Source: Paraurantiacibacter namhicola (GTDB taxonomy: Bacteria; Pseudomonadota; Alphaproteobacteria; Sphingomonadales; Sphingomonadaceae). Taken from it: DNA of 64,000 bases. Positions 1 to 64,000 of the stretch are shown piece after piece (within the stretch, counting starts at the first letter, position 1; the number at the start of each line of letters is the position of its first letter). Where the stretch lies: NCBI RefSeq assembly GCF_001687545.1, contig NZ_CP016545.1, positions 2,279,001 to 2,343,000 of the forward strand, read 5' to 3'. Below the pieces are notes generated by a model, which was not told the origin of the DNA, did not search any database, and saw only the letters and a program-made list of their open reading frames with translations. Made by a program: the position numbers and the translations under genes.

Positions 1-378
1 GTCCAGCGGGCCATCGGCGGAAAAGGCGAAGCCGCGCTCCGCCTGGTCCAGCTGCATGGAGGAGACGCCGATGTCCATGGTGATGCCGTCCACCTGCGCC
101 ACGCCGGCCTCTGCCATGGCGTCCAGCATGTCGGAAAAGGCGCGGTGATGCAGGACGAGGCGCGGGGGATTTTCGCGCGTTTCATCCCACTTGCTGCCCG
201 CTGCGATGGCGTCGGGATCGCGGTCGAATGCGTGGACAACCGCGCCCGCTTCCAGCAGCGCGCGGGTATAACCGCCTGCGCCGAACGTGGCGTCGATCAT
301 CACGTTGCCAGGCTGCGGGGCAAGCGCCTCGATCACTTCGTCCAGCAGGACGGGGATGTGGGGTGCAGGCGCGCTCAC
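1..378 (-). CDS. rsmH: RsmH, 16S rRNA m4C1402 methyltransferase (5' part only)
   Basis: S-adenosylmethionine-dependent methyltransferase that N4-methylates C1402 of 16S rRNA in the decoding centre; formerly MraW of the dcw cluster. Only the first 126 codons are present; the rest lies beyond the left end. Visible family features are [13 protein letters not shown] (residues 7-19), the SAM-binding loop [10 protein letters not shown] (29-38), AFDRDP (50-55) and [18 protein letters not shown] further on. The start is a GTG whose last bases form GTGA with the mraZ stop, so the two genes are translationally coupled. Order mraZ-rsmH is the standard start of the dcw cluster. Confidence 0.96.
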
Positions 379-869
379 TTCCGGCCTGCCTTGGCCAGCG
401 CGCGCTGGTGCATCTCGCGGCACTTGGCCTGCGCGGACTGGAATTGCGGGCCCATGCCCTCCAGCGCTTCGGGATCCCACAGGGTGAAATAGTCGCCCAG
501 CCCCTGCAAATAGACCGCGTCCCGCAGGTTCCCCAGCTCCAGAAGGTAGTCGGGCAGGATGAAGCGCCCGCTCGCATCGAAGGGGACCTTGGAATAGCCA
601 TACAGCTGCATGGCGCGCACGCCGCGGTCGAAATCGCGGCCGAATTTCATCGCCCGCTCTTCCTCGCGGTCCAGCGTATCCTCGAAGGTTTCGGTATAGG
701 ACAGGTCGAAGCCGACCAGGCAGGGCCAACTTTCATGCTTGGCCAGGCACAGCACACGTTCGCCGCTAAGGTCATGGATTGCCTTGCGAAAGTCGGGCGG
801 CAGGGCGAATCGGTTCTTCTCGCCGCGAAGCGCGAAGCCGAATTCCCCATAAGATGGCTTTTTCGCCAA
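375..869 (-). CDS. mraZ: MraZ, dcw-cluster transcriptional regulator
   Basis: DNA-binding protein of the AbrB-like double-psi/SpoVT fold that controls the division and cell-wall cluster. The 164-residue product is slightly longer than the E. coli protein (about 152), as is common in alphaproteobacteria. Two SpoVT-AbrB repeats are recognisable: [13 protein letters not shown] near residues 19-31 and the second around [13 protein letters not shown] near residues 101-113. The start is a TTG with a GGGAACGGGAC stretch just upstream; an in-frame stop a few codons further upstream rules out any earlier start. It overlaps rsmH by 4 nt. Long upstream leader with GGGA arrays suggests autoregulation. 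Confidence 0.95.
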
Positions 870-1010
870 CGTCCCGTTCCCTCACATTCGCACCCGGCCC
901 CGGTTCCGCGCGCGACACAGCTTCCCCGTGCAGGCGCGCAGTCATGCGGCCCGCCCGCCCCGACAGGGCGCGACGAAAGCAACTTTTCCGATGGAACGAC
1001 TCTCTAACTC

Positions 1011-1050
1011 GGGATGGTGCGGGATGGAAGGGGAAATCGCGGGAAATAAC
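1011..1050 (+). promoter_or_regulatory. Four GGGA repeats at 10-bp spacing (candidate MraZ operator, proximal array)
   Basis: GGGA begins at 1011, 1021, 1031 and 1041, an exact one-turn period. E. coli MraZ binds TGGGN boxes separated by 5 bp, i.e. the same 10-bp phase. Here the boxes are C/G-GGGA and lie on the strand opposite to mraZ, which differs from the E. coli layout. Confidence 0.55.
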
Positions 1051-1064
1051 CCGAACTTAACCAT
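1046..1064 (+). promoter_or_regulatory. CtrA-like box
   Basis: ATAA, 7 nt, then TTAAC, extending to TTAACCAT. The alphaproteobacterial CtrA site is TTAA-N7-TTAAC and TTAACCAT is a common half site, so this is one mismatch away. It sits directly against the GGGA array upstream of mraZ. Confidence 0.3.
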
Positions 1065-1164
1065 GCAAACGGCCAGAAACCGCAGAAATACGCGGTTCGA
1101 GCGAGCTCGACTTTTTCCCCAGTTCTAAGATTAGACCACGGGAAAATACGCGAAATTCCTCGCA

Positions 1165-1189
1165 TTCCGCGATTTCCCGCGCTGTCCCC
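1165..1189 (-). promoter_or_regulatory. Second GGGA array on the mraZ strand (distal)
   Basis: On the minus strand GGGA occurs at 1188-1185 and 1178-1175, and a degenerate GGAA at 1168-1165, again at 10-bp spacing. It shares the 12-mer GGGAAATCGCGG with the proximal array but in the opposite orientation, and lies directly after the stop of the upstream gene. Confidence 0.35.
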
Positions 1190-1998
1190 TATTTCCGGGA
1201 TTCGCCCAGCAACCAAGCCAGTGCGCTGTCGGAACCGGGCATGGGCTCGTGCAGGTCCAGGAAGGCGGCATCGCCGAACAGCGTGATGCTGCCTGTCCCG
1301 AGACGGCAGCGAAGGAAGGAATTGTCATGCGATTGCTGGCAAGCCCGCACACCATTGCCCGCCAGCCTGAAGTGGCCGGGCAGCATGACCGGGATGGCAA
1401 CCTGCTTCGGATGGCCGCGATCGGCATCCCCGTCCCGCACCGTCCCCACATCCTCTGCCGGGATATTTTCGCCCAGCAGCTGCGCGGCCTCCGGCTGGCC
1501 TTCGTCATACAGCATCTCGATCCCCCAACGCTGGAGGATGGGCGATAGCAGCACGACGTCCTGCGGGCGGCGCCGGTCGCCAAGGCCGAAGCGCGAGTGG
1601 CTGGTCATCATCGGGTCCGCCACCAGCAGCAGGCGGCCCCCGCCGCGCACCCATTCATCGAGCGCGACATTCTCCGACGGGGCGAGCGGGCGCGGCTGTG
1701 CCATGACCAGCAGGTCCACATCGGCAAGATATTCCGGCGCGATGAAATCCACCGCGCGCAGCTTCCCGCCCTGCTCCAGCACGCCGCGCGCCCAGTGCTG
1801 TTCGGCAGAGCCTGCCAGCGTTTCTGCGATGGAGGCGGTTTCACCCCACATGATCGGCAGGGTGGTGAACAGCCCGGTGACGCGCGGTTCCTGCGCTTCC
1901 GCCTCTTCCACCTGCGCGACCGGGTCATGCGCCCATGCCGCAGGGGCCAGCAACATTGCGGCAGGCAGCAGCGCCGCCGCCAGCATCCTATTGCGCAT
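1189..1998 (-). CDS. Exported GldG/DUF4350-like protein
   Basis: Not assigned a specific function. The 269-residue product starts with a signal peptide (MRNRM, then a hydrophobic run ending AAWA near residue 23). The body looks like the glutamine-amidotransferase-like fold of GldG/ABC-auxiliary proteins: LLVMAQPRPLAPSENVALDE, then WVRGGGRLLLVADP, then SITLFGDAAFLD near the C-terminus. No transporter partner lies nearby. The chosen ATG follows the stop of the preceding membrane-protein gene with an 11-nt overlap; an in-frame ATG 19 codons upstream would bury the signal peptide. Last gene of the fdx-cysK-membrane protein run. Confidence 0.7.
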   Translation of the reverse strand: MRNRMLAAALLPAAMLLAPAAWAHDPVAQVEEAEAQEPRVTGLFTTLPIMWGETASIAETLAGSAEQHWARGVLEQGGKLRAVDFIAPEYLADVDLLVMAQPRPLAPSENVALDEWVRGGGRLLLVADPMMTSHSRFGLGDRRRPQDVVLLSPILQRWGIEMLYDEGQPEAAQLLGENIPAEDVGTVRDGDADRGHPKQVAIPVMLPGHFRLAGNGVRACQQSHDNSFLRCRLGTGSITLFGDAAFLDLHEPMPGSDSALAWLLGESRK

Positions 1999-2377
1999 TG
2001 CCGTCACCACCAGCCGCAGGGGCGCCCTCGCCCGCCACCGGTCCGGGAGCCGCATCGGGTGTCTCGTCGACCGGCGGGAGGTCCGGCACCACGCCGATAT
2101 CCACCAGCGGATCGCTCGGCGCTTCGGGGGACGGGCTCGCTTCGGCGACGGGCGGCTCGCCCTCGATCGCGGCGGCTTCCTCGTCCAACAGGCGCGCCTG
2201 GTCGATCACGATATTGGCAAGGCCCACCAGCAGGATCAGCCCGACCACGCCGGACAGGCCCACCTGCAGGCGCTGCATATTCTGTGCGCGCGTCCCGGCA
2301 AGCGGGGCGGAGGTCGGTTCGTGATCGTCCGGGAGCTGCGGCCCCTGCTGTTCTGGAATATCGACTTGCTGGTTCAT
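1988..2377 (-). CDS. Small single-pass membrane protein with acidic/proline-rich tail
   Basis: I do not recognise a named family. The 129-residue product has a hydrophilic N-terminus (about 36 residues, PEQQGPQLPDDHEPTSAP), one membrane segment (LQVGLSGVVGLILLVGLANI, about 37-56) and a low-complexity tail rich in Pro, Glu, Asp and Ala, ending in Gly/Ala repeats. Topology would leave the tail in the periplasm. It begins 23 nt after cysK and overlaps the next gene by 11 nt, so all are likely cotranscribed; the pairing with the GldG-like exported protein suggests a joint envelope role, which is inference only. Confidence 0.65.
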   Translation of the reverse strand: MNQQVDIPEQQGPQLPDDHEPTSAPLAGTRAQNMQRLQVGLSGVVGLILLVGLANIVIDQARLLDEEAAAIEGEPPVAEASPSPEAPSDPLVDIGVVPDLPPVDETPDAAPGPVAGEGAPAAGGDGNAQ

Positions 2378-2400
2378 GCCGCCATCCTAACCGGACTAGA

Positions 2401-3396
2401 TTAACCCAGCCAGTCGAAAACCGGCAGGTCCTTCTCGCGCAGCCATTCCGGGTTGTAGAGCGTCGATAGGTAGCGGAAGCCCGTATCGCACAGGATCGTG
2501 GCGACGCGCGCCTGCGGGCCAAGCTTCCGGCCCAGAGCCACCGCGCCTGCAATGTTGATCCCGCTGGAGAGGCCGAGGCACAGCCCTTCCTCGCGCAGCA
2601 GGCGGGCAACCCATTCCATCCCTTCCTGGTCGGAGATGCGGAACTGCGTGTCGATCGGCGCGCCTTCCAGGTTTGCCGTGATGCGCCCCTGCCCGATCCC
2701 CTCGGCCACGGAATTGCCTTCCGCCTGCAATTCGCCGTTCTCGTAATAGGAAAACAGCGCGGCGCCATGCGGGTCCGTCAGGGCGATGGTGACGTTCTCG
2801 TCCAGCCCCTTCAGTCCCATGCCGACGCCGGCAATCGTGCCGCCCGTGCCCGCCGCGCAGGTGAAGCCGTCGATCTTGCCATCCATCTGGTCGAAGATTT
2901 CCGGCGCGGTGGTTTCAAGGTGCGCCTTGCGATTGGCCGTATTGTCGAACTGATTGGCCCAGATTGCGCCCTCTGTTTCCTCCGCGATGCGGCGGCTGGT
3001 GTGGACGAAATGGTTGGGGTCCGCGAACTTGGTAGGCGAAACCAGCACCAGCTCCGCGCCCAGCGCGCGCAGCGTGTCCATCTTCTCGCGGCTCTGGTTG
3101 TCGGGCATGACGATCACGGTCTTGTAGCCGCGCGCATTGGCCACCAGCGCGATGCCGATGCCGGTATTGCCCGCCGTGCCTTCCACCACCGTGCCGCCCA
3201 GCTGCAATTCGCCGCGGGCTTCCGCATCCCGGATGATGCCCAGCGCCGCGCGGTCCTTCACACTGCCGCCGGGGTTGGCGAATTCGCATTTACCGAAGAT
3301 GGCACAGCCCGCCGCCTCGCTCGGCCCTTCCAGGCGCACGAGCGGCGTATTTCCGATAAGGTCGAGGGTGCTTCGGCGGATTGGCGGTGCAGTCAT
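2401..3396 (-). CDS. cysK: Cysteine synthase A (O-acetylserine sulfhydrylase)
   Basis: PLP enzyme that makes L-cysteine from O-acetylserine and sulfide in the cytoplasm. The 331-residue product shows the fold-type II signature: IGNTPLVRL at 14-22, the PLP lysine K47 in NPGGSVKDR, EGTAGNTGIGIA (substrate/PLP loop) and the glycine-rich phosphate cradle AAGTGGTIAGVG. The start is taken at the ATG giving MTAPPIRR; an ATG 12 codons upstream is possible but adds an unconserved basic stretch. It follows the ferredoxin by 63 nt on the same strand. A closely related cystathionine beta-synthase-like activity cannot be excluded by sequence alone. Confidence 0.9.
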   Translation of the reverse strand: MTAPPIRRSTLDLIGNTPLVRLEGPSEAAGCAIFGKCEFANPGGSVKDRAALGIIRDAEARGELQLGGTVVEGTAGNTGIGIALVANARGYKTVIVMPDNQSREKMDTLRALGAELVLVSPTKFADPNHFVHTSRRIAEETEGAIWANQFDNTANRKAHLETTAPEIFDQMDGKIDGFTCAAGTGGTIAGVGMGLKGLDENVTIALTDPHGAALFSYYENGELQAEGNSVAEGIGQGRITANLEGAPIDTQFRISDQEGMEWVARLLREEGLCLGLSSGINIAGAVALGRKLGPQARVATILCDTGFRYLSTLYNPEWLREKDLPVFDWLG

Positions 3397-3459
3397 GCCG
3401 CGCGGGTTACGCGCACCGGCCCGCGCCCGCAATGCAGGATGCCTTGGGCGGCGCTAAAG

Positions 3460-3777
3460 TCAGTCTTCCTGCGCGATGGTGACCTTGAGGCCGTCCAGCT
3501 CGTCCGTGAAGGGGATCTGGCAGGACAGGCGGCTGGTGTCGTCGCGGTGATCGCTGGAATCGAGCAGGTCGTCCTCGTCCTCGCTCATGGCGGGCAGCTT
3601 GTCCTTGTACTGCGCATCCACATGCACGTGGCAGGTGGCGCAGGAACAGCAGCCGCCGCACAGCGCCAGCAGTTCGTCAAAGCCGTTGTCGCGGATGGCT
3701 TCCATGACGGTAAGGCCGCTTTCAACATCGACTTCAGTCGTTTCGCCTTCGCGGGTGGTGACGATCAGCTTCGGCAT
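3460..3777 (-). CDS. Adrenodoxin-type [2Fe-2S] ferredoxin
   Basis: Small soluble electron carrier of 105 residues. The four cluster ligands fit the adrenodoxin pattern C-x5-C-x2-C...C: C40, C46, C49 and C86. Two further cysteines (C43, C44) lie inside the loop, giving an unusual CGGCCSC string. The stretch DEDDLLD around 67-73 is the acidic interaction helix typical of FdVI/terpredoxin-type proteins that serve cytochromes P450 or Fe-S assembly. It lacks an hscAB context, so a P450 or general role is as likely as ISC. First gene of a minus-strand run to 1189; divergent from the AlkA-type gene. Confidence 0.9.
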
Positions 3778-3862
3778 GCGTGAGAACCCTGTCGGTTGCC
3801 AAGTGGAAGCGGGCTGCTAGGCAATCGCGCGAAGATTGGCAAGCAGGGCGGGAGCGATAGGC

Positions 3863-4480
3863 ATGGGCATGACGGCGACGCGCATACGCGAAGGGCTGGA
3901 TGCGATCGCGGCGCAGGAACCGGGCATCGCCCGCGCGCTGGAGGTGGCCGGATACCCGGAGCCGCGCATCCGCGAGACAGGCTATCGCACATTGCTGCGC
4001 ACCATCGTGGGCCAGCAGGTCAGCGTGGCAGCGGCAAGTAGCGTCTGGAACAAGCTGGAGGCGCTGCTGGGCGAGGACATGCCGCCCGAAGACCTGCTGG
4101 CGCGCAATTTCGACGAGCTGCGCGCCTGCGGCCTCTCGCGCCAGAAGCAGGGCTATGCCCGGTCGCTTTGCGAGCTGGTCCATGCGGGCGAACTGGAACT
4201 GGATAACCTGCCAGCGGATGACGAGGCTGCGATTGCAGAGCTGGTGCGCATCAAGGGCATCGGCCGCTGGTCTGCGGAGATATACCTGCTGTTCGCGGAA
4301 GGCCGCGCCGATATCTGGCCGGCCGGCGACCTTGCCGTGCAGGCAGGCCTGGCAAAGATCCTGGAGCTTGCAGAGCGTCCTTCGGAGAAAGATGCGCGCC
4401 TCATGGCACAAGGATGGAGTCCGCACCGCGGGCCCGTCGCCCTGCTGACATGGCACGTCTACAACAACCCGGCGCTATAG
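3863..4480 (+). CDS. DNA-3-methyladenine glycosylase, AlkA/HhH-GPD family
   Basis: Base-excision repair glycosylase removing alkylated purines. The 205-residue product has the HhH-GPD core: YRTLLRTIVGQQVSVAAA (41-58), the helix-hairpin-helix IKGIGRWSAEIYLL (130-143) and the catalytic aspartate D156 in WPAGDLAVQ. It lacks the N-terminal domain of E. coli AlkA, so it corresponds to the short alphaproteobacterial form. GGGAGC lies 8 nt before the chosen ATG; a second ATG two codons later is possible. No iron-sulfur cysteines are present, which argues against MutY/Nth. Confidence 0.88.
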   Translation: MGMTATRIREGLDAIAAQEPGIARALEVAGYPEPRIRETGYRTLLRTIVGQQVSVAAASSVWNKLEALLGEDMPPEDLLARNFDELRACGLSRQKQGYARSLCELVHAGELELDNLPADDEAAIAELVRIKGIGRWSAEIYLLFAEGRADIWPAGDLAVQAGLAKILELAERPSEKDARLMAQGWSPHRGPVALLTWHVYNNPAL

Positions 4481-4581
4481 CCGTTTGCAGAATGCACGGC
4501 GCAGTTCGCAGAGCTGCCATATTACGGGCGCTCTTTTCCGGTAGGGTTCGCCCAACACATCAGGAAGGGGAGCCTTATATC

Positions 4582-6675
4582 ATGAAATTACGTAGCAAGT
4601 TTCTCGCATCCATCGGCCTTGCAGCCGCTCTGGGCGCTTGCACCACAATGACTGGAGACACGATGACCGCCAGCGCATCCGATGCGAACGAACCGGCCGC
4701 CACAGCCACGACGATGAGCGCAGCGGACATGGTCGCCGATTACCCGCTGATCAGCCGCGACGACCTGTTCGGCAACCCGACGCGGGCCGGCGGGCAGCTG
4801 AGCCCGGACGGCAAGTTTGTCAGCTGGCGCGCACCGCACGAAGGCGTGATGAATGTCTGGGTGGCACCAGCGAATGATCCGGCCGCTGCACGCCGCATCA
4901 CCAATTCCACCGACCGCCCGATCCGCAGCTACTTCTGGGCTCCCGACGCCAAAAGCATCCTGTATGTCCAGGACAAGGGCGGCGACGAGAACTTCCTGCT
5001 TTACAGCATCGACCTTGCCAGCGGTGAAGAGCGCACGATGACGCCGTTCGAGAACACCCGCGTCCAGATGCTGGGTGGTTCCGATACAATCAAGGACAAG
5101 GTGCTGGTTGGCCTGAACAACCGCGACCCGCGCCTGCATGATGCTTACCTGCTGGACCTCAACACGGGCGAACTGACGCTGGTGATGGAAAACACCGGCT
5201 ATGTCGGCTTCGTGGCGGATGACCAGCTGAACCTGCGCTGGGCCATGCGCCAGAACGCAGCTGGCGGCATGGACCTGTTCAAGATCGTGGACGGCGAGGT
5301 CGAGGCGACCCCGTCCGAAAGCACGATGATGGAAGATTCGCTGACGACCCGCCCGGCGGGCTTCAACATCAGCGGCGACACCTTCTACTGGCTGGACAGC
5401 CGCGGTCGCAACACAGCCGCCCTGATCGCGCAGGACGTGGCAACGGGCGAGAAGCGCGTCATTGCCGAAAGCGACAAGGCCGATATCGGCGGCGTCATCG
5501 CCGACAAGAAGACCGGCGAGCCAATCGCCTATTCGATCAATTACAAGAAGTCCGAATGGACCTTCTTCGATGCCGACCTGAAGGCGAGCTTCGACTGGCT
5601 GGACCAGCGGCTGGACGGTGAATTCGGCATCCAGAGCCGGACCGATGACGATCGCACCTGGCTGGTCTGGAACGACCCGCTGACCGCGCCTGCCACCACC
5701 TATCTTTATGACCGCGACGCAGGCACTCTGACCGAGTTCTACACCGCACGTCCGGAACTGGAAGGCGCGCCCCTGCAGCCGATGCAGGCGCTCGAAATTC
5801 CCAGCCGCGACGGGTTGACGCTGGTCAGCTACCTGACCCTGCCGCCCGGCTCGGACAAGGATGGCGACGGTGTCCCGGAAGAGGCCGTGCCGATGGTGCT
5901 GCTGGTCCATGGCGGTCCGTGGGCACGCGATGGCTACGGCTACAACAGCTACCATCAGTGGCTGGCTAACCGCGGCTATGCCGTGATGAGCGTCAACTTC
6001 CGCGGCTCAACCGGCTTCGGCAAGGACTTCATCAACGCCGGCAATCTGGAATGGTCCAAGAAGATGCATGACGACCTGATCGACGCCACGCAGTGGGCGG
6101 TCGACAAGGGCGTTGCGCGCGAAGACGGCGTTGCCATCATGGGCGGGTCCTATGGCGGCTATGCCACGCTGGTGGGCCTGGCCTACACGCCCGACACCTT
6201 CGCATGCGGCGTGGACATCGTCGGCCCGTCCAACCTGGAAACGCTGCTGGAAACCATCCCGCCCTATTGGGAGCCGCTGGTGAAGCAGTTCCACACCCGC
6301 ATGGGCGATCCCAACACGCCGGAAGGCCTGCAGCTGCTGCGCGATGCCAGCCCGCTTTACCGCGCCGGCGACATCACGAAGCCGCTGCTGATCGGCCAGG
6401 GCGCCAACGACCCGCGCGTGAAGCAGGCGGAAAGCGACCAGATCGTGGGCGCGATGCAGGAAGCGGGCATCCCCGTCACCTACGTCCTGTTCCCCGATGA
6501 AGGGCACGGTTTCGCCAAGCCCAACAACAACATCGCCTTCAACGCGGTGACCGAGAATTTCCTCGCCACCTGCCTTGGCGGGCGTTCGGAAGCGGTCGGC
6601 GACACGGTGGAGAACTCGACCGCCGAAATCGTGACCGGCGAAGAATATGTGATGGGCCTGTCGAACGGCGGCTGA
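4582..6675 (+). CDS. S9 family prolyl oligopeptidase-type peptidase, exported lipoprotein
   Basis: Serine peptidase of the DPP/acylaminoacyl-peptidase branch, probably periplasmic. The 697-residue product starts with a lipoprotein signal (MKLRSKF, lipobox LGAC with Cys about residue 20). An N-terminal beta-propeller region (about 60-400, with SPDGKFVSW and [11 protein letters not shown] typical of WD-like blades) precedes the alpha/beta hydrolase domain. Catalytic triad: S523 in GGSYGG, D610 in GANDPRVK, H642 in DEGHGF. The ATG is preceded by GGAAGGGG. It is a single-gene unit: a strong terminator follows. Likely role is peptide scavenging or processing; substrate unknown. Confidence 0.92.
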
Positions 6676-6705
6676 TCGCAGCAGGCAGCATCGCTGCACA
6701 AAATC

Positions 6706-6742
6706 GGGCCGCGCGATGGGAATCCTCGCGCGGCCCTTTTTT
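6706..6742 (+). terminator. Rho-independent terminator after the S9 peptidase gene
   Basis: Perfect 11-bp stem GGGCCGCGCGA / TCGCGCGGCCC with a 9-nt loop, followed by six T. It separates the peptidase gene from the SDR pair. Confidence 0.93.
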
Positions 6743-6781
6743 GTGCGCGGCAGCTTGCCATTTACATCGCTGTCAGTAACG

Positions 6782-7597
6782 ATGGCTGCCATGAAAAGCA
6801 TCTTCATCACCGGCGGCGGCAGCGGCATCGGCCGCGCGATCGCCCAGCGTTTCGCCCGCGAGGGCTGGTTCATCGGGCTCGGCGACATCAGCGCGGATGG
6901 CATGGCGGAAACCGCCGCCCTGCTGCCCGATGGGCGCAGCTCCAGCCACGCGCTCGATGTGACGCAGCCAGAACAGTGGACGCAGGCGCTCGCCGATTTC
7001 GCGGGCGCGGCGGGCGGGACGATCAACGTCCTCGCCAACAATGCCGGCGTGGCGCAGGGCGGCAAGCTGGCCGCGCTGACCGATGCGGAGATCGACCGCA
7101 CGCTGGCTATCAACCTGTCGGGCGTGCTGTACGGTGCGCGCGCCGCATATCCCTACCTCAAGGCCGCCGCGCCCGATGCCTGCCTGGTCAACACCTGCAG
7201 CGCCGCGGGGCTTTACGGCCAGCCGGGCATGAGCGTCTATTGCGCCAGCAAGTTCGGCGTGCGTGCCGTGACGGAAAGCCTGGACGCGGAATGGGCGCCG
7301 GACGGGATTGCCGTGCGCGATGTCATGCCCAGCTTCATCGACACGCCCCTGCTGCATGGTGGCTCGCATGTCGGCGACAATGTCCCCATGCGCCAGCGCG
7401 TGCAGGAGGCGGGCCTGGAATTCACGCCGGTGGAGGATGTGGCCGAGACATTCTGGCGCGCCGTCAACGGCAGCACGATGCACCGCCCCGTGGGCAAGAC
7501 CGCGAAACTTCTGGCCCTCGCCAGCCGCTGGTCGCCCGGCTATATCCGCTTCCGCGCGCACAGGCTGGAAAAAGCCGGCACGCGCCCGATGGGATAG
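6782..7597 (+). CDS. Short-chain dehydrogenase/reductase (SDR), copy 1
   Basis: Classical SDR of 271 residues; NAD(P)-dependent oxidoreductase with unknown substrate. Motifs: cofactor loop TGGGSGIG near residues 10-17, LANNAG stabilising the Rossmann sheet, catalytic Ser in NTCSAAGLYG and Tyr-Lys in YCASK. Two starts (ATG at 6782 and 6791) are equally possible; neither has a clear ribosome-binding site, and the second gives MKSIFITGG, which matches the neighbour's layout. The gene 13 nt downstream is a clear paralogue (same MxxxAIFITGGGSGIGRA-type start, the shared ETAALLPDG and MPSFIDTPLL segments). Confidence 0.9.
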   Translation: MAAMKSIFITGGGSGIGRAIAQRFAREGWFIGLGDISADGMAETAALLPDGRSSSHALDVTQPEQWTQALADFAGAAGGTINVLANNAGVAQGGKLAALTDAEIDRTLAINLSGVLYGARAAYPYLKAAAPDACLVNTCSAAGLYGQPGMSVYCASKFGVRAVTESLDAEWAPDGIAVRDVMPSFIDTPLLHGGSHVGDNVPMRQRVQEAGLEFTPVEDVAETFWRAVNGSTMHRPVGKTAKLLALASRWSPGYIRFRAHRLEKAGTRPMG

Positions 7598-7610
7598 AGG
7601 AACAGCCTAC

Positions 7611-8441
7611 ATGACTCAGCGCAAAGCAATCTTCATCACCGGCGGCGGCAGCGGCATCGGCCGCGCCATCGCGCAAAAATTTGCCGGTGAGGGTTGGTTT
7701 TGCGGCCTCGCCGATTTGAACCAGCAGGGGATGGAGGAAACCGCCGCCCTGCTACCCGACGGCGCGAGCTCCATCCACAAGTTCGACGTGCGCGATTTCG
7801 AGGCGTGGGAGCGCGAGCTGGCGGCCTTTGCCGAGAAGTCCGGCGGGCGGATCGATGCGCTGGCCAACAATGCCGGCATCCCCAGCGGCGGCCCGCTGCA
7901 CGAGGTTTCGATCGAGGAGTTGGACGCGCTGCTGGACGTAAATATCCGCGGCGTGTTCTACGGCGCGAAGGCGGCTTTCCCTTACCTGCTGGAAAGCGCA
8001 CCGGGCTCCTGCCTGCTCAACACCGCCAGCGCCGCGGCGCTATACGGCATGGCCAACCAGAGCGTATACGGCGCGACCAAGGCGGCGGTCCGATCCATGA
8101 CCGAAAGCCTCGATGCCGAATGGAGCCCGCAGGGCGTGCGCGTGCGCAGCATGATGCCTAGCTTCATCGACACGCCGCTGCTGAAGAACCCGCCCAACCG
8201 CAGCCGCAACACGCCCATCCGCGATGCGGTGATCGAGGCCGGGCTGGAATTCACGCCGGTCGAAGTGGTGGCGGACAATGCCTGGAACGCGGTGCATTCG
8301 GAAAAGGGCCTGCATTATATTGTCGGCAAGACGGCAGAGCGGCTGAAGTTCACCGCCAAATGGCTGCCCGGCAAGCTGCGCCAGCGTGCGCGCCTGCTGG
8401 CCAATGCCCATAACCGCAGCGAGGGGCGCGAGGCGGGTTGA
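7611..8441 (+). CDS. Short-chain dehydrogenase/reductase (SDR), copy 2
   Basis: Second member of a tandem SDR pair, 276 residues. TGGGSGIG (11-18), LANNAG, catalytic Ser in NTASAAALYG and YGATK are all intact. It starts 13 nt after copy 1 (AGAGGAA 8-10 nt before the ATG), so the two are cotranscribed. Both copies share the C-terminal EAGLEFTPVE segment and VGKTAKLL/VGKTAERL-type ending, which marks a local duplication followed by divergence. Substrate cannot be told. A palindromic intergenic repeat follows. Confidence 0.91.
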   Translation: MTQRKAIFITGGGSGIGRAIAQKFAGEGWFCGLADLNQQGMEETAALLPDGASSIHKFDVRDFEAWERELAAFAEKSGGRIDALANNAGIPSGGPLHEVSIEELDALLDVNIRGVFYGAKAAFPYLLESAPGSCLLNTASAAALYGMANQSVYGATKAAVRSMTESLDAEWSPQGVRVRSMMPSFIDTPLLKNPPNRSRNTPIRDAVIEAGLEFTPVEVVADNAWNAVHSEKGLHYIVGKTAERLKFTAKWLPGKLRQRARLLANAHNRSEGREAG

Positions 8442-8454
8442 GGCTCAGTCCTTC

Positions 8455-8585
8455 GCTTCGCCCACCACGCGACGCTAGGCTCACTTCATTCGCCAAGCTC
8501 TGCTTCCCCTCCCGCATGCGGGAGGGGTTTGCGAGACTTGCTGAGCCGTAGGCGAAGCTAGTCGCAGCGGGGTGGGCGACGCACG
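8455..8585. repeat. Palindromic intergenic repeat with nested inverted repeats
   Basis: Core is a perfect 22-nt palindrome at 8506-8527 (CCCCTCCCGC/GCGGGAGGGG around ATGC). Around it lies a looser inverted repeat: CGCCCACCACGCGACGCTAGGCTCA on the left answers TGAGCC...TCGCAGCGGGGTGGGCG on the right. REP-like elements of this kind are often dispersed in sphingomonad genomes. Sitting between convergent genes, it may also end transcription in both directions. Confidence 0.65.
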
Positions 8586-8595
8586 GCGATACGTC

Positions 8596-8886
8596 TCAAA
8601 CAATCCCGTCGATAAACCGTGCCAGCTTCACGTCCCGCTCGCTCAGCCCGTCGCAATCATGCGTGGTCAGGGTGATTTCGACGCGGTTGTAGACGTTGGA
8701 CCATTCCGGGTGGTGGTCCTGCTTGTCCGCCGTGATGGCGACGCGGGTCATGAAGCCGAAGGCCTCGTTGAAATCCTTGAACTTGAAGCTGCGGTGGATG
8801 GCCTTGCCATCATCGCGCAGGGTCCAGTCGGTCAGCTCGCCCAGCGCCTCGTCGCGCTCGGCATCGGTCAGTTCGGCAATCGCCAT
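8596..8886 (-). CDS. phhB: 4a-hydroxytetrahydrobiopterin dehydratase (PCD/DCoH)
   Basis: Small dehydratase that recycles the pterin cofactor of aromatic amino acid hydroxylases, or more generally repairs pterin-4a-carbinolamine. The 96-residue length is normal. The signature [14 protein letters not shown] (about 58-71) followed by TTHD carries the active-site histidines. No phenylalanine hydroxylase lies in the window, so the partner is elsewhere or the enzyme serves molybdopterin repair, a known alternative. Monocistronic, convergent with the SDR pair and divergent from ccmA. Confidence 0.92.
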
Positions 8887-8942
8887 CTCGCAGAAACCTC
8901 TTTCTTGTGTGTTGGGGGCGCAATGCCCTAACGCTCCGCCGC

Positions 8943-9518
8943 ATGGAAGGGTGCCGACTTCAAGCGCATGAGATTGCCTGCCTGCGCGGGGAGCGGCTGC
9001 TGTTCCGCGGGCTCACGCTCGGCCTGAAACCGGGCGAGGCCCTGCAGGTGACGGGCGCCAATGGCACGGGCAAGTCCAGCCTGATCCGCATCCTGGCCGG
9101 CCTGATGCGGCCCACATCCGGTCAGGTCATCCGCCGCTGCGATATCGCCCTGCTGGACGAGCGGCCCGCGCTGGACCCCGACCGACCGCTGGGCGAGGCG
9201 CTCGCCTTCTGGCAGCGGATGGACGGCGGGGAGATGCCGCTGGAAAGGCTAGGGCTGGACGGATTGCTGGACGTGCCCGTGCGCTACCTCTCCACCGGGC
9301 AGACCAAGCGCGCGGCGCTGGCCCGCATGATCGGACAGGGCGCGCCGGTGTGGCTGCTGGACGAGCCGCTCAACGGCCTCGATGCCGACGCGGTGACGCT
9401 GGCGGAAAAGCTGGTGGCCGAGCATTGCGCGAGCGGCGGCATCGCAGTGGTAGCCAGCCACCAGGCCTTTGCACTGCGCGGCATGCGCTACCTCGCGGTC
9501 GAGGATTACGTCTCATGA
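8943..9518 (+). CDS. ccmA: Heme exporter ATP-binding protein CcmA
   Basis: ATPase of the CcmABCD complex that releases holo-CcmE during cytochrome c maturation. The 191-residue product has Walker [10 protein letters not shown], the ABC signature in the CcmA-typical form [13 protein letters not shown], Walker [13 protein letters not shown] and the switch histidine in ASHQA. The start giving [10 protein letters not shown] matches family length; no strong ribosome-binding site is visible. The stop overlaps the ccmB start as ATGA. ccmC, ccmD and ccmE are not in the window, so the rest of the pathway is encoded elsewhere. Confidence 0.93.
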
Positions 9519-10174
9519 GCGGCCTCGGCGCGATCTTCCGGCGCGATCTTGGCCTGCTGCTGCCGGGTGGGAAGCGCGGCGGCACCTTGCTGCCGGTGCT
9601 GTTCTTCCTGGCGGTAGCGATGCTTTATCCCTTCGCCGTGGGGCCCGACGCTCCGCTGCTGGCGCGCACCGGCGGCGGCGTGATCTGGGTGGCGGCCCTA
9701 CTCGCCGCGATCCTGCCGCTGGACCGACTCGTCGCCCCGGACCTTGAGGCGGGGATGTTCGACCAATGGGCCCTGCGCGGCCTGACGGAGGAAATGGTGA
9801 TGGCCAGCCGCCTCGCCGCCCACTGGCTCAGCTTCGGCCCGCCCCTGATGCTCGCCGCCCTGCCCGCCGCCGCCCTGCTAAGCCTGAGCGGGGAGACACT
9901 GCGGACGGTGCTGCTGGGCCTGCTGGCCGGAACCCCCGGCCTCGCCGCCATCGGCCTGACCATCGCCGCGCTGACTGTCTCCCTGCGCGGGGGCGCTGCA
10001 CTGGCGGGCCTGCTGCTGGTGCCGCTGGCCGTACCGCTGCTGATCTTCGGCGCGGGCGCGCTCTCGACCGGCGGTGCGGGCGGGATTGCGCTGACCGGGG
10101 CGATGAGTTTGCTGCTGTGCGCGGCCTGCCCGTTTGCTGCGGGGGCTGCGGTGCGGGCGGCGCGCGAGGGTTAA
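9515..10174 (+). CDS. ccmB: Heme exporter membrane protein CcmB
   Basis: Integral membrane partner of CcmA, 219 residues. The N-terminal FRRDLGLLLPGGKRGGTLLP is the family's cytoplasmic start, followed by about six hydrophobic segments (roughly 25-45, 50-65, 95-115, 125-150, 155-180, 190-215). DRLVAPDLEAGMFDQW after the second segment is typical of CcmB. Translationally coupled to ccmA by ATGA. After the stop the base composition drops, and an unrelated gene faces it. Confidence 0.92.
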   Translation: MSGLGAIFRRDLGLLLPGGKRGGTLLPVLFFLAVAMLYPFAVGPDAPLLARTGGGVIWVAALLAAILPLDRLVAPDLEAGMFDQWALRGLTEEMVMASRLAAHWLSFGPPLMLAALPAAALLSLSGETLRTVLLGLLAGTPGLAAIGLTIAALTVSLRGGAALAGLLLVPLAVPLLIFGAGALSTGGAGGIALTGAMSLLLCAACPFAAGAAVRAAREG

Positions 10175-10205
10175 CCTCGTTCGACTTTCAACCCCTGAGC
10201 AATGT

Positions 10206-10622
10206 CTAGTCAATGGAACTTTCATAGATGTCCAAGTCGAGGGCAAGGCCGCGCTCAGCTATTGCACCGAGGACCTTAGGCTCAATTTCCAAGCCATCAT
10301 TGTACGAATTGAGCCAGAGACCACAAAAAAGTACGCCCCGGAAGCGAGCATTTAAGTCGCGCCATACACCCAAATCTTTGGTCAGTGACGCTAGCAATTC
10401 GTCGATTTGCCGGCTAAGGTTTTCGGGTTCGCAACGGTTCGCTTTCAATCGCCATGAGCCTGTATGGGCGATTTTCTCCGCACCAGGGGAGGTGGCCCAT
10501 CTGCCACCTTTTGCGACGCCAATCGTGGGCTCCATTCCGAGTAAGCCCGTGATCTCATGCGGGTCTAAATCATCACCATAGAACCCGACGGTTGCTGCTG
10601 ATTCCCGTAACCGTCCCATCAT
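10206..10622 (-). CDS. DUF4279 domain protein in an AT-richer islet
   Basis: Cytoplasmic 138-residue protein that resembles DUF4279: FYGDDLDPHEITGLLGMEP near the N-terminus, GSWRLKAN mid-protein and a C-terminal ERGLALDLDIYES strand. No catalytic residues or membrane segments are evident. DUF4279 proteins are often found as orphans or near polymorphic-toxin immunity genes; that role here is speculative, as no toxin is adjacent. The gene and its flanks (about 10175-10680) are clearly less GC-rich than the neighbours and use codons such as AAT, TTA and AGC more freely, suggesting recent transfer. Two adjacent ATGs could start it; no strong ribosome-binding site. Confidence 0.72.
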   Translation of the reverse strand: MMGRLRESAATVGFYGDDLDPHEITGLLGMEPTIGVAKGGRWATSPGAEKIAHTGSWRLKANRCEPENLSRQIDELLASLTKDLGVWRDLNARFRGVLFCGLWLNSYNDGLEIEPKVLGAIAERGLALDLDIYESSID

Positions 10623-10681
10623 CTCAACCCACAGCTCAGTGATCGGCTAATCATTCAGAAACTGGCATTGGCCGAAACCAA

Positions 10682-11506
10682 TCAATAAGGCGGCTTGTCC
10701 AGCCCCTTCGGGCTCAGCGTGAAGATCTCGCAGCCGTCTTCGGTGATGCCGATCGAATGCTCGAACTGCGCGCTCAAGCTCTTGTCGCGCGTCACCGCGG
10801 TCCAGCCGTCGTTGAGCAATTTCACATGCGGGCGGCCGAGGTTGATCATGGGTTCGATGGTCATGAACATGCCGGCCTTCAGCTCCGGGCCCGTGCCCGC
10901 GCGGGCGGCATGGACGACTTCGGGCGCGTCGTGGAACAGGCGGCCGAGGCCATGGCCGCAGAATTCGCGCACCACGCCGTAGCGCTGGCTTTCCGCATGC
11001 CGCTGGATGGCCGCGCCAATATCGCCCAGCCGCGCGCCGGGGCGGACCTGTTCGATTCCCAGCATCAGGCATTCATGCGTGATGTCGACCAGGCGGCGGG
11101 CCTTCAGCGGCACGTCGCCCACCAGATACATGCGGCTGGTATCGCCGTGCCAGCCGTCCAGCAGCGGGGTCACATCGATGTTCACGATGTCCCCATCCTT
11201 CAGCTTCTTGTCCGACGGGATGCCGTGGCAGACCACGTGGTTGATGCTGATGCAGCAGGAATGGGTATAGCCGCGATAGCCCAGCGTCGCGGGCACGGCG
11301 CCGCCGTCGAAGGTCATCTCGCGCACGATCCGGTCGAGCTCGCCAGTGGTGACGCCGGGCTGCACCCGGTCTGCCATCTCGTCCAGGATCTCGGCTGCCA
11401 GCCGCCCGGCGGCGCGCATGCCGTCAAAGCCTGCGGGGCCGTGGAGCTTGATCGTGCCGTCGCGGATGACGGTCTCTTCACCGGTGATGTGCTGGTATTC
11501 GGTCAT
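10682..11506 (-). CDS. map: Type I methionine aminopeptidase
   Basis: Removes the N-terminal Met from nascent proteins. The 274-residue product keeps all family metal ligands in context: NIDVTPLLDGWHGDTSR (two Asp), GHGLG (His), TIEP (Glu) and the final EHSIGITEDG (Glu). The substrate-side motif HGIP is present. Length matches MetAP type Ia; no N-terminal zinc-finger extension. Monocistronic on the minus strand, downstream of the DUF3298 lipoprotein gene with a 44-nt gap. Confidence 0.96.
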   Translation of the reverse strand: MTEYQHITGEETVIRDGTIKLHGPAGFDGMRAAGRLAAEILDEMADRVQPGVTTGELDRIVREMTFDGGAVPATLGYRGYTHSCCISINHVVCHGIPSDKKLKDGDIVNIDVTPLLDGWHGDTSRMYLVGDVPLKARRLVDITHECLMLGIEQVRPGARLGDIGAAIQRHAESQRYGVVREFCGHGLGRLFHDAPEVVHAARAGTGPELKAGMFMTIEPMINLGRPHVKLLNDGWTAVTRDKSLSAQFEHSIGITEDGCEIFTLSPKGLDKPPY

Positions 11507-11550
11507 GCCGGGGCATGTAGCGATAGCGCGCAGAAATTGCGAGGGCGCGC

Positions 11551-12450
11551 TTACCGGCGCACGGCAAACGCCTCACGATATTGCGGCTTCACCATGTCGA
11601 GCAGCGCCGCAGTCATGGGCAGCGTCACTTCGAACGTCCCTTCTGCATAAGGCCCGGCGACATAGGGGGCGAAGAGGAAGTTGATCCGGTCGAAGGCTGT
11701 CCCGCCGGAGGAGGCAAAGGTGATGACCACGTCCTCCAGCGCCGGGCAATCCTCGAACATGCCGCCCGATCCCCGCTCCACCTTCATGCCGCGCCGTTCC
11801 TCGCGCTGGGCATCCAGCGCATCGCACATCGGCCCGGATACGCGGTTCTCGAAGGCGCTGCGGCTCTTGAACAATTCGCCCGCCGCCAGTGCCTTCCCGG
11901 CCTGCTTGTCCCACAGGATCGCGTCGTAATGCAGATTGGGATGGGCACCGCCGGCATAGGTGGACACGCCGGTGAACAGGCTGAGAAAGCGCGGCGTATT
12001 CGCTGCCACTTCCCACTCGGTATAGCTGGAATGCTGGAAGAACGGGATGTCGTCGGCTTTCGCATCGCGCGCAGCCTCTGCGGCATAGCGCTGCAGCTGG
12101 TCACGCTCCTTCTCCATCCGCGCGGTCAGCATGGCATCCAGCGCCGGGATCGATCCGGCGGCGGCGGGCCAGCTGTATTCGAAGATGTAGCGATCCGTTT
12201 CCTGGCTGGTGGCAAATGCGCCGCTCGAACGGCTGGTGCTGCTCGCCTCGCTGCGGCCATCGCCATCGCTGGTGCTGCTGCTGGTGGAGGTCTTGGTGCT
12301 GCTGGAAACCGTGCCGCCCTCGCCGCTACTCGCGGCGGTGGACGTGGCGGAGGCCGAACCCTGGTCAGTTTCCGCCCCGGTCGAACCACCGCATCCCGCC
12401 ATGGAAAAAGCCGCGCCCACGCCTGCAAAAACCGAAACAAAATGCCGCAT
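11551..12450 (-). CDS. DUF3298/RsiV-like lipoprotein
   Basis: Envelope protein of 299 residues with a lipobox (SMAGC, Cys near residue 20). A low-complexity linker rich in Ser, Thr and Gly (about 22-80) leads into a DUF4163-DUF3298 module: YIFEYSWPAAAGSIPALDAM, then the hallmark THE-type segment STYAGGAHPNLHYDAILWD, and a C-terminal PYVAGPYAEGTFEVTLP. DUF3298 domains occur in RsiV (which binds lysozyme) and PdaC; no sigma-factor partner is adjacent here. The start giving MRHFVSVFAG has AAAAGG upstream; an ATG six codons earlier is less likely. Divergent from pepA. Confidence 0.82.
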   Translation of the reverse strand: MRHFVSVFAGVGAAFSMAGCGGSTGAETDQGSASATSTAASSGEGGTVSSSTKTSTSSSTSDGDGRSEASSTSRSSGAFATSQETDRYIFEYSWPAAAGSIPALDAMLTARMEKERDQLQRYAAEAARDAKADDIPFFQHSSYTEWEVAANTPRFLSLFTGVSTYAGGAHPNLHYDAILWDKQAGKALAAGELFKSRSAFENRVSGPMCDALDAQREERRGMKVERGSGGMFEDCPALEDVVITFASSGGTAFDRINFLFAPYVAGPYAEGTFEVTLPMTAALLDMVKPQYREAFAVRR

Positions 12451-12497
12451 CGCCGATTGCCTTTTCAAACCGCCCGCAAATCGGGCATGGAGGATCC

Positions 12498-13892
<1,395 letters not shown>

Positions 13893-13989
13893 TGCGGATG
13901 GCCAGGATTGACGCACCTCCCCGGCCAACCGGCCCCCTGCCTTGCCCCATCCGCGCGTGCCCGCTAAGCGGCGCGCACGGCATGAAACC

Positions 13990-14355
13990 ATGCGAGATGA
14001 CAGGGATCAGGGCAGCGTGAGCAGCGACAGCGAAATCCAGGGACCTTATACCCTCAGCGGCCCGGTCGATCGCGAGACCGCGCGCGGCCTGCCGATCCGG
14101 GGCGACCTGGCGCATATCGGCCTGGCCGGCCGTTTCCTGGTGCCGCATTACGCCGTGCCCCAGCCGCGCACCGTGATGCCCGGCGGGGCCAGCCTGATGA
14201 CCGGCACGCAGGACGATGCCACCGAAGTGTGCAGCCTGATGGAAGGCGACAGTTTCGAGGTGCTGGACGTGGCCGGCAATCATGCATGGGGATGCCTGAC
14301 GCTGGAAGGGCCCGTGGGCTATATCCAGCTCGACCGGCTCGAGCCCCTGGGCTGA
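13990..14355 (+). CDS. SH3-domain protein (NlpC/P60-associated SH3 type)
   Basis: Small 121-residue protein without signal peptide. It matches the bacterial SH3 module that in full-length enzymes precedes an NlpC/P60 peptidase: LPIRGDLAHIGLAGRFLVPH then VMPGGASLMTG and a C-terminal strand set AWGCLTLEGPVGYIQLDRL. No peptidase domain follows, so it is a stand-alone SH3 protein. A GTG nine codons downstream is an alternative start. Its stop shares one base with the argC start (TGATG), so the two are coupled; a functional link to arginine synthesis is not evident. Confidence 0.78.
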   Translation: MRDDRDQGSVSSDSEIQGPYTLSGPVDRETARGLPIRGDLAHIGLAGRFLVPHYAVPQPRTVMPGGASLMTGTQDDATEVCSLMEGDSFEVLDVAGNHAWGCLTLEGPVGYIQLDRLEPLG

Positions 14356-15296
14356 TGCCGCATACGGTCTTCATCGACGGTGCTGCCGGGACGACCGGAC
14401 TGGAAATCGTCGAGCGGCTGGAAGACCGGCCCGAGTTTGAACTCGTCATCCTGGACGATAACGAGCGCAAGGAAAGCGCCACGCGTCGGCGCGCGCTGAA
14501 CGACAGCGATTTCGCCATATTGTGCCTGCCGGACGATGCCGCCGTGGAAGCAGCGCAGATGCTGGATGCGGACTCGGCCACCCGCCTGATCGATGCCTCC
14601 AGCGCGCACCGCACGGCCAGCGGCTGGATCTATGGCTTTCCCGAAATCATCGGGTCGCAGGTTATTGCGGGCGCCAAGAAGGTCACCAATCCCGGCTGCT
14701 ATCCCACCGGCTTCCTGGCGCTGGTCACCCCGCTGGTACGGGCCAAGCACCTGCCTGCAAGCTGGCCGCTGACGATCAATGCGGTCTCCGGTTTTTCCGG
14801 CGGCGGGCGCGCCATGATCGAACGCTTCGGCAGCGAAGAGGGGCAGGACATCGCCTGGCGCGGCTATGGCTATGGTTTCGGGCACAAGCACCTGGCCGAA
14901 ATGCAGCAGAAGGCGGGCTTGAAGTATCCGCCCGTCTTTGCCCCCGCGGTCGTCCCCGCATTCCGCGGCATGGTGGTGGAAGTGCCGCTGCCGCTGGAAG
15001 CCATGCCGTCCGCCAGCACGGCCGACTGCATGCGGGACACGCTGATGGAAGCCTATGCCGACAGCCCGATCATCACCGTGCGCGAGGACGTGGTGCCCGA
15101 GCTGGTGCTGGAGCGTGATGCGCCAGCGACGGACGCGATGGAGCTCTTCGTCTTCGCCTCCCCCGATGGCGGGCAGGCGCGGCTGGTGGCCCGGCTGGAC
15201 AATCTCGGCAAGGGCGCGAGCGGCGCCGCGGTGCAGAATTTGAACCTGATGGCCGGGCTGGACCCGACTATCGGCCTGGCCCTGCCAGCTGCCTGA
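14355..15296 (+). CDS. argC: N-acetyl-gamma-glutamyl-phosphate reductase, type 2
   Basis: NADPH-dependent third step of arginine synthesis. At 313 residues it belongs to the short type-2 class. Key features: N-terminal FIDGAAGTTGLEIVERL (nucleotide-binding), catalytic C115 in NPGCYPTGF, SGFSGGGRAMIE and GFGHKHLAEM with the proton-relay histidine. The start overlaps the SH3 gene by one base. A 173-nt gap with the glnB promoter follows. Confidence 0.95.
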   Translation: MPHTVFIDGAAGTTGLEIVERLEDRPEFELVILDDNERKESATRRRALNDSDFAILCLPDDAAVEAAQMLDADSATRLIDASSAHRTASGWIYGFPEIIGSQVIAGAKKVTNPGCYPTGFLALVTPLVRAKHLPASWPLTINAVSGFSGGGRAMIERFGSEEGQDIAWRGYGYGFGHKHLAEMQQKAGLKYPPVFAPAVVPAFRGMVVEVPLPLEAMPSASTADCMRDTLMEAYADSPIITVREDVVPELVLERDAPATDAMELFVFASPDGGQARLVARLDNLGKGASGAAVQNLNLMAGLDPTIGLALPAA

Positions 15297-15402
15297 TTTT
15301 CGTGCAGCAGTGCCCGCCGGATGGGCATGTCGCACACCGCTGCGTAACACTATTCATCGCCGCCAGCCCGTATGCGCGCAGGTTTGGCTTGGAACCATGC
15401 CT

Positions 15403-15418
15403 TGGCACGATTCTTGAT
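15403..15418 (+). promoter_or_regulatory. Sigma-54 (RpoN) promoter of glnB-glnA
   Basis: TGGCACG-ATTC-TTGAT matches the -24/-12 consensus TGGCAC-N5-TTGCW with one deviation (A for C at -12). The GG and GA dinucleotides are exactly 10 nt apart, as required. It would start transcription near 15430, giving a leader of about 40 nt. Fits NtrC-controlled nitrogen regulation. Confidence 0.82.
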
Positions 15419-15427
15419 AGGTAATAA

Positions 15428-15808
<381 letters not shown>

Positions 15809-15869
15809 ATTCCGGCCCGGCGCGTGCCGGGGCGCAAACTGACACCTTCAATCAAGAGGACGAATACCC

Positions 15870-17279
15870 ATGGCCAGTGCAAAGGAAATCGTGAAGCGGA
15901 TCAAGGACGAGGAGATCGAATGGGTCGACCTGCGTTTCACCGATCCCAAGGGCAAGTGGCAGCACCTGTCCATGGTCGGTTCCGGCCTCGATGAAGACAT
16001 GCTGGAAGAAGGCCTGATGTTCGATGGTTCGTCCATCGCCGGCTGGAAGACCATCAACGAATCCGACATGATCCTGAAGCCGGACCTGGAAGAGGTCTAT
16101 ATGGATCCCTTCAGCGCCACGCCGATGATGATCGTGTTCTGCGACATCGTGGAGCCGAGCACGGGCGAGCTGTATGCCCGCGATCCCCGCTCCACCGCCA
16201 AGCGTGCCGAGGCTTTCCTGAAGTCCAGCGGCATCGGCGACACCATCTATGTCGGCCCCGAAGCCGAGTTCTTCATGTTCGACGATGTGCGCTTCGAGGA
16301 CGGCTATGCCGGCAGCGGCTTCCAGATCGACGACGTGGAACTGCCGACCAATTCCGGTTCCGACATCGAAGGCGGCAACATGGCTCACCGCCCGCGTGCC
16401 AAGGGCGGGTACTTCCCCGTCGCACCGGTCGACAGCGCCGTGGATATCCGCGGGGAGATGGTTTCCACCATGCTGGAAATGGGCCTGCCCTGCGACAAGC
16501 ACCACCACGAGGTTGCCGCCGCGCAGCACGAGCTGGGCCTGACCTTCGGCACGCTGACGCAAACCGCCGACCGCATGCAGATCTACAAGTATGTCGTGCA
16601 CCAGGTGGCCCATGCCTATGGCAAGACGGCGACTTTCATGCCCAAGCCGATCAAGGACGATAACGGATCGGGCATGCACACCCACATGTCGATCTGGAGC
16701 GACGGCAAGCCGACCTTCGCAGGTAATGAATATGCCGGCCTGTCGGAAACCTGCCTGTATTTCATCGGCGGCGTCATCAAGCATGCCAAGGCGCTGAATG
16801 CCTTCACCAACCCCACCACCAACAGCTACAAGCGGTTGGTCCCGGGCTTCGAGGCACCGGTGCTGCTGGCCTATTCCGCCCGCAACCGCTCTGCGTCCTG
16901 CCGTATCCCCTATGGCACGGGCGAGAAATCCAAGCGCGTGGAATTCCGCTTCCCCGATGCGATGGCCAACCCCTATCTCGCCTACGCCGCGCTGATGATG
17001 GCGGGCCTGGAAGGCATCCAGAACAAGATCCACCCGGGCGAAGCGATGGACAAGAACCTGTACGACCTGCCGCCGGCCGAACTGGCCGACGTGCCCACGG
17101 TCTGCGGGTCCCTGCGCGAAGCACTGGGCGCCCTGTCCGACGATCACGACTTCCTGCTGCAAGGCGACGTGTTCACCAAGGACCAGATCGAGGCTTATAT
17201 CGAACTGAAGTGGGAAGAGGTGATGCGCGTCGAAACCACCCCGAGCGCGGTGGAATTCGACCTGTACTACAGCGCCTGA
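15870..17279 (+). CDS. glnA: Glutamine synthetase, type I
   Basis: ATP-dependent ammonia assimilation; dodecameric GSI-beta. The 469-residue length and landmarks fit: [10 protein letters not shown] (about 50-59), ATP-binding [25 protein letters not shown] with the active-site arginine, and the adenylylation tyrosine near residue 398 in NLYDLPPAE. The catalytic glutamates lie in GPEAEFF and [13 protein letters not shown] precedes the ATG by about 10 nt. Cotranscribed with glnB and closed by a terminator. Confidence 0.98.
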
Positions 17280-17301
17280 TCCCGCGGATCACATGCAAAG
17301 G

Positions 17302-17337
17302 AAAAGGGCCGTCCGGAGCGATCCGGGCGGCCCTTTT
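17302..17337 (+). terminator. Rho-independent terminator after glnA
   Basis: AAAAGGGCCGtCCGG / CCGGgCGGCCCTTTT: strong stem with one internal mismatch, a 6-nt loop (AGCGAT) and a T run. Because it is A-flanked on the left it could also work on the minus strand for the convergent membrane-protein gene. Confidence 0.9.
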
Positions 17338-17367
17338 CCGTGCCAGCCGAAAGCCGGCGACGGCGGC

Positions 17368-18012
17368 TTACCGCATCTCCAGCATGCCGCGGCGTCCCGC
17401 CTTCCAGAACACGGCGATCAGGATGAAGGCCGCAGCCATGGTCAGCCAGTCCAGCATCGCCGGGCCGCTGACGAGGTCCAGGTGGGCCAGCGCCGCCCAG
17501 CCGCCGCCGATGCCGGCCAGCAGGTAGAATGCCAGCGCGGTGCTTTCGCGCGAGAGGGCACGCATCAGCTCATCGGTCAGGTGCCACTGCTTCGCCGTGG
17601 CCAGTATCGATACCAGCATCAGGCCGCCGACGATTGCCGCCGCCGTGACGGAAGGAATGGGAAACCCCTCTCCTCCAAGCGCGAGAACCGCAAGCGTGCC
17701 GGCCCAGCACAACATGGCCGCCCCGCTCCAGCCCAGCATGCCGCGCTGTTCGCGCAGCTCCTCGGCGTCCTCCACATTCAGGAATTTCGCGCCGATGGCG
17801 GGATTGAGCAGCCCGACAAGCACGGCCGCGGCGGTCAGGCCGTAGATCAGCGCCACCAGAAGCGCGACTTCGCGGCTGGCGGAAAGGTCGCCCAGCGTGC
17901 CGGATTCCACCAGCTGCATCATGCCCATGGCGGCAAAGAAGCCCGCGAGCCCGCCCAGCACTAGCGCGAAGATGGTCTTTCCGGTCTTCGATTTCTTAGC
18001 TTCGGTATTCAT
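17368..18012 (-). CDS. Integral membrane protein paired with an XRE regulator
   Basis: No named family recognised. The 214-residue product has about six hydrophobic segments (roughly 13-35, 45-70, 92-112, 118-140, 160-180, 185-205) and a cytoplasmic loop with EDAEELREQRGML between the second and third. There is no catalytic motif. GAGGGAC precedes the chosen ATG; an ATG nine codons upstream would overlap the regulator gene. It starts 13 nt after an XRE-family gene, the arrangement seen for DUF2178/DUF2975-like membrane proteins with tiny HTH partners. Likely repressed through the operators at 18284-18333. Confidence 0.75.
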   Translation of the reverse strand: MNTEAKKSKTGKTIFALVLGGLAGFFAAMGMMQLVESGTLGDLSASREVALLVALIYGLTAAAVLVGLLNPAIGAKFLNVEDAEELREQRGMLGWSGAAMLCWAGTLAVLALGGEGFPIPSVTAAAIVGGLMLVSILATAKQWHLTDELMRALSRESTALAFYLLAGIGGGWAALAHLDLVSGPAMLDWLTMAAAFILIAVFWKAGRRGMLEMR

Positions 18013-18025
18013 GATTGTCTGTCCC

Positions 18026-18241
18026 TCAATCCTGTTCAATGTCCGGTTCCCAGCGGTCGATGAAGATGTCCGGCACCCCGACCGCGAACAGCTTTGCCAG
18101 GCGCAGCGCCAGCGGCAGGCTGGGGTCGTATTTGTCTGTTTCGACCGCGTTGATCGTCTGGCGCGAGACGCCGATGCGGCGGGCCAGTTCTCCCTGGCTC
18201 CAGCCGCGCCCCTCGCGCAGTTCCTTCAAACGGTTTTCCAA
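18026..18241 (-). CDS. Small XRE/Cro-CI type transcriptional regulator
   Basis: Cytoplasmic 71-residue DNA-binding protein consisting of almost nothing but a helix-turn-helix: LREGRGWSQGELARRIGVSR (about 8-27) followed by the recognition helix QTINAVETDKYDPSL. The start is TTG with GGAGAGAG 3-10 nt upstream. No ligand domain; the C-terminus (FAVGVPDIFIDRW) resembles the YozG/lactococcal small-regulator type. First gene of a two-gene operon with a membrane protein. Inverted repeats covering its promoter suggest autoregulation. Confidence 0.88.
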   Translation of the reverse strand: MENRLKELREGRGWSQGELARRIGVSRQTINAVETDKYDPSLPLALRLAKLFAVGVPDIFIDRWEPDIEQD

Positions 18242-18283
18242 GTCTCTCTCCGCATCAGTGCGCTGGGATCGCCTCCCGGGCCT

Positions 18284-18333
18284 GTAAAGAGCTCTTTACT
18301 GTAAAGACCTCTTGTCAGTCAAGAGCTCTTTAC
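18284..18333. promoter_or_regulatory. Double palindromic operator of the XRE gene
   Basis: Site 1 (18284-18299) is a perfect 16-bp palindrome, GTAAAGAGCTCTTTAC. Site 2 (18301-18314 and 18320-18333) has 14-nt arms GTAAAGACCTCTTG / CAAGAGCTCTTTAC with one mismatch and a 5-nt gap. Both carry the GTAAAGA half site. On the minus strand a TTGACT in site 2 could serve as the -35 of the XRE promoter, so binding would block it. Confidence 0.72.
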
Positions 18334-18445
18334 AGCTTTCCTACACGGACCGCAGCGCGCGATGGCCGCGCCATGTCTCGCCCGCTCTCACCCTCCATGC
18401 CGCAGAAAACCCTCGCTTCGCGCGCTCGCGGGTTTTCGCTCCAGG

Positions 18446-18497
18446 ACTGTGTAACACCTGTAACACCTTTCAGCTTCGCGCCTCGAAAGCTGAACGG
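18446..18497 (+). repeat. 52-nt dispersed leader element, copy 1
   Basis: Direct repeat (TGTAACACC, preceded by a close copy) followed by a hairpin TTCAGCTT...AAGCTGAA. The first 35 and last 11 nt are identical to the copy at 53556-53607; only 6 loop positions lie between, differing in most. It ends 66 nt before the lysozyme start, in the same orientation. Confidence 0.7.
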
Positions 18498-18563
18498 ATC
18501 GCCGCTGTCCTACAGCCCCGCGCGCTGCCTAACCGGCGATTCGCGATTGCAGGAGGATGCACA

Positions 18564-19163
18564 ATGAACAGGCATGTGGTGATGGAAACGGTGCGGCAGA
18601 TCCTGGGCCGTGGTCTCAGCGCGGGCGAAACGCGCGAGCTGGAGCTGGCCCTGCGCGAAGACGGATGCGGGCGCGGTCCGCTGCCCCGCCCGCGCCGGAT
18701 CGGGCCGCAGGGCATTGCCCTCATCAAGCGTTTCGAAGGCTGCGCCCGGCGGCTGGCAGATGGCCGGGTGGCGGCTTATCCCGATCCGGGCACGGGCGCC
18801 GCGCCCTGGACCATCGGCTGGGGCGCAACCGGCGCGGGGATCGGCCCGGGCACGGTGTGGACGCAGGCGCAGTGCGACGCGCGGCTGGAGGCGGACCTTG
18901 CGCGCTATGCCGCCGATGTCGACCGCGCGCTGGGCGATGCCGCCACCACGCAGGCGCAGTTCGATGCCCTCGTCAGCTTCCACTACAACACCGGCGCCAT
19001 CGCCCGGGCCACGCTGACGCGCCGCCACAAGGCGGGCGACAGTGCGGCAGCCGCGCGCGAGTTCGCCCGCTGGAACCGAGCAGGCGGCCGCGTGATGAAG
19101 GGCCTGGTCAGGCGGCGCGAGGCGGAGGCCGAGCTGTATCGCGGATCGCCGGGCGGCGTGTGA
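18564..19163 (+). CDS. Lysozyme/endolysin, glycoside hydrolase family 24
   Basis: Muramidase of the T4/P21 lysozyme family, 199 residues. The catalytic triad context is intact: Glu in KRFEGC, Asp in YPDPGTG and Thr in WTIGWGATG, about residues 55-90 (numbering approximate). FHYNTGAIARATL and a C-terminal KGLVRRREAE are typical. A 50-residue basic N-terminal part has no obvious signal peptide, so export would need a holin or another route. AGGAGG lies 6 nt upstream of the ATG. No other phage genes are nearby: probably a domesticated endolysin. Confidence 0.88.
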   Translation: MNRHVVMETVRQILGRGLSAGETRELELALREDGCGRGPLPRPRRIGPQGIALIKRFEGCARRLADGRVAAYPDPGTGAAPWTIGWGATGAGIGPGTVWTQAQCDARLEADLARYAADVDRALGDAATTQAQFDALVSFHYNTGAIARATLTRRHKAGDSAAAAREFARWNRAGGRVMKGLVRRREAEAELYRGSPGGV

Positions 19164-19225
19164 CGAGGTCAGTGTTGGAACTCTGCACGAGCGCCATGGG
19201 TTGATCGCGCAAAGGAGACTTCTGC

Positions 19226-20200
19226 GTGAAATGGTTGCTTACAGGTATCGCAGCCCTCGCCATCACGGCCGCGCCCGCCGCGGCGCAGGGCAATGGCAAG
19301 GGTAATGGAAACGGCAATGGCAATGGCGCCGCTGCGAAGGCGGAGCGCGGCGCGAAGCCGGACAAGCCTCGCGGCAATGGCCAAGTAAACGGCAACGCCG
19401 CCGCAAACGGCAATGGCGCGGCCAAGAAGGCCCCTCAGGCCATGCGCGGCAACGGTGCCGGTAAGCCCGACAATCGCGGCCCCGAACCCCGCGCCGCTAA
19501 CCGTGGCAATGGCAATGGCAATGGCAATGCAAACGGCAATCGCGGTGGCTATGCAGGCCAGGATCGATACGACCGGCGCGGCCCGGATACGCGGACCCGC
19601 AATGGCGATCTCGTGGATTACCGCCAAGCCGATTACGGGCTGATCGACGGATGCCCTCCCGGCCTTGCGAAGAAGCGTAACGGCTGCCTGCCTCCCGGAC
19701 AGGCGAAGAAGCAGGACTACTCGCCTTCGTGGTTCGGATATGACCGTTACGACGGTCAGCGTTTCGCCTATCGCGACGGCTACCTGCTGCGCTTCGGCAA
19801 TGGCGGCGGCCTGCTGTCCTACCTGCCGCTGCTTGGCGGCGCGCTGGCCCCGGGCCAGATGTGGCCGGATGGCTACCGCGCGGCGCAGGTGCCTGCCTAT
19901 TACGACAGCTTCTACAACCTCGGCGGACCCGGCGCATACCGCTATGCGGACAATGTGATCTACCGTGTCGACCCGGAAACCGCCGCAATCACGTCAATCG
20001 CGGCGCTGCTGACCGGCGATGACTTCAGCGTTGGGTCGCCCGTCCCTGCCGGATACGATGTCTACAACGTCCCCTATGCCTACCGCGACGAGTATGCCGA
20101 GGGACCGGACCGCCAGTATCGCTACAGCGATGGCTACATCTACCAGATAGATCCGGAAACGCGCCTTGTGGCCGCAGCCATCGAATTGGTGGCATCATGA
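19226..20200 (+). CDS. Exported Asn-Gly-rich protein with internal repeats
   Basis: Function unknown. The 324-residue product starts with a clear signal peptide (MKWLLTGIAALAITAAPAAA, then Q). Residues 21-115 are low-complexity GNGNGN runs with scattered Lys/Arg. A Cys-containing motif follows (CPPGLAKKRNGCLPPGQAKK). The C-terminal half holds three related units: YRDGYLLRF near 180, RYADNVIYRVDPET near 235 and RYSDGYIYQIDPET near 300, each followed by a hydrophobic helix-like run. GTG start with AAAGGAG 8 nt upstream. Its stop overlaps the fasciclin gene start (ATGA). Confidence 0.8.
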   Translation: MKWLLTGIAALAITAAPAAAQGNGKGNGNGNGNGAAAKAERGAKPDKPRGNGQVNGNAAANGNGAAKKAPQAMRGNGAGKPDNRGPEPRAANRGNGNGNGNANGNRGGYAGQDRYDRRGPDTRTRNGDLVDYRQADYGLIDGCPPGLAKKRNGCLPPGQAKKQDYSPSWFGYDRYDGQRFAYRDGYLLRFGNGGGLLSYLPLLGGALAPGQMWPDGYRAAQVPAYYDSFYNLGGPGAYRYADNVIYRVDPETAAITSIAALLTGDDFSVGSPVPAGYDVYNVPYAYRDEYAEGPDRQYRYSDGYIYQIDPETRLVAAAIELVAS

Positions 20201-20745
20201 TCGCGCGGCTTCGCATCGCAGGTGTCGCCTCGCTCGGCGCGCTGGCCCTGGCGCTGGGGGCGTGCTCCGACAGTCCCGACGCGGCTGATACGGAAGGATC
20301 GGTGTCGAACGAGACGCTGGCAAAGCTCATCTCCCATTCGGGTGAGGTCGGGATGCTAGCCTCCGCATTGGAGGAAAGCGGCATCGCCAGCGCCTTCGAC
20401 GCGGCGGCCTCCTACACCGTGCTGGCCCCCAGCGACGAGGCATTCGAGGCTCTCGCCAGCGGCGAAGTGCCGCTGGATGCCGCGCAGAAGGCCGCCATCG
20501 TGCGCGGCCACATCGTGCCGGGATATCTGACCCTGGCCGATATCGGCGCAGCGCTCGACAGCTCCGGCGGCGAAGTCAGCATCGCGGCGATGGACGGCAA
20601 TGACCTGACTTTCACGCGCCTCGACGATGGCATCGAAGTGAGCAGCACCGACGGGCAGGCTGCGATGCTCGGCAGCGAGAGCCTGGGCGAGAACGGCGTC
20701 GTCATCACAATTGACGGCGTCCTCAAGGCCCCGCCCGGCGCATAA
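20197..20745 (+). CDS. Fasciclin-domain lipoprotein
   Basis: Cell-surface or periplasmic adhesion-type protein of 182 residues. Lipobox LGAC (Cys near residue 23), then one FAS1 domain: the H1 box YTVLAPSDEAFEAL (about 73-86), VRGHIVPGYLT for the conserved His region and the H2 box NGVVITIDGVLKAP at the end. Length is normal for single-domain bacterial fasciclins. Translationally coupled to the Asn-Gly-rich protein, so the two may act together at the cell surface (inference). Confidence 0.9.
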   Translation: MIARLRIAGVASLGALALALGACSDSPDAADTEGSVSNETLAKLISHSGEVGMLASALEESGIASAFDAAASYTVLAPSDEAFEALASGEVPLDAAQKAAIVRGHIVPGYLTLADIGAALDSSGGEVSIAAMDGNDLTFTRLDDGIEVSSTDGQAAMLGSESLGENGVVITIDGVLKAPPGA

Positions 20746-20756
20746 GCCACAGGATC

Positions 20757-20801
20757 GACGGCGGCAGCGGAGGACCGGCGAGGTCGCTCCCCGCCGCCGT
20801 C
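20757..20801. terminator. Stem-loop between convergent fasciclin and tamB genes
   Basis: Nine-base arms GACGGCGGC / GCCGCCGTC with a 27-nt loop; no T run. It touches the tamB stop. Possible bidirectional terminator, weakly supported. Confidence 0.4.
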
Positions 20802-23800
20802 AGTAATCCTTGCTGTATTCAAGCGCCACGCCGTCGCGGCCCAGCGAGCTGACCGATGCCAGCATGGCGAGCCAGCTGGTGATGCGGAACTCCAGCTCCG
20901 TGGCGTTGTATCCGCGGCCATCGGTGATGATCTCGCCATAGAAGCGATTGCCGAACCGCTTGCCTAGCGCGATGGCCGTGCCCCGGTCCAGCGCCGGATC
21001 GGCCGCGACGATGCGCAGGCGGTCCAGCCCGATGGCCGTGCGCAGCGAGTTGATGGGGTCCAGCCCGCCCCCGCCGCCGCCGCGCAGGGATGCGAGCGCA
21101 GAACCCAGCTGCAGCGCGTCGGTGGCCGAGAGGTCGGTGATCGAACCGCCAAACAGCAGGCGCGCCAGGATCTCCTCCTGCGGCAGGCCGGGGTTGGAGC
21201 TGAAGTCCACTTCCGGATTGGTAGCGTTGCCGCGCACCGTCACCGTCACGTCCAGCCCGTCGCGCAGCTCCGTCTGGGCCACGATAGACACGCGCGGATC
21301 GATCGGCTGGTTCTCGTCGAAGTCGATGACGCCGCGGGTAATGTCGAAGCGATTGCCGGCGAAGTTGTAGAAGCCCTGCCGCGGCACGACGCGCGCCTCG
21401 CCGCCGATCCGCGGATCGCTGGTGGTCCCGCGCAGCAGGATGTCGGCGCTCCATTCGGAATCGAGGCCCATGCCATCGACCAGGATGCCGCCGCGAGAGC
21501 GGGCATCGATCAGGTAGCGCCAAGGCGCAGACGCGCTGGGCGCGGGACCGTAATCATTGGGGCGATTGACCTGCGTGACCTTGATGTTGGGCAGGCTGGC
21601 GGCGCTGCTGGCCGTCCCCAGCTTCCACCGCGCACCGTCCACTTCAAGCCGCCCCGCAATCACGCCGCCCACGCCATTGGACTTGATGCGCATCGGCCCG
21701 GTCACGGTCGCGCCCATGTTCGGCAGGTCCATGATCTCCGCATTGCGGGCGGCCATGCGCAGGTCGATCATCGGCCCTCGCCCGGCACCAAGGTTGGACA
21801 GGTCCACCACGCCGCTGCCGCTGACCGCGCCGCCATTGGGCGCGGTTCCCTTGAAACTGCTGAGTTCCAGGCGCGATCCGGCGAAGCGTCCGCGCGCACG
21901 GACATTGGATAGGTTCGTGCCGGTCAGAGCGCTCTGCATTTGCAAATTGTCGCCCGCCAGCGAGCCGCGGATACCCGGATCGGCCAGCGATCCAGTGATG
22001 TTCGCCGCCACATTCAGCTGGCCGGTAATGTCGATCAGGTCGAGCGCGGCAAGACGCCACAGCGCCTCTGCCGGGCCCTTGTAACGCAGCTGCGCATACA
22101 TGTCGCCCGCGTTCAGCCGGTCCATCAGCCCGCCGCTGGCCGGAAGGTTCGCGATCCGCCCCTGCAGCCTGCCGCTCGTCTCCGCGCCGTCCTTGAACGT
22201 CGCGCGCATCTGCAGGTTGTTGGGCGTCAGCTTGCCGACAAAGGCGAGGTCCACGGGGCGGGACGTCAGCACCAGCCCGGAACGCGTCAGGCCATCGACC
22301 AGCACGCGCGCCTCGCCCGTGGGCAGGCCGCCGCGACCGGTATCGAAGTCGATCACACCGGAAATATCGCCGCCAAGGCCGAGATCCATGCCCAGCACGT
22401 CCACGAGCGAAAGCGGCATGTCCGCTAGCTTCACCGTGCCGCTGGTGCCGCCTGTGCCACCGAACTGTCCTTCGGCAATGACGAAGCCGCCGGCAAAGCC
22501 GAGCTGTGTCTTCTGCAGCGCCCAGCCGCCGTCTTCCTGCTTCAGCAGCACGGCGCGGCGCGGCATGGTGATGTCGCGCCCGGCATAGGTCCCATCCACC
22601 ACCACGGCGATGCGCTGGGTGTTGGCCTGCCCCTGCACCTGCAGGGCGAAGCGCGCCCCGCGGCGACCGGTCAGGGCGGCCTCGAATGAGCCGACGCCGT
22701 CCGTCACGCGAGCATTGCCCTGCAACCGGCCGACGAACAGCTGGCCATAGCTGATGCCTTGGGCAGAGACCGTGCCGCGCATCGTCGTGCCATCGCCGCC
22801 GACCACGCCGGTCAGGTCTACGTCAGCCGATGCGATGGCCAGCGGTGTCGGCCCCTGGAAGCGGGCGTTGCGAGCGCGGAGATTGGCATCGAAGCCCTGT
22901 CCGCCGCTGCGCGGTGCCAGGGTGACCGTGCCGTCCAGCCCGCCGCCCGACAGCGCCAGGTCGCCCGCCACGCCGCCATCGGCCAGCACCAGCGATCCGG
23001 CCACGTCTGTACCGCTGATGTCCATGCGGCTGATCTCGATCCGGGTCGGGCCGTTTGCCGGCGAGTAGAGGTTGAGCGCGCCATCGAAGGGCCCGAGCAA
23101 GCTCTGCCCGCTCGTGTCGATGGCGAAGCCTTCGCGCGTGGGGGCAAGGGCAACGCGCACGTCCTTCAGGCCAGCCGCAGGCAGCGGATCGGCAAAGACG
23201 AGCTGCGCGGTGGGGCCGGAATCCGACAGCGCCGCTTCCACCGTGAAGGGACCGTAATCGACATGCCGCCCGCGCCCGGCCAGCGTGGTGCGGCCATCGG
23301 ACACCCGGCCATCCAGCGTCAGGGACAGCTTGCTGGCGCGCAGCTGGGTCTGGCGGAAGACGATGGGGCGGTCCGCGCCCAGCGTGACGCCGCCGTCGAA
23401 CCGGATGTTGCTGCCGGCCAGGTTTGCCAGCGTGTCATTGGTGACGCGCGCCATCCGCCCGTCGAAATCCGCGTCCAGCTTCCAAGGGGAGTTTGCGCCC
23501 AGCGAGAAACGGATGCGCGCATTGCCGTCTACTGTCCCGATATTCTCCAGCGCCAGACCCTGCATGGCCACCGGGCCGGCCAGAGCATAGGCACCGCGGT
23601 CGAGATCGCCGCGCAGCGCGAGGTCCGCCGTCAGGCCGGGGAAGCGCACCGCAAGGTCGTCCGAAAGCAGCTGCCCGCCCGTATAAACCACGGTTCCGCC
23701 AAGCGTGCCGTTCACAAGACGCGGGTCGGCAAGTTCATTGCCGCTGATGACGCGCTGCACGCTGGCATCCAGCGGCAGGACGAAGCGCGTGCCGTCCCAG

Positions 23801-25041
23801 GTCGCGATGCCGGACTGCTCGATATCGATCACTTCCGTGCCGGACAGCATGGCGCGGTCCACCGTCAGGCGGTGCGGCAGGTCCACGCCCCGGAAGGGTC
23901 CGTCCAGCACCAGCTCCAGATCCGTGCCCTCCAGCCGGAAGTCCGGGCCAAACAGCGCCGGATCACGCAGGTCCAGGTCGACATCAAGATTGTCGAACTC
24001 ATTGTTGCCGAGGTCGATGCCGCCTTCGGCATTCGCCCAGACACCCGCGCCGCGCAGCGCGAGGTCGCCGGTAAGGATGCTGTCGTCCAGCGTGCCCACG
24101 GCTGCAATGTCCACAACCTCGCCCAGCGCGCGCTGCGGCAGGCCGGTGACATAGTCGCCCGGGCGGGCCTGGCCCACGATGCGGTAGCGACCGGATTTGG
24201 CGCCGATCTTGGTGGCAAGCAGGGGCTCGCTATCGCCCAGTACGACCAGCGCACCGTCCCAGTCCTGCCATGTGCCATCACCCACGATGCGGACCAGCAG
24301 GTCCTGCTCCGCCCCGGCCATGGCGGCCAGGAAGCCGCCGGCTGGCGCGCGGTAATCGAGGTCGATGTCAAACATATTGGCATCGGGCTCTGCATCCAGC
24401 AGCACGGCAAAGCGGTCTTCGCCGCCGAATTCGCCATCGGCATCCAGCTGGACCCGGCCCTGCCGGATATCGGCCTGCGCGGTGAGCGCGATGATGCGCT
24501 CTTCCCCGATGACCCCGTCGGCCACGCGCAGGTTCTGGATCGAAAGCCGGTCCACCCGGATGTCGAAATTGGGCAGGACCGGCGCGTCGGGATCGCCGGG
24601 ATTGAGCTCGGGGATGGCCAGCAGCGTGCCGCCATTCACATCCAGGTCCCGGATATCGAGGCCGGAGAAGAAAAATTTCAGCGGGCGCCAGTCCAGGCGG
24701 ACTTCGGGCAGCACCAGGAACAGCGTATCGTTCGCATCGCGCAGGCGCACGTCGTAGAATGTGGCCTCGGACAGGACGCTGCCCTCGATCCGGCCGACTT
24801 CGACAGACAGGCCCGATGCCGGGGCGACGCCGGCAATCTGGTCAACGATGAAATCACGCCCGGACTGCGTGTTCAGGAACACGACGGCGCCGAGCACGAG
24901 CGCGATCAGCAAGCCGAAGATGCCCAGCGCGCCGCGCTTGAACCAGCGCCGCTTGCGCTTGCGCGGAGCGGTATCGTCCGTGCCCGTTTCTGCCACGTCC
25001 ACCGGCTCGGCCGCGCTGTCCTGTGTCCCCTCCCCAGCCAT
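20800..25041 (-). CDS. tamB: TamB, translocation and assembly module subunit
   Basis: Inner-membrane-anchored AsmA-like protein that spans the periplasm as a beta-groove and works with TamA in outer-membrane protein insertion and lipid transport. The 1413-residue product has one N-terminal membrane segment (GALGIFGLLIALVLGAVVFL, about 32-51) after an acidic/basic cytoplasmic tail, a very long repetitive beta-rich region, and a C-terminal TamB (DUF490) domain with VDFSSNPGLPQEEILARLLF and GRYYGEIITDG-like ending (here RFYGEIITDG). The ATG shares one base with the tamA stop. A long open frame on the other strand is a shadow. Confidence 0.95.
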   Translation of the reverse strand: MAGEGTQDSAAEPVDVAETGTDDTAPRKRKRRWFKRGALGIFGLLIALVLGAVVFLNTQSGRDFIVDQIAGVAPASGLSVEVGRIEGSVLSEATFYDVRLRDANDTLFLVLPEVRLDWRPLKFFFSGLDIRDLDVNGGTLLAIPELNPGDPDAPVLPNFDIRVDRLSIQNLRVADGVIGEERIIALTAQADIRQGRVQLDADGEFGGEDRFAVLLDAEPDANMFDIDLDYRAPAGGFLAAMAGAEQDLLVRIVGDGTWQDWDGALVVLGDSEPLLATKIGAKSGRYRIVGQARPGDYVTGLPQRALGEVVDIAAVGTLDDSILTGDLALRGAGVWANAEGGIDLGNNEFDNLDVDLDLRDPALFGPDFRLEGTDLELVLDGPFRGVDLPHRLTVDRAMLSGTEVIDIEQSGIATWDGTRFVLPLDASVQRVISGNELADPRLVNGTLGGTVVYTGGQLLSDDLAVRFPGLTADLALRGDLDRGAYALAGPVAMQGLALENIGTVDGNARIRFSLGANSPWKLDADFDGRMARVTNDTLANLAGSNIRFDGGVTLGADRPIVFRQTQLRASKLSLTLDGRVSDGRTTLAGRGRHVDYGPFTVEAALSDSGPTAQLVFADPLPAAGLKDVRVALAPTREGFAIDTSGQSLLGPFDGALNLYSPANGPTRIEISRMDISGTDVAGSLVLADGGVAGDLALSGGGLDGTVTLAPRSGGQGFDANLRARNARFQGPTPLAIASADVDLTGVVGGDGTTMRGTVSAQGISYGQLFVGRLQGNARVTDGVGSFEAALTGRRGARFALQVQGQANTQRIAVVVDGTYAGRDITMPRRAVLLKQEDGGWALQKTQLGFAGGFVIAEGQFGGTGGTSGTVKLADMPLSLVDVLGMDLGLGGDISGVIDFDTGRGGLPTGEARVLVDGLTRSGLVLTSRPVDLAFVGKLTPNNLQMRATFKDGAETSGRLQGRIANLPASGGLMDRLNAGDMYAQLRYKGPAEALWRLAALDLIDITGQLNVAANITGSLADPGIRGSLAGDNLQMQSALTGTNLSNVRARGRFAGSRLELSSFKGTAPNGGAVSGSGVVDLSNLGAGRGPMIDLRMAARNAEIMDLPNMGATVTGPMRIKSNGVGGVIAGRLEVDGARWKLGTASSAASLPNIKVTQVNRPNDYGPAPSASAPWRYLIDARSRGGILVDGMGLDSEWSADILLRGTTSDPRIGGEARVVPRQGFYNFAGNRFDITRGVIDFDENQPIDPRVSIVAQTELRDGLDVTVTVRGNATNPEVDFSSNPGLPQEEILARLLFGGSITDLSATDALQLGSALASLRGGGGGGLDPINSLRTAIGLDRLRIVAADPALDRGTAIALGKRFGNRFYGEIITDGRGYNATELEFRITSWLAMLASVSSLGRDGVALEYSKDY

Positions 25042-27254
25042 CAGAACGCCTGGCCCAGCGAGATATAGACGCCCACAACATCGTCATTCGGGCCCGGGTT
25101 CAGCGGCACGCCGAGGTCGACGCGGATGGGCCCGAAGCTGGTGTAATAGCGCACGCCAATGCCCGCCCCGATCTTGATCTCGTCAAAACTGGGAGTGGAA
25201 TTCACGCCCACGGTCCCGGCATCGACGAAGGGCACGATCCCGATGGAATTGTCGAGCAGTGGCGTACGGATGCGAGCCTCCAGGCTGAATTCCAGCAGGG
25301 AGCGTCCGCCCGTAGGATCGCCATTGCTGTTCGACGGCCCGATGGAGCGATAGCCATATCCGCGCACCGATCCGCCGCCGCCGGCATAGAGACGGCGCGA
25401 GGGCGCGATCTCGTCACGCGGCGCGCCCGGAATGCTGGCGATCCGCGCCCGGCCCGCGATCACGATCTTGTCGTTCACGCCGTAATAGTACGATCCGTCG
25501 GCTTGCAGGCGCGCATAAGTCTGCATGTCGCCGCCATTGCGCTTCGAAATTTCGGGAGAGACGCGCGCGCCGAGGCGGAAACCTTCGCTGGGGTCCAGCA
25601 GGCTGTCGCTGGTGTCCCACAGGGCATAGACCGGCAGGGCGCCGATGAAATAGGTCTCGCGCGGGCCGAAATTGCCATTGGCGTCGGCTTCACGTTCCTG
25701 CGTGGCGAGGATTTCGAAGCCGCCGGACCAGCTCAGCTCCTTCTGGAACAGCAGCGTGCTGACCTGCTCATACGTCCCTGTCAGGCTGATCGTGCGCGCG
25801 TCATAGGCGTCGTAATCGAGCGTGCTGGCATAGGCGTCCAGCGTCAGGATGCGGTCGCGGCCGTAAAAATTGTTCTTGCGGAAGGTGACGCCCAGCAGCT
25901 GCTCGCGCGTGCCGGCAATGCCGCGAACCTTCAGCGCGCCTTCGGGCGGGAAGAGGTTGCGATGCTGCCAGCTGGCCTCGGCGCGGAAGCCCTCGCCCGT
26001 GCCGTAACCGATAGAGCCTTCGATGGTGCGAAGCTCGCCAGGCACCAGCTCCACCTGCATGTCCACCACGCCGGGTTCGCCATCGACGGGCGCCTGCACC
26101 TCGACTGGCGTGATAACTACGCTGGCGACCAGGCCCGTGGCCAGGATCGCCCGGCGCAGGTCCAGTTCCTCGCTGCGCTGGTAAGTCTGGCCGGGCTTGA
26201 AGCGGGCGATGGTGCCAAGATGCCGCCCGCTGAGGAAATCGGGCCGGTTGCTGGTGACGCTGCCGAAACGGTACTTGCCCTGCGGCGTGACGATCATCGT
26301 CAGGTCGGCTTCCTGCCGGGCGTGGTCGACCAGCAGTTCCGGTGCGCGGATCGCAGCGAAGGGATAACCGCTTTCACCCAGCGCGCGGTCGAGGTCGGCC
26401 TGCTCTTCCACGATCTTGTCCTGCAGGGCAGGATCGCCGGGAAGGATTTCGAACGCGCCGCGCAGCGCCTCGTAATCGCCGAAGCGCGAGGTGGTCGCCA
26501 GGCTGCCAAGGTCGATATTGCCAAACAGGTACTGCGCGCCCGGGATGATGTCGAAGCGCACGCCGCGTTCGGCCTGCGGCGCATCGATCGGGTCCAGCTC
26601 GGTCAGGCCCTGCACGCTGCGGATCACCTGCGCATCGTAATAGCCGTAAACCGCCAGCATGCGCTGGAGCAGCTCCTCGTCCTCGCGTGCCTGCGCGGCG
26701 AGGCGGGCGTTGTTCGCATCGTCGTCCAACTCTTCGATGGTGGAGAGCGTCTTGAACCGGGCGAGGAATTCGTCGCGTAGCGGGAAGAGCGCGAGGTCGG
26801 ACGGGAAGACCAGCACCAGCTCGTCCGAAATCCGTTCTTCCGAACCATCGACCAGCGCGGGCGTTTCGAAGGGAAATTCCGCGAACTGGATATCCTCTTC
26901 CGCGTCCAGCGGGTCGATTTCGGGCAGTTCGATCTCGGTCGGCCAAGGGACAGTGACCAGCGGCATGGCATCGAGCGGGCTATCCGCCTCCACCTCCGGC
27001 GGTGCATCTTCCATGTCGGTTGCCGACTGCGGGACGCCCTGCTCGGCCCAGCCTTCCGGATTTTCCAGCGCGCTGTCGGGGATCAGGTCTTCCAGACGTT
27101 CCGGCGCTTCCGGATCCTGCGCGAAGGCGGGGCTGGACAGCAGCGATGCGCCCGCGGCGAGCGAGATGGCGAGGCGTGAGATGAGGCGGGCGTCCTGAAC
27201 GGAAGCGCTGGCCCGGTCAGCCGACGCTGTATCGATCCCGCCGCTCCGCATCAT
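25041..27254 (-). CDS. tamA: TamA, Omp85-family outer-membrane protein
   Basis: Outer-membrane barrel partner of TamB. The 737-residue product has a signal peptide ending SSPAFA near residue 46, an acidic linker (about 50-140) that is longer than in E. coli TamA, POTRA repeats (about 150-380) and a C-terminal 16-strand barrel with the Omp85 lid motif [13 protein letters not shown] (the VRGY box) and a terminal phenylalanine. Two adjacent ATGs (27254 and 27251) are the only sensible starts, because later in-frame codons offer none before the signal peptide; this makes the gene overlap bpt by 38 nt. Directly followed by tamB. Confidence 0.92.
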
Positions 27255-28089
27255 ATTGGGCCTGTCCGCCGGGTACGCCGTCCTTGCCGCTGCCTTCCGG
27301 CTGGCTGCCCTGCCCGCCAGGAGCGGTTGCGGCAGCGATGAGGGCGGACTGTGCCGCGTCCGACATGCGCTGCCAGCCATCGGGGCCGAGCTTTTCGAGC
27401 GGGCGATAGCGGACCTTGTACTGCATGCGCGCAGCACCTTCGACCCAATACCCGAGATAGACATAAGGAAGCCCGCCTTCAGCCGCACGGCGAATGTGGT
27501 CGAGGATGATGAAATTCCCAAGCCCGGCGCGATCCTCATGTTCCGGGTCATAGAAACTGTAGATCATCGAAAGACCGTCCGCCTGACAATCAGTCAGGCA
27601 GGCACCGACGAGGCGACCCGGTGTCCCGTCGGCATTCGGTTCCCGATATTCAACGACATAGCTGGAAACACTGGTGTGTTCCACCATGTCGGCATAGTCG
27701 ATCTCGTCCATCGCGGCCATACCGCCGCCCGGATGCCGGACGGAGAGGTATTTCTGCAGCAATTCGAACTGCTCGGCCGTCGCCCATGGCCGACATTCGG
27801 TGACCACGAGGTCCTCGTTACGGCGCGAAATACGCTTCTGCGTGCCGGACGGGCGAAACTCCTGCGCCACCACGCGCACCGATACACAGGCGCGGCAATC
27901 GAGGCAGGACGGGCGGTAAGCCACGGTCTGGCTGCGGCGGAAGCCGATGCGGCCCAGCGCATCATTCAGCTCTTCGGAATGCGGGCCCTTTAGCTCCGTG
28001 AAGACCTTCCGCTCCGTCTTGCCGGGCAGGTACGGGCATGGCGCCGGGCTGGTCACGAAGAAACGCGGAAATCTGACTGGGGCCGTCAC
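27217..28089 (-). CDS. bpt: Aspartate/glutamate leucyltransferase (bacterial Ate/Bpt)
   Basis: Transfers Leu from Leu-tRNA to N-terminal Asp/Glu in the bacterial N-degron pathway. The 290-residue product has the Ate N- and C-domains: [16 protein letters not shown] near residues 16-31, the Cys pair in [13 protein letters not shown], and in the C-domain [11 protein letters not shown] and [12 protein letters not shown]. The proposed start is GTG (VTAPVRF) with GAGG upstream; no better start fits the conserved N-terminus, and the 90 codons before it are unconserved. The tail after WQRMSD is Gly/Gln-rich. ClpS and the ClpAP adaptor genes are not in the window. Confidence 0.9.
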
Positions 28090-28252
28090 GGCGCTGGCGA
28101 TCCTCTTATCCTGGCGTGTGGCCCGAAGGCGCGGTCCGGCCTGTATGACACCGGATTCGCGAGTTAGAACCTTGTTAACCCTTTTTCGTGCCCGATGCAG
28201 GGTTAATTTGCACAGCGGGAAGCCGCTTGTGGAAAAACCGACCCGTTTTCGG
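28090..28252. promoter_or_regulatory. bpt promoter region with CtrA-like site and inverted repeat
   Basis: TTAG-N7-TTAAC at 28164-28179 is one base from the CtrA consensus. It overlaps an 8-bp inverted repeat TTAACCCT (28175-28182) / AGGGTTAA (28199-28206). This stretch is less GC-rich than its surroundings and lies directly upstream of bpt. Confidence 0.35.
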
Positions 28253-29494
28253 TCAGTTGAGTTCCACCTGGCTAACGTTGTAGCCCACTTCGCGCAGCGC
28301 AGCGACGAGCTGGTCCAGCTGCTCGCGGTCGCGCGCCTCGCATTCGATGTCCGTGACAAGGCCCTTGGCAGGCAAGTCCGTGAAGATGCGCTGGTGGTAG
28401 ATTTCCAGGATGTTGACGTTGTGCGCCTGGAATTCGCGCATCACCTTGTACAGCGCGCCGGGCCGGTCCTGCAGGGTGATGCGCAGGCGCGCGATGCGGC
28501 CTGAGCGAGCAAGATCGCGCAGCAGCACATTGGCCAGCAGGCGCGTATCGATATTGCCGCCGCACAACACCAGCCCCAGCTTGCGCCCGGAAAAGCGTTC
28601 CGGCTGGGCCAGCACGGCAGCAAGGCCCGCAGCGCCCGCTCCTTCCACCACGGTCTTTTCGATCTGCAGCAGCAGCGCCACCGCCTTTTCAAGCGATGGC
28701 TCGTCCACCAGCAGGATCTCGTCCACCAGCTTCTCGATGATGCGGCCGGTAAAGTCGCCCGGCTTCTTCACGGCAATCCCTTCGGCCAGCGTGTCGCCGC
28801 CGCAAGGCAGGTCCTTGCCGGTCAGGCGGTCATACATGCTGGGGTAGAGTTTCGCCTGCACGCCCACCAGCTCGATGTCGGGCTTCAGCGCCCGTGCCGC
28901 CGTGCCCATGCCGCTCATCAACCCGCCGCCGCCGATGGGGACGACCAGCGTGTCGATCTCCCCGCAATCTTCCAGCATCTCCAGCGCCACCGTGCCCTGC
29001 CCGGCAGCGACATTGGGCTCGTCGAAGGGGTGGACGAAGGTCAGGCCCAGTTCCTGCTCCAGCTGGCGGGCATGGGCGTAAGCTTCGTCGAAAGTCTCGC
29101 CTTCCAGCACCACATTGCCGCCAACCTGCTCGGTCTGCATCACCTTCACCATCGGTGTGGTCTTGGGCATCACGATGGTGACCGGCACGCCCAGCCGCCG
29201 CCCGTGGTAACTGAGGCCCTGCGAATGGTTGCCCGCGCTGGCCGCAATCACGCCGCGCTCGCGCTGCGCCTTGTCCATCAGCAGCAGGGCGTTCAGCGCG
29301 CCGCGTTCCTTGTAAGCTGCCGTGAACTGCAGGTTCTCGAACTTCAGCCAGACATCCGTGCCCACGATGTTGGAAAGCGTCTGCGAATGCATGCAGGGCG
29401 TGCGCACCACCTGTCCGGCAATCCGCTCCGCAGCGGCGCGCACATCGTCCAGCGTTAGTTCGGGGGCCTGTTCGGGCGTCGTTCCGGTGTCCAT
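28253..29494 (-). CDS. ilvA: Threonine ammonia-lyase, ACT-domain containing
   Basis: PLP enzyme deaminating threonine to 2-oxobutyrate, first step of isoleucine synthesis or threonine breakdown. The 413-residue product has the PLP lysine in [10 protein letters not shown], the glycine loop IGGGGLMSG and a C-terminal ACT domain from about residue 335 ([17 protein letters not shown] then NILEIYHQR). The single short ACT-like domain matches the alphaproteobacterial/catabolic-like form and differs from E. coli IlvA, which has two. The start giving MDTGTTPEQ has GGGG upstream; an earlier ATG adds unconserved residues. Confidence 0.92.
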
Positions 29495-29613
29495 GGCCCC
29501 ACGCCCTAATCCGATTTCGCAGGCGAAGGAAAGCGCGGAGCGCGATGGCATTGCTTTAGCACGGGCAAGTCGGCAGGAAGCGGGCAGGTTTTCCAAGGGA
29601 CGTCACTCTCGCC

Positions 29614-31308
29614 ATGATCCGCAAGCTCCTCCTGTTTTTCGCCGCTATCGCCCTCGTCCCCGCGCCCGCCATGGCCGATACGCTGGTCGATAACATCAAC
29701 GGTATTTCCATCGACCGCGAGGGCAAGGTTACGCGCTTCGCCGCGCTGGTGTTCGACGAGAACGGCCGCATCGTGCAGATCCTGCAGATGGGCGATCCGC
29801 TGCCGCGCACCGAATACCGCGTGGACGGCGAAGGCCGCGTCATGGTGCCGGGCTTCATCGACGCGCATGGCCACGTGATGGGCCTTGGGATGGGATTGAT
29901 GGTGCTGGACCTGTCCGGGACGACCTCGCTGGAGGACGCGCTAGCCACCATCGCCGCTTATGCAGAGGCGAACCCTGGGCGCGCATGGATCATCGGGCGC
30001 GGCTGGAACCAGGAGAAATGGGGCCTTGGCCGCTATCCCACCGCTGCCGACCTCGACGCGGTGGTCGGCGACCGCCCCGTCTGGCTGGAGCGGGTGGACG
30101 GCCATGCCGGCTGGGCCAACAGCAGCGCGCTGGAAATTGCCGGCGTGACGGCCAGCACGACCTCCCCCGAAGGCGGGCGCATAGAGCGGATTGCAGGTAG
30201 CAAGGCGCCCGAGGGCGTGCTGGTGGATGCCGCCATGCCGCTGGTGGCGGACAAGGTGCCCGCATGGCGCGCGGACGAACGCGACGTGGCGTTGGCCAAG
30301 GCGCAGGACCTGCTCGTCAGCCAGGGGATCACCGCCATCGCGGATATGGGCACGAGCGTGGAGGACTGGATGACCTTCCGCCGCGCGGGCGATGACGGGC
30401 GGCTGGTCGTGCGCATCATGGCCTATGCCACCGGCGTGCCGGAAATGGTGCTGATCGGCGGCACGGGCCCCACGCGCTGGCTGTATGACGACCGGTTGCG
30501 GTTGAACGGCGTGAAGCTGTATCTCGACGGAGCGCTGGGCTCGCGCGGGGCGCTGCTGCTGGAAGATTATGAAGATGCGCCGGGCCAACGCGGCCTGCCG
30601 CTGATCGGCGGCACGGATTTGCGCAATTTCATGAGCCGCGCGGCGATGGACGGATACCAGGTGGCGATCCACGCCATCGGCACCGCCGCCAATCGTGAGG
30701 CGCTGGACGCCATCGAGGAGCTTGGCGCGACTTACACGACCGAGCAGCGCTGGCGCATCGAACACGCGCAGATCGTGCACCCCGACGATATCGTCCGCTT
30801 CGGCGAGCTGGGCGTCATCGCCAGCGTCCAGCCCGTGCACCAGACCTCCGACCGGCTGATGGCCGAGGCACGGCTGGGGCCGGACCGGCTGACCGGCGCC
30901 TATGCCTGGCGCAGCCTCGCCGCTGCCGGCGCGCCGCTGGCCTTCGGGTCCGACGTACCGGTGGAATTTCCCGATGTGATCGATGGCCTCGCGGTTGCCA
31001 TCAGCCGCACGGACAAGAGCGGCGAGCCCTTCGGCGGCTGGCGACCGGAAGAAACCGTCAGCCGCGAACAGGCGCTGGCTGGTTTCACCGCGGGTGCGGC
31101 CTGGGCTGGCTATGGTGACGGACGCTTCGGCCGGCTGGTGGTCGGCGAACGTGCGGACTTCGTCTTCCTTAGCGACGACCCGCTGATGGCCAGCGTCACC
31201 GACACGCGCGAGATTGCCGTGCTGGAGACATGGATCGGCGGCGTGAAAGTGTATGACGCCAATGGTGATGGCGCGGGTGAAGACGCGATGGCGGATGACG
31301 GGCGATAA
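29614..31308 (+). CDS. Exported YtcJ-like amidohydrolase (amidohydrolase_3)
   Basis: Metal-dependent hydrolase of the YtcJ/N-substituted formamide deformylase group, 564 residues, with a signal peptide (residues 1-21, ending PAMA). Metal ligands H85 and H87 lie in GFIDAHGH; further conserved stretches are KLYLDGALGSRGA, HAIGTAANREALDA, RIEHAQIVHP and the final GSDVPVE aspartate. The substrate is unknown; members act on diverse amides and the periplasmic location suggests a scavenging role. Monocistronic between ilvA and tatC, followed by a palindromic repeat. Confidence 0.9.
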   Translation: MIRKLLLFFAAIALVPAPAMADTLVDNINGISIDREGKVTRFAALVFDENGRIVQILQMGDPLPRTEYRVDGEGRVMVPGFIDAHGHVMGLGMGLMVLDLSGTTSLEDALATIAAYAEANPGRAWIIGRGWNQEKWGLGRYPTAADLDAVVGDRPVWLERVDGHAGWANSSALEIAGVTASTTSPEGGRIERIAGSKAPEGVLVDAAMPLVADKVPAWRADERDVALAKAQDLLVSQGITAIADMGTSVEDWMTFRRAGDDGRLVVRIMAYATGVPEMVLIGGTGPTRWLYDDRLRLNGVKLYLDGALGSRGALLLEDYEDAPGQRGLPLIGGTDLRNFMSRAAMDGYQVAIHAIGTAANREALDAIEELGATYTTEQRWRIEHAQIVHPDDIVRFGELGVIASVQPVHQTSDRLMAEARLGPDRLTGAYAWRSLAAAGAPLAFGSDVPVEFPDVIDGLAVAISRTDKSGEPFGGWRPEETVSREQALAGFTAGAAWAGYGDGRFGRLVVGERADFVFLSDDPLMASVTDTREIAVLETWIGGVKVYDANGDGAGEDAMADDGR

Positions 31309-31316
31309 TTTCTAGC

Positions 31317-31396
31317 TCGTCATCCCAGCGAAAGCTGGGATCTCTCGCCCCTCGCGCTTTACCCGAGAAAGAACCCAGCTTCCGCTGGGATGACGA
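31317..31396. repeat. Inverted-repeat intergenic element (GTCATCCCAGC type)
   Basis: Outer arms TCGTCATCCCAGC (31317-31329) and GCTGGGATGACGA (31384-31396) are perfect complements; each also forms its own smaller hairpin with CAGC/GCTG. Elements of this sequence are widespread between genes in alphaproteobacteria. It fills the gap between the convergent amidohydrolase and tatC genes. Confidence 0.75.
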
Positions 31397-32224
31397 TCAG
31401 TCGGTGGTTTTCGCCTCTGCCGAGGCTTCGTCCGCAGGCGCTGCCTCCGCCGGCTGCTCGCTGTCCGCGTCGCCTTTCCGCTCGCTGAAGCGCATCAGCA
31501 GCAGGCTTCCTTCGAACAGGAAAAGCAGCGGGATAGCGAGGAGCAGCTGCGATCCGGGATCGGGCGGCGTGATGATGGCCGCCACGGCGAACACCGCGAC
31601 GATGACATAACGCCGCGCGCCCGCCAGTTGCTGGCGGCTGACGATACCTGCGCGGTTCAGCAGCAGCAGCAACACCGGCAGCAGGAAGCTGAACCCGAAG
31701 GCCAGGATGAACTGCATCACCAGCCCGAGGTAATCGCCTGCCGCAGGCAGCGCCTCGATCTCCATTCCGCCGGCCTGCCCTTCAAAGCCCAGGAACCAGC
31801 GGAACGCGGTTGGCATCACGACGTAGTAAGCCAGCGCCCCGCCCAGCGTGAACAGGATCGGCGTTGCCAACAGGAACGGAAGGAAGGCCTTCTTCTCCTT
31901 CACATAAAGCCCCGGAGCGATGAAGGCCCATAGCTGGTTGGCGATGATCGGGAAGCTGACGAAGAAGCCGGCAAACAGCGCCACCTTCAGCTCCACGAAG
32001 AACACCTCGTACAGCTTGGTGAAGATCAGCTGGCCCTGCCCATCTGGAAAGGCATCCTTCAGCGGCTGGACCAGGAAGCCGAGGATGGGATCGGCAAAGA
32101 ACAGGCAGATCGAAAAGCCAACGACCAGCGCCAGTACGGCGCGCACCAGCCGTTTGCGCAGCTCCACCAGGTGATCGAGCAGCGGGGCCTGTGTCTCGTC
32201 AATATCGCTGATGCGCAGGGCCAT
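31397..32224 (-). CDS. tatC: TatC, twin-arginine translocase receptor
   Basis: Six-span inner-membrane protein that recognises twin-arginine signal peptides with TatB. The 275-residue product keeps LLDHLVELRKRL (15-26), the FxxxE-type periplasmic loop KLYEVFFVELKVALFAGFF, and YVKEKKAFLPF. The hydrophilic C-terminal tail (about 245-275) rich in Ala, Glu and Asp is longer than in E. coli. It lies 3 nt after tatB in a tatA-tatB-tatC order, last of a large minus-strand operon. Confidence 0.97.
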   Translation of the reverse strand: MALRISDIDETQAPLLDHLVELRKRLVRAVLALVVGFSICLFFADPILGFLVQPLKDAFPDGQGQLIFTKLYEVFFVELKVALFAGFFVSFPIIANQLWAFIAPGLYVKEKKAFLPFLLATPILFTLGGALAYYVVMPTAFRWFLGFEGQAGGMEIEALPAAGDYLGLVMQFILAFGFSFLLPVLLLLLNRAGIVSRQQLAGARRYVIVAVFAVAAIITPPDPGSQLLLAIPLLFLFEGSLLLMRFSERKGDADSEQPAEAAPADEASAEAKTTD

Positions 32225-32227
32225 GGC

Positions 32228-32668
32228 TCAGTCCTGCCCGTCCTGCGAGGAAAGCGGCAGTTCCGGCTCGTCCGAAGCAGGCGGCAATGGCTTCGCCGCC
32301 TTCGCGCGGCGCGAATCCGCAGCCGCGGCGTCTTCCGGCAGCCGGTCTTCGGGAGAAGTCCCGGCCTTGTCAGCGGCGGGAGCAGCAGGCCCGGGCAGCG
32401 CGCCAGTCGGTTCCATCTCCGCCGGGGCACCATCGGGATATTCGCGCATGATCTTCTCGTTCTGCGCTTTCCACTTCTGCTCCATTTCCTCCATTTCGGC
32501 ATTGCGCACCATGGCGTCGATCCCGGCGCGGAAATGGCCGGACAGCTTGCGGACCTTGCCGATCCACCGGCCAGCCGTGCGCATGGCACGCGGCATGTCC
32601 TTCGGGCCGATCACCACGATGGCGACCACCACGATCAGCAACAGCTCGAAGGCGCCGATGTCGAACAT
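32228..32668 (-). CDS. tatB: TatB, twin-arginine translocase subunit
   Basis: Single-span partner of TatC, 146 residues. The N-terminal segment MFDIGAFELLLIVVVAIVV runs to the GPKDMP hinge (about 21-26) and an amphipathic helix (MRTAGRWIGKVRKLSGHFR). The GPKDMP hinge and E8 near the membrane start mark TatB rather than TatA. The tail (about 75-146) is rich in Pro, Ala and Glu and poorly conserved. Placed between tatA and tatC. Confidence 0.95.
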   Translation of the reverse strand: MFDIGAFELLLIVVVAIVVIGPKDMPRAMRTAGRWIGKVRKLSGHFRAGIDAMVRNAEMEEMEQKWKAQNEKIMREYPDGAPAEMEPTGALPGPAAPAADKAGTSPEDRLPEDAAAADSRRAKAAKPLPPASDEPELPLSSQDGQD

Positions 32669-32721
32669 GCAAATGTGCTCCGGGCGCGAGCCGGGCTGCG
32701 CGGGGCAACCCGGTCAGGAAA

Positions 32722-32982
32722 TCAGCTTTCGGTGGTCTTGTCCGCCGCCGGCTGCGGATCGGCGGCGGCCTGCGAGGCCGGCTTTGCCTCGTGGTGCGGC
32801 CCCTCGATCCGGGCGGAGTCAGGCTTGTCGGAGGAGCCCCCGGCCTCCTCTTCCTTCATGCCCTTCTTGAAGCTGGAAATGCCCTTGCCGAAATCGCCCA
32901 TCATTTCGGAAATCCGCCCGCGTCCGAACAGGACGAGGACCAGGATCGCAACGATGATGAGCTGTGGCCAACCGATGCCCAT
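32722..32982 (-). CDS. tatA: TatA, twin-arginine translocase pore subunit
   Basis: Small 86-residue protein forming the Tat channel. Membrane helix [15 protein letters not shown] (5-19), FGRGRI hinge and amphipathic helix ([18 protein letters not shown], 25-42) are typical. The polar C-terminal tail (GGSSDKP then alternating Ala/Pro/Glu) has no fixed motif. First of the three tat genes, 59 nt after scpB. Confidence 0.95.
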
Positions 32983-33041
32983 GGGGTGTCTCTCTCAAAT
33001 AGCTTGCCGGCAATATAGGCGCTTTGCACGGCACTTGCCAG

Positions 33042-33692
33042 TCAGGACGCAGGCTCTTCGTCATCCAGGTCCGCACCGGACGCGTCTGTGTCCGTATCTT
33101 CCTCGGCGGTATCCCCTGCGTCGTCGCCCAGATCCGTATCGCCGATCAGGGCCCCATAGGCATCGTCCACCGGGTCGAGCAGGCCGGCGGCTTTCAATTC
33201 GTCGATCCCCGGCAGGTCGCGGCGCGATTCCAGGCCGAAATGGACGAGGAATTCCAGCGTCGTGGCGTAAATCAGCGGACGGCCTGGGACCTCGCGCCGC
33301 CCCGCTGCCCGCACCCATCCGGCCTCCATCAGCACGTCCAGCGTGCCCTTGGCGGTCTGCACGCCGCGGATCGCCTCGATCTCCGCACGGCTGACGGGTT
33401 CGTGATAGGCGATGATGGCCAGAACTTCCGTGGCCGCGCGGCTGAGGCGGCGGACCTGTTCCTTCTCTCGCCGCAGCAAATGCGCGAGGTCCGGCGCGGT
33501 CTGGAACTGCCAGCGCTTGGCGCGCTCCACCAGGTGCACGCCGCGCTTCGCATAATGCCCCTGCAATTCAGCCAGTGCGCCGCGGACATCCGCATCGCCG
33601 AGATGGGCGGAAAGCTGCTCCGCCGTCAGCGGCTCTTCTGCTGCAAACAGGGCCGCTTCCACCGCGCGCAGAAGGTCGTCTGCTTCCGTCAT
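33042..33692 (-). CDS. scpB: ScpB, segregation and condensation protein
   Basis: Kleisin-associated subunit of the SMC-ScpAB condensin. The 216-residue product has the two winged-helix units: LLRAVEAALFAAEEPLTAE near the start and ATEVLAIIAYHEPVSRAEIE with GVQTAKGTLDVL in the second. The tail (about 185-216) is very acidic (DTAEEDTDTDASGAD) and unconserved. Its ATG overlaps the scpA stop (ATGA), so the pair is translationally coupled. Confidence 0.95.
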   Translation of the reverse strand: MTEADDLLRAVEAALFAAEEPLTAEQLSAHLGDADVRGALAELQGHYAKRGVHLVERAKRWQFQTAPDLAHLLRREKEQVRRLSRAATEVLAIIAYHEPVSRAEIEAIRGVQTAKGTLDVLMEAGWVRAAGRREVPGRPLIYATTLEFLVHFGLESRRDLPGIDELKAAGLLDPVDDAYGALIGDTDLGDDAGDTAEEDTDTDASGADLDDEEPAS

Positions 33693-34507
33693 CGGGCCGC
33701 GCCCTTGCGCAGGTGCAGCGGGCCGAAGGTTTCCTCCTGCCGCATCTCCGCCTTACCGAGCCGGGCAAGCTCCAGCGCCGCGACGAAGCTGGATGCGAGC
33801 GCCGAACGCTTCAGGCGCGGGTCCGCCTCGCGCGGCAGGAAATCGCGCAGTTCCATCCAGTTGAGGCTGACGCCCAGCATGGAGGAGACCCGGTCCAAGG
33901 CCGAATCAAGCGTCATCACGGGGCGTTCGCGCACCATGTGGACAACCGGCTCGTTACGAAGCTGCACGTCGCCATAGCCGCGCACTAGCTGGTACCAGTC
34001 GCACTGCCAGGCGCGCACCTTCTCGACGCGCAGCCCCTCCGGCGCGCCGCGCAGGAAGACATCGCGCCCAACTCGGTCCCGCGCCAGCAGCCGCGCCGCC
34101 GCTTCCCGCATCGCGCCGAGGCGTTGCAGGCGCAACTGCAGCCGCAGGGCCAGTTCCTCGGGGCTGGGATCCTCCTGCTCTTCCTTCGGCAGCAGCATCG
34201 CGGATTTGAGGTAAGCCAGCCACGCCGCCATCACGAGGTAATCGGCAGCAATTTCCAGCTTCAGCGCCTCGGCCGTGTCGATGTAGTCGAGGTACTGGTC
34301 GACCAGCGCCAGGATGGAGATCTGGCGCAGATCCACCTTCTGACGCCGTGCGAGGTCGAGCAGCAGGTCGAGCGGGCCTTCCCAGCCATCCAGCTCAAGG
34401 TAGAGCGCGCTGTCATCGGTCGGCGCGGAGGCGGGGCCGGCCCAGTCGTCGCCGTCCTGCGTCGCAGGCGCGGTGACATCGTCTAGCAGGAAGCCCTCAT
34501 CCGTCAT
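33689..34507 (-). CDS. scpA: ScpA, kleisin of the SMC-ScpAB condensin
   Basis: Bridges the SMC heads in chromosome condensation. The 272-residue product shows the kleisin N-domain LELDGWEGPLDLLLDLAR (about 32-49) with VDLRQISILALVDQYLDYI, the central helix AADYLVMAAWLAYLKSAMLL and a C-terminal winged helix. The first 25 residues (DDVTAPATQDGDDW) are an acidic, variable extension. ATGA overlaps link it to nagZ upstream and scpB downstream. Confidence 0.95.
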   Translation of the reverse strand: MTDEGFLLDDVTAPATQDGDDWAGPASAPTDDSALYLELDGWEGPLDLLLDLARRQKVDLRQISILALVDQYLDYIDTAEALKLEIAADYLVMAAWLAYLKSAMLLPKEEQEDPSPEELALRLQLRLQRLGAMREAAARLLARDRVGRDVFLRGAPEGLRVEKVRAWQCDWYQLVRGYGDVQLRNEPVVHMVRERPVMTLDSALDRVSSMLGVSLNWMELRDFLPREADPRLKRSALASSFVAALELARLGKAEMRQEETFGPLHLRKGAAR

Positions 34508-35523
34508 GCGGCGGCCCCCTCGATGGCGAGCAGGCTGTCGCGCTTGGCCAGCAGCTCCGCCCTGTCGCCAGAGGCCGCATCCACCTGCGTCCCGGCGAGC
34601 GCGCGCTCCAGCCGCTCAGCAGTCTGGGTGGACATGGCGGGGCAGGCCTCGGCCAGGCCTTGCATGTCGTCCATCTTGCCCCAGCAATTCAGCACGATAT
34701 CGCAGCCTGCCGCCAGCGCGCGGGCGCCGCGCTCCGGCAGAGGGCCATCGAGCGCCTGCATGTCGATATCGTCCGTCAGCAGCAGCCCGTCGAACCCGAT
34801 CCGCCCGCGGATGATGTCGCGAATGACGGTCTCTGAAAGCGTCGCGGGATTATCCGCGTCCCATTCGGTGAAGATCAGGTGGCCGGTCATCCCGATGGGC
34901 GCGGAATTGAGCGCGGCGAAGGGCGCGATGTCGGTCTCCAGCTCCTCGGCAGAGGCGGTGACCGTGGGCAGTTCCTTGTGCGTGTCCACCGCGCTGCGTC
35001 CATGGCCCGGCATATGCTTGATGCAGCCCGCCACGCCGCCGCGCGCCAGCCCGTCCAGGATGGCGCGGCCCAATGCCGCCACGCGCTGCGATTCGCGGCC
35101 AAGCGCGCGGTCCCCGATCACGTCGTGCGCGCCCTCCTGCCGCACATCGAGCGGCGGGTGGTAATCGACGGTGATGCCCATGGCGGAAAGCTCCAGCGCG
35201 AGAGCGTGGGCGTTGACCCGCGCCGCTTCTATCGCGCTGGCGGGGGCGATCTCATACAGCCGGTCGAAAGCCTCGCCGGCCGGGTAATTGGTCCAGTTGG
35301 GCGCACGAAGACGGGCCACGCGGCCGCCTTCCTGGTCGATGGAGACCAACAGCTTGTCCCGCCCATGGAGCGCGCGCAAATCGTCCGTCAGGCGGCGCAG
35401 CTGCTGCGCGTCCACGCAATTCCTGCCGAACAGGATGTAGCCCGCCGGATCGGCCTCTGCGAAGAAAGCGCGCTCATCTTCCGTCAGGGCAGGACCGCTG
35501 GGAGAGAAGATGACCGGAAGCAT
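34504..35523 (-). CDS. nagZ: Beta-N-acetylhexosaminidase (family GH3, NagZ)
   Basis: Cytoplasmic glycosidase that removes GlcNAc from recycled peptidoglycan fragments. The 339-residue product has the GH3 signature IKHMPGHGRSAVDTH (Lys-His and the acid/base His loop of NagZ) and the nucleophile Asp in LLLTDDIDMQAL. Length matches E. coli NagZ (341). The start MLPVIFSPSG is chosen; earlier in-frame ATGs add unconserved residues, and no ribosome-binding site is strong. Overlaps scpA by 4 nt; 80 nt after the SPOR gene. Confidence 0.95.
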   Translation of the reverse strand: MLPVIFSPSGPALTEDERAFFAEADPAGYILFGRNCVDAQQLRRLTDDLRALHGRDKLLVSIDQEGGRVARLRAPNWTNYPAGEAFDRLYEIAPASAIEAARVNAHALALELSAMGITVDYHPPLDVRQEGAHDVIGDRALGRESQRVAALGRAILDGLARGGVAGCIKHMPGHGRSAVDTHKELPTVTASAEELETDIAPFAALNSAPIGMTGHLIFTEWDADNPATLSETVIRDIIRGRIGFDGLLLTDDIDMQALDGPLPERGARALAAGCDIVLNCWGKMDDMQGLAEACPAMSTQTAERLERALAGTQVDAASGDRAELLAKRDSLLAIEGAAA

Positions 35524-35603
35524 GGTGGCAGAGTCGCAATTTCGCCCGCCCTGCGCAAGGCGCGGGGCGGGCGAAAATGTGCAAAAACATGCGCGTGGCG
35601 CGG

Positions 35604-36380
35604 CTATTTGACCTGGCAGTCCCCGCCTTGGCCGCGCAGGGCCGTGCACAGCTTGCCGGCCGCGCTGCGGTCACCCGCGACAGCCTGCAGGGCATAGAGC
35701 GTGCCGCCATCGCGCTTCAGCTCCACGATGCGGTATTTCGCGCCGCTGAGCGCGCTGTAACGGCCGGAATAGGTGTTCCATGCGGCCTGCGCATTCTCGC
35801 GGCTGGAGAACGCCCCCAGCTGCACGCCGACACCACCGCTGGCAGATGCAGTGCCATTGGCAGACCCGGAGGCAGAAGCCGAGCCGGAGCCGGAGCCCGA
35901 CGCCGAACCACTGCCGGATGCGGCGCTGGAGCCGGAGCCCTGCGAACGGTCGATGCTGGGCGACGGGGCACTGCTGCCCACGCGGCCTTCGCGCTGTTCG
36001 CCTTCGCCAACGGCAAAGCTGGTATCGCCCGTGCCTTCGACCTGGCGGCCACCGGGATCTTCCGGCTTTTCCTTGTAATCGCCTTCGGGCGCCTCGATCG
36101 TGCTGCCGTCAGCCACCATTTCCGGGTCCGGGCGATCGCGGTTGAGCCACCAGATGCCGCCAATCAGCAGCAGCAGGGCCAGCAGGCCAAGCAGGGCATA
36201 GGCGATCAGGCGTGGCGTATCGTAGCCGTCCTCTTCCTCGTACTCGTCATCGCCTTCGAGCCAGGGCAGCGGCTCGTCCTCGTCGGTGAGGTCGAGCTCG
36301 TCACTATCGTCCAGTTCCAGGTCGTCTTCCTGGACCAGCTCGTGCTCTTCCAACCGATCGTCATCTTCCGGTCCGGCCAT
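35604..36380 (-). CDS. SPOR-domain membrane protein
   Basis: Type II membrane protein that targets the division site through denuded glycan. Of 258 residues, 1-54 are a strongly acidic cytoplasmic tail (runs of D/E), 58-80 a membrane segment (LIAYALLGLLALLLLIGGIWW), then a linker with Ser-Gly repeats (about 145-180) and a C-terminal SPOR domain with VQLGAFSSRENAQAAW and LYALQAVAG. It sits 3 nt after argS and upstream of nagZ, a conserved alphaproteobacterial order. Confidence 0.9.
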   Translation of the reverse strand: MAGPEDDDRLEEHELVQEDDLELDDSDELDLTDEDEPLPWLEGDDEYEEEDGYDTPRLIAYALLGLLALLLLIGGIWWLNRDRPDPEMVADGSTIEAPEGDYKEKPEDPGGRQVEGTGDTSFAVGEGEQREGRVGSSAPSPSIDRSQGSGSSAASGSGSASGSGSGSASASGSANGTASASGGVGVQLGAFSSRENAQAAWNTYSGRYSALSGAKYRIVELKRDGGTLYALQAVAGDRSAAGKLCTALRGQGGDCQVK

Positions 36381-36383
36381 GTC

Positions 36384-38132
36384 TTACAATTCCTCAACCG
36401 CCTCGACCCCCAAAACGGACAGGCCATTGCGTAAAACCTGCCCGATTTGGCAGCTAAGGAAAAGCCTTGCTGCGGTCAGTTCCGCATTCTGTGCCACGAT
36501 GATGCGTTTCTGCGGGTCGTCATTCCCGGCATTCCAGTAGGCGTGGAAGGCCCCGGCGAGGTCGTAGAGGTAGAAAGCGATGCGGTGCGGCTCGCGCGCC
36601 TGCGCTGCGCTTTCCACCATGCGCGGGAATTGCGCGGCTTCCCTGATCAGCGCGATTTCGTCCTCGCCCAGCAGGCCAAGATTGTCACCGGACGGCTCCA
36701 CGCCTTCTTCCGCCTTTGCCTTGCGCAGCGTCGAATGGATCCGTGCATGGGCATATTGGACGTAGAAGACGGGGTTGTCCTTGGACGCTTCCACCACCTT
36801 GGCGAAATCGAAATCCATCTGGGCTTCGGGCTTGCGGGTCAGCATGGTGAAACGCACCACGTCTTTGCCGACTTCCTCCACCATGTCCGCGATGGTGATG
36901 AAATTGCCGGACCGCTTGGACATCTTCACCGGCTCGCCGCCGCGAAGCAGCTGCACCATCTGCACCAGCTTCACATCGAAGGGCACGGGCTCACCCTTCC
37001 CTTCGCTCAGCGCTTCGACTGCGGCCTTGATGCGCTTGACGGTGCCGGCATGGTCCGCGCCCCAGATATCGATCAGCTCGTCGGAGCTTTCCGCCTTCTG
37101 CATGTGATAGGCGAGGTCCGCGCCGAAATAGGTCCAGCTGCCATCGCTCTTCTTGATGGGACGGTCCTGGTCGTCCCCGAATCGGGTCGAGCGGAAGAGA
37201 GGCAGCTCCACCGCCTCCCAGTCTTCCGGCGTCTTGCCCTTGGGCTTTTCCAGCTCACCATCATAGACGAGATCGTGCTGGCGCAGCCATTTCTCTGCCT
37301 CTTCCGGCTTACCGGCGGCCTGCAATTCGGCTTCCGAAGCGAAGACATCGTGGCGGATGCCCAGCAGCGCAAGGTCGCCCCGGATCATTTCCATCATCGC
37401 CGCGACTGCGCGAGTGCGGAACAGGTCCAGCCACTCGCTCTCGGGCGCGCCCTGGTATGTGTCGCCAAATTCCTCGGCCAGCGCCTTGCCGACTGGGATC
37501 AGGTAAGGGCCGGGATAGAAACCTTCGGGAATCTCGCCGATGTCCTCGCCCAGCGCCTCGCGGTAACGCAGATGCGCGGACCGGGCGAGCGTCTGTACCT
37601 GCGCGCCGGCATCGTTGACGTAATATTCGCGCGTCACCTCGTGCCCGCCGAATTCGAGCAGGCTGGCCAGCGCATCGCCCACCACTGCCCCGCGGCAATG
37701 GCCCATGTGCATCGGGCCCGTCGGGTTGGCGGAGACATATTCCACGTTGACGGAGCGCCCGTGGCCCATCGTGGAGCGGCCGTAATCCGTACCGCGCGCG
37801 GCTATGGCTTCCAGCTCGCCTAGCCAGACCTGCCGGGCAAGGCGCAGGTTTATGAAACCCGGCCCGGCGATTTCGGTGCTGGTGATCAGCGGATCGTCCG
37901 CCAGCTTGCCGACAATCAGCTCGGCCAGCGCGCGCGGATTGGTCTTTGCAGGCTTGGCCAGAACCATGGCTGCATTGGTAGCAAGATCGCCATGCGAGGG
38001 ATCGCGCGGCGGCTCCACGCTCACATTCGCATGCGGCGTGCCGGGCGGCAGGTGGCCTTCTTTCTCCAGCGCGGTCAGCGCAGCGGAGATCTTGGCAGTG
38101 AACTGGGCGTAAAGCGTATCGGGTGCAGGCAT
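36384..38132 (-). CDS. argS: Arginyl-tRNA synthetase
   Basis: Class I aminoacyl-tRNA synthetase, 582 residues, normal length. The HIGH box appears as HMGH (142-145, in GPMHMGHCRG) and KMSKR near residue 400; the N-terminal Add-1 domain (1-110) and the C-terminal anticodon-binding DALR domain (ARLFLSCQIGQVLRNGL at the end) are both complete. First gene of the argS-SPOR-nagZ-scpA-scpB-tatABC operon on the minus strand. Confidence 0.97.
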   Translation of the reverse strand: MPAPDTLYAQFTAKISAALTALEKEGHLPPGTPHANVSVEPPRDPSHGDLATNAAMVLAKPAKTNPRALAELIVGKLADDPLITSTEIAGPGFINLRLARQVWLGELEAIAARGTDYGRSTMGHGRSVNVEYVSANPTGPMHMGHCRGAVVGDALASLLEFGGHEVTREYYVNDAGAQVQTLARSAHLRYREALGEDIGEIPEGFYPGPYLIPVGKALAEEFGDTYQGAPESEWLDLFRTRAVAAMMEMIRGDLALLGIRHDVFASEAELQAAGKPEEAEKWLRQHDLVYDGELEKPKGKTPEDWEAVELPLFRSTRFGDDQDRPIKKSDGSWTYFGADLAYHMQKAESSDELIDIWGADHAGTVKRIKAAVEALSEGKGEPVPFDVKLVQMVQLLRGGEPVKMSKRSGNFITIADMVEEVGKDVVRFTMLTRKPEAQMDFDFAKVVEASKDNPVFYVQYAHARIHSTLRKAKAEEGVEPSGDNLGLLGEDEIALIREAAQFPRMVESAAQAREPHRIAFYLYDLAGAFHAYWNAGNDDPQKRIIVAQNAELTAARLFLSCQIGQVLRNGLSVLGVEAVEEL

Positions 38133-38240
38133 GGCCGCGCCGTTAGCGTGTTTGCGCGCTGCGGGAAAGCACCTGCAAGGCCTCGACAGAATCGGTCCCA
38201 GGCAGGTGCGAGGTGGCTACCCCGCGCCGTGCCCTGCCAA

Positions 38241-38891
38241 TCAGCGCGTGGCGTTGTAGCGCAGCTGGTCCTGCGTCAGCTGGAAACCGACCAGCAGTTC
38301 GAACGAAGCACGCGCCAGCGCGGCCTGCACTTCGGGCTGGGTCAGCGGATCGACGGCTGCATCAGCCTCGCCAGCACGGCGGCGGCGGGTGATCTGCGCG
38401 CGAATATCCTCGGGCAGCGTCGCCGCCGCCCGGTCGATCCACGCAGCGCCCGTGCCCGTGCCCTGCGCGCGGTATTCACCGTCTGCGAAGTTCAGCGTGA
38501 CCTGTCCAATGCGTTTGGCAACGACGGCGCTGCCGCCGCGCATGACGACCGAGTAATACGGCAGGGTTACGGTGCGCGCGCCGCGATTGTCGCGCCGCTG
38601 TGCCAGCACGTCGAATGTCGCGGTGGCATAGACCTGGTCACCCGATTCGTCGCACGTGCTGCGCACGTTGGTGATGCTGGCGGTGACGTCGATCGCATCG
38701 GCCGTGCGGGCACCTTCGCGGGTGAAGGTGGTCAGGTTGCCCGTGTAATCGGGAACGCCAACAGCCGGGCAGGTGGTGCGCAGCGCGCTGATACCAACGC
38801 CCTGTTCCACCACGATATCGCCTTCGGAGCGGCAGCCTGCCAGCGCGAAAGCTGTGGCGGCGGCGGTGATCAGGACCTTGCGAGACATCAT
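38241..38891 (-). CDS. Lipoprotein of unknown function
   Basis: Not recognised. The 216-residue product has a lipobox LAGC (Cys near residue 20), then a beta-rich body with [38 protein letters not shown] and a basic stretch [11 protein letters not shown], ending in a helix ([20 protein letters not shown]). A cysteine pair (TTCPAVG, RSTCDES) might form a disulfide. Two adjacent ATGs can start it; AAGGA is 10 nt before the first. Monocistronic and divergent from ispH. Confidence 0.75.
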
Positions 38892-38968
38892 CGACTGGAA
38901 TTCCTTGTCAGTTCGGGGCAGCGCCCTACCTCTTTCATGAGAAGGCCACAACCGCTAGAGCGCCCTGC

Positions 38969-39955
38969 ATGAACGCCCCCTTTCAGAATGACGCCCCCAC
39001 CGCCAATGCTTCCGGCCGCAAACTGCCGCTGCAAGTGCTCGTCGCTGCGCCGCGCGGGTTCTGCGCCGGCGTCGATCGCGCGATCGAGATCGTGGAAAAG
39101 GCGATCGAGCGTTATGGCGCGCCGGTCTATGTCCGGCACGAGATCGTGCACAACCGCTTCGTGGTCGAGGGACTGAAGCAGAAGGGCGCCATCTTCGTCG
39201 AGGAACTGGACGAGGTGCCGGACGGGGTTCCGGTCGTCTTCAGCGCGCATGGCGTTCCCAAGGCCGTACCGGCCGAAGCGGAGCAGCGCGGCCTCGATTA
39301 CCTCGATGCGACCTGCCCGCTGGTCAGCAAGGTGCACCGGCAGGCCGAACGCCAGATCGAAAAGGGTCGGCACATCCTGTTTATTGGCCATGAAGGCCAT
39401 CCCGAGGTCATCGGCACCATGGGCCAGGTCGAACCCGGCGAGATGACGCTGGTGGAGACGCTGGAAGACGTCGAGAAACTGCCTTTTACACAGGACGATG
39501 CGCTGGGTTTCCTGACCCAGACCACGCTTTCCGTCGATGACACGGCGGACATCGTGGAGGCGCTGCGCGTGCGCTATCCGCAGATCGTCGGGCCGAAGGC
39601 GGAGGATATCTGCTACGCCACCTCCAACCGGCAGGCGGCAGTCAAGGAAATCGCGCCCGGCGCGGACCTGGTCTTGGTGATTGGTGCGCCCAATTCCTCC
39701 AATTCGGTGCGCCTCGTTGAAGTGGCGGAGCGCTGCGGCACGGATGCAAAGCTGATCCAGCGGGCAGAAAACATCGATCCCGCATGGCTCGAAGGCGTTG
39801 GCACCCTTGGCCTGACCGCCGGTGCCTCCGCGCCCGAACTCCTCGTGCGCGAGGTGCTCGACAAGCTGTCCGAATGGCGCGAGGTCGAACTGCTGAAGGT
39901 CAAGACCGCCGAGGAAAAGATGGTGTTCAAGCTGCCGCGCCAGTTGATGGACTGA
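38969..39955 (+). CDS. ispH: 4-hydroxy-3-methylbut-2-enyl diphosphate reductase
   Basis: Last enzyme of the MEP isoprenoid pathway; [4Fe-4S] enzyme giving IPP and DMAPP. The 328-residue product has all three cluster cysteines: C32 (RGFCAGV), C116 (DATCPLV) and C215 (DICYATSNR), plus the substrate motif APNSSNS. An N-terminal extension of about 18 residues before LPLQVLVAA is usual in this class. Starts an ispH-thrB-rnhA operon with gaps of 8-9 nt. Confidence 0.97.
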
Positions 39956-39963
39956 GCGCCCCC

Positions 39964-40935
39964 GTGGCCGTTTATACCCATTTGACGACGGAGGAGATCG
40001 GCCAGCTCCTGCAGCATTACGACGTCGGTGAACTGCGCAGCGCCAAGGGCATCGCGGAAGGCGTTTCAAACTCCAACTGGATCGTGGAAACCACGGCCGC
40101 GCGCTTCATCCTGACCATTTATGAGGAGCGAACCGAGCGCGAAGGCCTGCCCTTCTTCCTCGGCCTGCTGGACCATCTCTCTGCCAAGGGCAGCCCGGTC
40201 CCGCGCACCATCCATGACCGCGATGGCGCCGCCTTCCGCGAAGTGCGCGGCAAGCCCGTGGCCCTGATCGAATATTTGCCCGGCGTATCGCTGTCGCATC
40301 CCGATGCGGCGCAAGCAGAGGCGGTCGGCCGCGCACTGGCGCAGCTGCACCTGGATGCGGCGGACTTCGCCGGACGGCGCGCCAATACGCTGGGCCCGGC
40401 GCAGTGGCAGGACATGCTGCACGATTGCGGCGATGCGCAGCTTGCCGCCATTGATGCCGCACTGGCCGAGGCGGTTGAGCGCCATCTTGCCCCCATCGTG
40501 CGCGAATGGCCGCAGGGCCTGCCATCAGGGATCATCCATGCCGACCTGTTTCCCGACAATGTCCTGACGCTGGGACAGGACGTGACCGGCCTGATCGATT
40601 TCTATTTCGCCTGCGACGGCATGTACGCATACGACCTGGCGGTGACACATGCCGCGTGGAGCTTCGATGCGCATGGCGAATACCGCGCACAGATCGGTGC
40701 GGCGCTGCTGGCGGGCTATCACGCGGTGCGCCCCGTCAGCGAAGAGGAGCGGGCCGCCCTGCCACTGCTCGCGCGCGGCGCGGCCATGCGCTTCATCGCC
40801 ACGCGGGCGCATGACTGGATACACACGCCGCCCGATGCGCTGGTGGTGCGCAAGGACCCGATGGATTTCGTGCGCCGCCTCGAATTCTACACCGCCTGCG
40901 GCGAGGATGTGTTTACCTTGCGGGATCAGGCCTAA
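39964..40935 (+). CDS. thrB: Homoserine kinase, ThrB type II (choline-kinase-like fold)
   Basis: Phosphorylates homoserine for threonine synthesis. Of 323 residues, with GTG start (VAVYTHLTTEE). Unlike the GHMP-type ThrB of E. coli, it has the aminoglycoside-phosphotransferase fold: nucleotide loop IAEGVSNSNWIVET, Brenner's motif HADLFPDNVL and DFYFACDGMYAYDLA for the metal Asp. The family is typical of alphaproteobacteria and pseudomonads. Located in the ispH-thrB-rnhA operon, 8 nt after ispH. Confidence 0.93.
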   Translation: MAVYTHLTTEEIGQLLQHYDVGELRSAKGIAEGVSNSNWIVETTAARFILTIYEERTEREGLPFFLGLLDHLSAKGSPVPRTIHDRDGAAFREVRGKPVALIEYLPGVSLSHPDAAQAEAVGRALAQLHLDAADFAGRRANTLGPAQWQDMLHDCGDAQLAAIDAALAEAVERHLAPIVREWPQGLPSGIIHADLFPDNVLTLGQDVTGLIDFYFACDGMYAYDLAVTHAAWSFDAHGEYRAQIGAALLAGYHAVRPVSEEERAALPLLARGAAMRFIATRAHDWIHTPPDALVVRKDPMDFVRRLEFYTACGEDVFTLRDQA

Positions 40936-40944
40936 GGCGGGGTG

Positions 40945-41397
40945 ATGAAAACGATCGAGATCTTCACGGATGGGGCCTGCAAGGGCAATCCCGGGCCGGG
41001 CGGCTGGGGCGCGCTGCTGCGCATGGGCAAGCATGAGAAGGAACTGGCCGGGGCGGAGCTGGACACCACCAACAACCGCATGGAAATGTCAGCCGTGCTG
41101 CATGCGCTCAATGCGCTGACCGAACCGTGCGACGTCACCGTCTATTCCGACAGCAAATATGTGATCGACGGGATGACCAAGTGGATCCACGGCTGGAAGA
41201 AACGCGGCTGGGTCAATGCCAGCAAGAAGCCGGTGCGCAATGCGGATCTGTGGCACGACCTGATCGAGGCCGTGCGGCCCCACCGCGTCAGCTGGCAGTG
41301 GGTGAAAGGCCATGCGGGCCACGCGGAAAACGAACGCGTCGACCGGCTGGCAAGCGACGCTGCGGACGAAATCGCCCGCAGCGCTGCCGCTCAGTAA
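40945..41397 (+). CDS. rnhA: Ribonuclease HI
   Basis: Removes RNA from RNA-DNA hybrids. At 150 residues it has full type-I length with the catalytic set D9 (FTDGAC), E47 (NRMEM), D69 (YSDSKYV) and D133 (ERVDRLA), and H123 in KGHAGH. The basic handle ([15 protein letters not shown]) is present. The ATG has AAGG 7 nt upstream; a GTG one codon earlier is a weaker option. Stop codons of rnhA and the facing DUF1508 gene are adjacent. Confidence 0.97.
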
Positions 41398-41574
41398 TCA
41401 GGAATTGTCGACGGTTTCCGCGCCCGGCCCGTTCTTCTGGATCGATTCGATCGCAGCTTTCGCGCTGGACTTGCTGGAATAGCCTTCGGTCGAGAACATC
41501 ACTTCGGAATTGTACTTGAAGCGCACGCGGAATTCGCCGGCCTTGTCCTTGTAGATCTCGAAATGGTGAGCCAT
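41398..41574 (-). CDS. DUF1508 (YegP-like) microprotein
   Basis: A 58-residue protein below usual length cut-offs. It matches a single DUF1508 unit: HFEIYKDKAGEFRVRFKYNS, then EVMFSTEGYSSKSSAKAAIE, closing with SIQKNGPGAETVD. E. coli YegP has two such units in tandem. The family is small, cytoplasmic and of uncertain function. A weak AGAGGACACCCG lies upstream of the ATG. It converges with rnhA, the stops touching, and is transcribed after the DauA-like gene on the opposite side. Confidence 0.9.
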   Translation of the reverse strand: MAHHFEIYKDKAGEFRVRFKYNSEVMFSTEGYSSKSSAKAAIESIQKNGPGAETVDNS

Positions 41575-41629
41575 CGGGTGTCCTCTCTGGTTGATTCGGC
41601 GGCCACCCTAACAAATGTCTGCTTGCTGG

Positions 41630-42748
41630 CTAGGGGGCAGGCGAAAACCGCGCGGGATCGTACCGCGCCGGGTACAGCCCACTCGTCATCGCGTCGCTTC
41701 CAAGCCCCAGCATCACCTGCGCCCCCATCCGCGCGGCAGCAGGGGCCGTCTGGATGCCGCTGCCGCCCTGCCCTGCAAACCAGAAGAAGCTGCGCTCCGC
41801 CCGGTCGAAGCCATAAGCCGGCATGCGGTCCGCGGTGAAGCTGCGAAGGCCAGCCCACCGATGTTCGACCGCCTCCACACGCCAGCCGATCACCTGCGAG
41901 AAGCGGTCCAGTGCACGGGCCACGTCGATCTCCTCCGCCGCCGCGTCGCAAGGCTCGCTCGGCGTCTCGTCATGCGGGCTCAGCCACACGCGGCCGCTAT
42001 CGGGGCGGAAGTAGAACTCGCCGGAGATGTCCAGCGTCAGGGGCAAGGCTGCCGGGGCTGGCGGATCGGTGCGCAGGACAGCCACGGTGCGGCGTAGCGG
42101 TGTGATGCCGACCGGCGCAGCGCCAGCCATCGCGGCGATACGATCCGCCCACGCCCCGGCTGCGTTGGCGACCTTGCCCGCGCGGACGACCTGCCCGGTT
42201 TCGGTTTCGACCTGCCAGCCTTCGCCCATACGCCGGATGGCACTGACCCGCGCATTGCATCGCAGCTGAACACCGCCGGCGCGGGCCAGTCGCAGGTAAT
42301 GCTGGTGGAGCGCGGCCACATCGATGTCGGCACAATCCGGCTGCCAGATCGCCTGCGTCCAGTCCCTGGAAATCTTGGGGATTCGCTGCTCGATCCCAGC
42401 ACGGCCGATCCGCTCGAAGCTGGCCTGCGTGCGTGCAAACCGCTGCTGGAAGGCGTCCAGCTTTGCGGCGTCTTCATCGCGCCCGATATACAGCGCGCCG
42501 CGCGGGGCAAGAAAGCCGCTGTCGCGCAGGTAAGGGCCGGATGCGAGCGTGAGCGGGACCAGGCCCGGCCCGCCGTAGCATTCCTCCCAGAAGGCGGCGG
42601 AGCGACCGGTGGTGTGGTAGCCCGGCTGCGCTTCCGCTTCCAGCAGCAGCACCCGCAGCCTGTCACCACCCAGCGAAACCAGCTCGGCAGCCAGGCTGGC
42701 CCCAGCCATGCCCGCGCCTATGATGGCGATGTCGTATGCGTCGTTCAC
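41630..42748 (-). CDS. FAD-dependent oxidoreductase, D-arginine dehydrogenase-like
   Basis: DadA/DAO-superfamily enzyme, 372 residues. N-terminal dinucleotide fold IAIIGAGMAGASLAAEL, AQPGYHTTGRSAAFW, then GADID-type segment (here CADIDVAALHQHYL) and C-terminal HRWAGLRSFTADRMPAYG plus FWFAGQGGSGIQTAP. These blocks strongly resemble Pseudomonas DauA, which oxidises D-arginine and other D-amino acids. It could act on other cationic D-amino acids. Its ATG overlaps the hydrolase stop (ATGA). No DauB partner is seen. Confidence 0.82.
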   Translation of the reverse strand: MNDAYDIAIIGAGMAGASLAAELVSLGGDRLRVLLLEAEAQPGYHTTGRSAAFWEECYGGPGLVPLTLASGPYLRDSGFLAPRGALYIGRDEDAAKLDAFQQRFARTQASFERIGRAGIEQRIPKISRDWTQAIWQPDCADIDVAALHQHYLRLARAGGVQLRCNARVSAIRRMGEGWQVETETGQVVRAGKVANAAGAWADRIAAMAGAAPVGITPLRRTVAVLRTDPPAPAALPLTLDISGEFYFRPDSGRVWLSPHDETPSEPCDAAAEEIDVARALDRFSQVIGWRVEAVEHRWAGLRSFTADRMPAYGFDRAERSFFWFAGQGGSGIQTAPAAARMGAQVMLGLGSDAMTSGLYPARYDPARFSPAP

Positions 42749-43716
42749 ACCGGGAAATGCCGGTCCAGGAAGTCGTCGATGCCGCCCAGCGCACGCTGGC
42801 GAACCGGGTCGATCTCGCGCAGGATCTCGTGCCGCGCTTCCTTCCCGAAGGGCAGGAAATCAGCGCCGGGTATCCGCGAAGCCGCGCGTTCGATTGCCCT
42901 GAAGCCAACCAGCAGGTCTGCCGAGGTCCCGAAGATGAAGCTGGGCACCTCGATAGCCTCCAGCGTACCCGGCGATTCGAGGTACTTGATCGAATTTATG
43001 GCGGCCGTCAGCCACCCCCAGCTGCCCGGTCCCATCTTCAGGACGGGGCGCTGCTCTATCCACTTGGCCTCATCGGCATAGCGGTCCTCGTCATGGGTCA
43101 GCAGCTTGATGCGGGTCTCCAGCTGCGTGCCGGGCTTCTCGCTCACCTTCCATGCCGGGCGGCGCGGATCGCCGATGCGGCGCATGATCGCCGCCAGCGA
43201 TGCGCTGACGCCAAGCGGCACGCTTTCGGGCAGGAACCCCAGCATCGGGGCGCTCAGGATCATGGCATTCGGTTTCACCCGTCCTTCTGCCACGGCGCGC
43301 AGCACCAGGTGCCCGCCCATGGAGTGGCCGGCGATGACGTGCGGGCCGGGCGTCGTCTCGCGCCAGTGATCCCAATACTGCGCAAGGTCCTTCGTCCAGG
43401 TGGCAAAATCCTCCACATGGCCGGTGGTCTTGTCCGTGCCCAGCCGGCCGCTGCCTGCCTGCCCGCGCCAGTCCGCTGCGCTGACTTGCCAGCCCTGCAG
43501 CCGCCAGTGCTCGAATGTTTCGAGGTATTTTTCGTAAAAATCGCCGCGGCCCGGCATGAAGAGGATGGACCCGCGGATGCCGCCTTCGGGCGGCGCCCAC
43601 ATGATCGTGCGGATCCTGTGCCCGTCTTCTGCGCGCCAGAGCGTCTCTGTCGCGTTGGACGGCACGGTGGTGGCCGTGTGCCTCGTATCGGGAAATTCGC
43701 GTGTCACGGTGTCCAT
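42745..43716 (-). CDS. Alpha/beta hydrolase, lysophospholipase/monoacylglycerol lipase type
   Basis: Serine hydrolase of 323 residues with the nucleophile elbow GHSMGG (about 148-153) and oxyanion region FMPGRGDFYEKY. The C-terminal His would lie in GKEARHEILRE and the acidic residue near FGTSADLLVG. It resembles the COG2267 lysophospholipase group, without signal peptide, so cytoplasmic. Transcribed just before the DauA-like gene with a 4-nt overlap; the shared physiological purpose is unclear. Confidence 0.85.
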   Translation of the reverse strand: MDTVTREFPDTRHTATTVPSNATETLWRAEDGHRIRTIMWAPPEGGIRGSILFMPGRGDFYEKYLETFEHWRLQGWQVSAADWRGQAGSGRLGTDKTTGHVEDFATWTKDLAQYWDHWRETTPGPHVIAGHSMGGHLVLRAVAEGRVKPNAMILSAPMLGFLPESVPLGVSASLAAIMRRIGDPRRPAWKVSEKPGTQLETRIKLLTHDEDRYADEAKWIEQRPVLKMGPGSWGWLTAAINSIKYLESPGTLEAIEVPSFIFGTSADLLVGFRAIERAASRIPGADFLPFGKEARHEILREIDPVRQRALGGIDDFLDRHFPV

Positions 43717-43807
43717 GTGGTGAATTCCACCTTCGCTCGCGTGGTTACTATTTGGTAAGCCATCGCCTGTAGCACTCGCCCTGAAGGTTCAAGGGGGCAA
43801 TTTCACA

Positions 43808-44302
43808 GTGCTGGACGATCCAATCAAATATGGCCTGCTGGCGCTGTTGGCGCTGGCCTTGGTTATTGCCGCATTCACCGACCTGAAAAGCCGCACCATC
43901 GGCAACTGGCTGACCGGCGCCGTCGCGCTGGGTGCGCCGGTGTTCTGGTGGGCCAGCGGCATGGCCCTGTGGCCCGACATCGCAACGCAAGTAGGCGTGG
44001 CGCTGGTGACATTCGCGGCGCTGGCCGTGCTGTTCGCGATGCGCGCCATGGGCGGCGGCGACGTGAAGCTGCTGACCGCCCTTGCGCTGTGGATACAGCC
44101 GCAGTGGTTCCTGCAATTGCTGGTGATGATGGCGCTGCTGGGCGGCGTGCTGACCATCGTGTTTGCCGCCGTGCACATGCTGCGCGGCCGCCGCGAGCGT
44201 CTGGCGATCCCTTATGGCGTGGCGATTTCGATGGCCGGGCTGTGGGTGCTTTCCAGCCATTACATGCCGGCCGCAGCGCAAGCTGCCGTCATGGCGCCAT
44301 GA
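43808..44302 (+). CDS. cpaA: CpaA/TadV prepilin peptidase (A24)
   Basis: Membrane aspartyl peptidase that cleaves Flp pre-pilins. The 164-residue product is the short form with only the catalytic domain: D25 in FTDLKSRTI and D85 in MGGGDVKL, the two GXGD-family aspartates, within about five hydrophobic segments. GTG start with AAGGGGGC about 10 nt upstream. First gene of the Tad/Cpa pilus cluster; its pilin substrate (flp) is not in the window. Confidence 0.92.
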   Translation: MLDDPIKYGLLALLALALVIAAFTDLKSRTIGNWLTGAVALGAPVFWWASGMALWPDIATQVGVALVTFAALAVLFAMRAMGGGDVKLLTALALWIQPQWFLQLLVMMALLGGVLTIVFAAVHMLRGRRERLAIPYGVAISMAGLWVLSSHYMPAAAQAAVMAP

Positions 44303-44376
44303 ACCCGATTTTAACCAATCCCGCCGTATCAGCGGTCAATCGTAATCCCATTTCCATTTAGGGGGCCTTGAGTTCG

Positions 44377-45486
44377 ATGGACAGGAAGAAGCTTATTCTG
44401 CTGGTAGGTGCGCTGATCATCGCGGTCGGCACGGCATTTGCCGCGCGGAGCATGTTCGCTGGGGCGTCTGCCCCGCAGGCCGAGGCCGCACCCGCTGTAC
44501 CGCAGGGCCCCAAGGTCCTGGTCGCCAAGCGCGGCCTGCCGGTCGGCACGATCATCACTGCCGATGCCATCGGCTACCAGCTGTGGCCGCAGGAAATGGT
44601 GCAGGACGCCTATTTCGTTGAAGGCGAAGCGGATATGAGCAAGCTGCTCGGCACCGTTGTGCGTCACGCAGTGACTGCCGGTGAACCCGTAACGCAGGGC
44701 TCGCTTGTAAGCCCGGGCGACCGCGGCTTCCTGGCGGCTGCCCTTGCACCCGGCATGCGCGCCATCACCGTCCCCGTGTCGGAAAAGACCGGCGTTGGCG
44801 GCTTCATCTTCCCGGGCGACCGTGTCGACCTGGTCCTGACGCAGACCGTCAATGGCGCGGAAGGCCAGAACCTGCAGGCGTCCGAGACGATCCTTCGCAA
44901 CCTGCGCGTGCTCGCCACCGACCAGTCCACTGAAACCACGACGGACGAGAACGGCAAGACCGTTGTTCGCGCCCTGCGTACAGTGACGCTGGAAGTGACG
45001 CCGCGCATCGCGGAAAAGATCGCCGTGGCGCAGACCATCGGCACGCTTTCCCTCTCCCTGCGCTCCATCGCGGATAACCAGTCCGAACTGGAACGCGCCA
45101 TCGCTTCGGGTGAAGTGACCGTGCCCGATGGCGTCAGCAAGGAAGAGGAAGAAGCCCTTCTGAAGGAAGCCATGGCTCGCCCGCAAGATGGTGCCACCAG
45201 CTATGTGACGGGCGGCGACGTGTCGCGCTTCCAGCGCAGCACCGTTCCCTCGCAGCGTGCAGCTGCCCCGGCTCCGGCCCCTGCAGCCGCACCGCAGCAG
45301 GGCGGCGCTCCCGCCGGCCAGCCCGGCGTCGCACGCCCCGCCGGCCCCGTGGTCAACGTGACCCGCGGCAAGGAAACGACGGCAGAACCGATCGGCAAGT
45401 CCGGCCGGGACCTGACCACCCAATCATCGCGCGGCTTGTCCGGTGCAGCCAGCACCGTGCCCGCCGCCCAGGCCGTGGTTCGCTGA
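44377..45486 (+). CDS. cpaB: CpaB/RcpC, Flp pilus assembly periplasmic protein
   Basis: Pilus biogenesis protein of 369 residues. N-terminal membrane anchor (LILLVGALIIAVGTAFAA, about 5-22) is followed by a SAF domain (VLVAKRGLPVGTIITADAI, about 47-65) and an RcpC-type region with ALAPGMRAITVPV and FIFPGDRVDLVLT. The tail (about 285-369) is Pro/Ala-rich. A TTG three codons upstream is an alternative start; GGGGG lies 11 nt before the ATG. Confidence 0.92.
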   Translation: MDRKKLILLVGALIIAVGTAFAARSMFAGASAPQAEAAPAVPQGPKVLVAKRGLPVGTIITADAIGYQLWPQEMVQDAYFVEGEADMSKLLGTVVRHAVTAGEPVTQGSLVSPGDRGFLAAALAPGMRAITVPVSEKTGVGGFIFPGDRVDLVLTQTVNGAEGQNLQASETILRNLRVLATDQSTETTTDENGKTVVRALRTVTLEVTPRIAEKIAVAQTIGTLSLSLRSIADNQSELERAIASGEVTVPDGVSKEEEEALLKEAMARPQDGATSYVTGGDVSRFQRSTVPSQRAAAPAPAPAAAPQQGGAPAGQPGVARPAGPVVNVTRGKETTAEPIGKSGRDLTTQSSRGLSGAASTVPAAQAVVR

Positions 45487-45553
45487 GATGCACCGCGCCA
45501 ACACCCATTCGCAGGCCGCAATGGCCCGAATTCCCGAACCGAGGGGCAAGACC

Positions 45554-47137
45554 ATGAAGAGCCGTCTTCTGAAAACAATCCTGGGAGCTGCCTGTGCGCT
45601 GGCCCCGCTGGCCGCAGTGCCGGTGGGTTCCGCCACCGCGCAGAACGTGATCGCGCCTTCGCAGGACATCGCGCTCAGCATCGGGCGTGGCCAGTTGGTC
45701 AACGTGCCCGGCAACATGACCGACATCTTCGTGGCGAACGACCAGGTGGCCGACGTGCAGGTGAAAAGCCGCCGCCAGCTCTACGTCTTCGGCCTCGCAG
45801 GCGGTGAGACCACGATTTACGCCAGCAACGCTGCGGGCGACATCATCTGGTCCGCCAATGTCCGCGTTGGTTCGAACATCGACAGCGTCGACCAGATGCT
45901 GCGCCTCGCCATGCCGGAAGCCAACATCCAGGTTTCCACCATGGGCACCAACACCTTCCTGCTGACCGGCACCGTGGCCGCTCCGGAAGATGCGGCAGAG
46001 GCAGAGCGCCTCGTCGCAGCCTTCGTGGGCGAAGATGCCAATGTCATCTCCCGCCTTCGCATGGCGACCCCGCTGCAGGTAAACCTGCGCGTGCGCTTTG
46101 CCGAAGTCAGCCGGTCGCTGGTTCGCACAATCGGTACGAACCTGACCACCATCGACAGCACCAGCGGCATCCAGTTCGGTATCGGACAGGGCCGTGACGG
46201 CTATGCCCCGACGTTTGCCCCCGGCAGCGGCGTGACCTGTGTCGGCTCCACGACCTGCCAGGCCATTGGCGCTGGCGGTGCGCAGACGCCCGGCACGAAC
46301 ATCAGCCCGATCAGCCCCGGCACGACGCTGGGCGTGGTTGGCAGCTTCCTCGGCCTCGACATCGGCGCCGCTTTCGACCTTGCGGAACGCAACGGCCTGG
46401 TGACCACGCTGTCGCAGCCGAACCTGACCGCACTGTCGGGCGAAACGGCCGAATTCCTGGCCGGTGGCGAATTCCCGATCCCGCTCAGCCAGGGCCTGGG
46501 CACGACCACCGTCGAGTACAAGAAGTACGGTGTCAGCCTGTCCTATACGCCGACCGTGCTGGCCAATGGCCGCATCTCGATCCGCGTGCGTCCCGAAGTG
46601 TCCGAGCTTTCGAGCCAGGGCGCAGTGACGCTGAACGGCTTCCAGATCCCTGCCCTCACCATCCGCCGCGCGGAAACGACGGTGGAACTGGGCAGCGGCC
46701 AGAGCTTCATGATTGCCGGCCTGCTGAGCAACAATGCGCAGTCCACGATCGACAAGGCGCCGGGCGTTGGCGACCTGCCGATCATCGGCAATCTGTTCAA
46801 GAGCCAGGACTTCCGCCGCGGCGAGACCGAACTGGTGATCGTGGTGACCCCGTATCTGGTGCGCCCGGTCAATGACCGTGACATCGTCCTGCCGACTGAC
46901 GGCTACCGCGCGCCAAGCGCCGGGCAGCAGCTGTTCCTGAACCAGGAGACGGACGGGGTATCCGGCGCAAGCCGCCCGCTGCCGCAGCCTGCCGGTCAGC
47001 CCGCACCCGATCCCCAGGTCAGCCTGATCGACCAAGGCCAGCCCGAAGTCGCAGGCGGCCAGCCGCGTGACCGTCGGCGCCAGCCCGCTTCCGGCCAGCG
47101 CGCCGAAGCAGTCGCCCCCGGCTTCAGCATCAATTGA
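45554..47137 (+). CDS. cpaC: CpaC/RcpA secretin of the Flp pilus
   Basis: Outer-membrane secretin through which the Flp pilus emerges. The 527-residue product has a signal peptide ending SATAQ near residue 34, an N-terminal BON/STN-like region (IGRGQLVNVPGNMTDIFV) and the secretin core with VTTLSQPNLTALSGETAEF and the C-terminal signature RRGETELVIVVTPYLVRPV. GAGGGGC lies before the ATG; an ATG 22 codons upstream is less likely. Between cpaB and cpaD. Confidence 0.95.
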   Translation: MKSRLLKTILGAACALAPLAAVPVGSATAQNVIAPSQDIALSIGRGQLVNVPGNMTDIFVANDQVADVQVKSRRQLYVFGLAGGETTIYASNAAGDIIWSANVRVGSNIDSVDQMLRLAMPEANIQVSTMGTNTFLLTGTVAAPEDAAEAERLVAAFVGEDANVISRLRMATPLQVNLRVRFAEVSRSLVRTIGTNLTTIDSTSGIQFGIGQGRDGYAPTFAPGSGVTCVGSTTCQAIGAGGAQTPGTNISPISPGTTLGVVGSFLGLDIGAAFDLAERNGLVTTLSQPNLTALSGETAEFLAGGEFPIPLSQGLGTTTVEYKKYGVSLSYTPTVLANGRISIRVRPEVSELSSQGAVTLNGFQIPALTIRRAETTVELGSGQSFMIAGLLSNNAQSTIDKAPGVGDLPIIGNLFKSQDFRRGETELVIVVTPYLVRPVNDRDIVLPTDGYRAPSAGQQLFLNQETDGVSGASRPLPQPAGQPAPDPQVSLIDQGQPEVAGGQPRDRRRQPASGQRAEAVAPGFSIN

Positions 47138-47148
47138 GAGAGGCTAAG

Positions 47149-47802
47149 ATGAACAAGATTTCCCTGAAACGCGCCGCAACCACGGCGCTCGCCCTCTCCC
47201 TCGGCATGGGTCTTTCGGCCTGCATGTCCGGTAGCGAGCCGGCCAACCGCAGCCTGAATTCGGTCAACCAGCCGGTTGTCGAACGTCAGAGCTATGCGCT
47301 GGACCTGCGCGCCACTGCCGCCGGCCTGCCGGTGACGGAACAGCAGCGCCTGAATGACTGGTTTTCCAGCATGGGCGTGGGTTACGGCGCACGTGTCGCC
47401 ATCGACGATCCCAGCGGCAACCGCGCCGTGGCGGAAGACGTCGCAGCGATTGCCGGCCGTTACGGCCTGCTCGTGCAGCCGGGTGCACCGGTCACCGCCG
47501 GTTACGTCGAGCCGGGCACGGTTCGTGTCACGATCACCCGCTCCGTCGCTTACGTGCCGGGCTGCCCGAACTGGTCCGACAAGGCACCGGATTTCGGCAA
47601 GAACGCCACCTCGCAGGGCTTCGGCTGCGCCGTGAACAGCAACATGGCTGCCATGGTTGCCGATCCCGAGCACCTGATCCGCGGCGCCGACGGCAATGGC
47701 AACACGGTGATTATGAGCAGCAACAAGGCGATCGAAACCTATCGCGACCAGCAGCCGACCGGCGCTGGCGGCCTGCCCGCAGTTTCTTCGAAAGGCGAGT
47801 AA
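47149..47802 (+). CDS. cpaD: CpaD pilus assembly lipoprotein
   Basis: Accessory factor for secretin in alphaproteobacterial Tad systems. The 217-residue product has a lipobox LSAC (Cys near residue 24) and the CpaD motifs VPGCPNWSD (about 142-150) and FGCAVNSNMAAMVADPEHLI; the two cysteines (C145, C163) are conserved in the family. GAGAGGC precedes the ATG by about 5 nt. It starts 11 nt after cpaC and ends one nucleotide before cpaE. Confidence 0.92.
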   Translation: MNKISLKRAATTALALSLGMGLSACMSGSEPANRSLNSVNQPVVERQSYALDLRATAAGLPVTEQQRLNDWFSSMGVGYGARVAIDDPSGNRAVAEDVAAIAGRYGLLVQPGAPVTAGYVEPGTVRVTITRSVAYVPGCPNWSDKAPDFGKNATSQGFGCAVNSNMAAMVADPEHLIRGADGNGNTVIMSSNKAIETYRDQQPTGAGGLPAVSSKGE

Positions 47803-47803
47803 G

Positions 47804-49099
47804 ATGAACGCACCCTGGAAACCGAACCTTGCGGGCAACCGCGATCCGTTTGCAGCCTTCATCTGCGACGATGCGGCGCTGGACCAGCTGCGCCCGATCA
47901 TCATCGAAATGGGCTGGCAGCCCGAGAAGTGCAACAAGGGCGGCCTGCGCAATGCCGTGCAGGCCCTGTCGATTTCCGCCAGCCCGGCCATCCTGATGGT
48001 CGACCTGTCGGAAAGCGGAGACCCGCTGAACGATATCAACGCGCTGGCGGAAGTCTGCGAGCCGGGCACGGTGGTGATCGCCATCGGCCAGGTCAACGAC
48101 GTGCGCCTGTACCGCGACCTGCTGGCCAGCGGCATCCACGATTACCTGCTGAAGCCGCTGAGCTCTGGCCAGGTGCGCGATGCCCTGACGCAGGCGCAGT
48201 CCGTATTCATGGCCCCCAAGAATGGCGAAGGCGAAGCGACCAAGTCGCATGTTGCCACCGCCGTCGTGGGAACGCGCGGCGGCGTGGGTGCATCCACCCT
48301 TGCCACTTCGCTGGCATGGATGTTCAGCGCCGATGCAAAGATGCCCACCGCGCTGCTGGACCTTGATGTCCACTTCGGCACGGGCGCGCTTTCGCTGGAC
48401 CTTGAGCCGGGCCGCGGCCTGACCGACGCGATCGAGAACCCCAGCCGTATCGACGGACTGTTCATCGAACGCGCCATGATCCGCGCCAACGACAACCTTG
48501 CCATCCTTTCCGCAGAAGCGCCGATCAACTCGCCGCTGATGACGGATGGCAGCGCCTTCGTGCAGCTGGAGGAAGAATTCCGCCAGTCGTTCGAGATGTC
48601 GGTGGTGGACCTGCCGCGCAACATGCTGATCAACTTCCCGCACGTGCTGCAGGAAATGAATGTCATGGCACTGGTCACGGAAATGACGCTGGCATCCGCC
48701 CGCGACACCATCCGTATCCTGTCCTGGCTGAAGACCAATGCGCCCGGCGTGCAGCCCCTGGTGGTTGCCAACCGCGTGCAGAGCGGCGCAGCCGAAATCA
48801 GCAAGGCCGACTTCGAAGCCAGCATCGAACGCAAGATCAATTACGTGATCCCGTTCGATCACAAGGCCGCGGTCAACGCAGCGAAGCTCGGCCAGACCTT
48901 CATCGAGGCGAATTCCTCCAGCAAGGCCGCATCGGTCATGCGCGACATCGGCAATGCCATCATGGGCGCAGCCGACGAGGAAGCAGGCGACATCACCGAA
49001 GCGGGTCCGACCTCGCTGCTCGGCAAGTTCGACCTGAAGTCGCTGCTGGGCAAGAAACCCGCTGCAAAGGCCGAACCGGCCCGCGAAGCAGCTGAGTAA
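47804..49099 (+). CDS. cpaE: CpaE/TadZ, polar pilus localisation factor (ParA-like)
   Basis: Receiver-plus-ParA-like ATPase that places the Tad machine. The 431-residue product has an N-terminal receiver-like domain (about 20-135, with ILMVDLSES and HDYLLKPLSSGQV) and a deviant Walker A GTRGGVGASTLA near residue 155-166, which lacks the usual lysine pair. LLDLDVHFGTGAL and VVDLPRN follow. In other alphaproteobacteria cpaF comes next; here only 75 nt of non-coding sequence separate it from tadB. Confidence 0.94.
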   Translation: MNAPWKPNLAGNRDPFAAFICDDAALDQLRPIIIEMGWQPEKCNKGGLRNAVQALSISASPAILMVDLSESGDPLNDINALAEVCEPGTVVIAIGQVNDVRLYRDLLASGIHDYLLKPLSSGQVRDALTQAQSVFMAPKNGEGEATKSHVATAVVGTRGGVGASTLATSLAWMFSADAKMPTALLDLDVHFGTGALSLDLEPGRGLTDAIENPSRIDGLFIERAMIRANDNLAILSAEAPINSPLMTDGSAFVQLEEEFRQSFEMSVVDLPRNMLINFPHVLQEMNVMALVTEMTLASARDTIRILSWLKTNAPGVQPLVVANRVQSGAAEISKADFEASIERKINYVIPFDHKAAVNAAKLGQTFIEANSSSKAASVMRDIGNAIMGAADEEAGDITEAGPTSLLGKFDLKSLLGKKPAAKAEPAREAAE

Positions 49100-49174
49100 C
49101 AACGGCGGGCGCGGTTTCCGGCAAGGGAGCCGCGCCGCCCATCACGAACCAATTGACCGGGGACCGATAGCGCG

Positions 49175-50146
49175 ATGAATATCATGCAGATCCTGCTTTT
49201 TGCCGGCGGCCTTATGATGCTGCTGGTCATCGGCTATTCCCTGATGGGGCAGAAGAGCCCGGCCAAGGAAGCTGCCCGCCGCCTGGAAGGCGTGCGCGAC
49301 AGGCACTCCGAAAGCACCACCACCAAGGTCGAAAGCCAGCTGAAGAAGGCGATTGCCGCCCGCAAACCCAAGATGCACAAGATCGCAGGTTCCGCCTCGC
49401 GTTCGGAAGCGCTGGGCCTGCGGCTGGAACGCTCCGGCAAGAACTGGACCGTGGCGAATTACCTTTATGCCTCGCTCGGCATCGGACTGGTCATTACCGT
49501 ACTGCTTTACCTCAAGACGGGCGCTGCGCTGCTCGCGCTGGCCGTCGGGCTGTTCGCTGGCGCGGGCCTGCCGCACCTGTGGGTCAACCGCCTGATCAAG
49601 AAGCGGACGGCGGATTTCAACGCCAAGTTCCCCGACGCGATCGAGCTGCTGGTGCGCGGCCTGCGCTCCGGCCTGCCCGTCACCGAGACGCTCGGCGTGG
49701 TGGCACAGGAAGTTCCGGGCCCGGTGGGCCAGGAATTCCGCGGCACGGTGGAGCGCATCAAGATCGGCCGCACGATGGAAGAGGCGCTGCAGGAATCGGC
49801 TGACCGCCTGGGCACGCCGGAATTCCAGTTCTTCGTCATCACGCTGGCCATCCAGCGCGAGACGGGCGGCAACTTGGCCGAAACGCTTTCCAACCTGGCA
49901 GACGTGCTGCGCAAGCGCGCGCAGATGAAGCTGAAGATCAAGGCCATGAGCTCTGAATCCAAGGCTTCCGCCTATATCGTGGGCGCCCTGCCCTTCATCG
50001 TCTTCGGCCTCGTGTACTGGATGAACCCGTCCTACATCGGCGGCTTCTTCACCGACGACCGCCTGATCGTGACCGGCCTTGGCGGCCTGGTCTGGATGAG
50101 CATCGGCGTCTTCATCATGGCCAAGATGGTCAGCTTCGAGATCTGA
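49175..50146 (+). CDS. tadB: TadB, inner-membrane GspF-like pilus platform protein
   Basis: One of two GspF-family proteins that form the Tad inner-membrane platform. 323 residues: N-terminal membrane segment, a cytoplasmic charged stretch (KKAIAARKPKMHK), two segments around 95-125, then the type II secretion F domain with FPDAIELLVRGLRSGLPV, RIKIGRTMEEAL and ETGGNLAETLSNLADVLR, and two C-terminal membrane helices. Directly upstream of tadC, with 13 nt between. Confidence 0.94.
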   Translation: MNIMQILLFAGGLMMLLVIGYSLMGQKSPAKEAARRLEGVRDRHSESTTTKVESQLKKAIAARKPKMHKIAGSASRSEALGLRLERSGKNWTVANYLYASLGIGLVITVLLYLKTGAALLALAVGLFAGAGLPHLWVNRLIKKRTADFNAKFPDAIELLVRGLRSGLPVTETLGVVAQEVPGPVGQEFRGTVERIKIGRTMEEALQESADRLGTPEFQFFVITLAIQRETGGNLAETLSNLADVLRKRAQMKLKIKAMSSESKASAYIVGALPFIVFGLVYWMNPSYIGGFFTDDRLIVTGLGGLVWMSIGVFIMAKMVSFEI

Positions 50147-50159
50147 GGGAGACGGAACG

Positions 50160-51173
50160 ATGATCCAGCAAAATTCCGGCCCCACGCTTCTCGGCGTCGA
50201 CGTCATCCTCGTCGGGTCTGTCCTGGCGGGCATCGCCGCCCTGGCAGTCGTCTTCGCGGTCTATGCCGCGCTGACGGTGAAGGATCCGATGGCCAAGCGG
50301 GTCAAGTCGCTCAATGCGCGGCGTGACGAGCTGAAGGCGGGCATCGTCAAGGCCACGGCCAAGAAACGCACCAGCCTGGTGCGGCGCACCGACACCACCG
50401 ACAAGGTGAAGGACACACTGCAGGGCATGAAGGTCCTGCAGGACAGCCAGGTCAAGATCATCGAGCAGAAGCTGGCGCAGGCCGGTTACCGCAACAAGGA
50501 ATGGGCGGTTGTCGTCATCTTTGCGCGCATGATCCTGCCGATCGTGCTCGGCTTCCTGGGCGTGATGCTGTTCTACTGGAGCGACACTTTCCCCGAGTGG
50601 GGCAGCATGAAGCGCTTCGGCGGTTTCGCTGCGCTGGTCATCGCCGGTTACAAGGGCCCCGAGCTGTTCCTGAAGAACAAGTCGAACAAGCGCACGGACT
50701 CGGTTCGAAAGGGCCTGCCCGATGCGCTCGACCTGCTGGTCATCTGCGCCGAGGCCGGCCTGACAGTCGACACCGCCTTCAACCGCGTGGCCAAGGAACT
50801 GGGCCGGGCTTATCCGGAACTGGGCGACGAATTTGCCCTCACCGCCATCGAGCTGTCCTTCCTCAGCGAACGCCGCCAGGCCTTCGAGAACTTGGCCTAC
50901 CGCGTGAACCTTGAAGCGGTGAAGGGCGTGGTGACCACCATGATCCAGACCGAGCGTTACGGTACGCCGCTCAGCTCCGCCCTGCGCGTGCTGTCAGCGG
51001 AATTCCGCAACGAGCGCATGATGCGCGCCGAAGAGAAGGCCGCGCGCCTTCCGGCCATCATGACGGTGCCGCTGATCCTGTTCATCCTCCCGGTGCTGTT
51101 CATCGTGATCCTTGGACCGGCAGCCTGTTCCATCGCCGACGCCTTTGGTGGCGACGGGCCGGGGAGCAACTAG
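50160..51173 (+). CDS. tadC: TadC, second GspF-like pilus platform protein
   Basis: Partner of TadB, 337 residues. A membrane helix near residue 20-38, a basic cytoplasmic part, two hydrophobic segments near 116-158, and the GspF domain GLPDALDLLVICAEAGLTVD with AYPELGDEFALTAIELSFL and TERYGTPLSSALRVLS; two helices close the protein. Last gene of the pilus cluster, followed by a stem-loop shared with the convergent MarR gene. Confidence 0.94.
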   Translation: MIQQNSGPTLLGVDVILVGSVLAGIAALAVVFAVYAALTVKDPMAKRVKSLNARRDELKAGIVKATAKKRTSLVRRTDTTDKVKDTLQGMKVLQDSQVKIIEQKLAQAGYRNKEWAVVVIFARMILPIVLGFLGVMLFYWSDTFPEWGSMKRFGGFAALVIAGYKGPELFLKNKSNKRTDSVRKGLPDALDLLVICAEAGLTVDTAFNRVAKELGRAYPELGDEFALTAIELSFLSERRQAFENLAYRVNLEAVKGVVTTMIQTERYGTPLSSALRVLSAEFRNERMMRAEEKAARLPAIMTVPLILFILPVLFIVILGPAACSIADAFGGDGPGSN

Positions 51174-51205
51174 CCCGGTTTACCGATACTTTCGGACCCG
51201 AAAGC

Positions 51206-51243
51206 GAAGACCCCGCGGCGGCCATGGCCATCGCGGGGTCTTC
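51206..51243. terminator. Bidirectional stem-loop between tadC and marR-type gene
   Basis: Perfect 12-bp arms GAAGACCCCGCG / CGCGGGGTCTTC with a 14-nt loop. It has T on both outer sides only weakly, so the stem is the main evidence. It separates convergent genes. Confidence 0.7.
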
Positions 51244-51270
51244 TGCATCCGGTGCAATCGCCGGCTGGAC

Positions 51271-51744
51271 TTACCGGTAGCTGCCGTCCGTCAGGCTGTC
51301 AGAATCGAGGTCGCCGACTTCGGCTCGCACGGTGCGCAGCATGTGGCGGAAGCGGTCCACGTCCTCGGTCGAGAAGCCCGCGAAAAGCTGGCGTTCGATA
51401 TTGCGCGCGACCGGCATGATCTTGGCGTACATCTCCTCCCCGGTTTCGGAGAGGTGGAGCAGGTGGGATCGGCCATCCTTCGCATTGGGCTTTCGCGCGA
51501 TCAGCTCGCGTTCGGACAGCAGCTTGCATGCGCGGTTGACGGCAACCTTGTCCATCAGCGTCCGCTCCGTCAGCTCGCGCTGGGTCACGCCGCCGGCATC
51601 GCCCAGCACGGCCATGATCCGCCATTCGGGGACAGAGAGGCTGAAACGCTTGCGATATTCCTGCGCGATGCGCGCGCTCACCGCATTGGACGTGGTGGAG
51701 AGGCAATAGGGCAGGAAGTCGTCGAGGCGGGAGATAGGGGTCAT
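51271..51744 (-). CDS. MarR-family transcriptional regulator
   Basis: Winged-helix regulator of 157 residues. Core features: EWRIMAVLGDAGGVTQREL (helices 3-4), MDKVAVNRACKLLSERELI (recognition helix) and the beta-wing DGRSHLLHLSETGEEM. The start is taken at ATG giving MTPISRLDDFL; the open frame extends about 97 codons upstream into the mtnP gene in a different frame, which is not part of the protein. No adjacent transporter or enzyme points to its target; mtnP lies upstream on the same strand. Confidence 0.9.
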   Translation of the reverse strand: MTPISRLDDFLPYCLSTTSNAVSARIAQEYRKRFSLSVPEWRIMAVLGDAGGVTQRELTERTLMDKVAVNRACKLLSERELIARKPNAKDGRSHLLHLSETGEEMYAKIMPVARNIERQLFAGFSTEDVDRFRHMLRTVRAEVGDLDSDSLTDGSYR

Positions 51745-51805
51745 CGGTAACCAGTTTGCGGCCCTCGCCCGCAATTGCAAGGGTCTTCGCCGCGATATCC
51801 GGCAG

Positions 51806-52693
51806 CTAGCTTGCCACGATGCGCCGCGCGACGGCGTCCAGCCTGGCTGCGGATGCTTCGTCCCACGCATCCCTCGGCGTGACGATGGCGCCGTCCAGCG
51901 CCCGGTCGATCGGGCTGGCCTCGCGCCGCTTCGGCAGGGCGGCGGCAAAGGCCCGCAGCGCATTGCGCGCCAGATCCGCATTCCCGCGCATGGTCTCCAG
52001 CACCTGCGCCGTATCGACCGCGGCCTCGCCATCACGCCAGGCGTCGTAATCCGTCACCATGCCCACCAGCGCATAGGGCAGCTCCGCCTCGCGGGCGAGG
52101 CGCGCTTCGGGCATGGCGGTCATGCCGATCACATGCGCGCCCCATTGCCTGTAAAGGCGGCTTTCCGCGCGCGTGCTGAACTGCGGGCCTTCGATGGCGA
52201 CATAGGTCGCGCCCTCATGCACGCCCGCACCCGCATCCGAGGCTGCGCCCGCCAACAGGCCGGACAGGCGCGGACAGACCGGATCGGCGAAGGCGACATG
52301 CGCAGTGATCCCTGGCCCGAAGAAGCTGCGTTCCCGCCCCGTGGTCCGGTCGATGAATTGGTCCACCACGGCGAAGCGGCCGGGTGCGAGGGCCTCGTCC
52401 AGCGATCCCACCGCGCTCATGGCGACAAGGTCCGTCACGCCGCAGCGCTTCATCACGTCCACATTGGCGCGGTAATTCACGTGGGAGGGGGCCATGCGAT
52501 GGCCTGCCCCGTGGCGCGCCATGAAGGTGAAGCGCACGCCTTCCAGCGTGCCGGTCACCACCGGTCCCGAAGGCTCTCCGAAGGCGGAGCGCACGGCGAT
52601 TTCCTGCACATCGTCCAGCGCGCCGGGATCGTACAGGCCCGAACCGCCCAGCACGCCGATGTGCCAGCCACCTTCCGGATGCATCAGCGCCAC
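51806..52693 (-). CDS. mtnP: S-methyl-5'-thioadenosine phosphorylase
   Basis: Methionine-salvage enzyme splitting methylthioadenosine to adenine and methylthioribose-1-phosphate. The 295-residue product has the PNP/MTAP features: GVLGGSGLYDP (13-23), FMARHGAGHRMAPSHVNYRAN (phosphate and base contacts), ATYVAIEGPQFSTRAESR and NMTAMPEA-type GMTAMPEA. MTAP is favoured over PNP by HRMAPSHVNYRAN. The proposed start is GTG; an ATG three codons later is possible. GAGG lies about 10 nt before the GTG. Ten nt after the SDR gene, so cotranscribed. Confidence 0.93.
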   Translation of the reverse strand: MALMHPEGGWHIGVLGGSGLYDPGALDDVQEIAVRSAFGEPSGPVVTGTLEGVRFTFMARHGAGHRMAPSHVNYRANVDVMKRCGVTDLVAMSAVGSLDEALAPGRFAVVDQFIDRTTGRERSFFGPGITAHVAFADPVCPRLSGLLAGAASDAGAGVHEGATYVAIEGPQFSTRAESRLYRQWGAHVIGMTAMPEARLAREAELPYALVGMVTDYDAWRDGEAAVDTAQVLETMRGNADLARNALRAFAAALPKRREASPIDRALDGAIVTPRDAWDEASAARLDAVARRIVAS

Positions 52694-52703
52694 AGGCCCG
52701 GCC

Positions 52704-53486
52704 TCAGCGCGGCGCCATGCGGATCGCGCCGTCGAGCCGCACGGTTTCGCCGTTCATGTAACCGCTTTCGATCATGAACACCGCAAGGTCGGCATATTCA
52801 GCCGGGACGCCGAGCCGCTTGGGGAACGGGACGCTGGAGGCCAGCGCATCGCGCACCTTGTCCGGCATGCCGGCCATCATGGGCGTCTCGAAGATGCCGG
52901 GCAGGATCGCGTTCACGCGGACGCCCTCGCCCATGAGGTCGCGTGCCATGGGCAGGACCATGCCCTTCACGCCCGCCTTGCTGGCCCCGTAAGCGACCTG
53001 GCCGATCTGGCCGTCTTCCGCCGCAACGCTGGCGGTGGTGATGATCGCGCCGCGCTCGCCATCATCCAGCGTGTCCAGCGACAGCATGCCCGCCGCGCTC
53101 TTGGCTGCGCACAGGAAGGTGCCGGTCAGGTTGACGGCGATGGTCTTGGCGAACTGGGCCAGCGAGTGGCTCTTCGCCTCGCCCGTTTCCTTGTCTCGGC
53201 TGGCCAGCTTCGCGCCGCTGACGATGCCCGCACAGCACACCAGCACGCGTTCCTGCCCGTGCGCCTCGCGCGCCTTGGCAAAACCCGCATCCACGCTGGC
53301 CTCGTCGCTGACGTCGACCTTGCAGAACACGCCGCCCAGCTCCGCCGCGACCGCTTCGCCCGCTTCTACATTCATGTCGAAGATGGCGACCTTCGCGCCC
53401 TTCGCGGCGAGCGCGCGGGCAGTCGCTTCGCCGAGGCCCGATGCGCCCCCGGTGACCACGGCGGCAGTGTTGGAGTCGATCTTCAT
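52704..53486 (-). CDS. 3-hydroxyacyl-CoA dehydrogenase type 2 (SDR, HSD10-like)
   Basis: SDR oxidoreductase of 260 residues resembling human HSD17B10 and bacterial 3-hydroxyacyl-CoA/2-methyl-3-hydroxybutyryl-CoA dehydrogenases. Cofactor loop TGGASGLG (13-20), cofactor specificity FDMN (Asp indicates NAD), CCAGI in place of NNAG, SVAAEDGQIGQVAYGASKAG carrying Ser, Tyr and Lys, and LPGIFETPMMAGMP. Likely beta-oxidation or branched-chain degradation. A copy of the 52-nt element ends 69 nt before its ATG. Upstream of mtnP. Confidence 0.88.
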   Translation of the reverse strand: MKIDSNTAAVVTGGASGLGEATARALAAKGAKVAIFDMNVEAGEAVAAELGGVFCKVDVSDEASVDAGFAKAREAHGQERVLVCCAGIVSGAKLASRDKETGEAKSHSLAQFAKTIAVNLTGTFLCAAKSAAGMLSLDTLDDGERGAIITTASVAAEDGQIGQVAYGASKAGVKGMVLPMARDLMGEGVRVNAILPGIFETPMMAGMPDKVRDALASSVPFPKRLGVPAEYADLAVFMIESGYMNGETVRLDGAIRMAPR

Positions 53487-53555
53487 GGGTGTCCTCTCGA
53501 ATGGCGTTCGACGCGCGGCTTAGCCCCTTCGCGCGCCGCCTTCCAGCCCTGCAAT

Positions 53556-53607
53556 CCGTTCAGCTTCCGCCCCGCGAAGCTGAAAGGTGTTACAGGTGTT
53601 ACACAGT
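53556..53607 (-). repeat. 52-nt dispersed leader element, copy 2
   Basis: Minus-strand copy of the element at 18446-18497: identical over 35 nt at one end and 11 nt at the other. Here the hairpin is a perfect 9-bp stem TTCAGCTTC / GAAGCTGAA. It lies 69 nt before the 3-hydroxyacyl-CoA dehydrogenase start. Confidence 0.72.
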
Positions 53608-53782
53608 CCATGGGACAAAATCCGGCGCGGTCGATCGGACCCCGTCGAAGCCCAGCTGGTGGCGCAAAGAAGAAATCATCAGCAGTAAACATGACTGCAC
53701 CCATCCAACCCGCGTTAGCAGTAGGAAAGCGCCCTGTTCCGCGATAGGATGTGAGCGATCACAGCGTGGAGAGGGTAGCTGC

Positions 53783-54979
53783 ATGGAAGCGCAGGCAAGA
53801 AGGCTGGAGGAGCTGGACCTGCTGCGCGGCTTTGCCGTCTTCGTGATGGTGCTGGTCACCACGCCCGGGGACTGGGCGCATCATTTTCCGGCATTGCAGC
53901 ATGCGGATTGGCATGGCTGGACCTTTGCCGATCTCGTCTTCCCGGATTTCCTGTTCGGCGTGGGAATGGCGCTGGGCCTGACATATGGCCGCTCGCTCGA
54001 TCCGGTGCGCGGGGCCCATGCCTTCCGGCGCAAGCTGTTGCGCCGCGTGGCTGGGCTGGTGCTGTTGGGGCTGGCGCTGAACTATGTCTATGTGATCGCA
54101 GGCCAGCTCGGCTCCCCGCCCGTAGGGCCAACGGACGAGACGACGTGGCGCATCCCCGGCGTGCTGCAGCGCATTGCCCTGTGTTACCTGCTCGCCGTGG
54201 GCGTTGTGGCGCTGACGGCGCGGCGGATGCAGGATAGCGGCACGCAGCTGCGTCCGCTCGCCGTGCTTGGCGCCATCATCACGATCCTTCTGGGATACTG
54301 GGCGCTGCTGGTGGTCGTGCCTGCGGGTGGGTATGGCGCGGGCGATCTGTCGAAGGTCGGCAATCTGCCCGCCGTGATCGACCGGGCGGTGTTCACGCCG
54401 CAGCATATGTGGCCGCTGGGCGCGGAGGCCTGGCGCGGGCCGGTAGTGTACGACCCGGAAGGCTTGCTCTCCACGCTGCCCGCCACGGCCAATGTGTTGT
54501 CGGGTGTGCTGGCGGTGGGCCTGTGGCGCGATTTCCCGCGCTGGCGGCTGGTGCTGCTGGCTGCGATCGGTGCGGCCCTGATCGGGGCGGGCCTGCTGCT
54601 GGACGGCCTGTTCCCCATCAACAAGAAGATCTGGACCAGCAGCTTCGTGCTGCTGACCGTCGGCTTCTCGTTCCTGTTCCTGCTGGGCATGGCACTGGCG
54701 GTGAAGCTGCGGCTCGCGCGCCTGCTCGCGCCGCTGCGCATCCTGGGCGGCAATGCGATCCTGGCCTTTTCGCTGTCCATAATTGTCGCCGCGATGGCGG
54801 GCGTTCCGCTGACAGGCGGGGACCCATCTGCAACGCTGCAATCGCTCGGCAACAGCGCAATGCTCGCAGTGATACCGGACCCGTGGTTCGCCTCTTTCGC
54901 GTGGGGATGCGTGGTCGCTCTTTCCATCGCCGCGCTGCTGTGGCCGCTGGACCGGCGCGGTATTCACCTGCGGCTCTGA
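53783..54979 (+). CDS. NagX/HGSNAT-like membrane acyltransferase (COG4299)
   Basis: Integral membrane protein of 398 residues with about ten hydrophobic segments. Family features are RLEELDLLRGFAVFVMV near the N-terminus and HADWHGWTFADLVFPDFLFG (about 39-58), whose His/Asp pair matches heparan-alpha-glucosaminide N-acetyltransferase homologues and bacterial NagX. Typical bacterial members act on cytoplasmic or periplasmic amino sugars. GGAGAGGG precedes the ATG. It has no obvious partner and converges on clpB. Confidence 0.85.
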   Translation: MEAQARRLEELDLLRGFAVFVMVLVTTPGDWAHHFPALQHADWHGWTFADLVFPDFLFGVGMALGLTYGRSLDPVRGAHAFRRKLLRRVAGLVLLGLALNYVYVIAGQLGSPPVGPTDETTWRIPGVLQRIALCYLLAVGVVALTARRMQDSGTQLRPLAVLGAIITILLGYWALLVVVPAGGYGAGDLSKVGNLPAVIDRAVFTPQHMWPLGAEAWRGPVVYDPEGLLSTLPATANVLSGVLAVGLWRDFPRWRLVLLAAIGAALIGAGLLLDGLFPINKKIWTSSFVLLTVGFSFLFLLGMALAVKLRLARLLAPLRILGGNAILAFSLSIIVAAMAGVPLTGGDPSATLQSLGNSAMLAVIPDPWFASFAWGCVVALSIAALLWPLDRRGIHLRL

Positions 54980-54998
54980 CGACGCCGGTCCTGAGTTA

Positions 54999-57578
<2,580 letters not shown>

Positions 57579-57610
57579 GCGAAGTGCCCTCTTTCAAACT
57601 GTCCCTGCCC

Positions 57611-57638
57611 ACATAGTGTTGCCAATTTGCAACACAAG
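57611..57638 (-). promoter_or_regulatory. Sigma-32-like promoter and palindrome upstream of clpB
   Basis: On the minus strand CTTG, 18 nt, then CTATGT resembles the alphaproteobacterial heat-shock promoter layout (CTTG ... CYTATNT). The spacer is filled by a 20-bp interrupted palindrome (GTGTTGC / GCAACAC, 57616-57635), which is not the CIRCE element. The initiation point would be near 57603, about 25 nt before the ATG. Confidence 0.45.
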
Positions 57639-57712
57639 ACCCTGCGCTCCGGCAGGTGTGTTACTCGCATATAGGACCCTTGCGCGCGCTTGCGAGGGGG
57701 CAGGCGGAGAAT

Positions 57713-57934
57713 TCACTCCATGTCGGCTGGGTCGGGCTCGTAATCCAGCAGTTCGCCAGGCTTGCAATCCAGCACCAGGCACAGCTTCGACAGGGTGGAA
57801 AAGCGGATGCCGCGCACCTTGCCGGACTTGAACAGCGACAGCTGCGTTTCGCTGATGCCCACGCGCTGGGCCAGCTCCTTGCTGGTCAGCCCGCGATCCT
57901 GCAGCACCCGGTCGAGCGTGATCGCCATCGGCAT
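57713..57934 (-). CDS. Small XRE/Cro-CI regulator partnered with DUF2975 protein
   Basis: Cytoplasmic HTH protein of 73 residues: LQDRGLTSKELAQRVGISET (about 11-30) and the recognition helix QLSLFKSGKVRGIRFSTL. The tail CLVLDCKPGELLDYEPDP is typical of YozG-like partners of DUF2975 proteins. It starts one base inside the stop of the DUF2975 gene. ATG at residue 1 or 3 is possible. Likely the repressor acting at the paired operators between 58410 and 58460 (inference). Confidence 0.87.
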   Translation of the reverse strand: MPMAITLDRVLQDRGLTSKELAQRVGISETQLSLFKSGKVRGIRFSTLSKLCLVLDCKPGELLDYEPDPADME

Positions 57935-58392
57935 CAGACGAACTCCTCAAGCTCTTTCGCCATGACAAAGGCCCGCGCCGCCAGCCGCCCGACCAGCCAC
58001 AGCATCATGCCCACCACCATCACGGCGAGGTAGGATGGGTCGAAATGGGCGATGGTGGAGAACCGGTCCGGCCAGATCGCCATCAGCAGCAGTGACGTGC
58101 CCGTCAGGTCCATGAAGCCGCCCAGCGCCAGCAGCGCGCCCACGCGGCGCAGCATCTTGGGCAGCGCATCGGGCAGCGCGGCGCCTTTCGAAACCTTGCA
58201 GCTGGCCCGCGCGATGTCGGCCACGGCCAGCAGGTACGGTATCATCGAAAGCCGCCGGAAGGACCAGTATCCGGGCTGAGTCCACCCGCCGATCAGCGAT
58301 GTCGCCTCCAGCAGCAGGAACAGCGCAAGCAGCACAGTGCAGCCGCCCGCGGCCAGCGCGACCAGCCTTGCATAGCGCTTCGATCCGTCCAT
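57934..58392 (-). CDS. DUF2975 integral membrane protein
   Basis: 152-residue membrane protein with four predicted segments (about 10-32, 46-62 weak, 85-110, 120-142). WSFRRLSMIPYLLAVADI and MVVGMMLWLVGRLAARAFVMAKE fit DUF2975. Function unknown; the family regularly sits next to a small XRE gene and is thought to modulate it. No catalytic residues seen. Its start lies 18 nt from the first 17-bp operator. Confidence 0.82.
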   Translation of the reverse strand: MDGSKRYARLVALAAGGCTVLLALFLLLEATSLIGGWTQPGYWSFRRLSMIPYLLAVADIARASCKVSKGAALPDALPKMLRRVGALLALGGFMDLTGTSLLLMAIWPDRFSTIAHFDPSYLAVMVVGMMLWLVGRLAARAFVMAKELEEFV

Positions 58393-58409
58393 TTCACACT
58401 CCTTCGAAA

Positions 58410-58460
58410 TTTAAGCTTGACTTAAATTCGCGCCAAGCGATGCTTTAAGCAAGACTTAAA
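58410..58460. promoter_or_regulatory. Two 17-bp pseudo-palindromic operators in a divergent promoter
   Basis: TTTAAGCTTGACTTAAA at 58410-58426 and TTTAAGCAAGACTTAAA at 58444-58460, differing at two bases; both fit TTTAAGYNNNRCTTAAA. They start 34 bp apart. One ends 18 nt from the DUF2975 start, the other 22 nt from the ABC ATPase start, so one regulator could control both directions. Confidence 0.75.
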
Positions 58461-58481
58461 CGAAATGTGAGGCGGAATGCA

Positions 58482-59429
58482 ATGCATGCAGCGATAGAAA
58501 CCCACGGATTGCGAAAGAGCCTGGGCGGCAAGCCGGTGATCCGCGGGCTGGATCTCAGCGTCCCGGCCGGGCGCGTTTACGGTTTCCTGGGCCCCAACGG
58601 CGCGGGCAAGACCACGGCGATGCGCCTGCTGCTGGGGCTGATGCCGGCCGATGCGGGCGAGGTGCGCCTGCTGGGCCAGCCACTTGGGCAAAACAGGCTG
58701 TCCCTGCTGCGGCAGGTGGGCAGTTTCATCGAAAGCCCCGCCCTCTATGACCACCGCAGCGGCCGCGCGAATTTGGACGTGGCGCGCCGCCTGCTGGGCC
58801 TGCCCGCCAGCGAGGTCGACCGGGTGCTGGAGGTGGTGGATATGCGCGCCGATGCCGCGCGCCGCGTCAGCGAATATTCGCTCGGCATGCGGCAGCGCAT
58901 GGCCCTGGCGCGCAGCCTGCTGGGCAGTCCAAAGCTGCTGCTGCTGGACGAGCCGACCAATGGCCTCGACCCCGACGGCATCGCTGACATGCGCGCCCTG
59001 GTGCGCGACCTGCCCGCCCGCATGGATTGCACCGTCCTGATCTCCAGCCACCTGCTGGGCGAGGTGGAGCAGGTGGCGGACCATGTCGGCCTGCTGCGCA
59101 AGGGAAGGCTGGCGATGCAGGGACCACTACAGGACCTGCTAGGCAGCGGTCGCCGCATCGCGCTGGAGGTGGACGATGCTGCGCGTGCCACGTCGCTGCT
59201 CACAGCCGAAGGCCTCGCGGCGCATGTCTCCGGCGGCGCCACCCTGACCGTGGACGCGCCGCCCGATGGCGAGCTCGCCCCGCTATGCGCCCGCATCAAC
59301 CGCATCCTGGTGGAGGCAGGCCTCGCCGTCTCCTCGCTGGGCTCGCAGCGGCTCTCGCTGGAGGACCTCTACAAGGGCAGCGCCGCGCCGACCGAAGAAG
59401 CTCAAACCAATGAAAGGAAAGCCGCATGA
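58482..59429 (+). CDS. ABC transporter ATP-binding protein (BcrA-type)
   Basis: Cytoplasmic ATPase of an exporter, 315 residues. Walker A GPNGAGKTTAM (about 37-47), Q-loop in GSFIESPALY, signature in the form YSLGMRQRMALAR, Walker B LLLLDEPTNGLDPDG and H-loop SSHLL. The extended C-terminal part (about 215-315) is typical of bacitracin/lantibiotic-type exporters. The ATG has GAGGCGGAA upstream; a GTG five codons earlier is an alternative. Cotranscribed with the permease (ATGA). Confidence 0.9.
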   Translation: MHAAIETHGLRKSLGGKPVIRGLDLSVPAGRVYGFLGPNGAGKTTAMRLLLGLMPADAGEVRLLGQPLGQNRLSLLRQVGSFIESPALYDHRSGRANLDVARRLLGLPASEVDRVLEVVDMRADAARRVSEYSLGMRQRMALARSLLGSPKLLLLDEPTNGLDPDGIADMRALVRDLPARMDCTVLISSHLLGEVEQVADHVGLLRKGRLAMQGPLQDLLGSGRRIALEVDDAARATSLLTAEGLAAHVSGGATLTVDAPPDGELAPLCARINRILVEAGLAVSSLGSQRLSLEDLYKGSAAPTEEAQTNERKAA

Positions 59430-60151
59430 TCCGCCTGATCCGATGGGAGGCCGCCAAGCTGCGCGGCTCGCTCGCCCTGCTGTTCGCCCTGGTGGTGCCG
59501 GGCCTGACCGCGCTGCTGGTGATGTTTGCCATGCTGGCCAATGACCGGGCACCGGCTTGGAGCTCGATGATGGGCGGCTTCGTGCTGCCGCTGTGGGCCA
59601 TGTTCCTGCTGCCCATGGTCATTGCCACTTTCTGCACGCTGGTGGCGCAGGTGGAACACCGCGCGAAAAGCTGGGACCACGTGCTGACCCAGCCCTTCCC
59701 GCGGTGGCAGGTCTTTGCAGCGAAGCTGGTGATCATCTGCACGGCCGTTGCCGGGATGACCTTCCTGGTCTTTGCCTACGCTTATCTGGTCGGCTGGCTC
59801 GGCGGGCTGGCCACGGGCTACACGCCGGTAGGCAGCTTCGGCTTCGTGGAGGTGGCGCAGGCCTCCGTGAGGCTGCTGGGCGCCGCGGCGCTGGTCGTGG
59901 CAATCCAGGCGTGGATCGCGCTCCGCTATGCCAATTTCGTCATCCCGCTTGCCGTGGGCATTGCCGGGACCATGGTCGGCCTGGCTGTCATGCTGACCGG
60001 TACGGACCAGGCGGACTGGTTCCCCTGGGTCATCACGCTGCGCAGCGTGGGGCCGGACGCGCCGTTGGACCCGGTGTGGATGGGCCTGGCCGGTGGTCTC
60101 GTCGCCTGCTGTCTGCTGCTCGTCGATTTGCCGCGCCGCGCCTTTCGCTAA
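59426..60151 (+). CDS. ABC-2 type permease of the same exporter
   Basis: Membrane partner of 241 residues with six hydrophobic segments (about 14-34, 48-72, 95-120, 140-160 weak, 168-192, 210-232). MIRLIRWEAAKLRGS at the start and HRAKSWDHVLTQPFPRWQVF are typical of lantibiotic-immunity/bacitracin-type ABC-2 proteins. The substrate is unknown; no biosynthetic genes lie next to it, so self-protection or stress response is more likely than antibiotic production. Overlaps the ATPase gene by 4 nt. Confidence 0.88.
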   Translation: MIRLIRWEAAKLRGSLALLFALVVPGLTALLVMFAMLANDRAPAWSSMMGGFVLPLWAMFLLPMVIATFCTLVAQVEHRAKSWDHVLTQPFPRWQVFAAKLVIICTAVAGMTFLVFAYAYLVGWLGGLATGYTPVGSFGFVEVAQASVRLLGAAALVVAIQAWIALRYANFVIPLAVGIAGTMVGLAVMLTGTDQADWFPWVITLRSVGPDAPLDPVWMGLAGGLVACCLLLVDLPRRAFR

Positions 60152-60235
60152 TTCGCCGGAAACGCTGGAAACCCCCGGATACGCTGCTAGCCTGCACCGC
60201 AGAATCAATACCATATCGTTCCCGGGGGACACCTG

Positions 60236-63130
60236 ATGCGCCGCATGACTTCCAAGCTCGCCACAATCTCACTCCTACCGCTGGCGCTTGCCGCCTGCCA
60301 GACCATGGAGCAGACCGCGCCCATGGCAGCCGCCGATCCCGCGCCCGCGCAGGCGGCGGATATGGCAGAGCCGGCCCCGCTATCCGCGCTGACTTCGGAA
60401 GTGAACATCCCCTACGAGCGGTTCGAGCTGGACAACGGCCTGACCGTGCTGGTCCACACCGATCGCAAAACGCCGCTGGTGGGCGTGACCACCTATTACC
60501 GCGTCGGATCGAAGCACGAACCGCGCGGCCTGACCGGCTTTGCCCATTTGTTCGAGCACCTGATGTTCGGCGGCAGCGAGAATGTGGAGAATTTCGACAT
60601 CCCGCTGGAAGCCGCAGGCTCGACCAGCACCAACGGTTCCACCTGGTACGACCGCACCAATTACGTCGAAACCGTACCCACGGGCGCGCTGGACCTGGCG
60701 CTGTTCATGGAAAGCGACCGCATGGGTTACCTGCTGGGCGCAGTCACGCAGGAGAAGCTGGATAAGCAGCGCGACGTGGTGAAGAATGAGAAGCGGCAGG
60801 GCGATAACCAGCCTTACGGCCTGACCTTCTATGCCCTGGCTGACGGGCTGCTGCCGGTTGGCCACCCCTATCGCCACTCCACCATCGGCAGCATGGCGGA
60901 CCTTTCCGCCGCCAGCATCCCCGATGTGCGCAAGTGGTTCATGGACAATTACGGGCCCAACAATGTCGTCCTGGTTCTGGCCGGCGATATCGACGTGGAA
61001 ACCGCACGTCCGATGGTGGAACGCTGGTTCGGCGCCATCCCGCGAGGTCCCGAAGTGGTGGACGTGTCCGCCGGCCCGGTCACGCTGGATGCGCCCGTGC
61101 GCCGCGTAATGGTGGACCAGGTGCCCGCCACCCGCATCGTGCGCGCATGGACCGGCCCGGCACTGACCGATCCCGATGCCGTGCCGCTGGCCATCGGCAT
61201 GAACGTGCTGGGCGGCCTCGCCTCCAGCCGCCTCGACAATATCCTGGTGCGTGACGAGCAGCTGGCCACCAGCGTTTCGGCCTACAGCCTTCAGTTCGAA
61301 GACCTGTCCATGCTGATCGTCTCCGTCGATGTGAAGCCGGGGGTCGATGCCGACAAGGCAGAGGCGCGCCTTGGCGAAATCATGGGCGATTACCTCGCCG
61401 GTGGTCCCACGCAGGGCGAACTGGCCCGCTCCGCCACGCAGACCGTGGCCGGGCAGATCAGCGGGCTGGAGCGCGTTGGCGGCTTTGGCGGCAAGGGCAT
61501 GATCCTTGCCGAAGGCCTGCTGTATGCGGGCAATCCGGGGCATTACCGGGTGGAACTGGACCGCATGGCCGGGCTGACCCCTGCCGATGTGCAGGGCGCA
61601 ATGCAGCGCTGGACCTCGCGCCCCAGCTTCACGCTGGTGATCGAACCGGGTGAGCGGACGGAAGATGGCGGCAGCATGGGCGGCTGGGGTGACGAGGATA
61701 CCGTCGCCGCGGCGGAGCCCGATGCCAAGCTGCCCGCCCCGCCGCTGGAAACCGGCCCGCCGCGCGAATTCCCGCCACTGAAGGACACGCCGCCGGTCAC
61801 TTTCCCGACGATCGAGCGCGCCACGCTTTCCAACGGCATCCCGGTGACACTGGCCCGCCGCACCGCTGTACCGCAGGTCTCCATGCTGCTGGAATTCGAT
61901 GCCGGTTACTCCGCCGACACGCGCCAGACCTCCGGCGCGCAGGGCCTGATGGTGGCAATGCTGGAAGAAGGCACGACCAGCCGCAGCACGGTCGAGATCG
62001 CCGAGGAGCAGGAGCTGCTGGGCGCAAATATCTCCACCGGCCTTTCGGTGGACACCACCAGCGTGGGTCTGACCGCACTGACCGCCAACCTTGCCCCGTC
62101 GCTGATGCTGATGGCCGATGTGGTGCGCAACCCGGCCTTCGATGCCAATGTGACGCAGCGTGTGCGCGACCAGCGCCTCGCCGCCATCGACCAGCAGCTC
62201 GCCAGCCCCACGGGCCTTGCCAGCCTGGCCGCCGGGCCGCTGATCTTCGGCGATGACCACCCTTACGGTTCTGTCGGCGCACTGGGCCGCGCGACCACGC
62301 TGGGGCTGGTGACGCCCGATGCGCTGTCCAGCCTGCATGCCGCGTGGATCCGCCCCTCCAAGGCGCAGATCACCGTGGTGGGCGATGTGACCATGGAAGA
62401 GCTCCTGCCGCAGCTGGAGATGGCTTTCGGCGACTGGGCCGAGCCGGCCGCTGCCGCAGGGCAGAAGGCTCCGCTCGATACCGCGCTGCCTGACGCGCGC
62501 CCGCGCCTGGTGGTGATCGACCGGCCCAACAGCCCGCAAAGCGTGCTGCTGCTCGCCCGCGCTCTGCCGCTGACCGGCACCTCGCAGGGGACCGAAGCGC
62601 TTGAACTGGCCAATGAAGTGATCGGCAGCGGCTTCCTCAGCCGGCTGAATTCGAACCTGCGCGAGGACAAGGGCTGGACCTATGGCATCCGCAGCACCAT
62701 CACCAGCAATGCCGGGCCGCGCCTGCTGACGGTGTTCACCCCGGTCCAGTCCGACCGGACGGGCGATTCCATCCAACTGATCTTCGAGGAGATGACCGCC
62801 TTCCCCGCCGCGCGCGGAGTGGACGATGTGGAATTGCAGCGCGTGACGCAGGGCAATATCCGCAACCTGCCCAACAGGTTCGAAACCAACGGCCAGGTGC
62901 TGGGCGCCATCGTGCAGAACCGCCGCCTCGGCCGCCCGGACAATTACTACGCCACCCTGCCCAGCATCTACGCCGGTCTCGGCGCGCCGCAGCTCAACGC
63001 GGCCGCGGCGCAGTACCTGCAGCCGGATAATCTGGTGGTGATCGTGGTGGGTGACCGCAAGGTGATCGACAGCCAGCTGGAAGGCCTGGACATGGAGATC
63101 GAATATCTGGACGCCGCCAGCCTGCGGTAG
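60236..63130 (+). CDS. M16 zinc peptidase, fused two-domain lipoprotein
   Basis: Metallopeptidase of 964 residues with an N-terminal lipobox LAAC (Cys near residue 20) after MRRMTSKLATISL. The first M16 domain has the inverted zinc motif HLFEH (in FAHLFEHLMFGGS, about 102-114) and downstream Glu. The second half starts around residue 515 (TLSNGIPVTLARR) and lacks HxxEH (SGAQGLMVAMLEEGT instead), so it is the structural, inactive half. Such proteins are periplasmic peptidases resembling PqqL/pitrilysin. It follows the ABC pair by 84 nt; the relation is uncertain. Confidence 0.93.
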   Translation: MRRMTSKLATISLLPLALAACQTMEQTAPMAAADPAPAQAADMAEPAPLSALTSEVNIPYERFELDNGLTVLVHTDRKTPLVGVTTYYRVGSKHEPRGLTGFAHLFEHLMFGGSENVENFDIPLEAAGSTSTNGSTWYDRTNYVETVPTGALDLALFMESDRMGYLLGAVTQEKLDKQRDVVKNEKRQGDNQPYGLTFYALADGLLPVGHPYRHSTIGSMADLSAASIPDVRKWFMDNYGPNNVVLVLAGDIDVETARPMVERWFGAIPRGPEVVDVSAGPVTLDAPVRRVMVDQVPATRIVRAWTGPALTDPDAVPLAIGMNVLGGLASSRLDNILVRDEQLATSVSAYSLQFEDLSMLIVSVDVKPGVDADKAEARLGEIMGDYLAGGPTQGELARSATQTVAGQISGLERVGGFGGKGMILAEGLLYAGNPGHYRVELDRMAGLTPADVQGAMQRWTSRPSFTLVIEPGERTEDGGSMGGWGDEDTVAAAEPDAKLPAPPLETGPPREFPPLKDTPPVTFPTIERATLSNGIPVTLARRTAVPQVSMLLEFDAGYSADTRQTSGAQGLMVAMLEEGTTSRSTVEIAEEQELLGANISTGLSVDTTSVGLTALTANLAPSLMLMADVVRNPAFDANVTQRVRDQRLAAIDQQLASPTGLASLAAGPLIFGDDHPYGSVGALGRATTLGLVTPDALSSLHAAWIRPSKAQITVVGDVTMEELLPQLEMAFGDWAEPAAAAGQKAPLDTALPDARPRLVVIDRPNSPQSVLLLARALPLTGTSQGTEALELANEVIGSGFLSRLNSNLREDKGWTYGIRSTITSNAGPRLLTVFTPVQSDRTGDSIQLIFEEMTAFPAARGVDDVELQRVTQGNIRNLPNRFETNGQVLGAIVQNRRLGRPDNYYATLPSIYAGLGAPQLNAAAAQYLQPDNLVVIVVGDRKVIDSQLEGLDMEIEYLDAASLR

Positions 63131-63147
63131 AATTTTCGCTCTCTCAA

Positions 63148-63223
63148 CCGCTCATGCGGAGCTTGTCGAAGCAGGATGGCTGGCACGGCGCCAGTCACCC
63201 TTCGACAAGCTCAGGGTGAGCGG
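63148..63223. repeat. Imperfect inverted repeat (CCCTTCGACAAGCTC type)
   Basis: Right half CACCCTTCGACAAGCTCAGG ending TGAGCGG (63196-63223); left half CCGCTCATGCGGAGCTTGTC onward (63148-63178) is its imperfect complement, about 21 of 28 bases. Elements containing TTCGACAAGCTCAGG occur between genes in many sphingomonads. It fills the gap between convergent M16 and trmL genes. Confidence 0.7.
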
Positions 63224-63229
63224 AGAACT

Positions 63230-63685
63230 TTAAGGCGTGGGCCGCAAAGCCTGATAGGCCGCCGCCGTTACCGTGTTGGCGAGGTTGAGGCTGCGGATGT
63301 GCGGCGATCGCATCGGCAGGTGGAATTGCCGGTCCGCATGGGCCGCGCGGATGGCGGGCGGGATACCCTGCGTCTCGCTGCCGAAAACGAGATAAGCATC
63401 CTCCGGGTATTCCGCGTCGTAGAAGCTGGTCTCCCCATCCTCCTCGAACAGCAACAGCTGGTCGCCGCGCGGCTGCCGCTCGGCCAGGAACGCCGCCCAG
63501 TCCGCGAACTCTGCCAGCCGCACATGCTGCCAGTAATCCAGCCCGCTACGCCTCAGGTGCTTGTCCGACAGCGCGAAGCCCAGCGGATGGACCAGCACCA
63601 GCTCCATATCCAGCGCCACGCAGGTGCGCCCGATGGCCCCGGTATTGTGCGGGATTTCAGGCTGGACGAGGACGATGGCGGTCAT
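63230..63685 (-). CDS. trmL: TrmL, tRNA (cytidine/uridine-34-2'-O)-methyltransferase
   Basis: SPOUT methyltransferase modifying the wobble base of tRNA-Leu. The 151-residue product has PEIPHNTGAIGRTC (8-21), VFGSETQGIP and SLNLANTVTAAAYQ, the knot that binds S-adenosylmethionine. Length is normal for TrmL/YibK. Monocistronic, downstream of a short AT-rich stretch shared with the next gene. Confidence 0.94.
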   Translation of the reverse strand: MTAIVLVQPEIPHNTGAIGRTCVALDMELVLVHPLGFALSDKHLRRSGLDYWQHVRLAEFADWAAFLAERQPRGDQLLLFEEDGETSFYDAEYPEDAYLVFGSETQGIPPAIRAAHADRQFHLPMRSPHIRSLNLANTVTAAAYQALRPTP

Positions 63686-63797
63686 GCTAATCCGTTGGAC
63701 CTATATGCTATTTTCTGCCTTTTGATTGACAATTTTCTTGCTGGTCCAGACAAGGTTCTGGTCTATTTCAGGCAACATTTTGCGAGGGGCCGCACAC

Positions 63798-64000
63798 ATG
63801 CGCAGGGTATCGTTCTTTCTTTGTATTTCAGCTTTTAGCGCAGGCGCCGCATCAGCGGTTGCGCAAGAAGCTCCAGAAGAGCCCAAATGCGAATTGCACG
63901 TCTGGTCGGCGGAGAAATTCGACGACATTCCCCTTATCGTCGGGCAGCTCCATTTTGGACGGGGCCGCAGCGATGTACCCCAAGATTTCGAATCCATTGC
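63798..64000 (+). CDS. Exported protein, N-terminal part (cut by window end)
   Basis: An open frame of 67 codons runs off the right edge, beginning with a signal peptide (MRRVSFFLCISAFSAGAASA, then VAQ). The next part contains CELHVWSAEKFDDIPLIVG and a GRG segment. GAGGGG lies 8 nt upstream of the ATG. No family assigned. It is AT-richer than the rest of the window. Confidence 0.75.
   Translation, partial: MRRVSFFLCISAFSAGAASAVAQEAPEEPKCELHVWSAEKFDDIPLIVGQLHFGRGRSDVPQDFESI

Follow-up and report, generated by a model that had tools for sequence, protein, structure and literature searches.

In phage P22, the recognition site of the small terminase subunit (TerS) lies inside the TerS gene itself, and binding of phage TerS proteins to pac in vitro is described, in passages of the same paper, as mostly weak and sequence independent (PMC9611059). 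The system reported here resembles the TerS/pac pairs of phages such as P22 and SPP1 in that a protein with a TerS-type N-terminal helix-turn-helix (HTH) domain, recognized by profile, has a site in or just past the gene that encodes it (34 of 38 loci). Unlike in the phages, the locus is chromosomal and lies by uvrA, the neighbours of the gene in the source genome include no large terminase, portal or capsid gene, many further sites stand in gene leaders, and helix and site covary. In HTH regulator families, DNA-reading residues correlate with operator bases, as described in two studies (PMC4494728, PMC4052901). The LacI, GntR and MerR families share this property with the system described here, but their correlations run over orthologous groups and subfamilies, whereas here an orthologous regulon is recoded between species and also within a genus. 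One further study (PMC5045206) reportedly addresses the same theme of regulator-operator correlation. OmpR/PhoB-type response regulators use direct-repeat operators whose half sites are arranged head to tail at a spacing of about one helical turn. The same head-to-tail spacing is seen here; unlike in OmpR/PhoB-type operators, the period is 9 bp and another protein family fits.

The stretch of DNA that was analysed, here called the window, comprises 64,000 nucleotides of Paraurantiacibacter namhicola (contig NZ_CP016545.1, positions 2,279,001 to 2,343,000), whose genome has 2,591,679 bp in one contig. A first-pass annotation of the window had described a 52-nt element at 18446-18497 (+) and 53556-53607 (-), and both copies were indeed found at these places and on these strands. 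Their layout of 35 identical nucleotides, a divergent loop of 6 and a further 11 identical nucleotides was borne out, as were the distances from the end of the element to the next start codon (66 nt to the ATG at 18564 for copy 1 and 69 nt to the ATG at 53486 for copy 2) and the open frames reading DCVTPVTPFSFA-x-RKLNG in which the two copies lie. In the window, TGTAACACCTGTAACACC has exactly two matches at ≤3 mismatches, compared to a mean of 0.01 in shuffled sequences. Existence, layout and distances thus stand, but the 52-nt description was too narrow, since the genome holds 18 copies, the conserved limits are shifted and there is a second, upstream part. The genome-wide search that had been proposed was run with the 20-mer TGTAACACCTGTAACACCTT at ≤3 mismatches and gave 12 exact copies, 5 with one mismatch and 1 with two; none had three mismatches, nor did any in the reversed control, and the 18 near-identical copies are therefore without a degenerate tail. 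Sixteen of the 18 face a recognizable gene on the same strand, and mapping to start codons placed the first in-frame ATG 32 to 222 nt from the repeat in 16 of the 18, the start of lolC being uncertain within this range. One copy (L004) has no identified downstream gene, and another (L014) is located within an HTH gene. The pattern that had been named as speaking against a functional element, copies scattered at any distance and in any orientation, was not found, and the element stood.

Aligned on the repeat, the 18 copies share an A/T patch 14 to 17 bp before it, then CWGGACWS, two consecutive copies of TGTAACACC, and TT. Patch, WGGACWS and a 9-bp direct repeat make up the core, and each repeat unit reads TG-N3-CA with N3 = TAA. 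Conservation starts slightly earlier than the 52-nt element, with the A/T patch and WGGAC, and stops at CCTT. Over 136 sites, the patch has a mean of 4.24 A/T in 5 positions versus 2.18 in a control window. The hairpin that had been noted is present in both window copies, but its two full 8-nt arms are kept in only 6 of the 18 genome copies and shorter 6-nt arms in 7. The positions of all these parts in the window are compiled in the table. Two other readings of the short boxes were tried and dropped: there is no excess of hairpins before the T tract (48 sites, mean z of -0.32, 8 below -1), as a terminator would require, and no -10 element was seen by eye that would fit a sigma-70 or ECF promoter made of GGAC and the repeat.

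Table. Parts of the element and adjoining genes at the two copies in the window
Feature	Position	Strand	Remark
Copy 1, TTTCCTAC box, putative -35 element of upstream promoter	18337..18344	+	box conserved across sites
Copy 1, ATG 36 nt from box start, putative leaderless start of short ORF	18373..18375	+	
Copy 1, A/T patch (TTTT)	18433..18436	+	
Copy 1, WGGACWS block	18443..18449	+	
Copy 1, direct repeat TGTAACACC x2, putative operator half sites	18450..18467	+	
Copy 1, hairpin TTCAGCTT/AAGCTGAA, accessory, not conserved	18469..18494	+	
Copy 1, downstream gene, phage-type lysozyme-like protein	18564..19163	+	NCBIfam BgtA 84.7 bits, below cut-off 315
Copy 2, TTTCCTAC box	53721..53728	-	
Copy 2, ATG 36 nt from box start	53690..53692	-	
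Copy 2, A/T patch (TTTT)	53617..53620	-	
Copy 2, WGGACWS block	53604..53610	-	
Copy 2, direct repeat TGTAACACC x2	53586..53603	-	
Copy 2, hairpin, accessory	53559..53584	-	
Copy 2, downstream gene, short-chain dehydrogenase/reductase	52704..53486	-	NCBIfam PRK08217 best, 178.9 bits, below cut-off 298

The upstream part is a TTTCCTAC-type box, T(T/G)TCCTAC, which was found 74 to 129 bp before GGAC in 16 of the 18 copies and is followed in the same 16 by an ATG that stands 35 to 38 nt behind the box start and 39 to 93 nt before GGAC. The only places in the window where TTTCCTAC is followed by an ATG 36 nt from its start are copies 1 and 2, and there box start and GGAC are 107 and 119 nt apart, respectively. 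The box is present at 112 of 135 sites from many genomes compared to 0 to 4 of 134 to 136 in eight control windows, and 98 of the 112 have an ATG at 35 to 38 nt. We infer a promoter with a leaderless start from box and ATG; the frame that leads from this ATG into the repeat varies among the copies. Box and ATG are not confined to the element: they also precede TerS-like paralogs and occur in genomes without detected sites, 15 times in G026 and 17 times in G308, which does hold sites, in a dialect that the search pattern missed. Putative leaderless TTTCCTAC promoters of TerS-like HTH paralogs, several per genome, were noticed at three loci of G306 and G026 (L177, L179 and L197), where the paralogs share a further string, AAATCTGCC..ATCCT, before the ATG. 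Upstream of copy 1, window positions 18284-18335 hold a repeated palindrome, AAGAGCTCTT, with TGTAAAG/CTTTACAG flanks, which adjoins a minus-strand gene that by eye appears to encode an XRE-type HTH protein, and which is probably that gene's own operator.

The genes behind the copies of the source genome encode glutathione-transferase-like and ArsC/Spx-type proteins, PdxH, a cystathionine-synthase-family protein, FolP, BamD, Lpd, MoaC, SdhB, LolC, the lysozyme-like protein, the short-chain dehydrogenase/reductase (SDR), a Kef-type antiporter, Lon, a DEXH helicase and a methyltransferase-like protein whose gene follows recA (recognized by eye); several of these assignments are below the NCBIfam cut-off, the reason for lon and the helicase being that the gene runs past the end of the locus. 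The targets are mostly housekeeping genes, with no obvious function in common.

Exact copies of the own spelling were found in none of 58 relatives; with 2 to 3 mismatches, it matched in 6 of 148 other genomes of the family, no more than the reversed control, and a wider search of genome contigs gave 4 matches, all unrelated. Sites in other dialects were first seen upstream of pdxH and moaC orthologs, and a generalized site then turned up in 6 out of 58 other genomes, with 5 to 29 copies each; all 6 belong to the family, and the 24 genomes that represent other families of the order had none. A wider pattern matched in 40 of 298 family genomes from 22 of 96 genera, the control in 0. The common form is WGGAC-NN-TG-N3-CA-NN-YG-N3-CA. 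The triplets N3 are nearly uniform inside a genome and differ between genomes, even within a genus: TAA/TAA was found at 13 of 18 sites in the source genome, TGT/TGT at 28 of 30 in G006, TTC/TTC at 11 of 11 in G306, TAA/GTC at 9 of 9 in G004 and 10 of 12 in G033, and TCA/TCA at 12 of 14 in G274. Mixed half sites are present in G033 and G274. More than one dialect is present inside each of the genera g15, g7, g3, g69 and g87.

Despite the different spelling, the sites stand at orthologous positions. Ninety-two of the 136 sites fall into 26 groups of orthologous downstream genes, each with sites in at least 2 genomes, and by our reading of the list 24 of the 26 groups hold more than one dialect. 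The site precedes sdhB in 8 genomes, chpT in 7, moaC in 6, and pdxH, folP, lpd and the arsC-like gene in 5 each; the other 44 sites are single, which, with uneven sampling, does not make them specific. Before chpT, the surroundings (TGGCA, TTTTT and TAGGAC) align among three genomes of genus g15, whose triplets are TTC, CTC and TCA. Between trpC (identified by motif only) and moaC, the gap is 140 to 261 nt where the element is present (L083, L086, L089, L096 and L100); at most other loci measured it was about -8 to 4 nt, and at L088, L092, L097 and L099, which lack the element, the two genes overlap by 4 nt. Since the genes overlap where the element is absent, the element splits a likely trpC-moaC operon. 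Near two target loci (L100 and L050), an inverted repeat of the CTTCGACAAGCTCAG type was seen between genes; it resembles an ordinary dispersed repeat.

Box-less copies in the source genome, G004 and G014 are found within genes that belong to a single protein family. In the source genome this candidate reader gene is at 1,376,346, outside the window, and its site reads TAA/TGA, one base off the usual TAA/TAA. The protein was matched in 43 of 44 chosen genomes, and genomes of the family carry several TerS-like HTH proteins each. Of 38 loci examined in 36 genomes, 34 carry a same-strand site of the matching dialect 3' to the HTH; it falls within the ORF in 29 of them and no more than 37 nt past the stop codon in 5. 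Five genomes picked as site-less gave weak protein matches only, except G026; G026 and G154 have the protein and no site by the search pattern, and G018, a genome that is 85% complete, has sites and no protein was found in it. All seven proteins scanned match phrog_4044, terminase small subunit, with E values of 4e-25 to 3e-18 (2.6e-18 for the protein of the source genome). Pfam matches were weak, the best being that of one protein among six to HTH_23 (2.7e-5); NCBIfam gave nothing of use for the TerS-like proteins, and a profile search of the PDB found no relative (best E value 0.046, to an unrelated protein). The gene lies beside uvrA in all five regions inspected and near argG in four, and none of the seven neighbours of the source-genome gene matches a packaging, head or tail PHROG; the neighbours in the other four regions were read by their first residues only. 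In many TerS-like proteins, a second conserved stretch, NRLxRMEAARP...EWWLV, was noticed at the C terminus, encoded after the site. At locus L340 (G159), two matches of one profile place the TerS-like gene in two frames, so that this gene may be broken; the downstream site is intact.

The dialect follows the recognition helix of this protein. Out of 68 variable columns, helix positions 2 and 3 rank as the top two (AMI of 0.686 and 0.565; third, 0.451). Proteins with S-H-Q go with TGTAACA..YGGTCCA (8) or TGGTCCA..YGGTCCA (2), S-A-Q and S-P-Q with TGTTCCA twice (7) and S-R-Q likewise (1), S-R-S with TGTGTCA twice (5), S-Y-R and C-Y-R with TGTGACA twice (6), S-S-Q with TGCTCCA twice, S-R-A with TGTCTCA twice, A-P-Q with TGTCACA plus CGTCACA, A-R-Q with TGTCACA/TGTGCCA, and T-R-Q of the source genome with TGTAACA/TGTGACA (the site in the HTH gene). 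The pair at positions 2 and 3 is not one-to-one with the triplets, as RQ occurs with TAA, TCA and TTC and HQ with two dialects. Within genera, the helix triple differs in all 18 pairs of different dialect and is the same in 16 of 19 pairs of the same dialect. When helix labels were shuffled over all 34 loci, ancestry being ignored, the observed value was reached in 0 of 20,000 shuffles; with shuffling confined to genera, it was reached in 119 of 20,000. In a helix-masked tree, the proteins cluster by dialect more than by genus, and therefore alleles may have moved between lineages. This tree has 9 dialect changes and 12 changes of the helix triple, with 6 of 31 inner branches well supported; helix and dialect share ancestry, and the number of independent events is therefore small.

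The dialect of the regulon agrees exactly with that of the site in the HTH gene in 24 of 28 genomes and in one half site in 4, with no discordant genome, a comparison that rests on one regulon site in 18 of the 28. Moreover, a prediction rule for four helix classes was fixed before the last search. The protein matched in 209 genomes, of which 49 outside the first set were tried (9 for which loci were given and about 40 that were next best by score), including G286, whose dialect had already been seen in the wider pattern search. In 19 genomes the protein belonged to a class covered by the rule: 10 had exactly the predicted site, 1 was half right (second half), none was wrong, and 8 had no detectable site. 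The helix was of another kind or unreadable in the other 30; 28 of these had no detectable site, one S-R-Q protein had TTC/TTC as before, and one was read in two frames.

Covariation could also arise if an unlinked regulator read the sites and the HTH gene changed with them through shared lineage history alone, and the few independent switches on the tree would agree with this. Against it, the best two of 68 columns are adjacent recognition-helix residues, the switches are coupled in 18 of 18 within-genus pairs, the dialect was predicted out of sample, and a site is in the HTH gene itself; we regard this reading as improbable. The TerS-type profile match, a site inside the gene of the protein itself, which matches the description of P22 in PMC9611059, and the resemblance of the copy 1 gene to a gene-transfer-agent endolysin would all fit sites that serve as pac-like packaging starts, with a TerS-like protein that works not in transcription but in DNA packaging, be it for a phage satellite or for a gene transfer agent. 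The stable locus beside uvrA (5 of 5 genomes; argG in 4) without packaging neighbours and the position of the sites in gene leaders behind a promoter-like box are hard to reconcile with packaging, and a discrete packaging start has, according to passages of PMC6854486, not been shown for gene transfer agents. Packaging is therefore an unlikely function of the sites. The TerS-like protein might also bind the sites without blocking the upstream promoter and instead activate or insulate a second promoter downstream. A promoter-like string, CTTG...GCTAGATAGG, was indeed seen by eye between operator and gene at sdhB in the source genome and G274, but its distance to the operator is unlike in the two genomes, and only 32 to 35 nt separate the repeat from the start codon of pdxH and of the arsC-like gene, which leaves no room. 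We give this mode of action a smaller but serious chance.

The first-pass annotation had offered an operator, a cis-regulatory RNA, a leader peptide and a dispersed repeat. The hairpin and open frames in both window copies and the strict strand orientation had made an RNA or a leader peptide attractive. The leader peptide did not survive the comparison of copies: the frame from ATG to repeat differs, several copies lack a start in the VTP frame, and in some a stop codon occurs inside or at the repeat. The RNA hairpin fared no better, with 8-nt arms in 6 of 18 copies and folding energies behind the repeat near those of shuffled sequences (mean z of -0.50 in the own 18 and -0.05 in 118 other sites); no Rfam match was found in the window. 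Since neither frame nor hairpin is conserved and the triplets track the HTH recognition helix, an RNA or leader peptide is now extremely improbable. A passive dispersed repeat or mobile element would account for the near identity of copies within the genome and for the wider trpC-moaC gap where the element is present. What is conserved beyond single genomes is only the short boxes, which face orthologous genes from orthologous positions in different spelling and in one orientation to the gene; a plain repeat is thus very unlikely. For a REP- or MITE-type repeat, too, we found only boxes conserved, at orthologous positions, and no conserved full-length unit at unrelated places. The operator option, by contrast, gained from the gene-facing orientation, the orthologous positions across genera and the covariation with the recognition helix, all read directly from the sequences. 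As in a transcription-factor regulon, sites of the same orientation stand before several genes at orthologs, and they covary with DNA-reading residues.

We therefore consider it likely that the 5' two thirds of the element are the operator of a chromosomal TerS-like regulator whose code has switched repeatedly and which may act as a road block. That the TerS-like protein reads these sites is very likely; that it acts as a road block is a more tentative proposal, put forward with some reserve. Two HTH domains would read the two head-to-tail TG-N3-CA half sites, 9 bp apart, with residues 2 and 3 of the recognition helix setting the triplet N3. About 16 genes, most of them housekeeping, would carry the operator in their leader, as a rule 39 to 93 nt past the ATG at which the transcript from the TTTCCTAC promoter is predicted to start, and the bound protein would block RNA polymerase arriving from this promoter. 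The site in the regulator's own gene would give autoregulation, and protein and operators would shift their specificity together between species. Binding, promoter, start point and direction of the road block are predictions from sequence. A road block is favoured over helix-phased activation because the spacing varies on both sides of the site, and a directional road block with autoregulation fits best in view of the head-to-tail pair, the orientation, the leader position, the variable distances and the copy in the own gene.

HTH-operator coevolution (PMC4494728, PMC4052901) and a TerS site inside its own gene (PMC9611059) are already known in kind, as far as the relevant passages of these papers go. 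In the open-licence literature, no description was found of a chromosomal TerS-like regulon whose dialect changes between close relatives. Whether, in the Erythrobacter lineage, a domesticated phage packaging protein runs a housekeeping regulon whose operators, about 10 to 30 per genome, have all been rewritten several times, even inside one genus, along with two or three recognition-helix residues, is in our judgement evenly balanced. The near identity of operators within a genome exceeds what is needed to find 18 sites and points to strong continuing selection or to active copying that holds all of them to one dialect. It has long been asked how a regulator of many genes can adopt a new recognition sequence and keep its network intact, and nature seems to have carried out such network recoding repeatedly among these close relatives. 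With matched sets of protein and operators at orthologs, intermediates, order of events and cross talk become directly testable. The sites also provide a first lead to a chromosomal role of TerS-like HTH proteins, together with a readable helix-to-triplet code.
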